This document shows, piece by piece, positions 1-37,328 of a stretch of 37,328 bases of DNA (position 1 is the stretch's first letter; every line of letters starts with the position of its first letter). Location of the stretch: assembly GCA_016870915.1 (NCBI GenBank), contig VFZY01000039.1, positions 1 to 37,328 of the forward strand, written 5' to 3'. Under the pieces are notes generated by a model. It saw only the letters and a program-made list of their open reading frames with translations, did not search any database and had not been told where the DNA came from. Source of the DNA: Acidobacteriota bacterium (GTDB lineage: Bacteria > Acidobacteriota > Terriglobia > Bryobacterales > Bryobacteraceae). The position numbers and the translations under genes were made by a program.

Positions 1-150
1 CACCGCGCGGCGGTGTTGCCGGGGCAGTGCGCCCCAAAAATTCCCTTTTCGCACCGTTTTGCGATGTTCGGATCGAACGGATCGCGTCGATGCTGACGCG
101 GCGAAGCGTATTTCAACAAGTTCCTAGGAAAGTCCTTCCCCGCGGCAGCA

Positions 151-3100
151 GTGCTTCTGTCGCTCCTCTCCCCCGCTTTCGCACAGACCACCGGGCAAAT
201 TCTCGGAGTTGTGCAAGATCCCACCGGAGCGGCCATCGCCGGCGCCCGCGTGACGGTGAAAAACATGGACACAAACCTGACGTGGGGCAACACGTCGGGA
301 CCGGAGGGCCGCTTCCGCGTGCCGCAACTTCCCGTGGGCTCCTATGAGGTGACGGTGGAGGCGTCCGGCTTCGCCAAGTACGTGCAGGGCCCCCTGGTGC
401 TGCGCCTGAACCAGGACGCCGATCTGACGGTAAAGCTCTCCGTGGCCGGAACCTCGGAGACCATCGCGGTCACCGCCGATGCCCCGCTGATCAACACCAC
501 CAACGCCGAGATCGGCGTGAATTTCGACGTCAAGCGTATCACCGAGCTTCCGCTCGCGCCCAATCACAACATCCTGAACCTTGCCCTTTCCGTCGCGGGC
601 GTGAGCCAGCTTTCAACGGGCAACTCCACGTTTGCCGCGGGTGGCGTATCCTTTTCCGTCAACGGCGCGCGCACCCGTTCCAACAACTTCATGCTCGATG
701 GAGGCGACATGAACCAGCCGAGCACTGGCGGCGCCACCCAGGAGATCAACAACCCCGATACCGTGGCCGAATTCCGGCTCATCACGAATCAGTTCCTGGC
801 CGAGTACGGCCGCACGGCGGGCTCTGTTGTCAACGTAGTCACCAAGAGCGGCACCAATGCCTTCCACGGCTCCGGCTACTGGACGATCAATTCGGAGAAG
901 GCCAACTCCCGCAACAACCTCGACAAGCGAACCTTCCCCAGGGCCCCCCGGCGCAATGAGAATTTCTTCGGCGCCACGCTCGGCGGCCCGGTGAAGCAGG
1001 ACAAGACCTTCTTCTTCGGTTCCATTCTCCGCTGGACCGACCGCCGGGCCGCCAGTGGCACCGCCATCGGCGCCGCGCCCACCCAGGCCGGCAAGGATAT
1101 CCTGGGCCGCGTGGCGGGTACCCGGCCCCAGGTGAAGGCGCTGCTCGACTTCCTTCCCGCGGCCCAAAGCCAGGCTGGTACGGTGAACCTCAACCTCGCC
1201 GGGCAGAACTACGTGGTGCCCACGGGCGTGCTCTCCGGCGCGGCGCCCAACCTGCTCAATGCCTGGCAGTGGTCCGGCCGCATCGATCACCGTTTCAACG
1301 ACAAGCACAGCATCTTCGGCCGGCTCCAGGGCGACGACCGCGCCAGTATCAGCGGCCAGTCCGTGCCCCCCGGTCTCACGTCGCAATCGCCCGATAAGCG
1401 CTGGGTCGCAGTGGTGTCCTTCAACAGCTCCCTCAGCCCCAACGTCTTCAATGAAGTGCGCACCGCGTTCAACCGGCTCAACACAGCTACCATCGCGGCG
1501 GACAAGAACGCCGAGAACATCCCTTCCATTGAGGTGTCGCAGCTTGGCCTCACCGGTTTCAACGCCGCCGCCACTCGTACCGCCATCGGTCTGGGTCTGA
1601 ACCTGCCGCAGTCCGCCGTCTACAACAACTATCAGTTGGTGGACAACATGACGCTCATCCGCGGCTCCCACTCCATGAAGTTCGGCGTGGACCTGCGCCG
1701 GCAGGATCAGTTCACGGTCTTCAATCCCACCATGCGCGGCCGTCTGCTTTACCCGACCCTGCAGAACCTGGTGGACGATCTGGCACAGGTGGCGCAGATC
1801 AATTCGCCGCTGCCCGGCGTCCCCACCAAGCAGTACTACAAGTACACTGATTACTTCTTCTACCTGCAGGATGAGTGGCGCGTGAAACCGAACTTCACCC
1901 TCACCTACGGCGTGCGCTACGAATCGCCCGGCAACTCGTTCAAGTTCCTGCAGGATCTGAACAAGGGCGTTGTCGCCCGGTACAACAACAACCCGGCCTT
2001 CCAGATGGATCCGGCTCCGGCGCGCGACAGGAACAACTGGGCGCCCCGCTTCGGCTTCAACTACCGGTTCGGCCAGGGCGGCCCCCTCGGCTTCCTCACC
2101 GGAAACGGGAAGATGGTGATGCGCGGCGGCTACTCCCGCACCTACGACATCGTCTTCAACAACATCACGCTCAACGTGTTCAGCTCATTCCCGTTCACGG
2201 TGATCACCAATGTTCCGGTGGTGCCTCAGTCCACCGGACCGGCACTGGCTCCCAATGCGTTCGGCATCCTGGACCCCATCCGTGCCGGCCGCGTGGTGCC
2301 GCAGGTGGTGAACCCCAGCCAGATCGTCCGGACCATCGCCGATACCGGCTTCCGGGCCCCGGTCTCGGAACAGTTCAGCTTCCAGCTCCAGCGTGAGTTG
2401 AACAATGAATGGGCACTCACCGTAGGCTGGGTGGGTACCAAGGGGACGGCGCTCTTCCAGACGATCGACGGCAACCCCACCGTGCCCGGCTCCCGAGGCC
2501 AAGTCCGTGTGAATCCGGCTCGCGGCGTCATCCGGCACCGCGCCAACGCGGCGTCGTCCATCTACCACTCGTTGCAGACCTCGCTCGAAAAACGCCTTTC
2601 GAAGAACTTCTCCATGGCGATGCACTACACCTGGAGCGCTTTCATCGACGACGCCTCTGAGATCTTCAACAGTTCCGTGGCGGGCGAAGTGGCCGTGCCT
2701 CAGGACTCCTACAACCGGCGCTTCGACCGCGGCCGCTCCACCTATGACCGCCCGCACCGCTACGTGGTCAACGGCGTCTGGGAGGTGCCCTTCATGCGCG
2801 ATCAGAAGGGTCCGCTCGGGCGAATCCTCGGCGGGTGGCAGGCCAGCGGCTTCCTCACTTTCCAGTCGGGCTCGCCCTTCTCTCCGCTGGATGGCGCCGA
2901 CCCGGGCAACCGCCTCACCGGCATCGACGGCCTGGTGGGCAACTCCATCCGGCCCCACGTGAACACCAACCTGGACCTGGCCCGCATGAACGTCGCCGAA
3001 ATCCTCCGCGCCGGAGGCCGGTCGCTGTTCACCGCCGCCAGCGCCGCCAACCCCATCGGCAACGCGGGCCGCAACATCCTGCGCGCCGACGGCATCGGCA

Positions 3101-3300
3101 ACGTCGACCTCTCGCTCACCAAGAACTTCAAGGTGATCGAAGGCCACAACTTCCAGTTCCGCATGGAGATGTACAACGCCACCAACACCCGCAACTTCGG
3201 CATCCCCGAAGCCCGCGTCAATACGGCGGCGTTCGGCAACCAGTGGCTCACCGATGGCGGCAACCGCCGCATCGTGTTCGGCCTGCGCTACACGTTCTAG
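151..3300 (+). CDS. Large TonB-dependent receptor, Oar-like, with carboxypeptidase-regulatory-like N-terminal domain
   Basis: Outer-membrane protein of 1049 residues. The N-terminus carries a signal-peptide core ending in AFAQ. Residues about 14-95 look like a carboxypeptidase-regulatory-like beta-sandwich (GVVQDPTGAAIAGARVTV, then EGRFRVPQLPVGSYEVTVEA). A plug region follows (SVNGARTRSNNFMLDGGDMN; VVNVVTKSGTNAFHGSGYW) and then a long beta-barrel ending in an aromatic residue (VFGLRYTF), as expected for Bam-dependent barrels. Acidobacteria carry many such receptors, usually thought to import large substrates such as oligosaccharides; the substrate here is not evident. The only usable in-frame start is the GTG at 151, which leaves an unusually short signal peptide without a basic n-region; a fitting n-region lies out of frame just upstream (see findings). 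The gene stands alone and is followed by terminator-like hairpins. Confidence 0.9.
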   Translation: MLLSLLSPAFAQTTGQILGVVQDPTGAAIAGARVTVKNMDTNLTWGNTSGPEGRFRVPQLPVGSYEVTVEASGFAKYVQGPLVLRLNQDADLTVKLSVAGTSETIAVTADAPLINTTNAEIGVNFDVKRITELPLAPNHNILNLALSVAGVSQLSTGNSTFAAGGVSFSVNGARTRSNNFMLDGGDMNQPSTGGATQEINNPDTVAEFRLITNQFLAEYGRTAGSVVNVVTKSGTNAFHGSGYWTINSEKANSRNNLDKRTFPRAPRRNENFFGATLGGPVKQDKTFFFGSILRWTDRRAASGTAIGAAPTQAGKDILGRVAGTRPQVKALLDFLPAAQSQAGTVNLNLAGQNYVVPTGVLSGAAPNLLNAWQWSGRIDHRFNDKHSIFGRLQGDDRASISGQSVPPGLTSQSPDKRWVAVVSFNSSLSPNVFNEVRTAFNRLNTATIAADKNAENIPSIEVSQLGLTGFNAAATRTAIGLGLNLPQSAVYNNYQLVDNMTLIRGSHSMKFGVDLRRQDQFTVFNPTMRGRLLYPTLQNLVDDLAQVAQINSPLPGVPTKQYYKYTDYFFYLQDEWRVKPNFTLTYGVRYESPGNSFKFLQDLNKGVVARYNNNPAFQMDPAPARDRNNWAPRFGFNYRFGQGGPLGFLTGNGKMVMRGGYSRTYDIVFNNITLNVFSSFPFTVITNVPVVPQSTGPALAPNAFGILDPIRAGRVVPQVVNPSQIVRTIADTGFRAPVSEQFSFQLQRELNNEWALTVGWVGTKGTALFQTIDGNPTVPGSRGQVRVNPARGVIRHRANAASSIYHSLQTSLEKRLSKNFSMAMHYTWSAFIDDASEIFNSSVAGEVAVPQDSYNRRFDRGRSTYDRPHRYVVNGVWEVPFMRDQKGPLGRILGGWQASGFLTFQSGSPFSPLDGADPGNRLTGIDGLVGNSIRPHVNTNLDLARMNVAEILRAGGRSLFTAASAANPIGNAGRNILRADGIGNVDLSLTKNFKVIEGHNFQFRMEMYNATNTRNFGIPEARVNTAAFGNQWLTDGGNRRIVFGLRYTF

Positions 3301-3312
3301 AAAGACGGCTAA

Positions 3313-3338
3313 AAAGACGAATCTTCCGGTTCGTTTTT
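3313..3338 (+). terminator. Possible intrinsic terminator after the TonB receptor
   Basis: A hairpin 13 bases after the receptor stop pairs 3313-3321 with 3330-3338 (nine pairs including one G-U) around an 8-base loop. Its right arm ends in a run of five T. The stem is A/T-rich at its base, so it is weaker than the hairpin that follows. Confidence 0.4.
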
Positions 3339-3360
3339 CGAATCCAATAGGGAGTATGCG

Positions 3361-3398
3361 GCGCGGCTTGGACAACCCGTTCAAGCCGCGCTTGTTTT
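3361..3398 (+). terminator. Rho-independent terminator between the TonB receptor and iscA-like gene
   Basis: Perfect 10-bp GC-rich stem (GCGCGGCTTG at 3361-3370 with CAAGCCGCGC at 3382-3391), an 11-base loop, then a T-rich tail TTGTTTT. It lies between the receptor stop and the promoter-like sequence of the next gene, so it should isolate the two transcription units. Confidence 0.75.
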
Positions 3399-3424
3399 GC
3401 ATTGCGCTGCTTGCGTAGTAAAAT
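3397..3424 (+). promoter_or_regulatory. Sigma70-like promoter for the iscA-like gene
   Basis: TTGCAT at 3397-3402, a 16-base spacer and TAAAAT at 3419-3424 resemble -35 and -10 elements. Transcription from about 3432 would leave a short leader. A purine-rich ribosome binding site (GAGGGAGAA) sits just before the ATG at 3449. Confidence 0.45.
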
Positions 3425-3448
3425 AGTGACTTCGAGGGAGAACACGTC

Positions 3449-3772
3449 ATGTTGCAGCTCAGCGAAAAGGCAGTGGAAAAGGTCCAGGAGATTCTGGACA
3501 CGCAGGAACCCAAGCCGGCCGGTCTTCGGATCTCGGTGGTGGGCGGCGGATGCTCCGGCTTCCAGTATTCAATGGCTTTCGAAAATGCGCCGGGGCTTCT
3601 GGATAAGACCTATCATTTCAGTGGCTTGAAGGTCTTCATCGATCAGGCCAGCATGCTCTACCTGGATGGCGCCGAGGTGGACTATGTCGATTCGTTCGAA
3701 GGCTCCGGATTCAAGTTCAACAACCCGAACGTGAAGTCCACGTGCGGCTGTGGGAGTTCGTTCAGCGCCTGA
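3449..3772 (+). CDS. Iron-sulfur cluster carrier, IscA/ErpA (HesB) family
   Basis: Cytosolic A-type carrier of 107 residues that would bind and transfer Fe-S clusters to apoproteins. The three family cysteines are visible: C35 in the GGGCSG motif and C99/C101 in the C-terminal CGCG motif. Length and cysteine spacing match canonical IscA. A good Shine-Dalgarno sequence (GAGGGAG) precedes the ATG. No iscS, iscU or suf genes are adjacent, so IscA and ErpA cannot be told apart from context. The downstream cobalamin riboswitch begins about 15-20 bases after the stop; co-transcription with the B12 operon is possible but not shown. Confidence 0.92.
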   Translation: MLQLSEKAVEKVQEILDTQEPKPAGLRISVVGGGCSGFQYSMAFENAPGLLDKTYHFSGLKVFIDQASMLYLDGAEVDYVDSFEGSGFKFNNPNVKSTCGCGSSFSA

Positions 3773-3789
3773 GGCCGGCGCTTTAATCC

Positions 3790-3970
3790 AGGCCCGATAA
3801 GAACATCTCAGAAACGGCTGGGATGCTCGGGAAGGCGGTGAAAATCCGCCACTGCCCCGCAACTGTGAGCGCCACGTGGTTCGTGCCGCGACGGTCACTG
3901 CCCGGAACAAGGGTGGGAAGGCCGCCGCAATCAAGGCCGGCGCAAGTCAGGAGACCGGTTCCTCCGTCGC
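3790..3970 (+). promoter_or_regulatory. Cobalamin (B12) riboswitch
   Basis: The conserved core is visible: GGGAAGGCGGTGAAAATCC, then GCCACTGCCCCGCAACTGTG at about 3849-3868, and the B12 box AAGTCAGGAGACC at 3944-3956. These are hallmark elements of the AdoCbl-binding aptamer. The ribosome binding site of the next gene (AAGGGGA at 3988-3994) lies 30-40 bases beyond the B12 box, with no T-tract terminator between, so translational control by hiding the ribosome site is the likeliest mode. By the usual logic, bound cobalamin would repress the downstream uptake and assembly genes. The exact aptamer ends are estimated. Confidence 0.92.
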
Positions 3971-4003
3971 CAATGAGGTGCGTTCCGAAGGGGAATCGCA
4001 CAC

Positions 4004-6199
4004 ATGATACGCTACGCGTTCATTCTGGTTTCCGCCGCGCTCGCGCGGGAGACGCTGGCTCAACAAGCCATCCAGGGACGGGTCACCGGTTCGGATGGCC
4101 TTTCTATTTCCGGAGCCCGCGTTGCCTGCGGCGCTCACAGGACCACCACCAACACCGAGGGCCGCTTCACGATGAACGCCGGCCGCTGCCAGGCCTCGAT
4201 CTCCATGGAGGGCTTTGAAACCCGCCGGCTGGCGCTGGCCCCCGGCCCGGAGACGTCCATCCGCCTCAGTCTGGCCCCAGTCACCGAACGCGTAGTGGTC
4301 ACCGCCCTACGGTCGGAAGTGAACCTGGAAGAGGCCGGCGCGGCCGGCAACGTCATCACCCGCGAACTCATTGAGCAGAAACAGCAGCCCATGGCGTTCG
4401 AACTGCTGCGCGACCTGCCGGGGCTCCAGGTGGCCCACACCAGCCGTTTCGGCGGCCTCACCCAGGTCTACACGCGCGGCGCGCAACGCACCGGCACCCT
4501 GGTCACCGTGGACGGCATGCCCGTCAACGACCCCGGCGGCGAACTCAACCTGGCCCACTATTCCACCGGCGACATCGATCGGGTGGAGGTGGTGCGCGGC
4601 CCCCAGAGTTCCTTCTTCGGCGCCGAAGCCGCCGCGGGTGTCATCCAGCTTTTCACCCGCCGCGGCGACCCCGAGCAAACCCGTCCCCATGGAACCCTCT
4701 CCTACGAGCGCGGCAACTTCAAGACGGACCGCTGGATCGCCAACCTCACCGGCGGCAACGGCGGCGCGCTCGACTACTCGCTCACAACAGAGCAACTCCA
4801 CACCATCGGCCAGTTCCCGAACGACGCCTATCGCAACACCACCGGCAGCGGCAATATCGGTTACCGGATCCGCCCCACCGCCCAACTGCGCGGCACCTTC
4901 CGCTCCTTTGACAGCCACGTCGGTCTGCCCAATCGCGTCGCCTACGGCACCATCGATCACGACGCTCACAACGATGACCGGGACTACAACGCAACCATTC
5001 GCCTGGAAACCGTGGGACCCGTCTTCAGCCAGCGGGCCGCGTTCGGCTACCATCGCCTGCAAAGCGCCTACACGGACCGTAAGACCGACGGCCCGTATCG
5101 CATCGCGGCGCTGCTTCGCGACGTCACCACGCCTCGCCCGCGCACCTATCTGGCCGCCCTGGTCGACCCCGCGCTGGCCGCCACCGCTCCGCCCCCGCCC
5201 GGCCATCGCTACGCCGTCCGCAATGTCACGCTCTTTCCCTTTTCAAGCGTCACCGAAGCGGAACGCGCCAACTTCGACTATCAGGGCACCGCCACCACTG
5301 CCCGGGGAAGCACCGTTTTCGGTTATGAGTTCGAACGCCAGGCCGGCCAGATCTCAACCACTCCCGTCAACCGCAAGAACCACGGCGGCTTCCTGCACCA
5401 GAACTGGAACGCGGGCCGGCTCTTTCTTTCCGGCGGCGCGCGGCTGGAACAGAACAGCGTCTTCGGCCGCAAGTTCACTCCCCGGGGAGCCGCCAGTTTC
5501 CGCCTCACGCCATCCACGTACCTGCGGGCCAGCGCCGGGCACGGCATTACCGAACCCACGCTGCTCCAGTCCTTTGCCCGCGAACAGTTCTTCGTGGGCA
5601 ATCCCAACCTGCGCCTGGAACGCACCACCACCGTGGACGGCGGCGTGGTTCAGGAAATGGCCAACCGCCGCGTCCGCCTGGAAGCAAGTCTCTTCCACAA
5701 TCGCTTCCAGGACCTGATCGTTTTCGTCACCCGCGGCAACACCAGCACGTGGGATAACGTCGAACGCAGCCGCGCCCGCGGCGTCGAAGTCTCAGGCCAG
5801 GCCCGCCTGCTTCGGGTCGTCACCGTCGCCGGCGCCTACACCCGCCTGTGGACGCGCATTGACCTTGCCACCAACCCCACGTCGTTCTTCTCGGGCACGG
5901 GCCAGGAGTTGCCGCGGCGGGCGGCGAACACCGGGTCCGTCAGTGTCTCCGTAGCACCCCGCCGGTGGTGGATTCATGCCGGCGCGTACTTCGTCGGCGA
6001 ACGGCAGGATATCGACAACTTCGGCGCAACGCGCAACCCCGGCTTCCGCAACGTCTACGCGGGCGGCGCATGGCGGCTTTCGCCGCACACCGAGCCCTTC
6101 CTCCGTGTGGACAATCTTCTTAACCAGCGGTGGCAGGAGATCCTGGGCTACACCAATCTGGGACGGTCCACAAGGGCCGGAGTTCGCGTAAAGTGGTAG
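4004..6199 (+). CDS. btuB: TonB-dependent cobalamin receptor, BtuB-like, with N-terminal carboxypeptidase-regulatory-like domain
   Basis: Outer-membrane receptor of 731 residues, predicted to import cobalamin or other corrinoids using TonB energy. It has a signal peptide (MIRYAFILVSAALARETLAQ). Residues about 22-95 form a carboxypeptidase-regulatory-like domain (IQGRVTGSDGLSISGARVAC), which classical BtuB lacks. A TonB-box-like VVVTA, a plug (FGGLTQVYTRGAQRTGTLV; EVVRGPQSSFFGAEAAAGVI) and a 22-strand-type barrel ending in RAGVRVKW follow. The corrinoid assignment rests on the riboswitch directly upstream and on the cobQ-btuFDC-cobS-cobC-cobT genes downstream; sequence alone shows only the receptor family. 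The start is supported by AAGGGGA nine bases before the ATG. Confidence 0.85.
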   Translation: MIRYAFILVSAALARETLAQQAIQGRVTGSDGLSISGARVACGAHRTTTNTEGRFTMNAGRCQASISMEGFETRRLALAPGPETSIRLSLAPVTERVVVTALRSEVNLEEAGAAGNVITRELIEQKQQPMAFELLRDLPGLQVAHTSRFGGLTQVYTRGAQRTGTLVTVDGMPVNDPGGELNLAHYSTGDIDRVEVVRGPQSSFFGAEAAAGVIQLFTRRGDPEQTRPHGTLSYERGNFKTDRWIANLTGGNGGALDYSLTTEQLHTIGQFPNDAYRNTTGSGNIGYRIRPTAQLRGTFRSFDSHVGLPNRVAYGTIDHDAHNDDRDYNATIRLETVGPVFSQRAAFGYHRLQSAYTDRKTDGPYRIAALLRDVTTPRPRTYLAALVDPALAATAPPPPGHRYAVRNVTLFPFSSVTEAERANFDYQGTATTARGSTVFGYEFERQAGQISTTPVNRKNHGGFLHQNWNAGRLFLSGGARLEQNSVFGRKFTPRGAASFRLTPSTYLRASAGHGITEPTLLQSFAREQFFVGNPNLRLERTTTVDGGVVQEMANRRVRLEASLFHNRFQDLIVFVTRGNTSTWDNVERSRARGVEVSGQARLLRVVTVAGAYTRLWTRIDLATNPTSFFSGTGQELPRRAANTGSVSVSVAPRRWWIHAGAYFVGERQDIDNFGATRNPGFRNVYAGGAWRLSPHTEPFLRVDNLLNQRWQEILGYTNLGRSTRAGVRVKW

Positions 6200-6208
6200 C
6201 CGCCGAGA

Positions 6209-6214
6209 GATAAT
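6209..6214 (+). promoter_or_regulatory. Possible -10 element (GATAAT) just before cobQ
   Basis: GATAAT ends exactly 7 bases before the cobQ ATG, in the 22-base gap after btuB. A start at this element would give a leaderless cobQ transcript independent of the riboswitch. No convincing -35 is visible. Confidence 0.3.
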
Positions 6215-6221
6215 CACGGGG

Positions 6222-7619
6222 ATGGCCAAAGCGATCTTTGTCGGCGGAACCGCGTCGCACGCCGGCAAGAGCTGGATGACCGCGGCTATCTGCCGTTACC
6301 TCTACCGCCGCGGCCTTCGCGTGGCGCCATTCAAGGCGCAGAACATGTCGAACAACTCGTTCCCCTGCGCCACGGGGGGCGAGATCGGGCGGGCTCAGGT
6401 GGCCCAGGCGGAAGCCTGTGGCATCGAGCCCACAACCGACATGAATCCCATTCTGCTTAAGCCCAGCGCCGACACGCGGAGCCAAGTGGTTCTGAACGGC
6501 CGCATCTGGCGCTCCCTGCCGGCGGCCAGCTACTACCAGCAGTTTGACTTCCTGTTGGGACAGGTGCTGGATGCCTATGAACGCCTCAGCCGCGCCTACG
6601 AGGTCATCGTGATCGAAGGCGCGGGCAGCATGGCCGAGCTCAACCTGCGGGGGACGGATCTGGTGAACTTCGGCCTCGCCACGCGCATCAACGCCCCCGT
6701 GCTTCTGGTGGGAGACATCGACCGCGGCGGCATCTTCGCCTCCCTCATCGGCACGGTCGAACTGGTGGAGCCCGCCGAACGCGACCTCATCCGGGCCCTC
6801 GCCGTGAACAAGTTCCGAGGTGACATCAATCTCTTCCTGAACGGTGTCGAAATGATCGAGAAACGCACCGGCAAGCCGAACCTCGGCGTCTTCCCCTACG
6901 CCCGGGACATCCATCTCGACGAAGAGGACGGCGTCAGTCTTGAACGCGCTCACAAGGGCCCCAGCGACATGGCCATTGTCGCCCTGCCGCGCATCTCGAA
7001 CCTCACCGACTTCCGTCTTCTCCAGGACGCCCGCTGGATACGCCACCCGGTGCCGGGCTTCTACGAGTGGATCTTCCTGCCCGGCACCAAGAGCACCGCC
7101 GAGGATCTCGCCTGGCTCCGATCCACCGGGCTGGCCGATTGGCTTCTGGCGCAGCACGAAGCGGGAGCCAACATCGTGGGCATCTGCGGCGGCTATCAGA
7201 TGCTTGGCGAATCGGTCGAGGACCCCTACGCCGTCGAATCCGCCAACGCCTTCGTCGCCGGTCTCGGCCTGCTGCCCATCCGCACCGTGATGGCGCGCGA
7301 AAAGGCCACCATTGCCGTTGAAGCGCAAACTCCGGGCGGCGCCGTCTTCCGGGCCTATGAGATCCACATGGGCCGCACCACGACGCCCCCTGGAGCCCAG
7401 CCGTTCGCCAGCGTGAACGGGCTTCCGGAGGGGCTGCGGCACCGCCGCTGCATTGGAACTTACCTGCACGGAGCTCTTGAGGATGCGGCCGTGCTCAGCG
7501 AACTGCTCGGGCGGCCCATCGAACCGCCTCCGCCCCGTGAGGAGTCCTATGACCGTCTGGGCGAATGGTTCGCCGCTCATGCCGATATCAAGCGGTTCGA
7601 GGAGCTTTTTCTGGGATGA
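6222..7619 (+). CDS. cobQ: Cobyric acid synthase
   Basis: Glutamine-dependent amidotransferase of 465 residues (CobQ/CbiP) that amidates side chains b, d, e and g of adenosylcobyrinic acid a,c-diamide to give adenosylcobyric acid. The N-terminal dethiobiotin-synthetase-like ATPase domain begins with a P-loop variant (GGTASHAGKS) and has FKAQNMSNNS, a CobQ signature. The C-terminal class I glutaminase domain carries the nucleophile C322 (GICGGYQMLGE) and H416 (GTYLHG). The stop overlaps the next start (ATGA). It is the only corrin-ring amidation gene here. CbiA, CbiB/CobD and CobO are not in the window, so the enzyme must rely on genes elsewhere or on salvaged intermediates. Confidence 0.95.
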   Translation: MAKAIFVGGTASHAGKSWMTAAICRYLYRRGLRVAPFKAQNMSNNSFPCATGGEIGRAQVAQAEACGIEPTTDMNPILLKPSADTRSQVVLNGRIWRSLPAASYYQQFDFLLGQVLDAYERLSRAYEVIVIEGAGSMAELNLRGTDLVNFGLATRINAPVLLVGDIDRGGIFASLIGTVELVEPAERDLIRALAVNKFRGDINLFLNGVEMIEKRTGKPNLGVFPYARDIHLDEEDGVSLERAHKGPSDMAIVALPRISNLTDFRLLQDARWIRHPVPGFYEWIFLPGTKSTAEDLAWLRSTGLADWLLAQHEAGANIVGICGGYQMLGESVEDPYAVESANAFVAGLGLLPIRTVMAREKATIAVEAQTPGGAVFRAYEIHMGRTTTPPGAQPFASVNGLPEGLRHRRCIGTYLHGALEDAAVLSELLGRPIEPPPPREESYDRLGEWFAAHADIKRFEELFLG

Positions 7620-8464
7620 GGCCCGCTTCCCTTGTCCACGTCACGTGCCTGCTGGCGGCCGTGGCTTCGCTCTGGGCTCAGCCGCGCCGAATCGTCTCCA
7701 CCGCGCCCAGCATCACCGAAGCACTCTTCGCCCTGGGCTTGGGTGACCGTGTCGCCGGTGTCACGCAGTACTGCCACTTCCCGCCCGAAGCTCTGAGGCT
7801 GCCCAAAATCGGCAGTTTCCTTCAGCCCAACATCGAACTGGTGCTGTCGCTCAAGCCGGACCTGGTGGTCATCCAGAAAAACCCCGTCAATCTCAAGGCG
7901 CGGCTTGAAGGCGTGAACCTCCCAGTGCTCGAGATCGACAATGAACGTCTGGCGGGGATCTACACCTCGCTGCGAACGCTGGGCGCCGCCACAGGCACGG
8001 CCGGAAAGGCCGGACAACTGGTGGCCGGCATGGAAGCGTCGCTCGCCGCCATCCGGGTGCGCGCCGCGCGCCGCCCCGCCCGCAAGATCATGTTCATCGT
8101 GGGCCGTTCGCCCGGCCGCCTGGAAGGGTTGGTCGCCGTGGGGCGCGCCAATTACCTGAACGAACTCCTCACCATCGCCGGTGGCGTGAACATCTTCGCG
8201 GAGGCTCTCTCGGCCTACCCTAAAGTGACACTCGAGGACGTTCTGTCGCGCAACCCCGATGTCATCATTGACATGGGCGATATGTCGGAGACCACCGGAG
8301 TTACGGACAGCCACAAACGGGCCGTGGTGGACCTCTGGAAACGCTATCCCACGCTCGCGGCGGTGAAAAACGGGCGAGTCTTTGCCGTCGCCGCCGACAT
8401 CTTCGTCGTGCCCGGCCCTCGCGCGGTGGAGGCAGCCGCGGAGTTCGACCGGATGCTCCAATGA
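7616..8464 (+). CDS. btuF: Periplasmic cobalamin-binding protein of the BtuFCD importer
   Basis: Class III substrate-binding protein of about 282 residues that captures corrinoid in the periplasm and delivers it to BtuCD. A signal peptide (MRPASLVHVTCLLAAVASLWA) is followed by the family opening PRRIVSTAPSITEALFALG, then GVTQYC, KPDLVVIQ and a late NPDVIIDMGD strand, matching the two-lobed BtuF/FhuD fold. I start it at the ATG overlapping the cobQ stop (ATGA) because this gives a proper signal peptide; an in-frame start at 7565 would bury it. It ends overlapping btuD by 4 bases. The siderophore-binding alternative is unlikely given the B12 neighbours. Confidence 0.9.
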   Translation: MRPASLVHVTCLLAAVASLWAQPRRIVSTAPSITEALFALGLGDRVAGVTQYCHFPPEALRLPKIGSFLQPNIELVLSLKPDLVVIQKNPVNLKARLEGVNLPVLEIDNERLAGIYTSLRTLGAATGTAGKAGQLVAGMEASLAAIRVRAARRPARKIMFIVGRSPGRLEGLVAVGRANYLNELLTIAGGVNIFAEALSAYPKVTLEDVLSRNPDVIIDMGDMSETTGVTDSHKRAVVDLWKRYPTLAAVKNGRVFAVAADIFVVPGPRAVEAAAEFDRMLQ

Positions 8465-9213
8465 AGCTTCGCGCCATCCGCGCCGGCTACAGCGGCAATC
8501 CGGTTCTGCATGGCATCACGCTCGATTTCGCGCCCGGTGAGTTCGCTGCCATTGCCGGTCCGAACGGCGCGGGCAAGTCCACGCTGCTTTCCATCCTGGC
8601 CGGACTTTTCCCGCGCCATGAAGGCGAATGCAGCCTCGATGGACGCCCGGTCCCCGAGTGGCCCCGCGGTGAATTTGCCCGTTCCGTCGCTTTTGTCCCC
8701 CAGAGCGTCCGCATCGACTTTCCTTTCACCGCCCGTCAGGTCGTCCTGATGGGCCGCGCACCCTTCGCCGATGGTCTTTTCGAGTCCGAAGCGGACCATG
8801 AGGCCGCCCGCCGCGCCATGGCTCTGACGGACACGCTCGCCTTCGCCGCACGCGATTTCAGAAGCCTCAGCGGCGGCGAAAAGCAGCGCGTTGTCCTGGC
8901 ATCCGCGTTGGCCCAATCTCCGCGTGTTCTCCTGCTGGATGAGCCGGCCACGTTCCTCGACCTCAAACACCAGGTGAGCATCTACACTCTGCTTCGCCAC
9001 CTTGCCAGTTCGGGGATCCTGGTTATCGCCGTCACCCACGATCTCAATCTCGCCTCGGCCTTCGCCTCACGCCTCATCCTGCTGCATCAGGGCCGCATCG
9101 CCGCCGATGGTCCGCCCGTGGACGTGCTGACGGAAGCCAACATCCAGGCGGTGTTCGACACTCCGGCACGGGTGCACCGTCTGGAAGACCGGTCGTGGCT
9201 GGTATATGGATAA
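8461..9213 (+). CDS. btuD: Corrinoid ABC transporter ATPase
   Basis: Cytosolic ATPase of 250 residues in the FecE/BtuD family that powers import. Visible motifs are Walker A (GPNGAGKST), Q-loop (FVPQSV), signature (LSGGEKQR), Walker B (RVLLLDEPATFLDL) and switch histidine (AVTHDLNLA). The ATG overlaps the btuF stop by 4 bases and the 3' end overlaps btuC by 8 bases, so F, D and C are probably translationally coupled. The same family also serves ferric siderophores; the surrounding cob genes favour corrinoids. Confidence 0.93.
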   Translation: MKLRAIRAGYSGNPVLHGITLDFAPGEFAAIAGPNGAGKSTLLSILAGLFPRHEGECSLDGRPVPEWPRGEFARSVAFVPQSVRIDFPFTARQVVLMGRAPFADGLFESEADHEAARRAMALTDTLAFAARDFRSLSGGEKQRVVLASALAQSPRVLLLDEPATFLDLKHQVSIYTLLRHLASSGILVIAVTHDLNLASAFASRLILLHQGRIAADGPPVDVLTEANIQAVFDTPARVHRLEDRSWLVYG

Positions 9214-10174
9214 ACCGCGCGCAGTCGCCGCCATTTCCGCCGCCGCCGCCATCGCCTTGCTGGCTTCCGTGCTCGCCCCCCTGGCCGGCTCATCCAACAT
9301 CAGCCTGGAAGCGGCGTTCCAGGGCATCTCTCCCCACCACGAGATCTTCTTCCAGGCGCGCCTCCCGCGCGTTCTTCTCGCGTTACTCACAGGCGGCGCG
9401 CTGGCCGCCTCGGGGGTCCTGTTCCAGTCCCTGCTTCGCGACGCGCTGGCAACACCCTATACTCTGGGCATCTCAAGCGGAGCCTCCCTGGGCGCCGTCA
9501 CCGCCATCTGCTTCGGCTGGGCCGGAGGCGTCTGGCTGGCCTCCTTCCTTGGCGCCGTCATCGTTCTTGTAGCTGTGCTCGCGCTGGCCCACGAAGGGCG
9601 GCGGATGTCGCCCTTCACGCTGCTGCTGGGCGGTGTGACCATCAACAGCATCTGCCTTGCCGCCATTCTGTTCCTCCAGAACATCACCACCTTCGGCCGG
9701 TCGCTCGCCATCGTGCGCTGGCTCATGGGCTCCATCGATCAGGTGGAATACTCCGTGCTGGCCGCCCTTGCGGCCGCCATTCTGCCTGTCACCGCGTATA
9801 CCTTTCTTCGCGCGCGCGACTGGAACCTGCTGGCGGCCGGCGAAGAGTGGGCCGCCTCGCGCGGCGTGCCCGTGCGCCGGGCGATGCTCACCGGCTATCT
9901 GGCGGGTTCGTTCCTGACAGGTCTGGTCACGGCCTTCGCCGGCCCCATCGGATTCGTCGGCCTGATTGTGCCCCACGCCCTGAGGCTGGCCCTGGGCGCC
10001 GATCACCGAGTCCTGCTGCCGTGTTCGTTCCTGCTGGGCGCCGCGTTTCTTGCTCTCTGTGACGCCGTATCGCGCACCTTGCTGGCCCCGGGGGAGATCC
10101 CCGTCGGCGTCATCACCGCGCTCATCGGCGGCCCGGTCTTTATCTGTATGCTGCGCCGGAGAGCCCGCTCATGA
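9206..10174 (+). CDS. btuC: Corrinoid ABC transporter permease
   Basis: Inner-membrane permease of 322 residues in the FecCD/BtuC family, with about ten hydrophobic segments. Family sequences are visible: RLPRVLLALLTGGALAASG, LATPYTLGISSGASLGAV, GFVGLIVPHALRLALGADHR and the C-terminal GEIPVGVITALIGGPVF. It would pair as a homodimer with two BtuD subunits and receive corrinoid from BtuF. It overlaps btuD by 8 bases and cobS by 4 bases (ATGA). Confidence 0.93.
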   Translation: MDKPRAVAAISAAAAIALLASVLAPLAGSSNISLEAAFQGISPHHEIFFQARLPRVLLALLTGGALAASGVLFQSLLRDALATPYTLGISSGASLGAVTAICFGWAGGVWLASFLGAVIVLVAVLALAHEGRRMSPFTLLLGGVTINSICLAAILFLQNITTFGRSLAIVRWLMGSIDQVEYSVLAALAAAILPVTAYTFLRARDWNLLAAGEEWAASRGVPVRRAMLTGYLAGSFLTGLVTAFAGPIGFVGLIVPHALRLALGADHRVLLPCSFLLGAAFLALCDAVSRTLLAPGEIPVGVITALIGGPVFICMLRRRARS

Positions 10175-10893
10175 GACGGTTCCTCGGCGCCGTCCAAATG
10201 CTCACCGTGGTTCCCGTGCTCACACGCACCGCGCCACCCGGACAGTGCGCGGCCTTTTACCCTCTGGTGGGCGCGCTCACCGGCGCCGTAGGCGGTGGTG
10301 TCTACTGGCTGCTGCGCCACGCACTGGCCCCGGAACTGGCCGCGCTGTTCACCGTGGCCTTCTGGGTGCTGATCACTGGAGCTCTACACGAAGACGGCCT
10401 GGCTGATTGCGCCGACGCATTCCGCGCGGGCCGCTCCAGGGACCGCATTCTGGAGATTCTCAAGGATCCGCGCGTCGGCGCCTTCGGGGCGCTCGCTCTC
10501 ATCCTCTCCGTGGGCCTTCGCGCTCGGGCCCTGGCTGAGATTTCCGGCCATCCGGTGGTGGCGATGGCCGCTGTGCACGGCATCGCGCGGGCGGTTATCG
10601 TCGCCCTCGCCTGGCTTACGGCGCCCGTTCCAACGGGATCGGCCTTCGTCTTCGCCCGCGATCTCACGACGCCCGCCGCCCTGGCCGCCATCGCCCAGGG
10701 AGCCGCCCTCAGCCTGCTGCTCGGACGCCAGTGGTTCCTCGCGCTGGCGCTGGCCTACCTTGCCGTTCTGCTTTCCAGGTTCTATTTCGAGCGCCGGATT
10801 CAGGGCATCAATGGCGATTGCCTTGGCGCCACCGAGCAGATCTGCGAGATCCTGTTGTTGGCCCTACTGACATGCCAAAACTGTACCTGGTGA
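10171..10893 (+). CDS. cobS: Adenosylcobinamide-GDP ribazoletransferase (cobalamin synthase)
   Basis: Integral inner-membrane enzyme of 240 residues that joins adenosylcobinamide-GDP to alpha-ribazole (or its 5'-phosphate), closing the lower nucleotide loop of cobalamin. The CobS signature HEDGLADCADAF, followed by DPRVGAFG, is clear, and several membrane segments follow. The ATG overlaps the btuC stop; the 3' end overlaps the next gene by 22 bases. Its GDP-activated substrate is normally made by CobU/CobP, which is not in this window. Confidence 0.93.
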   Translation: MRRFLGAVQMLTVVPVLTRTAPPGQCAAFYPLVGALTGAVGGGVYWLLRHALAPELAALFTVAFWVLITGALHEDGLADCADAFRAGRSRDRILEILKDPRVGAFGALALILSVGLRARALAEISGHPVVAMAAVHGIARAVIVALAWLTAPVPTGSAFVFARDLTTPAALAAIAQGAALSLLLGRQWFLALALAYLAVLLSRFYFERRIQGINGDCLGATEQICEILLLALLTCQNCTW

Positions 10894-11369
10894 GGCATCT
10901 CGAACCGGAGGGCGCCGGGCGGCTGCTTGGCGCCTCGGACCCTCCGCTCGCCCCGGGTGCGCGCTTCGCAGGAAATCTCGAAGCCGAGATCATCTATTCC
11001 AGCCCGCTGCGCCGCGCCCGCCAGACCGCGCTCCAACTCGGCGACTGGGTGGAGATCCTGCCGGAACTGGCTGAAATTGGCCTGGGCGCCTGGGAGGGCC
11101 TCACCTGGGCTGAGGTGGAGCAGCAAGACCCCGCGCTCGCCGCCGCCAAGCTCAAGGACTGGTTCAGCGTCATCCCGCCCGGGGGCGAACCCTACGAGCC
11201 CTTCCGGCGCCGCGTGGCTCGCGCCGTCGACCGCTTCCGCCTGGGGCCCTTCCCTGCCGTCGCCGTCGCCCACCTGGCCGTCAACGCCGAAATCGGCCGC
11301 ATCCTCGCCGGCCACAACCCTGCTGTGTTCCGCCAATTCTACGGAGAAGTCTTCGAATATGAACTCTGA
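10872..11369 (+). CDS. cobC: Histidine phosphatase, probable alpha-ribazole phosphatase (CobC-like)
   Basis: Cytosolic branch-1 histidine phosphatase of 165 residues. It has the catalytic histidine in YLVRHLEP, an arginine-rich SSPLRRARQTA segment, an acidic GAWEGLTWAE segment and the second histidine in VAVAHLAVN. The usual RHG is RHL here. CobC-type enzymes remove the 5'-phosphate of alpha-ribazole-phosphate or of cobalamin-5'-phosphate; position between cobS and cobT makes this the likely role. An earlier in-frame start inside cobS (10731) exists, but the ATG at 10872 begins right at the family N-terminus MPKLYLVRH. Confidence 0.85.
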   Translation: MPKLYLVRHLEPEGAGRLLGASDPPLAPGARFAGNLEAEIIYSSPLRRARQTALQLGDWVEILPELAEIGLGAWEGLTWAEVEQQDPALAAAKLKDWFSVIPPGGEPYEPFRRRVARAVDRFRLGPFPAVAVAHLAVNAEIGRILAGHNPAVFRQFYGEVFEYEL

Positions 11370-11387
11370 AGCGAAGGAGCCCTGCTC

Positions 11388-12359
11388 ATGCCCCGGAGCG
11401 TAGCCGCTCAAGTGGAGCAGCGGCTGAACTCCCTCACCAAGCCCACCGGCAGCCTTGGCCGGCTGGAGGAGATGGTGGTCCACTATTGCCGCATCAAGGG
11501 CAATCCCATGCCGCCCATGCCGCGCAAGGGTATGTTCGTTTTCTGCGGCGACCACGGCGTCACGGAAGAAGGAGTGAGCGCTTACCCGCGTGAAGTCACG
11601 CGCCAAATGGCGGCCAACTTTGAAGGCGGCGGCGCGGCCATCAACGTTCTTTGCCGGCACTATGCCATCGACGCCCGTTTCGTCGATTGCGGCATTGGCC
11701 GGCCCACACGCAATCTGGTCCGCGAACCGGCCATGACGCCCGCTGAGACCGCCGAATCCATCGCGCTGCGCCGCCGTATGGCACGTGAAGCAGCCGAGAA
11801 GTTCGATGCCGCGGGCATCGGTGAAATGGGCATCGGCAACACCACGCCGGCCGCCGCGCTGTTTTCCGTCTTTGCCGGACTGCCGCCTTCGCAAACCGCC
11901 GGGCGCGGCAGCGGGCTGGACAACCGGATGCTGCTCCACAAGATCGCGATCATCGAGAAAGCCATCGCCCTGCACCAGCCCGACGCGGCCAACCCCATGG
12001 CTGTCCTGGCCGCGCTGGGCGGGCGCGAGATCGCCGCCATGACCGGTTTCATTCTGGGCGCCGCCCACACCGGGCTTGCCGTGGTATTGGATGGCTTCAT
12101 CGTCTGCACCTCCGCTCTTGTAGCCTGGCGCATCGACCCCACGTGTCTCAACAACGCCATCTTCTCTCACTGCTCCGCGGAGACCGGACACGGCCGCCTG
12201 CTTGACCACCTGGGCGTCACCGCTTACTTCGGCTTCGGCATGAGGCTGGGCGAAGGCAGCGGCGCCGCCGTGATGCTGGGCCTGCTGGACACCGCACTGC
12301 GCCTGTACCGGGAAATGGCCACGTTCGAGGAGGCGAAGGTCGCCGAAAGGGTACAATAG
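11388..12359 (+). CDS. cobT: Nicotinate-nucleotide--dimethylbenzimidazole phosphoribosyltransferase
   Basis: Cytosolic enzyme of 323 residues that transfers phosphoribose from nicotinate mononucleotide to the lower-ligand base, giving alpha-ribazole phosphate. Family blocks are clear: KPTGSLGRLE, FCGDHGVTEEGVSAYP, EMGIGNTTPAAAL and GEGSGAA, which holds the catalytic glutamate (E289). It is somewhat shorter than the about 350-residue enterobacterial enzyme, mainly at the N-terminus. GAAGGAG precedes the ATG. It ends the B12 gene series; a promoter-like TACAAT overlaps its stop. Confidence 0.95.
   Translation: MPRSVAAQVEQRLNSLTKPTGSLGRLEEMVVHYCRIKGNPMPPMPRKGMFVFCGDHGVTEEGVSAYPREVTRQMAANFEGGGAAINVLCRHYAIDARFVDCGIGRPTRNLVREPAMTPAETAESIALRRRMAREAAEKFDAAGIGEMGIGNTTPAAALFSVFAGLPPSQTAGRGSGLDNRMLLHKIAIIEKAIALHQPDAANPMAVLAALGGREIAAMTGFILGAAHTGLAVVLDGFIVCTSALVAWRIDPTCLNNAIFSHCSAETGHGRLLDHLGVTAYFGFGMRLGEGSGAAVMLGLLDTALRLYREMATFEEAKVAERVQ
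12353..12358 (+). promoter_or_regulatory. Possible -10 element for the ABC permease operon
   Basis: TACAAT overlaps the cobT stop codon. Initiation about 7 bases later would give a leader of about 25 bases containing AGGAA before the TTG start at 12391. No clear -35 was identified. Confidence 0.3.
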
Positions 12360-12390
12360 GGGCGTAGACCCTCCTTCCGTAGGAACCCCG

Positions 12391-13494
12391 TTGATCAATA
12401 AGCTGGTTATCGAGAATCTGAAACACCGGCCTGCGCGCACTCTGCTCAGCGTTCTGGCCATCGGCGTCGAAGTGACGCTGGTGCTCACCCTGGTGGGCCT
12501 CAGCCACGGCATGCTCGACGACTTCGAAAAGCGGTCCCGCGGCGTGGGGGCGGACGTCATCATCCGGCCGCCCGGCTCCTCTGTCTTCAGCATGAGCACG
12601 GCGCCCATGTCCGACAAGCTGGTCCCCTTCTTTGCCTCGCAACCGAACGTTGCGCAGGCCATCGGAGTGATCACTCACACGCTGCCGGGCCTTTTCGGCA
12701 GCGTCACCGGCATCGACCTTGCTTCGTTCAACACCATGAGCGGCGGCTTCCGCTTTCTGGAAGGCGGCCCGTTCCGCAAGGATGACGACGTCATCGTCGA
12801 CGAATACTACGCCCGCCAGGGCAAGCACCAGGTGGGCAAGTGGATTGAACTGGCCAACCGCAAGTGGCAGATCTGCGGCATCGTCGAATCCGGCAAGATG
12901 TCGCGCCTGTTCGTTCAACTGCCCGTGCTGCAGGACCTGTCGGGCAACAAGGGCAAACTCAGCCAGATTTACCTTCGCGTGAACGGCCGCGCCAACGTCG
13001 ATCCGCTGGTGAAACAGCTCCGTGAGACACCGTCGCTCAAGGATTACCAGATCTACTCACTGGAAGAGTTCACCTCCCTCATCTCCATCAACAACGTGCC
13101 GTGGCTCACGCCGTTCATCCGCGTGATCGTCGGCATCGCCGTGATCGTCGGCTTCATCGTCGTGTTCCTTTCCATGTACACCGCCGTGCTGGAACGTACG
13201 CGCGAGATCGGCATTCTGAAGTCGCTGGGCGCCTCTCCGGCGCTGATTGTCAACCTGTTGGCGCGGGAGACCACGCTGCTCGCCATTCTCGGCTCCGGCG
13301 CCGGCATCGGCTTCAGCTATGGAACACGCTGGCTCATCCAGACCCTGGTGCCCGCCTCGCTCCAACAGGCCATCGTCTATGAGTGGTGGCCCATTGCCGC
13401 CGGCATCGCGGTGGCCGGGGCTCTGGTGGGGGCACTCTACCCGGGCTTCAAGGCGGCGCGGCAGGATGCCATTCAGGCGCTTGCGTACGAATAG
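12391..13494 (+). CDS. ABC transporter permease, FtsX/MacB-type
   Basis: Inner-membrane protein of 367 residues. It has one membrane segment near the N-terminus (residues about 16-40), a large periplasmic MacB-PCD-like domain, and three C-terminal membrane segments with the FtsX-domain hallmark LERTREIGILKSLGAS just after the first of them. It pairs with the ATPase encoded 9 bases downstream. Such pairs act in lipoprotein release, peptide efflux or cell-envelope mechanotransmission rather than import. There is no HlyD-type adaptor or outer-membrane channel nearby, so the cargo is unknown. The start is a TTG preceded by AGGAA; no ATG fits the N-terminus as well. Confidence 0.88.
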   Translation: MINKLVIENLKHRPARTLLSVLAIGVEVTLVLTLVGLSHGMLDDFEKRSRGVGADVIIRPPGSSVFSMSTAPMSDKLVPFFASQPNVAQAIGVITHTLPGLFGSVTGIDLASFNTMSGGFRFLEGGPFRKDDDVIVDEYYARQGKHQVGKWIELANRKWQICGIVESGKMSRLFVQLPVLQDLSGNKGKLSQIYLRVNGRANVDPLVKQLRETPSLKDYQIYSLEEFTSLISINNVPWLTPFIRVIVGIAVIVGFIVVFLSMYTAVLERTREIGILKSLGASPALIVNLLARETTLLAILGSGAGIGFSYGTRWLIQTLVPASLQQAIVYEWWPIAAGIAVAGALVGALYPGFKAARQDAIQALAYE

Positions 13495-13503
13495 GACCCA
13501 CGC

Positions 13504-14181
13504 ATGAGCGCTTCACCCATCATCCGCATTCGCGATCTCCGCAAGACTTACCGCACCGGTGACGTCGAAGTGCATGCCCTGCGCGGTGTCGATCTGGATA
13601 TCCCGCGCGGCGAATTCGTTGCCATCGTGGGCCCCTCGGGTTCCGGAAAGTCCACGCTGTTCCACATCCTGGGCGGCCTCACCGGGCCCACCGCCGGCAC
13701 CATTCACATCGATGGCAAAGACCTGTTGGGTCTCACCGATGCCCAGCGCACGGAGATGCGCAAGTCCACTGTCGGGTTCGTTTTTCAGAAGTACAACCTG
13801 CTGCCCACGCTCACCGCCGAAGGCAACATTGAGATCGCCCGCTACATCTCCGGCCGGAACGGCGGCTGGGATAGCCAGTTCCGCCAGATCCTCGACCTTT
13901 TGGGCATCTCGGGCCGGCTCCACCACAAGCCCCGCGCCATGTCGGGCGGCGAACAGCAGCGCGTCGCCATCGCCCGCGCGCTGGTCAATCATCCGGCGAT
14001 CCTGCTTGCCGATGAGCCCACCGGGAATCTCGATACCGAGAACTCAAATGCGGTGCTTGGCATCCTGCGCGACCTCAATCATCGCGCCGGCCAAACCATC
14101 CTCATGATCACCCACAACCCGGAGGCCGCCGCCTTCGCCGATCGCGTCATCCGCATGCGTGACGGACGTATCGAAGCCTGA
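13504..14181 (+). CDS. ABC transporter ATP-binding protein, LolD/MacB-like
   Basis: ATPase of 225 residues, partner of the preceding FtsX-type permease. It has Walker A (GPSGSGKST), a Q-loop in FVFQKYNLLPTLTA typical of LolD/MacB/FtsE ATPases, signature MSGGEQQR, Walker B (ILLADEPTGNLD) and the switch histidine (MITHNPE). AGGAC lies before the ATG. The family drives conformational work on the periplasmic face by the permease; the exact substrate cannot be read from the sequence. Confidence 0.93.
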   Translation: MSASPIIRIRDLRKTYRTGDVEVHALRGVDLDIPRGEFVAIVGPSGSGKSTLFHILGGLTGPTAGTIHIDGKDLLGLTDAQRTEMRKSTVGFVFQKYNLLPTLTAEGNIEIARYISGRNGGWDSQFRQILDLLGISGRLHHKPRAMSGGEQQRVAIARALVNHPAILLADEPTGNLDTENSNAVLGILRDLNHRAGQTILMITHNPEAAAFADRVIRMRDGRIEA

Positions 14182-14188
14182 CATCTCC

Positions 14189-14500
14189 ATGAAGCGAATT
14201 CCGCTCCAGACCTCCATTGAAGAGGGCAAGGACCGGCAGGTGGACCTGCTTTTTGAAGGGCCTCGCCAGAAGCTGATTCAGATTACGCTCCGCAACGGAT
14301 GCACACTTCCCAGGCACACCGCCCCCATGCCCATTACCATCCAGGGCATCGCCGGCCATGGAACTCTCCTGGCGGGTGACCACCCGGAGTCGATCGCCCT
14401 GGGCCCTGGGGTTCTGGTGACCCTCGAACCCAATGTGCCGCACGAGATTCAGGCGAGCCCCGAGGTCTCCTTTCTTCTGACGCAGTTTACCGCCAACTGA
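14189..14500 (+). CDS. Small cupin-domain protein
   Basis: Single-domain cupin of about 103 residues. Visible features are a first-motif region (GCTLPRHTAPMPITIQGIAG) and a second motif (GPGVLVTLEPNVPHEI) with the conserved late His, giving a small beta-barrel. Only part of the usual metal-binding set is present (one His in the first motif and one in PH), so catalysis is uncertain. The ATG is 7 bases after the ABC ATPase stop, so it is probably the last gene of that operon. A GTG at 14159, inside the ATPase gene, is a possible alternative start. Function unknown. Confidence 0.7.
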   Translation: MKRIPLQTSIEEGKDRQVDLLFEGPRQKLIQITLRNGCTLPRHTAPMPITIQGIAGHGTLLAGDHPESIALGPGVLVTLEPNVPHEIQASPEVSFLLTQFTAN

Positions 14501-14535
14501 TTCCCCCACCGGGGCCACCCACCGGAGACTAGATC

Positions 14536-14564
14536 GTGTCATGGCCGGCCGGGCCGGTTATAAT
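14536..14564 (+). promoter_or_regulatory. Sigma70-like promoter, probably giving a leaderless mRNA
   Basis: GTGTCA at 14536-14541, a 17-base spacer and a perfect TATAAT at 14559-14564. The -10 ends 7 bases before the ATG at 14572, so transcription would begin at or next to the start codon. No Shine-Dalgarno sequence is present. This is the clearest promoter in the window. Confidence 0.7.
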
Positions 14565-14571
14565 CGGACGC

Positions 14572-15765
14572 ATGGCTACCAGGCGTCACCTCCTCAAGTC
14601 CATGGCTGCCGGCCCCCTTGCCGCCGGCGCGGCCAACGCCGCCACAACCCGTTCGGCGGAGAAGTCCGGCGGCTCCATCTACGCCCGGCTCGGCGTGAAG
14701 CCGGTGATCAATGGCGTGGGCGTGGTCACGGTGCTCGGCGGCTCCATCATGCCGCCTGAAGTGGTCCAGGCCATGAATGAGGCTTCGCAGTGGTTCATTC
14801 CCCTGCCCGAACTCCACAAGAAGGTAGGCGCCCGCATCGCCGAGCTTCTCAAGGTGGAAGGCGCCATGGTCACCTGCGGAGCCGCGTCCGCCATCCAGGT
14901 GGCCGCCACGGTCTGCATCACCCGCGGTGATCAGAAGAAGCTCCAGCAGTTGCCCTCCACCGAGGGCCTGCGGTTTGAAGTGGTCCAGCAGAAGACCCAC
15001 CGCAGCGGCTATGAGCAGCAGATGCTCGCCGCCGGCGCCCGCATCGTGTGGGTGGAAACGCGCGAGGAAGCCGAGCGCGCCATCGGTCCCAACACGGCCA
15101 TGATGTTCTTCCTCAACAAGGCGGAACCGATGGGCGCCATCAAGCGTACCGAATGGATCGAACTCGGCAAGAAGCACGGCATCCCCACGTTCAACGATGC
15201 CGCCTCCGACGCCACGCCCCGCGAGAACCTGTGGAAGTACGTCCACGAGGGCTTCGATCTGGTGGCTTTCTCGGGCGGCAAAGCGCTGCTCGGCCCCCAG
15301 GCCAGCGGCCTGCTGCTGGGCAAGAAGGACCTGATCGAAGCGGCCATGCTCTCCCTTAGCCCCTATGGCGGCGTCGGACGCGGCATGAAGGTGGGCAAGG
15401 AGGAGATGGTGGGTCTGCTCGCCGCCGTCGAGCGCTACCTGAAGGTGGACCACGAAGCCGAAATGCGCGAACTCGGCCGGCGCGTCACCGAAATGACCAC
15501 CGTTCTCAGCAGCATCGACGGCCTGAAGCTTGAGCGGCACGTACCCCAGATCGCCAACGAAGTGCCCCACCTGGCCATCGAGTGGGACGAAACGAAGATC
15601 AAGGCCACCTCGCAGCAGATCACGGAGAAGCTCCGCGAAAACGACCCGCCCATCCACATCCAGCGGCCCGGCGAAGGACGTCTTCTCATTTCCGTCTGGA
15701 TGATGCGGGGAACCGAACACCGCATCGTCGCCCGCCGCCTGGCCGAACTCTTCCGCGCCGGCTGA
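14572..15765 (+). CDS. Tat-exported PLP-dependent protein of the SelA-like / aminotransferase-fold family
   Basis: Protein of 397 residues. The N-terminus is a twin-arginine signal (MATRRHLLKSMAAG, then an alanine-rich h-region to about residue 24). The rest matches the SelA-like fold type I PLP family that includes D-glucosaminate-6-phosphate ammonia-lyase and selenocysteine synthase: INGVGVVTVLGGS near the start, TCGAASAIQVA, a cofactor-binding FNDAASDATP, and the Schiff-base lysine K237 in AFSGGKALLGPQASG. Catalytic residues look intact. The substrate is unknown; it could act on an amino acid or amino sugar in the periplasm. Export of a PLP enzyme of this family is unusual. It is transcribed from its own promoter. 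Confidence 0.82.
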   Translation: MATRRHLLKSMAAGPLAAGAANAATTRSAEKSGGSIYARLGVKPVINGVGVVTVLGGSIMPPEVVQAMNEASQWFIPLPELHKKVGARIAELLKVEGAMVTCGAASAIQVAATVCITRGDQKKLQQLPSTEGLRFEVVQQKTHRSGYEQQMLAAGARIVWVETREEAERAIGPNTAMMFFLNKAEPMGAIKRTEWIELGKKHGIPTFNDAASDATPRENLWKYVHEGFDLVAFSGGKALLGPQASGLLLGKKDLIEAAMLSLSPYGGVGRGMKVGKEEMVGLLAAVERYLKVDHEAEMRELGRRVTEMTTVLSSIDGLKLERHVPQIANEVPHLAIEWDETKIKATSQQITEKLRENDPPIHIQRPGEGRLLISVWMMRGTEHRIVARRLAELFRAG

Positions 15766-15801
15766 TAGGGTTTCATTCAGACTCCCCGCGGACCGGCCGA
15801 T

Positions 15802-16089
15802 ATGCTCGGCATGGTCGAGACTGCATTAGACAGCGAGATCGTCTACCACCAGTTCAACCGCCTGATCGGCGAACTGCTCAAAGGCACCATCAACCGCAAC
15901 GTGTTCCAGCCCTGGGAGATCACTCTTCTGCTGGACATTGATTCCTGCCAGTTGGACGAGAAACGGAAGCGCGACATCCTGGTCCGTTACCAGAAAGCGG
16001 TCCACAAACAGTTGGGCCGCGGCAGTTCGACGCCCATCACGATGTCGGAATTCCTTCAGACGGTGCGCTCGCGTTCTACGGTATCCTGA
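15802..16089 (+). CDS. Conserved-looking small protein of unknown function
   Basis: Predicted 95-residue, charged, soluble protein with mainly helical character (FNRLIGELLKGTINRNVF; KRKRDILVRYQKAVHKQL). No signal peptide, membrane segment or recognised catalytic motif. I do not recognise the family. Coding is supported by its place between two real genes in the same direction, the lack of a competing frame, and typical composition. A second ATG at 15811 is an equally plausible start. Its stop is 21 bases before the yggX-like start. Confidence 0.6.
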   Translation: MLGMVETALDSEIVYHQFNRLIGELLKGTINRNVFQPWEITLLLDIDSCQLDEKRKRDILVRYQKAVHKQLGRGSSTPITMSEFLQTVRSRSTVS

Positions 16090-16110
16090 ACCTCAGGGAG
16101 TGGATTGTCC

Positions 16111-16446
16111 ATGGGATGTGGTAGCGGAATGACCTTTGCGGCCGGTAGCGAACGGCCGAATCGTACCGGCAGACGCGTTTTTTGCGTCAAGTTCCAGAAA
16201 GAAATGTACGGCCTCGACGAGTCACCGTTCGACAATCACCCCATCGGGCAGCGCATCTTCGACAACGTCTCCATGGAGGCCTGGAAACTCTGGCTGGAGC
16301 ACATGAAGATGATCATGAACGAGTACCGGCTCAACCTCGGCACGCAGGAGCATCAGGAGTTCCTCATCGGCCAGATGGAGCAGTACTTCTTTGGCGAAGG
16401 CGCGGCATTCCCGGCCGGCTACGTCCCCCCCAAGTCCAAGAACTAG
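16111..16446 (+). CDS. Fe(II)-trafficking / oxidative damage protection protein, YggX-like
   Basis: Small cytosolic protein of about 111 residues. From about residue 20 it matches the YggX family: RRVFCVKFQKEMYGLD with the conserved cysteine, then GQRIFDNVSMEAWKLWLEH, NEYRLNL and QMEQYFFGEGAAF. In enterobacteria YggX protects Fe-S clusters from oxidation and may carry labile iron. This copy has an N-terminal extension of about 20 residues and a short proline/lysine tail compared with the about 90-residue proteobacterial form. Candidate starts are TTG 16105, ATG 16111 and ATG 16129; CAGGGAG before 16105/16111 favours one of the first two. Confidence 0.85.
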   Translation: MGCGSGMTFAAGSERPNRTGRRVFCVKFQKEMYGLDESPFDNHPIGQRIFDNVSMEAWKLWLEHMKMIMNEYRLNLGTQEHQEFLIGQMEQYFFGEGAAFPAGYVPPKSKN

Positions 16447-16492
16447 CGCGCCCGCTCCGCCGCATCCCGCGGCTGAGCGTTCGACCCAACCC

Positions 16493-17242
16493 ATGATCAG
16501 CAAGAAGATCCGGAAACTGGTGGAGGAGCGCGAACACAAGCGCGGCATCCTGGTGGCCTTTGAAGGCCCGGACGGCTCCGGCAAGACCACCCAGCGCAAG
16601 CTCTTCAAGGACTGGCTCAAACAGCAGGGCCACCAGGTGGTCACCACCAAGTGGAACTCCTCCAAGCTCATCAAGCCCCTGGTGAAGGCGCGCAAGAGCC
16701 TGCGTGCCCTCAGCCCCAGCGAGTTCTGCCTGCTGCACGCCGCCGACTTCCGCCATCGCCTGGAGAACGACATCCTGCCCGCACTCTGGGAAGGCAAGGT
16801 GGTCATCGCCGACCGCTACCTCTTCACCGCCCTCGCCCGCGACGTGGTCCGCGGCATGGAACTCCACTGGGTGCTCAACGCCTACGCCCCCCTGTTCTGG
16901 CCGGACATGGTTTTCTACTTCTCCGTGTCGCCGGAAACCTCCGGGCGCCGGATCGCCGCCGAACGCACGCCCAGCTTCTATGAGTCCGGCCAGGACATCA
17001 CGGACATCGACAATCCCCACGAAAGCTATCAGAAGTTCATCGGGGATGTGATCGGCGAATACAACGCGCTCTCTCACATCTTCGACTTCATGACGCTCGA
17101 CGCCGAGAAGCCCATCTACGACCAGCACCGCGAGATCCGCCAACTGTTTCAGTCCGGTAAGCGGCGAAGCTGGAGCGAATTCAATCTCGACGCCATTGCG
17201 GACTGGCTGGCCTACCGGCCGGAGTATCACGATGCCCGGTAA
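16493..17242 (+). CDS. Thymidylate-kinase-like P-loop kinase
   Basis: Protein of 249 residues in the thymidylate/nucleoside monophosphate kinase fold. Walker A is intact (GPDGSGKT, residues 25-32). The helix ILPALWEGKVVIADRY carries the DR pair (D107, R108) used in the TMPK active site, and a LID-like region follows (SGRRIAAERTPSFYE). It is about 40 residues longer than typical dTMP kinase, with extra sequence at both ends, so it may be a divergent relative rather than the housekeeping Tmk; substrate not proven. An upstream in-frame start at 16391 lies inside the yggX-like gene and would add an unlikely proline-rich tail, so I use the ATG. It overlaps the next gene by 11 bases. Confidence 0.82.
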   Translation: MISKKIRKLVEEREHKRGILVAFEGPDGSGKTTQRKLFKDWLKQQGHQVVTTKWNSSKLIKPLVKARKSLRALSPSEFCLLHAADFRHRLENDILPALWEGKVVIADRYLFTALARDVVRGMELHWVLNAYAPLFWPDMVFYFSVSPETSGRRIAAERTPSFYESGQDITDIDNPHESYQKFIGDVIGEYNALSHIFDFMTLDAEKPIYDQHREIRQLFQSGKRRSWSEFNLDAIADWLAYRPEYHDAR

Positions 17243-17747
17243 GAAGGCTCGTGGCGTGCTGGTGGCAGTGGATGGGCTGCGCACCGCTGATTTGGCGGCG
17301 GGCGCCAAGACCGCCCTGCGCACCCTCGCCGGCAAAGGCGGCGTCAGCACCTGGGATGCCTCCGGCATCTTTTTCGAACTGGAACGGAACCAGGCGCAGC
17401 CGGGCATTCGCTCCGCCCGCATGCTGCTGCTTCTGTATGCCGCGGACCTGGCGTTCCGTCTGCGGTGGGAAATTGAACCCGCCCTCGACGCCGGCATGAA
17501 CGTAGCCGCCGCGCCCTATGTGGACACCGCCGTCGCGTTCGGGCGCGCCGCGGGTCTGCCCGCCAAATGGCTGCGCGACCTGTTCGAGTTTGCCCCCGCC
17601 GCCACCGGCCGCCACCGCGTGGAAGCCAGCACGCGCCGCGGCGCCGCCGGATTCATCGACACCGCCTGCACCATCCTCGGCGATACAGGCACCGTTCGCG
17701 CCCGGGCCGCGGAACTTCTCGCCCCCGCTAACCTACGCGCAAAGTGA
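17232..17747 (+). CDS. Degenerate thymidylate-kinase-like paralogue (predicted pseudokinase)
   Basis: Protein of 171 residues that aligns along its length with the gene just upstream: RGVLVAVDG with RGILVAFEG, LLLLYAADLAFRLRWEIEPAL with FCLLHAADFRHRLENDILPAL, and the following Gly-plus-strand region. The catalytic elements are gone. The Walker A stretch reads GLRTADLA (residues 15-22) with Leu21 in place of the lysine, and the DR pair is Ala94-Pro95. The LID region is shortened. The reading frame is intact and overlaps the kinase gene by 11 bases, so it is probably a maintained protein, perhaps a partner of the active kinase, rather than a pseudogene. Its 3' end overlaps the convergent phosphatase gene by 20 bases. 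Confidence 0.72.
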   Translation: MPGKKARGVLVAVDGLRTADLAAGAKTALRTLAGKGGVSTWDASGIFFELERNQAQPGIRSARMLLLLYAADLAFRLRWEIEPALDAGMNVAAAPYVDTAVAFGRAAGLPAKWLRDLFEFAPAATGRHRVEASTRRGAAGFIDTACTILGDTGTVRARAAELLAPANLRAK

Positions 17748-19638
17748 CCCGGTTGCTCGCACGGCCCCGGCAGTTCACCCAGAATTCGTAGCTCCCCGGC
17801 GCCAGATCCGCCGGAACCTGGAAATTCACCTGGTTCAGCCCCGTAAATCCTGGCGCCAGACCGGCGAACGCCGGCGCCAAAGTGGTCTCGCCCAGGTGCA
17901 CCACCACCGGATTCCGCACGTTGAGCGGCGGCGATGCGGGCGATTGGTGCCCTGTCTCCACACTGCCGTTGCCGGGACGCCCCAGGCCCGTGACAAAGAC
18001 CTGCAGGAATTCACCCGGCCTTGCGGGTAAGGCCACATCCACCACGCGGCCATCTGTGTGCAGGATCGCCCCCACCGAGGCCTGGGAATCGACGACAAAA
18101 ATCCCCGGGCCTGACTCCTCCACCGTCACGTTCACCTCCACCTGGCCATTGGGCGTCGTCAGACGCAACAGCGCCGGACCCATCACCTCAAACGGCACCT
18201 GGGCATTGATTTGGCGCGGCGAGACAAAGTAGAGCGGCATCCGGTAGCCGGCCAGCGATATCCGCGTGCCCGCGATCTCACCCGCCAGGGGGCTGGCGGA
18301 ATTCAACAAGGTGTCGAACGCCAGGTTCTCGCCGAAGACGCTGACAATGCCGCCCGGCGCCAGAGTCTGCGCGTAGGAAGCCGAATTCACCACGGTAATC
18401 GCGCTCGCCGCCGGACCGGGAGCCAGGTTGAACTGGTCAAGGGCCGTACCGTCCGGTTTCACCGCCGTCAGCGTCAGGCGGCCGGGCGTGGCATCCACCC
18501 GAACATAGTGATGCGCGGAAATCGAGACCGCGGAAAACGGCCGCAAGTTCGCGGCGTACAGCCCGGCGCCCCCTCCGCCGCTGGTGACGTACACAATGCC
18601 GCGGTCTTCCACCGCCCGGCCCCCTCGCAGGGGCCGTGTGCGCTCATAGGCATGCTCGTGGCCGCCGAAAACAAGCTGAACGCCGTGTTTTTCGAGAATC
18701 GGGATGATGTGCTGCCGGGAAAGCCGGGAGAGCGGGTCATTCTCGTGCGTCCCGGTGGCGTACGGCGTGTGATGCCAGAACGCAATCTTCCAGGGCTTAC
18801 TTGTGGCCGTCAGGTCCCGGTCCAGCCACTGGAGCATACCGCCGGAACGCTCCACCGCATCGGACAGGGGAAGATTGCTGTCCAGCGAAACAAAGTGAGC
18901 GTTTCCCCAATCAAAGGAGTAGTAGCGGCCCCGGTCCGCCGGCGGCACACCCGGCGAGGGCAGACTATGAACGTTCAGATAGGCGGCCCCATCGTCCAGG
19001 TCGTAATCGTGATTGCCGGGACACGGAAACGACGGAACACCCCGGAACAGGTCACGGTAGGTATCGAAATAGTAGGCCTGGAAACCGGCGTAGGTGGCGC
19101 TGGGGTACACCAGGTCCCCGGTATGGATCGAAAATGACGGCCGCTCAGCCATCATCCGTAGCGCCAGTTGAGACTGCTCCCCCGTCCCGGCGCCTGAATC
19201 GCCGAAGACAGTGAACCGGAAGTTTACAGCCGTTTCGGGCGCCGTGCGGAAGTTCAACTCGCCGTCGGGCGTCAGCGGTGTCAGATTCCGCGTCCCGGCA
19301 TAGGCCCGGTAGAAGTACTGCGTATTGGCCTGCAGACCGGTGATTTCGGCCTGATGTTGAAAGAAGCGGTAGGGCAGATTCGTCTGGTTTTGGGCGAACT
19401 CCCGGCTTTCGGCCCGAACCACCAGAGGCCGGCCGAAGGTTCTATCGGCCGACACCCAAATCGCTGCATTTTCAACGGCTTCACGCGTCGTCCACAGAAC
19501 CGCCGCGCGGTTCGGACGCACGTTTTGAAGGTAGGGAAACCGCACCAGCGTGACGCCCGCGCCGGGTGTCTGAGGAAACAACGGGAGTGTGGCGGCGCCA
19601 ATGGCACCTCTCAGCACGGCCCGCCGGGTGTTCCCCAT
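17728..19638 (-). CDS. Exported purple-acid-phosphatase-like metallophosphoesterase with Solibacter-type C-terminal domain
   Basis: Protein of 636 residues with a twin-arginine-like signal (MGNTRRAVLRGAIG). Residues about 28-135 form a purple-acid-phosphatase N-terminal (Fn3-like) domain. The metallophosphoesterase domain follows with all five metal blocks: GDSG (D147), GDLVY (D175, Y178), GNHD (N209, H210), WHH (H289/290) and GGHEH (H327, H329). Residues about 412-635 resemble TIGR03437, a domain found mainly at the C-termini of exported acidobacterial proteins (VVNSASYAQTLAPGG, VSVFGENLA, GLGRPGNG, GLNQVNFQVP). Likely role: phosphate release from esters outside the cytoplasm. AGGAATAGGGGAA precedes the ATG. 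It is a single gene, convergent with the kinase pair. Confidence 0.9.
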   Translation of the reverse strand: MGNTRRAVLRGAIGAATLPLFPQTPGAGVTLVRFPYLQNVRPNRAAVLWTTREAVENAAIWVSADRTFGRPLVVRAESREFAQNQTNLPYRFFQHQAEITGLQANTQYFYRAYAGTRNLTPLTPDGELNFRTAPETAVNFRFTVFGDSGAGTGEQSQLALRMMAERPSFSIHTGDLVYPSATYAGFQAYYFDTYRDLFRGVPSFPCPGNHDYDLDDGAAYLNVHSLPSPGVPPADRGRYYSFDWGNAHFVSLDSNLPLSDAVERSGGMLQWLDRDLTATSKPWKIAFWHHTPYATGTHENDPLSRLSRQHIIPILEKHGVQLVFGGHEHAYERTRPLRGGRAVEDRGIVYVTSGGGGAGLYAANLRPFSAVSISAHHYVRVDATPGRLTLTAVKPDGTALDQFNLAPGPAASAITVVNSASYAQTLAPGGIVSVFGENLAFDTLLNSASPLAGEIAGTRISLAGYRMPLYFVSPRQINAQVPFEVMGPALLRLTTPNGQVEVNVTVEESGPGIFVVDSQASVGAILHTDGRVVDVALPARPGEFLQVFVTGLGRPGNGSVETGHQSPASPPLNVRNPVVVHLGETTLAPAFAGLAPGFTGLNQVNFQVPADLAPGSYEFWVNCRGRASNRVTLRVG

Positions 19639-19782
19639 GAAACTGTTCCCCTATTCCTCTGGTTTGCTCGCTGACGGTCTGAGAACGAGGATAAACCATT
19701 ATCGGCATTTTCCACAACGTCACCCCGTGGGTTGCTGCCTTATCTCCAACGACGGCCCGGGCGCCCGGCGCGTTTCGCGCCC

Positions 19783-20895
19783 ATGGTAAACTGCGAAAGA
19801 TTGCCTCCCTCCATCCCGACGGGTGAGTTCGCGGACCGCAGGCGTAAGCTCGCCGCACGGTTCCGGCGGCTCAAAATCGACGCATTTCTGGTCACGGCGT
19901 TGCCCAACATCCGCTATTTGTGCGGCTTTACGGGCAGCAATGGCGCGCTTCTGGTGCTGCCCGGGGACGCTGTCTTTTTCACCGACCCCAGGTATACCAC
20001 CCAGTCGGCCCAGGAGTGCGACTGCCCGGCCCAGACCGTGGAAGGCTCCACGCTCGGCGGCGTTGCCCGCGAGATCGCCAGCCGGAACATCCCCCGCATC
20101 GGCTTTGAACGCAACCGCATCTCGTTCCTGGCACACGACTTTTTGCGCGGGAAGCTTCCCGCCACGCTCAACCTGATTCCGGTGGAGGGCGAGGTGGAAA
20201 AGCTCAGGATGGTCAAATCCCAGGCCGAGATTGCCCTGATTCGCGCCTCGGTCCAACTGAATTCAGAGGCCTACGAACGCGCCCTCGCCCGGTTCAAGCC
20301 GACCATGCGGGAGTGCGACCTGGCGCTTGAAATCGACCTCCAGATGCGCCGTCTGGGCGCCGAAGGCACCGCTTTTGAAACCATCGTCGCCGCGGGCGAA
20401 CGGGCCGCGCTGCCCCACGCCCGCCCCACACACCAGAAGATTGGGGCCAATCGGCTATTATTGGTGGACATGGGCGCCAGCCTGGATGGCTATGCGAGCG
20501 ACATGACTCGCACCGCGGCCGTCGGCAAACCGAGCCAGCCGGACCGCGATGTCTACCATGCCGTTCTCGAAGCCCAACGGGCGGCGGTGGCAGCGGTGAA
20601 GCCCGGCATCCGCGTGCATGAGGTGGACCGTGCGGCCCGCTCCGTCCTGGACCGGCACGGCCTGGGCAGCTTCTTCGTGCATTCCACCGGCCACGGCCTA
20701 GGTCTTGAGATCCATGAACCTCCCCGGCTGGGACAGAAGGAAAAGCCGGTGCTCGAAGAAGGCATGGCCATCACCATCGAGCCCGGCGTCTACCGCCCCG
20801 GCCAGGTGGGCGTCCGCATTGAGGATACGGTACTGGTCACCGCCCGTGGCTGCGAAGTACTCACTCCAACTTCGAAGGAATTGCGACTGCTGTGA
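19783..20895 (+). CDS. M24 family metallopeptidase (Xaa-Pro aminopeptidase/dipeptidase, PepP/PepQ type)
   Basis: Cytosolic peptidase of about 370 residues that removes residues next to proline. An N-terminal creatinase-type domain ([20 protein letters not shown]) precedes the pita-bread catalytic domain. The dinuclear metal ligands are all present: D229 and D240 ([17 protein letters not shown]), H304 ([13 protein letters not shown]), E333 (TIEPGVY) and E347 (RIEDTVLV). The ATG at 19783 lacks a ribosome site. TTG at 19801 is an alternative, with TAAACT eight bases upstream that could give a leaderless message. The stop overlaps accB (GTGA). A peptidase gene just before accBC is a common bacterial arrangement, often with efp between; efp is absent here. 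Confidence 0.9.
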
Positions 20896-21356
20896 CAATC
20901 GACGAAATCAGAGAGCTGATCCAGGTGGTCCGGGAAACCGGCGTGGCTGAATTGGAAGTACAGCGTGGCGACAACCGTGTACGCATCAAACTGGGCGGCG
21001 CCGTCCAGGAGTACATCGCCATGCCCGCCGCCATGTCCCCCGGTCCCGCGCCACAGCCCGTTTCCGCAGCCGCCGCGCCCGCCGCACCCGCCGTTGACCC
21101 CGCCAATGACCCCAACCTGATCCTGGTCAAATCGCCCATCGTGGGAACCTTCTACGCCAGCCCGTCGCCCGGCGCCCCGGCCTTCGTGCAGGCCGGCGAC
21201 CGCGTCACCCCCGGCAAGGTCCTCTGCATCATCGAATCCATGAAGCTGATGAACGAGATCGAATGCGAGGTCTCCGGCACCATCGTCGCCCGTCTGGTCG
21301 AAAGCGGCCAGCCGGTGGAATACGGCGAAGCCCTCTATTCGGTGCGCCCCAGCTAG
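20892..21356 (+). CDS. accB: Biotin carboxyl carrier protein of acetyl-CoA carboxylase
   Basis: Cytosolic protein of 154 residues carrying the biotin that shuttles CO2 in the first step of fatty acid synthesis. The N-terminal [20 protein letters not shown] segment is typical. An Ala/Pro linker (residues about 45-70) and the biotinyl domain follow, with the target lysine K118 in [10 protein letters not shown]. The GTG start overlaps the preceding stop by 4 bases (GTGA), and accC begins 12 bases after its stop. accA and accD are not in the window. Confidence 0.95.
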
Positions 21357-21368
21357 GCCTGAGCATCG

Positions 21369-24135
<2,767 letters not shown>

Positions 24136-24171
24136 CCGGTTTTCCTGAAACCGCCGCCGCGGGCATCACGT

Positions 24172-24177
24172 TAGACT
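24172..24177 (+). promoter_or_regulatory. Possible -10 element for the heme-copper protein gene
   Basis: TAGACT lies in the 61-base gap after argG. A start about 7 bases downstream would leave a short leader beginning just before the ribosome site GGAGG at 24185-24189, which is 7 bases from the GTG start. Confidence 0.3.
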
Positions 24178-24196
24178 GTGTATTGGAGGCTGCGCC

Positions 24197-25468
24197 GTGA
24201 AGATTCTTTTCGCCCTTTCGGCAACTGTGTTCCTGCTGCCCTCGGCCGGGGTGGCCCAGCCCACCTATGCCAAGGAAGTTTCACGGATTCTGCACGCCAA
24301 GTGCGCCCAGTGCCACCGGCCGAACGATATCGCCCCGTTCAGTCTCCTGACGTACCAGGATGCCGCCGACTACGCCCCCGACATCAAGCGCGTCGTGGAA
24401 GAGGGGATCATGCCCCCCTGGAAGCCGGTCCACGGCTTCAATGAGTTCCGCGACAGCTACGGACTCACCGCCGACGAGAAGCAGCAGCTTCTCGACTGGG
24501 CGGGCGCAGGCGCCCCCAAAGGCAATGACGCCGACCTTCCGGAACCACCCCAGGAGAAGGGCGAGTGGTTGCTGGGCAAGCCGGATCTCGAACTGAAGAT
24601 GCCGGAGCCGTTCACCGCCGTCCGCGGCCGAGACATCTACCGTTGCTTCGTTCTGCCCACCGGACTGGATGCCGACAAGTTTATCAGCGCCATCGACATT
24701 CTCCCCGGGTCACGCCAGGTGGTGCATCACGTCATTGTTTACCTGGACACGACCGGGGAATCCGAGAAGCTCGACGCGCGCGATGAAGGCCCCGGCTACA
24801 ACTGCTACGGCGGCCCCGGATTCCGCATCGCCACCGAAACCGCGCAGCTTCTCTCCCTGAATATCACCCTCGGCGGCTGGGCCCCCGGCACACGCGCCCG
24901 CCACCTGCCGGAAGGCATCGGCATGTACCTGGACAAACGCGCCCGTGTGGTCTTGCAGGTCCACTACTACACCACCCGCGGAGCGCGGGAAGACCAGACC
25001 CGCGTCGGTCTCTACTTCAACGCCAAACCGCCCGAAAAGCGCCTGATCTATGTGCCTCTGGTGGACGAAAAGCTGCGCATCCCGGCCGGCGACGCCAACT
25101 ACACCAACGCATTCTCCGAACTGGTGCCGCCGCTGTTTGACCTGAAAGTCGTCAACGTCTTCCCGCACATGCACCTCATCGGCCGCGAGATCAAAGTGGA
25201 AGCCGAGGCGTCCGGCGAAACCAAGCCCATCATCTACATCAACAAGTGGGACTTCAACTGGCAGGGCCCCTACACCCTGGTGGATCCGCTGTCCGTGCCC
25301 GGCATGGGACGCATCAAGGTCTCCTGCACCTACGATAATTCGAGCGGCAATCCCCGCAATCCGAATAACCCGGTGAAGGAAGTTCGCTGGGGCGAAGGCA
25401 CGGAAGACGAAATGTGCGTCGCCTTCGTCGGCGTCACATTCGACCGCGACAGCCTGCTGCTTCGCTAA
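24197..25468 (+). CDS. Cytochrome c / PHM-type copper monooxygenase fusion protein
   Basis: Exported protein of 423 residues. After a signal peptide (residues 1-20), residues about 22-108 form a cytochrome-c-like domain with heme motif CAQCH (36-40) and a likely axial methionine in MPPW (M72). Residues about 135-423 resemble the copper type II, ascorbate-dependent monooxygenase (PHM/DBM) fold. All six copper ligands can be placed: H177 and H178 (VVHHVIVYLD), H256 (LQVHYYTT), H324 and H326 (FPHMHLIG) and M406 (DEMCVAF). In animal PHM these sites hydroxylate a substrate using O2. Here the heme domain might deliver the electrons that ascorbate normally supplies; that is inference, and the substrate is unknown. 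GGAGG precedes the GTG start. Confidence 0.82.
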   Translation: MKILFALSATVFLLPSAGVAQPTYAKEVSRILHAKCAQCHRPNDIAPFSLLTYQDAADYAPDIKRVVEEGIMPPWKPVHGFNEFRDSYGLTADEKQQLLDWAGAGAPKGNDADLPEPPQEKGEWLLGKPDLELKMPEPFTAVRGRDIYRCFVLPTGLDADKFISAIDILPGSRQVVHHVIVYLDTTGESEKLDARDEGPGYNCYGGPGFRIATETAQLLSLNITLGGWAPGTRARHLPEGIGMYLDKRARVVLQVHYYTTRGAREDQTRVGLYFNAKPPEKRLIYVPLVDEKLRIPAGDANYTNAFSELVPPLFDLKVVNVFPHMHLIGREIKVEAEASGETKPIIYINKWDFNWQGPYTLVDPLSVPGMGRIKVSCTYDNSSGNPRNPNNPVKEVRWGEGTEDEMCVAFVGVTFDRDSLLLR

Positions 25469-25531
25469 GCCCGCGCCGGAGGCCGCTCCCCGGCGCCGCC
25501 GGCCAATCGGATATCGTTGGAAGAAGAGAGC

Positions 25532-27106
25532 TTGCTTTTCTCCACTCATGTCCAGGCGCCGTCCGTGCGCTGCCTCGCCGCCGCATTGCTGATTGCCGCG
25601 GCCGCCTTTCCCCAGAATCCCCGCGCTCAAAGAGCGTTCGAACGCGCCGTCAAACTGGATGACGCCGGCGACGCCGGGCAAGCCTTCGCCGCCTACTCCG
25701 AAGCCCTGCAATCGGACCCCGGCCACACCGCCGCCCGCAAGCGGCGCGCCAAGATCCTGCTCGCCAGCGACCAATCCGCCCGCGCCCGCGAGGACCTCGA
25801 TCTGGTCCTCGACCGCGACAAAGACGACCCCGAAGCCATGAGCCTCCGCGGCGAAGCCTGGGTGGCCCTCGGCGACCCCGCCAAAGCCCTCTTTGACCTC
25901 GATCTCGCCATCGCCCGCGGCTGGGAGCGCGCCCGCACCTACCATCTTCGTGGTGTCGCCCGCCTCCGCGCCGGCCAGGCCGAAAAGTCGCTCGACGACT
26001 TCGCACGCGCCATCCGGCTGCGGCTGGACGACCCGGCGCCCTACAAAGACCGTGGTGTCGCCCTCGGCGCCCTGGGCCGTTGGCGCGATGCCATTGAAGA
26101 CTACGACCAGGCCATCCGCCTCCGCCCCGGCTACTGGGACGCCTACGTGGAACGCGCCCATGCCTACGGCAACGTAGGAGACTTCCAGCGAGCCATCCAG
26201 GACCTCACACGTGTCCTCCAGGCTCGGCCCGGCTTCCTCAAGGCGCTCCACATGCGCGCCGCCGCCCATCATCGCGCCGGAAACTTCGCCTCCGCCATTC
26301 AGGACTACGCCCAGGCCCTGGTGCTTGACCCGCGAAACGTTTCCCTGCACCTGGGTCGTGGCGCCGCGTACGCCGAATCCGGCCAACTGGAACTCTCCCT
26401 GGCCGACCGCACTCGCGCCGTCGAGCTCGACCCCGCGAACGCCGTTGCCCTCGTCGCCCGCGGCGGCGCCTACCACCAGCTCGGCCGTCATGAACAGGGC
26501 TTCGCCGACCGCACCGAAGCCATCCGCCTGGCCCCCGATGCCGCCGAAGCCTGGCTGGCGCGCGGCAGCGCGTACTTCCTCACCGGCCAGTATGAGCGCG
26601 CCCGGCCCGATCTGGAACAAGCGGCCCGGCTTGACCCCGGCAACGAAGAGATCCGCGAAGTCCTCGCCCGCACCATCGCCAAGCTGCCGGCCAGGAAGCC
26701 GGAACCCGAACCGGCTCCCCCGCCACCGGCAACGGAAGCCCCGCCCCCGACGCCACCGCCGCCGGCGGCGGAGCCCACAATCACAAGAAACGAACCCAAG
26801 CCAGACTCGGCGCCCGTGGCCCTCACGGCGCCCGCGGCCCTCACGGCCCAGGAATGGGATCGCAAAGGCCGCGAACTCACCACCCGGCGCCGCTTCGACG
26901 AGGCCATTGCCGCCCTCTCGGAGGCCATCAAGGCGAACCCGCGCTTTCCTGAAGCCTGGAACGCGCGCGGCTACGCCCGGTTCCTGAAGGGCGACATCGC
27001 GGCCGCCATCGCCGACTACGACGAAGCTCTGCGCCTGCGTCCAGGCTACGCCAACGCCGCCCAAAATCGCGACTCCGCCCGCCGCCGCATAGGCCGCCGG
27101 CCATGA
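25532..27106 (+). CDS. Exported tetratricopeptide-repeat protein
   Basis: Protein of about 524 residues with an N-terminal hydrophobic signal (RCLAAALLIAAAAFPQ). About ten TPR-type helix pairs follow, at about 34-residue intervals, with recurring Tyr/Ala/Pro patterns such as DYDQAIRLRPGYWDAYVERA and DYAQALVLDPRNVSLHLGRG. A proline-rich linker around residues 390-420 (PEPAPPPPATEAPP) separates two or three more TPRs at the C-terminus. Such proteins act as protein-binding scaffolds; the partner is unknown. Start codons are uncertain: TTG 25517, TTG 25532 (best ribosome site, GGAAGAAGAG) and GTG 25565 (cleanest signal peptide). Confidence 0.85.
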   Translation: MLFSTHVQAPSVRCLAAALLIAAAAFPQNPRAQRAFERAVKLDDAGDAGQAFAAYSEALQSDPGHTAARKRRAKILLASDQSARAREDLDLVLDRDKDDPEAMSLRGEAWVALGDPAKALFDLDLAIARGWERARTYHLRGVARLRAGQAEKSLDDFARAIRLRLDDPAPYKDRGVALGALGRWRDAIEDYDQAIRLRPGYWDAYVERAHAYGNVGDFQRAIQDLTRVLQARPGFLKALHMRAAAHHRAGNFASAIQDYAQALVLDPRNVSLHLGRGAAYAESGQLELSLADRTRAVELDPANAVALVARGGAYHQLGRHEQGFADRTEAIRLAPDAAEAWLARGSAYFLTGQYERARPDLEQAARLDPGNEEIREVLARTIAKLPARKPEPEPAPPPPATEAPPPTPPPPAAEPTITRNEPKPDSAPVALTAPAALTAQEWDRKGRELTTRRRFDEAIAALSEAIKANPRFPEAWNARGYARFLKGDIAAAIADYDEALRLRPGYANAAQNRDSARRRIGRRP

Positions 27107-27130
27107 CGACGGCCGTCACCACGCTACCAT
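27103..27130 (+). promoter_or_regulatory. Promoter-like sequence for the small cytochrome c, possibly leaderless
   Basis: ATGACG at 27103-27108, a 16-base spacer and TACCAT at 27125-27130, which ends 7 bases before ATG 27138. This supports 27138 as the start codon, because the alternative ATG at 27129 overlaps the -10 element. Confidence 0.4.
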
Positions 27131-27137
27131 GGGAAAC

Positions 27138-27545
27138 ATGAGACTGATCGCCGCGCTCGGCTGCTCCGCCGGCCTGCTGCTGGCCCAGGATAAGGCCGCG
27201 CTCATCGAACGTGGCAAGTACCTGGCCGAACAGGTGGGCAAGTGCCAGGAGTGCCACACGCCACGAAAAGAGACCCGGGAACTCGACACCAGCCAATGGA
27301 TGAAGGGCGCCACACTCGACTTTCAGCCCATCGGCGCCGAACCGCCCGGCTGGCACAAGAAATCACCCGACCTCACACCCACCAGCCGCCTCTGGACCCG
27401 TTGGGGCGACGACGGCATGAAGAAGTACCTCACCACCGGGCTCACACCCACCAGCAACAAGCCCGCCGGCCCGCCCATGCCGGCCTACACGCTCAGGCCC
27501 GAAGACGCCGACGCCATCATTGCCTATCTCAAGTCCCTGAAGTAG
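27138..27545 (+). CDS. Small exported c-type cytochrome
   Basis: Protein of about 135 residues: signal peptide (MRLIAALGCSAGLLLAQ), then a single cytochrome c domain with heme site CQECH and a C-terminal PPMPAY segment whose methionine is the probable axial ligand. The end (DADAIIAYLKSLK) is the usual last helix of class I cytochromes c. It would carry electrons in the periplasm. It sits 6 bases before the next gene. ATG 27129 is an alternative start. The nearby cytochrome c-copper protein suggests a shared redox setting but does not prove it. Confidence 0.88.
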   Translation: MRLIAALGCSAGLLLAQDKAALIERGKYLAEQVGKCQECHTPRKETRELDTSQWMKGATLDFQPIGAEPPGWHKKSPDLTPTSRLWTRWGDDGMKKYLTTGLTPTSNKPAGPPMPAYTLRPEDADAIIAYLKSLK

Positions 27546-27551
27546 ACCCCT

Positions 27552-28628
27552 ATGCGCGCCCTGGCCGCACTCTGGCTCGCCCTTCCGGCCGGAGCGCAAA
27601 CCGCCGCCAATGTCGTGGTGGTGGTGAACGAAAACTCAGCGCTCTCGCGGGCCATCGGCGAGCGTTACGCGCGGCTCAGGGACATCCCCGAAACGCAGTT
27701 CTGCCGCATCAAGGCTCCCGTGGACGAGGAGATTTCGCGCGATGTCTACACCCAGTCCATCGAACGCCCCGTGGCGCGATGTCTCGCCCAGGGAACCCTG
27801 GCCGGCTCCACTTGGTTCCTGGTCACCACCCAGGGCGTTCCGCTGAAAGTGGCCGGCCCGTCCGGCACCGTGCAGGCCGAAGCCGCCGCCGTCGATTCCG
27901 AACTCACCCTGCTTCCTCTCCGGATGCGAGGCGCCGCGATACCCCTCGCCGGGCCCCATTTGAACCCCTACTTCGGAGCCCGCGCGCGCTTTGACCCGCG
28001 TCACAAGATCTACCTGGTCACCCGTCTCGCCGCCTACTCCTTTGAGGACGTCGCCGCCCTGCTCAACCGTTCCCTCCACCCGAAAAACCGCGGACGCGTC
28101 TACCTGGATCTCAAGTCCTCTTCCGACGACGCCGGCAACAACTGGCTCCGCGACGCCCTCATCCGCCTGCCGCGCGGCCGCGCGGTCATGGAGGACACCA
28201 CCAAGGTGCTCACCGGCGCCTCCGATGTCATCGGCTACGCTTCCTGGGGATCGAATGACCCGAATCGAAAGAACCGGCTGACAGGCTTCACATGGCTCCC
28301 CGGCGCGCTGGCAACCGAGTACGTGTCCACCAACGGCCGAACCTTCGCGCGGCCCCCGGCTTCCTGGACGCTGGGCACCTGGAAGGACCCCAAGACCTGG
28401 TTTGCCGGCGCACCCCAGTCGCTGGCCGCGGACTACCTGGCCGAAGGCGCCACCGGTGTCTCAGGCCACGTCTACGAGCCGTTTCTCGGCTTCACGCCCA
28501 GGCCCGATCATCTATTCCCGGCCTGGCTCAGCGGCCTCACCCTGGCCGAAAGCTACTACCAGGCCATCCCCGCCCTGAGTTGGATGAACGTCGTCATCGG
28601 CGACCCGCTCACCCGCCTTGAGCCCTGA
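27552..28628 (+). CDS. TIGR03790-like exported protein of unknown function
   Basis: Protein of 358 residues with a short signal peptide (MRALAALWLALPAGAQ). The body matches my recollection of the TIGR03790 family: VVVVVNENSALSRAIGERYA near the start, a central FLVTTQGVPLKV, and late TGVSGHVYEPFLG and NVVIGDPLTRL segments. Members occur in Acidobacteria, Planctomycetes and some Proteobacteria; no activity is known. GVSGHVYEP followed by a GDP motif recalls gingipain-like C25 and caspase-like folds, but I cannot place a full catalytic pair. It starts 6 bases after the cytochrome gene, so co-transcription is likely, and it is convergent with the next gene, 8 bases apart. Confidence 0.78.
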   Translation: MRALAALWLALPAGAQTAANVVVVVNENSALSRAIGERYARLRDIPETQFCRIKAPVDEEISRDVYTQSIERPVARCLAQGTLAGSTWFLVTTQGVPLKVAGPSGTVQAEAAAVDSELTLLPLRMRGAAIPLAGPHLNPYFGARARFDPRHKIYLVTRLAAYSFEDVAALLNRSLHPKNRGRVYLDLKSSSDDAGNNWLRDALIRLPRGRAVMEDTTKVLTGASDVIGYASWGSNDPNRKNRLTGFTWLPGALATEYVSTNGRTFARPPASWTLGTWKDPKTWFAGAPQSLAADYLAEGATGVSGHVYEPFLGFTPRPDHLFPAWLSGLTLAESYYQAIPALSWMNVVIGDPLTRLEP

Positions 28629-28636
28629 CCCGTCCG

Positions 28637-29509
28637 CTACGGCTTCAGCTCCCACGGAACGCTCGCCGTGATTTTCCGCACCGCCCGGTCCGTCAGCCAC
28701 GCGCTCAGCGTGTAGGTGCCCGGACGCAAATCGGCTTCGGAGAGGTCCACCGTCCAACTCTTCTCCCCGCTCACCTCCAGCGAGTGCAGCGCGGCGATGA
28801 ACAGCTTGTTCGACGACCAGTGCCACACCGAATTTCCCAGCGCGTCACGCGCATCCAGGTCAAACTCCTGCCCGCTCAGGAACTCAAGCGACAACGGCTT
28901 CGCCGACGTGTTGCGAAGCGTCAGACGGGCCCGCCTGGGCGATTCCAGCGCCAGCGTGAACTGGCCCGCGGGGTCCGTCGCAATCGCCAGATTGCCCACC
29001 CGCGCCGCCACCAGATCGAACACCCACGGCCCCGCAATCGACGACTCCTCGCGCCGGATCATCCCGATGTTCTCCGCAAACAGCTCCCGCGTCACACCGG
29101 CATCGGCGCACATGCCCGAATAGACCACCTCCACCGCCGGAAAACGTCCCGCTGGCACCTCCTGGCCGCTCTTCCGCCCGGCGCCGGAGCCCCGGGAGGC
29201 GCACATCCGCCTGGGCGCCTCAAACGCGCCCTCGAAGGCCAGCAGCAACACGTCCCTGTTCGCGGCTTCATCACGATAGACCAGTCCGGAGCTGTCATGG
29301 CGCACCGATAACGGGTCCGTGGCATAGCCCGACAGCCGGTGATACACCACGCCGCCCATCTCCTGGCGCTCGCCAACCTCCACTGTGACCACCGCCCCGG
29401 TGGCCGCGTTCCGGTAGCGCCAGGTGTTGCCGGTCTCCAGCGGAAACAGCTCCGCCCCGGCCCAAACACCCGGCGCGGCGAACAAAACTAGAAACTGAAC
29501 ATACTTCAT
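28637..29509 (-). CDS. Exported protein with BsuPI-like (proteinase-inhibitor-related) C-terminal domain
   Basis: Protein of 290 residues. A signal peptide (MKYVQFLVLFAAPGVWAGA) and an N-terminal beta-rich region (FPLETGNTWRYRNAATG; VYHRLSGYATDP) precede a C-terminal domain from about residue 190. That domain has the BsuPI pattern: RLTLRNTSAKPLSLEFLSGQ, FDLDARDALGNSVWHWSSNK, then LRPGTYTLSAWLT. BsuPI was named for a Bacillus intracellular proteinase inhibitor, but most domain members have no proven inhibitory role. A longer reading frame exists upstream (to 29584), but the ATG at 29509 begins the signal peptide directly. It is transcribed away from typA. Confidence 0.8.
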   Translation of the reverse strand: MKYVQFLVLFAAPGVWAGAELFPLETGNTWRYRNAATGAVVTVEVGERQEMGGVVYHRLSGYATDPLSVRHDSSGLVYRDEAANRDVLLLAFEGAFEAPRRMCASRGSGAGRKSGQEVPAGRFPAVEVVYSGMCADAGVTRELFAENIGMIRREESSIAGPWVFDLVAARVGNLAIATDPAGQFTLALESPRRARLTLRNTSAKPLSLEFLSGQEFDLDARDALGNSVWHWSSNKLFIAALHSLEVSGEKSWTVDLSEADLRPGTYTLSAWLTDRAVRKITASVPWELKP

Positions 29510-29582
29510 CACTTTATTGGGACGTATTTCGCCCGCATGAGTTTCGAAAAACCGCCGCCAATGAGACCATGGAAGAGTACGC

Positions 29583-31388
<1,806 letters not shown>

Positions 31389-31394
31389 CGGCCG

Positions 31395-31949
31395 TCAAAT
31401 CATCTCCGAAAGCAGTTCCGGGCGCGGCTGCGCGATCACTACTTTGTTCACCAGCATCCCCTTCACCGCAATCGCCCGCGCCCCCGCCTCCACCGCCGCC
31501 GTCACCGCCGCAACAGACCCGGTGCAGATCGCGAACGCCTTCCCCCCCAGCGCCATCGCCAGCCGCACTTCCGTCAACCGCACGTTCGCCGACTTCGCCA
31601 TCGCATCGGCGCCCTCAATCAATGACGCCACCGAGAACGACTCGATGATCCCCAGCGACTCCATCCGCTCCGTCTTCCCCAACCCGCTCAACGCCGGAAA
31701 CACCGACTCGTGAACGTTCGGGATCACAAAGCAGTCGATCACCGAAAAATCCCCCGCCCGGTTTCCCGCCTCCACCGCGGACTCCACCGCCGCCACATCG
31801 CCCCGCACCAGCACCATGTACTTGCCCGAGCAGATCGTCCGCGCCAGCACCAGTTCCACGTCCGCCATCTTCAACATCGCATCGCACACCTGAAACCCCG
31901 CCGCGATGCTGCTCATCTCAATCAGGCCGATCGAACTTCTCACTGCCAT
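31395..31949 (-). CDS. pduT: Bacterial microcompartment shell protein, BMC-T (PduT-like)
   Basis: Protein of 184 residues with two tandem BMC domains: SSIGLIEMSSIAAGFQVCDA at the start of the first and ESLGIIESFSVASLIEGADA at the start of the second. Such trimers form pseudohexameric tiles in the shell of protein organelles. C40 in ARTICSGKY aligns with the PduT pore cysteine (C38) that holds a [4Fe-4S] cluster, so this tile may pass electrons through the shell. The ATG lies inside the 3' end of pduS, overlapping it by 10 bases, so the two are probably translationally coupled. The open frame extends to 32168, but that extension is antisense-like low-complexity sequence inside pduS. No other shell gene is in the window. 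Confidence 0.9.
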   Translation of the reverse strand: MAVRSSIGLIEMSSIAAGFQVCDAMLKMADVELVLARTICSGKYMVLVRGDVAAVESAVEAGNRAGDFSVIDCFVIPNVHESVFPALSGLGKTERMESLGIIESFSVASLIEGADAMAKSANVRLTEVRLAMALGGKAFAICTGSVAAVTAAVEAGARAIAVKGMLVNKVVIAQPRPELLSEMI

Positions 31950-33250
31950 ATCGTGATCTCTTCCTTGTCGACGGAGCGCACCGTGCCATCCATGCTCGAG
32001 TGAATCTGCGCGCCCAGATCTTTCTCCCCCATCCGTGCAATCACATCGCCCGCCTTCACCCGCGCGCCGGGCTCCACAATCGGTTGCGCCGGCACACCGG
32101 TGTGCTGCTTCAGCTTGATGCGCACCCGGTCCGTCACCGGAGCCTTTGAGTTGAACGGCGTTTCGCACTCATAGTCTTCCACCTGCAGCCTTTGCCGCAG
32201 CATGGAAAGCGGAATCCGCCGGTAGTCTTTCATCGGATGCACGCGCACCGGCTTCGCCTGCTCGAACCGGATCCCCTCCTCGCGCAGGCTCACCTTTGCC
32301 CCATCGCAGGCCTCCTTCGGATACAGCTCCTCCGGGCACGCATACAGGGTGCAGATGCCGCAGGCGCAGCACAACTGGCCGAACTGGTTCCAGTTGCTTG
32401 CACCGGTCAGCGAAAATCCCAGGCTGCGCATCACCTTGTGCGGCTGCACGTCGTAGCCCAGCAGGTAGCGCGGGCAGAACTCGGTGCAGTAGCTGCACTG
32501 GTCGCAGGCCGACTTGCCAATGCGGTTCATGGCCTCAATCGTGCGGTCTTTCCGGGTCACCAGATAGTGATCGCGCGGCAGGACGATCAGGCCGCCGTTG
32601 GTCTTCGTCACCACGTCCTCGGCGTCGAACGTCATCCGGCCCATCATCAGGCCGCTCACGAAAATCGCGTACTCACCGGTGGTGGCCCCGCCCGCGTGCG
32701 CAATCAGCTCCCGGAAGGTCATCCCCACGGGAGCCCAGAACGATTGCGGCCGCCGCACCGCCCCCGTCACCGTCAGGAACTTGTGCGTCACCGGCCTGCC
32801 CTCAATCGCCTGGTGCACGTTGTAGAGCGTCTCCACGTTCGCCACCACCGAGCCCACGTTCAGCGGAATGCCCGCCGGTGGAATCAGGCGGCCTGTCGCG
32901 GCATAGACCAGTTCGTATTCATCGCCTGAGGGATAGAAATCGCCCAGCTTTACCAGATCGATTCCGCGCCGCGCGGCTTCCGGCTCAATCGCCTCAATCG
33001 CGGACTTGTTCTTCTCCTTCAGTCCGAACCTGCCCTGCGCGGCGCCGGTGGCCCGCACCAGTTCGGCCATCCCCTCGCAGATCTCCGCGGGGTAGGCGCA
33101 CATGATCTCAACGTCTTTGTGCAGCAGCGGCTCGCACTCGGCGCCGTTCGCCAACACGAACTCCACGCGCGAGGCCGCCTTCACGTGCGTCGGAAAACCC
33201 GCGCCGCCCGCGCCCACCACACCCATCTCCTTGAGAACACCGCTCAGCAT
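31940..33250 (-). CDS. pduS: PduS-like corrin reductase (RnfC-related electron transfer protein)
   Basis: Protein of 436 residues. The N-terminal RnfC/NuoF-like FMN-binding part starts with GVVGAGGAGFPTHVKAA and has LANGAECEPLL. A SLBB-type region follows (VTGAVRRPQSFWAPVG). Two [4Fe-4S] motifs are clear: CDQCSYCTEFCP and CCACGICTLYACP. A C-terminal barrel-sandwich segment is also present. In Salmonella PduS reduces cob(III)alamin to support reactivation of B12 enzymes in the propanediol microcompartment. The partner pduT-like gene overlaps its 3' end. GGAG lies 8 bases before ATG 33250; an upstream in-frame start at 33322 would add an unconvincing basic tail. Confidence 0.9.
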   Translation of the reverse strand: MLSGVLKEMGVVGAGGAGFPTHVKAASRVEFVLANGAECEPLLHKDVEIMCAYPAEICEGMAELVRATGAAQGRFGLKEKNKSAIEAIEPEAARRGIDLVKLGDFYPSGDEYELVYAATGRLIPPAGIPLNVGSVVANVETLYNVHQAIEGRPVTHKFLTVTGAVRRPQSFWAPVGMTFRELIAHAGGATTGEYAIFVSGLMMGRMTFDAEDVVTKTNGGLIVLPRDHYLVTRKDRTIEAMNRIGKSACDQCSYCTEFCPRYLLGYDVQPHKVMRSLGFSLTGASNWNQFGQLCCACGICTLYACPEELYPKEACDGAKVSLREEGIRFEQAKPVRVHPMKDYRRIPLSMLRQRLQVEDYECETPFNSKAPVTDRVRIKLKQHTGVPAQPIVEPGARVKAGDVIARMGEKDLGAQIHSSMDGTVRSVDKEEITIWQ

Positions 33251-33343
33251 GACAATTCTCCAGGGTAGCGCGCCGGGCCCTGCAATTTTCGTATTGGAAC
33301 CGGATCCGCGCGGCGGCGGCAACGGTCAAACCGCCGCAGCGGC

Positions 33344-34126
33344 TCACCAAGCGTGGTAGTAGCCGTCCTTCACGTCCAGCGCCACCGGCTCATCGAACAG
33401 CCCACCCAGGTTCGCCGCCGTCAACACACCGGCCTTCTCCCCATCGGCGAACACACGCCCGCTCTTCAGCAGGATCACCCGCTCAATCTCCGGAATGATG
33501 TCCTGCAGATGGTGCGTCACCAGAATGATGCTCACCCCGCTCGCCGCGATCTTCCGCAAGATCTCGCGCAGATGCCGCATCGCCCGCAAGTCCAGGCTGT
33601 TGGTGGGTTCATCCAGAATCAGCGCCTTCGGCCCATGCACCAGCGCCCGCGCGATCAGCACCCGCCGCGCCTCGCCCGTCGACAGCTCATTGGTCGGCCG
33701 GTCCGCCAGATGGTCCACCTCAAGCAGCGCCATCACGTCGCGGGCCTTCTCCTCCATCGCTGGTGTCACCGGATGATACGGCCAGATGCCCACGCTGCCG
33801 TGGAAACCCGAGATCACAATCTCCTGCGCCGGAAACGCGCAGGTGCACATGTTCATCCAGTCCTGGCTCACAATCCCCACCAGGGACCGCAATTCGAAGA
33901 TGTTCCAGATCCGCTCGCCGAACACGGAAATGTAGGAACCGGCCACCCGCGGGTCCGGGTACAACTCGCGGTGAATCGACTTGATGATCGTCGACTTCCC
34001 GCACCCGTTCGGCCCCAGCAGCGCCACGTGCTGGCCCAGCGGAATCTCCATTGAAAAACCATCCAGAATGGGGCGCTCGCCGCGCCGGATGGTCACGTTC
34101 CGGTATTCAATCAGTGGTGGTGTCAA
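33344..34126 (-). CDS. Orphan ABC ATPase, ModF/YlmA-like
   Basis: Single ABC ATPase domain of 260 residues. Walker A is GPNGCGKST, the Q-loop GIVSQDWMNM, Walker B KALILDEPTNSLDL and the switch histidine VTHHL. The signature is LSTGEARR rather than LSGGQ, as seen in ModF/YlmA-type ATPases. No permease or binding protein is adjacent, so it may not be part of a transporter. The start is a TTG 6 bases after the esterase stop, so it is probably co-transcribed. Role unknown. Confidence 0.8.
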   Translation of the reverse strand: MTPPLIEYRNVTIRRGERPILDGFSMEIPLGQHVALLGPNGCGKSTIIKSIHRELYPDPRVAGSYISVFGERIWNIFELRSLVGIVSQDWMNMCTCAFPAQEIVISGFHGSVGIWPYHPVTPAMEEKARDVMALLEVDHLADRPTNELSTGEARRVLIARALVHGPKALILDEPTNSLDLRAMRHLREILRKIAASGVSIILVTHHLQDIIPEIERVILLKSGRVFADGEKAGVLTAANLGGLFDEPVALDVKDGYYHAW

Positions 34127-34132
34127 GCCGGC

Positions 34133-35356
34133 TTACTCGCGATTCAGTCCCTTGATCCGGAACATGGGCCGGTCCTTCTCCGCCGCATCCTGAGGAAACT
34201 CATCGCCGGTCTTCGCCGCATCGTACCCGCGCCAGAGCCACACCATCTCTTCGGGAAGCTCCGCGTGTCCCCCATTTCGTGAGTGCGTCCCGTTGCCCCA
34301 GACGAAATGGAAATCGTAGCCCATCATCTTCAGCGAATTCGCCATCGCCACGTTCTGCGCCGGCCAGCTTCCAAACTGGTTCTCCAGGTCGCCCGCGCCA
34401 TCCTGCAGCCACACCCGGATGTTCTTCTTCGGCTCCTTGCGAATCTTGAACGGATATACGTTCCCGCCGTCCAGCACTCCGGGCTTCCACTGAATCGACG
34501 TGAAACTCCCGATCCGCGACAGCACCCGCGTGAACAGCTCCGGATGCGTGTACGCCGCGTTGAACGCGCAGATGCCGCCGGAGGAATCGCCGGCGATCGC
34601 CCGGCTGTAGCCATCCGTGCGCAGGTTGTACTTCCTGGCCACTTCCGCCAGAATCTCATCGCGCAGAAACACCGGGTACCGGTCATCCATCGTGTCGTAC
34701 TCAATGGACCGCATCCGCTGCTGCCCCGTCATGCCCGGCGATACGAACACCTGCACAATCACCGGGATCTTCTTTTCGTGCGTCAGGTTGTCGAACACAA
34801 TCTGGGCCCGCGACGGCATCTCGCGCGGCGCCAGCACCTCGCCATCCTGCCACACCATCACGGCCGCCGGCCGGTTCGCGTCGTACTGCGCCGGCACATA
34901 GACCCAGTAATCGCTCTTCATGCCCGGGTAGATCTTGCTTTCGTGCACCAGCTTGCCTTCCAGCTTCCCCTTGGGCACCCCGGGTTTCTCATAGGAGTCC
35001 GGCCCGAACGCCGGCATGTCCGTCGCCCCGCCAAAGGGCTTGCCAGCCACCATGTACTGGAAGTTGTGCGTGCGGCCCGTCGCCAGCTTCGCCGTGGCGT
35101 ACCACAGCCCGCCGGCTTTCTTCATCCCCGTCTGCGCCCCTTCGTCGATCACCAGCCACGGCGTCGCCGCGCTCTCCACGGCGAACAGAACGTCGCCGCC
35201 CTGCGCAAACCACGCCGTGCCCTTCTTCAGCTTCTCTTCGGTGAGAAGCCCACGCAGCTCAGGCGACCCGGAGCGGGCCATCTTCAGGACCTCCGCGAAG
35301 TCCGCGGCACTCATCAGAACGGGCGCTAGTACAAGCGCGATAGGAACCAGACGCAT
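34133..35356 (-). CDS. Exported alpha/beta-hydrolase, enterochelin-esterase-like
   Basis: Protein of 407 residues with a signal peptide (MRLVPIALVLAPVLMSA). Residues about 30-140 look like the N-terminal immunoglobulin-like domain of Fes/esterase-D-type proteins. A catalytic domain follows: YWVYVPAQYDANRPAAVMVW, nucleophile elbow GDSSGG, and a late histidine in GNGTHSRNGGH. The triad acid is likely in the WLQDGAGD region. Related proteins hydrolyse ester bonds in siderophores, feruloyl-sugars or acetyl-xylan; the substrate here is unknown. The GTG at 35374 is a possible alternative start, but ATG 35356 begins the signal peptide; TAGCCT lies 8 bases before it. It follows gatB by 22 bases. Confidence 0.82.
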   Translation of the reverse strand: MRLVPIALVLAPVLMSAADFAEVLKMARSGSPELRGLLTEEKLKKGTAWFAQGGDVLFAVESAATPWLVIDEGAQTGMKKAGGLWYATAKLATGRTHNFQYMVAGKPFGGATDMPAFGPDSYEKPGVPKGKLEGKLVHESKIYPGMKSDYWVYVPAQYDANRPAAVMVWQDGEVLAPREMPSRAQIVFDNLTHEKKIPVIVQVFVSPGMTGQQRMRSIEYDTMDDRYPVFLRDEILAEVARKYNLRTDGYSRAIAGDSSGGICAFNAAYTHPELFTRVLSRIGSFTSIQWKPGVLDGGNVYPFKIRKEPKKNIRVWLQDGAGDLENQFGSWPAQNVAMANSLKMMGYDFHFVWGNGTHSRNGGHAELPEEMVWLWRGYDAAKTGDEFPQDAAEKDRPMFRIKGLNRE

Positions 35357-35378
35357 CACCGTTGAGGCTATCACGGCA

Positions 35379-36848
35379 CTACAGCTTCGCGCGCAGCAGA
35401 TCGTTCACCACCTGTGGATTCGCCTGCCCCCGCGACGCTTTCATCACCTGCCCCACCAGGAACCCGATGATTCCCGTCTTCCCCCCGCGATACTGCTCCA
35501 CCTGCTTGGGATTGGCCGCCAGCACCTCGTCGATAATGCTCTCCAGCGCCCCGGTGTCCGAAATCTGCTTCAACCCCTCGCGATCGATAATCGTGCGCGC
35601 CGATTCGCCGCCCGCGAACATCTTCGGGAAGATCTCCTTGGCCAGCTTGCCTGAAATTTCGCCGTTCCCGATCAACGACACCAGTTCACCCAACTGCTCC
35701 GGCGTTACCGGCGACTCCGTGATCTCCTTGCCTTCCGCCTTCAACGCCCCCAACAGATCGCCCATCACCCAGTTCGCCGCCGCCTTTGCGTCCGAAGACG
35801 CCGCCGCGGCCCGCTCATAGTACTCGCTCAACGGCCGCGTAAGAGTCAACACCTGAGCGTCGTAGTCGCGCAGTCCGTACGTCTCGACGAACCGCTTCCG
35901 CTTGGCGTCCGGCAGTTCCGGCATCGCCTTCCGCAGCGTCCCCGCCCACTCCTCGCTCACCTCCAGCGGCACCAGGTCCGGCTCCGGAAAGTACCGGTAA
36001 TCGTGCGCCTGCTCCTTGCTCCGCATGCTCACCGTCTCGCCGTTGCCCACGTCGTAGAGCCGCGTCTCCTGCGCAATCCGCTGCCCGCGTTCCACCATCG
36101 CCACCTGGCGCGCCACTTCATAGTCGATCGCCATTTTCACGAAGCGGAACGAGTTCAGATTCTTGATCTCCACCTTCGTCCCAAACTGCTCCGCCCCCCG
36201 CCGCCGCACGGAAACATTGGCGTCGCATCGCAAGTGGCCCTTCTCCATGTCGCAGGTCGATACCTCAACAAACTGCAACGCCTGCTTCAAAGCCGTCAGG
36301 TACTGGTAGGCGCCCTCGGAACTGCGCATGTCCGGCTCACTCACAATCTCGATCAGCGGCGTGCCGCAGCGGTTCAAATCCACATAGGAATACCGCTCCG
36401 AATCGCGGAACCCGTCATGGATACTCTTCCCCGCGTCATCCTCAATGTGAATGCGCGTCACGCCAATCCGCTCTCCGGTGCCGTTCACCACAATGTCCAG
36501 GTGGCCGAACTCCGCCAGCGGTTGATTGAACTGTGAGATCTGATACCCCTTCGGCAGATCGGGGTAGAAGTAATTCTTGCGCGCCAGCCGCGAAAACGGA
36601 TTCACCCGGCAGTTCAACGCGAACGCCGCCTGCACCGCCATCTCCACAGCCCGCTTGTTCAGCACCGGCAGCGCCCCCGGCAGCCCCAGGCACACCGGAC
36701 ACACATTCGAATTCGGAGCCGCGCCGAAACTCGTCGGGCAACTGCAATAGATCTTCGTGTTCGTCGACAGTTGGCAGTGAACTTCCAGGCCAATGACCGT
36801 TTCGTACTGGTCCATCACATCCGGCGAAGGCATCTCAAAGGTGGGCAT
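35379..36848 (-). CDS. gatB: Aspartyl/glutamyl-tRNA amidotransferase subunit B
   Basis: Cytosolic protein of 489 residues; with GatA and GatC it converts Glu-tRNA(Gln) or Asp-tRNA(Asn) to the amidated form. Family landmarks: YETVIGLEVHCQLSTNTKI, zinc-site cysteines (YCSCPTSF, NVCPVCLGLPGALP), YFYPDLPKGYQISQFNQPL, and IHIEDDAGKSIHDG. The C-terminal YqeY-like tail domain ends PQVVNDLLRAKL. The open frame reaches 37160, but everything upstream of ATG 36848 is shadow of the opposite strand; the chosen start gives the usual length. TAGAAT on the coding strand lies 8 bases before the ATG. gatA and gatC are not in the window. It leads the five-gene minus-strand series. Confidence 0.96.
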   Translation of the reverse strand: MPTFEMPSPDVMDQYETVIGLEVHCQLSTNTKIYCSCPTSFGAAPNSNVCPVCLGLPGALPVLNKRAVEMAVQAAFALNCRVNPFSRLARKNYFYPDLPKGYQISQFNQPLAEFGHLDIVVNGTGERIGVTRIHIEDDAGKSIHDGFRDSERYSYVDLNRCGTPLIEIVSEPDMRSSEGAYQYLTALKQALQFVEVSTCDMEKGHLRCDANVSVRRRGAEQFGTKVEIKNLNSFRFVKMAIDYEVARQVAMVERGQRIAQETRLYDVGNGETVSMRSKEQAHDYRYFPEPDLVPLEVSEEWAGTLRKAMPELPDAKRKRFVETYGLRDYDAQVLTLTRPLSEYYERAAAASSDAKAAANWVMGDLLGALKAEGKEITESPVTPEQLGELVSLIGNGEISGKLAKEIFPKMFAGGESARTIIDREGLKQISDTGALESIIDEVLAANPKQVEQYRGGKTGIIGFLVGQVMKASRGQANPQVVNDLLRAKL

Positions 36849-36954
36849 TCCCCACCATTCTACCGTTCCCCTCCCGCCCACATCCGATTCCCTCGCGGCT
36901 CCGTATAGACCAGTGCCGGGTACCGATTCCGGCCGAATCTTGCTAGTAGGCAGA

Positions 36955-37086
36955 ATGTTTATCAGAACGAGAGGGTTAGCGGCCGCGGCGATGCTTGCAT
37001 CGTGCGCGTTCGCGGCCAGCCACCGCAACGGTCCCCTGCTGCTGGAGGACCAGACGGCTAACCCGTTTTTCTCACGGGAAGTGTAG
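36955..37086 (+). pseudogene. Truncated 5' end of an exported DUF4331-like gene
   Basis: A 43-codon frame starting at ATG 36955 has a good signal peptide (MFIRTRGLAAAAMLASCAFA) followed by ASHRNGPLLLEDQTAN. That resembles the mature start of DUF4331 proteins (commonly S-S-H-R-E-A-P..., then D, then A-D/A-N before the domain proper). The resemblance stops abruptly at 37060, and the frame ends at 37086 in sequence attributable to an insertion element. I read it as the left fragment of a gene cut by the IS. The match is short, so the family name is tentative. The 106 bases between gatB and this start show no other gene. Confidence 0.45.
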
Positions 37087-37328
37087 CGGAAAGCCGCATT
37101 CTCTGGCATATTACTGAGTGCATAAGTAGGTAGACATCTGGTAAAATGGATCATGCCCAAGCGAGATGCCCGATCTCTTGATCACAAGACCTTGGAAGAG
37201 ATCCGCATCCGCGCCGTCGAGCGAGTGCAAGCGGGCGAGAGTCCAGAGGTGGTGATCCAGGCACTGGGTTTTGCCCGGGCCTGCATCTACAACTGGCTTG
37301 CAGCCTACCGGGCAGGGGGATGGGGAGC
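37061..37328 (+). mobile_element. Left end of an IS630-family insertion sequence (partial)
   Basis: The DUF4331-like reading frame loses similarity right after the TA at 37059-37060. IS630/Tc1-mariner elements insert at TA, and an IS630-type transposase begins 92 bases later, so the element probably starts at about 37061 (ACCCGTTTTTCTCACGGG). The right end and the matching inverted repeat lie outside the window, so the boundary is inferred. Confidence 0.55.
37153..37328 (+). CDS. IS630-family transposase, N-terminal part (runs off the window)
   Basis: Reading frame open from ATG 37153 to the window end, 58 complete codons. It begins MPKRDARSLDHKTLEEIRIR and continues with a helix-turn-helix of the type found at the N-terminus of IS630 transposases (VQAGESPEVVIQALGF, then IYNWLAAYRAGGW). 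This domain binds the element's ends; the DDE catalytic domain lies beyond the window. Intactness of the whole gene cannot be judged. Confidence 0.85.
   Translation, partial: MPKRDARSLDHKTLEEIRIRAVERVQAGESPEVVIQALGFARACIYNWLAAYRAGGWG

Follow-up and report, generated by a model that had tools for sequence, protein, structure and literature searches.

Why would a bacterium keep, directly behind the gene for an intact nucleotide-kinase-like protein, the gene for a second protein of the same fold from which the catalytic motifs have been lost? This question is raised by a tandem gene pair in a stretch of 37,328 nucleotides from a genome of the Acidobacteriota family Bryobacteraceae (hereafter the window), in which gene A (16493 to 17242, plus strand, ATG start, 249 aa) encodes a P-loop kinase of the thymidylate kinase (TMK) superfamily and gene B (17232 to 17747, plus strand, ATG start, 171 aa) encodes a shorter relative without P-loop, Asp-Arg pair or LID region. 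An earlier note on this DNA, made from the sequence alone, had read the pair as a TMK with a pseudokinase partner, and its description is accurate in the particulars. By their ORF coordinates the adjacent genes overlap by 11 bases (17232 to 17242); judged from sequence and alignment, A retains the Walker A motif GPDGSGKT (residues 25-32; 16565 to 16588, plus strand) and Asp107-Arg108 (16811 to 16816, plus strand) within an intact DRY, while B, in an uninterrupted frame, has GLRTADLA (residues 15-22; 17274 to 17297, plus strand) at the place of the P-loop and Ala94-Pro95 (17511 to 17516, plus strand) at that of Asp-Arg. The two proteins do align over most of the shorter one, as had been claimed: BLASTP gives 28% over 144 columns at E 0.001, which is marginal for a lone pair, and profile comparisons agree.

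The catalytic motifs of A are conserved throughout its group, with both the Walker A pattern G.[DE]G[SA]GK[ST] and Asp-Arg present in 22/22 aligned A proteins (the alignment is without L057, which is truncated by its own contig, and L072). A matches Pfam Thymidylate_kin at 1.1e-25 and, with 100.2 bits, passes the 83.25-bit cut-off of the NCBIfam dTMP kinase model TIGR00041. Its predicted model (pLDDT 92.8) matches the Sulfolobus tokodaii protein ST1543 with 40% identity and a target TM of 0.90. Membership of A in the PPK2 family was considered and dropped, its score against PF03976 being 13.5 bits under a cut-off of 22.3. Solitary A-like paralogues (291-320 bits), with no B-profile match alongside, were seen at L136-L139 (genomes G113, G088, G100 and G074).

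B is a TMK-fold pseudokinase: the fold is kept, the catalytic residues are lost in its orthologues and the gene is retained. All 23 aligned B proteins lack Walker A, and neither Asp nor Arg is found in any of them at the DR places, where Ala or Val is followed by Pro (22) or Gln (1). Searches of B against Pfam and NCBIfam returned nothing over any cut-off (TIGR00041, 11.8 bits), but a profile built from five B proteins reaches solved TMKs, including 2plr (S. tokodaii ST1543) at 5.9e-15. A structure prediction, one of the checks suggested in the earlier note, gives a TMK fold for B: the AlphaFold2 model built from B-only rows has a pLDDT of 88.4 and a pTM of 0.85, its top Foldseek matches are ST1543 structures (E 9.9e-08), and VIA-align gives Z scores of up to 14.5 against TMKs and 13.5 against ST1543. 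Because both the B profile and the predicted B model match solved TMKs, the kinship of A and B is not a matter of chance. The tail of B is variable among homologues, and 20 columns are invariant among the 23 B proteins, of which nine lie in the long helix of residues 62-86 (17415 to 17489, plus strand). The long helix of TMKs is their dimer face, and from the invariant columns and the model we propose this helix as the surface of B that would face A. Invariant residues specific to B include W41, S44, F75 and W79.

The two genes stay paired in many Acidobacteriota, and their arrangement is strict. B-type genes were conspicuous (117 bits or more) in five of 61 related genomes, and a scan of an 84,980-genome collection yielded 22 named loci in metagenome-assembled genomes (MAGs) titled Acidobacteria or Bryobacteraceae and, in one case, Acidimicrobiia; open B frames occur under the same titles, some of the Acidobacteria being designated gp5 or gp6. 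The Acidimicrobiia-titled MAG carries its locus at L058, perhaps through mis-binning or transfer. Among 399 genomes of the class, 10 have B-type genes (over 190 bits) and the identical 10 have A-type genes, nine of them over 380 bits and the remaining one, in G088, clipped by a contig end (274.6 bits). When each genome is counted once, 23 non-redundant loci remain (the window, L141 and all but one of the 22 named loci), and A lies directly before B on one strand in all 23, so that the adjacency the earlier note had proposed to look for is conserved. Gaps were modelled for 24 loci with both genes, namely L072 and the 23 just given, of which four went by other locus ids there, with start codons picked by script, which makes individual values uncertain. 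The gap ranges from -68 to +16 bases, except at L072 (+109, A shortened), and is negative in 19/24 loci including the window, the others being +1, +2, +8, +16 and +109; the script-chosen B start falls within A in 18 of the 23 other loci. The A gene of L072 (7208-7882) is shorter than that of its near twin L073, possibly through an assembly error, and this locus was omitted from later counts.

Could B nevertheless be a functionless duplicate in decay? B is truncated, free of motifs and evolving faster than A (median pN 0.44 versus 0.27), and a worn B-like fragment without A is known from genome G347 (81.8 bits, 97-codon frame). Its frame is, however, open in all 23 non-redundant full loci, and its 20 invariant columns are difficult to reconcile with decay. 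The dN/dS ratio of B, another check named in the earlier note, is below 1, with purifying selection evident in close pairs: the two closest B pairs give 0.361 and 0.116 (0.162 and 0.077 for the corresponding A pairs), and among pairs with dS < 1.5 (22 sequences each) the medians are 0.49 (B) and 0.27 (A), with B reaching 0.87 where dS is near saturation. Decay is therefore extremely improbable, and the view of B as a pseudogene was ruled out by its conservation, fold and dN/dS.

Nor does the pair stand alone: a second and commoner TMK-like tandem pair exists and is widespread in the phylum (type 2, with genes A2 and B2, as opposed to the type-1 pair A-B). The window's own genome has one, adjoining a Ppx gene, on another contig (G000:C180, L035:1479-2892, minus strand). 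Across 82 type-2 loci, picked by hand and not at random from 79 class and phylum genomes, the phylum ones being the best-scoring, the aligned Walker position holds Lys in every first gene (82/82) and Arg in every second gene (82/82), and the DR Arg is kept in 81/82 first and 82/82 second genes. In these 82 loci (mean 5.5 kb), with neighbour families named after Pfam, Ppx was found in 46, CHAD in 53 and either in 61, compared with 1/32 type-1 loci with Ppx or CHAD (duplicates included, mean 13 kb).

The second pair also tends to occur where polyphosphate kinase PPK1 is missing. Its second-gene profile matches 40/396 phylum genomes at 1e-50. Within the class, PPK1 (PF02503) was found in 227/399 genomes; 43 genomes have both the second pair and PPK1, 132 the pair only, 184 PPK1 only and 40 neither, in a tally for which the genome lists were compiled by hand and four of 179 matched genomes (G058, G107, G100 and G347) were set aside as having only type-1 hits or a B fragment. 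The corresponding odds ratio is 0.07, or 0.17 without family f11, both values being uncorrected for phylogeny; the number of PPK1 genomes in f11, 106, was obtained by subtraction, and no f11 genome is among the pair-profile matches. PPK1 is nonetheless present in 43/175 carriers of the second pair, and in 9/39 carriers within the window's family. The window's genome (97% complete) has no match to PPK1 or PPK2. Among 10 type-1 genomes searched, PPK1 occurs in 4 and PPK2 in 6, which indicates that the type-1 pair is not tied to the absence of either.

To place B among these proteins, phylogenies were reconstructed with and without canonical tmk sequences. In the all-group alignment B can be matched to the others from its first strand through to where the helices beyond the DR place end. 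Each of the four groups (A-type, B, A2 and B2) is set apart by a branch of its own, with support of 79 to 99 on 123 columns. When canonical tmk serves as outgroup, B, on its long branch, is placed outside the other three groups, a position that carries a long-branch warning. Without the outgroup, B2 and B group in the free tree (support 82), and trees constrained to A+B or A2+B are not rejected (p-AU 0.80 and 0.79). The tree thus decides neither the order of the four groups nor the sister group of B, and so gives no grounds for deriving B from a copy of A.

Whether the system is a dTMP kinase, as the earlier note had assumed, is doubtful. A has the fold, P-loop and DR of the canonical bacterial TMK homodimer but differs from it in the LID region and lacks the FAxR motif, whereas B lacks all of the catalytic motifs. 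The Arg of FAxR contacts the substrate phosphate in TMK. The motif is present in 5/5 canonical tmk proteins extracted (10 loci were tried, of which the script extracted five and not the other five) and absent from all 24 aligned A, B, A2 and B2 rows. Furthermore, a canonical tmk is encoded elsewhere in the window's genome (G000:C305, 169.9 bits). The dTMP-kinase label of A is doubtful on account of this separate gene and of the missing FAxR in A and B. A reading that makes A an additional kinase for dTMP, or for nucleoside monophosphates in general, with B as its dead regulatory subunit, would explain why A passes TIGR00041 and matches Thymidylate_kin, and why its nearest solved relative was deposited as a dTMP kinase; we consider it unlikely, given the canonical tmk already in the genome, the lack of FAxR and a neighbourhood that is linked to phosphate and not to nucleotides. 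Of the earlier proposal, the thymidylate-kinase identity is therefore the part that does not hold up well, the neighbours and relatives pointing to polyphosphate or phosphate, even though TIGR00041 is passed; the part that stands is a conserved TMK-fold pseudokinase directly after A with its dimer-face helix kept.

The neighbourhood of the type-1 pair is recognisable across its loci. In the window, B is followed on the opposite strand by a convergent purple-acid-phosphatase-like metallophosphoesterase (17731 to 19638, minus strand), a homologue of which is found in 17 of the 23 type-1 loci, window included. Phospholipase D (PLD)-like proteins occur in 18 of these loci, Porin_O_P in 13, CotH in 12 and DUF4956 in 9, mostly as convergent genes downstream of B. 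The same search found PLD, metallophosphatase, porin, CotH and DUF4956 each in 0/14 type-2 loci, the type-1 loci spanning 5 to 37 kb and the compared type-2 loci 7 to 11 kb. CotH, porin and DUF4956 each fail to appear in at least 10 of the 23 loci, and some of these loci are short contigs. No type-1 locus contains Ppx (0/23), and the only one with CHAD is L141 (G065), which has the two pairs inside 12 kb: A-B, PLD, an ORF that by eye is STAS-like, then CotH, porin, STAS-DUF4956, His_Phos, B2, A2 and two CHAD ORFs. The window itself lacks the porin-CotH-PLD-DUF4956 cluster, the metallophosphatase being the only one of the five families next to the pair; another contig of its genome, C301, carries DUF4956, PLD and CotH as a group.

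Three of the PLD-like proteins (L037:1567-2478, L039:11165-11983 and L141:1961-2950) also pass the threshold set for the model of PPK1 C-terminal domain 1; the PLD-like protein of L038 does not. At a porin/CotH/DUF4956 locus one would expect a polyphosphate polymerase of the VTC type. A VTC match was found in 1/13 type-1 genomes, on a separate contig, and VTC was accordingly dropped as a part of the type-1 system. One small contig (L248, G009:C459) has a match to the VTC polyphosphate polymerase together with CotH matches; a search of L248 with a separate reference CotH gave no match there.

Taken together, we favour, with a probability of about 0.55, the interpretation that A and B form a two-subunit TMK-fold phosphotransferase in which one partner is dead and whose substrate is probably polyphosphate or phosphate. 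A would hold the sole active site, with ATP (or ADP) bound by its P-loop. B, which would neither bind nucleotide nor catalyse, most likely pairs with A, since it retains the core and the helix by which TMKs dimerise, and may fix or regulate the shape of A; B is best understood as A's dead partner, presumably in a heterodimer. The substrate is most likely linked to phosphate or polyphosphate and not dTMP, as suggested by the second pair, which sits among Ppx/CHAD genes and is found preferentially in genomes lacking PPK1, and by the phosphate-porin, CotH, DUF4956 and metallophosphatase genes near A-B. It should be noted that A exceeds the dTMP-kinase cut-off, that the window lacks the four-family cluster, that B evolves faster and varies in its tail, and that some genomes have PPK1 beside either pair, or PPK2 beside type 1, all of which count against this interpretation. 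It is also conceivable that B does not bind A at all, A being a homodimer and B serving some other partner, such as the products of the PLD-CotH-porin locus, as adaptor or structural protein. The conserved type-1 neighbourhood and the invariant residues that are B's own (W41 and the others named above) would fit such a role, but A and B co-occur strictly (10/10 class genomes) and are tightly linked, while CotH, porin and DUF4956 are each so often missing; we regard this as quite improbable. Returning to the two-subunit phosphotransferase, a broader formulation is put forward tentatively, with the odds against it: that Acidobacteriota possess heteromeric TMK-fold polyphosphate kinases in which an active subunit is joined by an obligatorily dead one, that the Lys-to-Arg form replaces PPK1 in much of the class, and that the window's form has shed the whole active site of the partner and serves a phosphate-porin/CotH/DUF4956 locus in place of the expected VTC-type polymerase.

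Among known proteins, the S. tokodaii 'dTMP kinase' ST1543 (PDB 2plr, 4nzy, 4rzx, 5h70) is the closest solved relative of A in sequence and fold, and also that of B and of the type-2 second gene. By alignment, ST1543 itself has an intact P-loop and keeps the ATDF...R helix, and its structures comprise a single intact subunit, unlike A with its dead B. An archaeal family-3 polyphosphate kinase (PPK3) of Sulfolobus has reportedly been described by Hofmann et al. (2024 bioRxiv; 2026 JBC 302:111283), and we take it to be a TMK-family member; if so, the second pair would probably be its bacterial kin and A-B a branch with a further-degenerated partner. Two articles (PMC11677633, PMC13318637) cite the enzyme that makes polyphosphate in S. 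acidocaldarius as a PPK-type enzyme of a separate family, which the title of the preprint calls family 3. In the relevant part of another article, SixA, PPX, dTMP kinase and CHAD of biomining archaea are drawn as one cluster (PMC10892726), which the surroundings of the second pair may resemble (Ppx or CHAD in 61/82 loci, compared with CHAD in 1/23 and Ppx in 0/23 type-1 loci). Class II PPK2 of Pseudomonas aeruginosa (PA3455) is presented in a portion of PMC8776046 as a fusion of an inactive and an active domain; it is one chain of the PPK2 family, whereas A-B are two genes and A falls under the PPK2 cut-off. No TMK/pseudo-TMK pair was found in the open-licence literature searched, which omits the papers on family-3 polyphosphate kinase.

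Many Acidobacteriota genes that can be annotated as dTMP kinase may thus encode heteromeric phosphotransferases with a conserved dead subunit. Such enzymes are a candidate answer to how polyphosphate is handled in genomes without PPK1, the window's genome, devoid of PPK1 and PPK2 matches, among them. The Lys/Arg pair and the Lys/no-P-loop pair provide a natural series for studying the purpose of dead nucleotide-kinase subunits. Upstream of A, the window encodes a SelA/aminotransferase-like protein (14536-15765, plus strand; Pfam SelA 5.5e-10) with a weak TAT-signal match, followed at 15802-16446 (plus strand) by a small ORF and a YggX-family iron protein (PRK05408, 112.7 bits); a two-gene order similar, by eye, to the latter two occurs at L044 (1581-2405).
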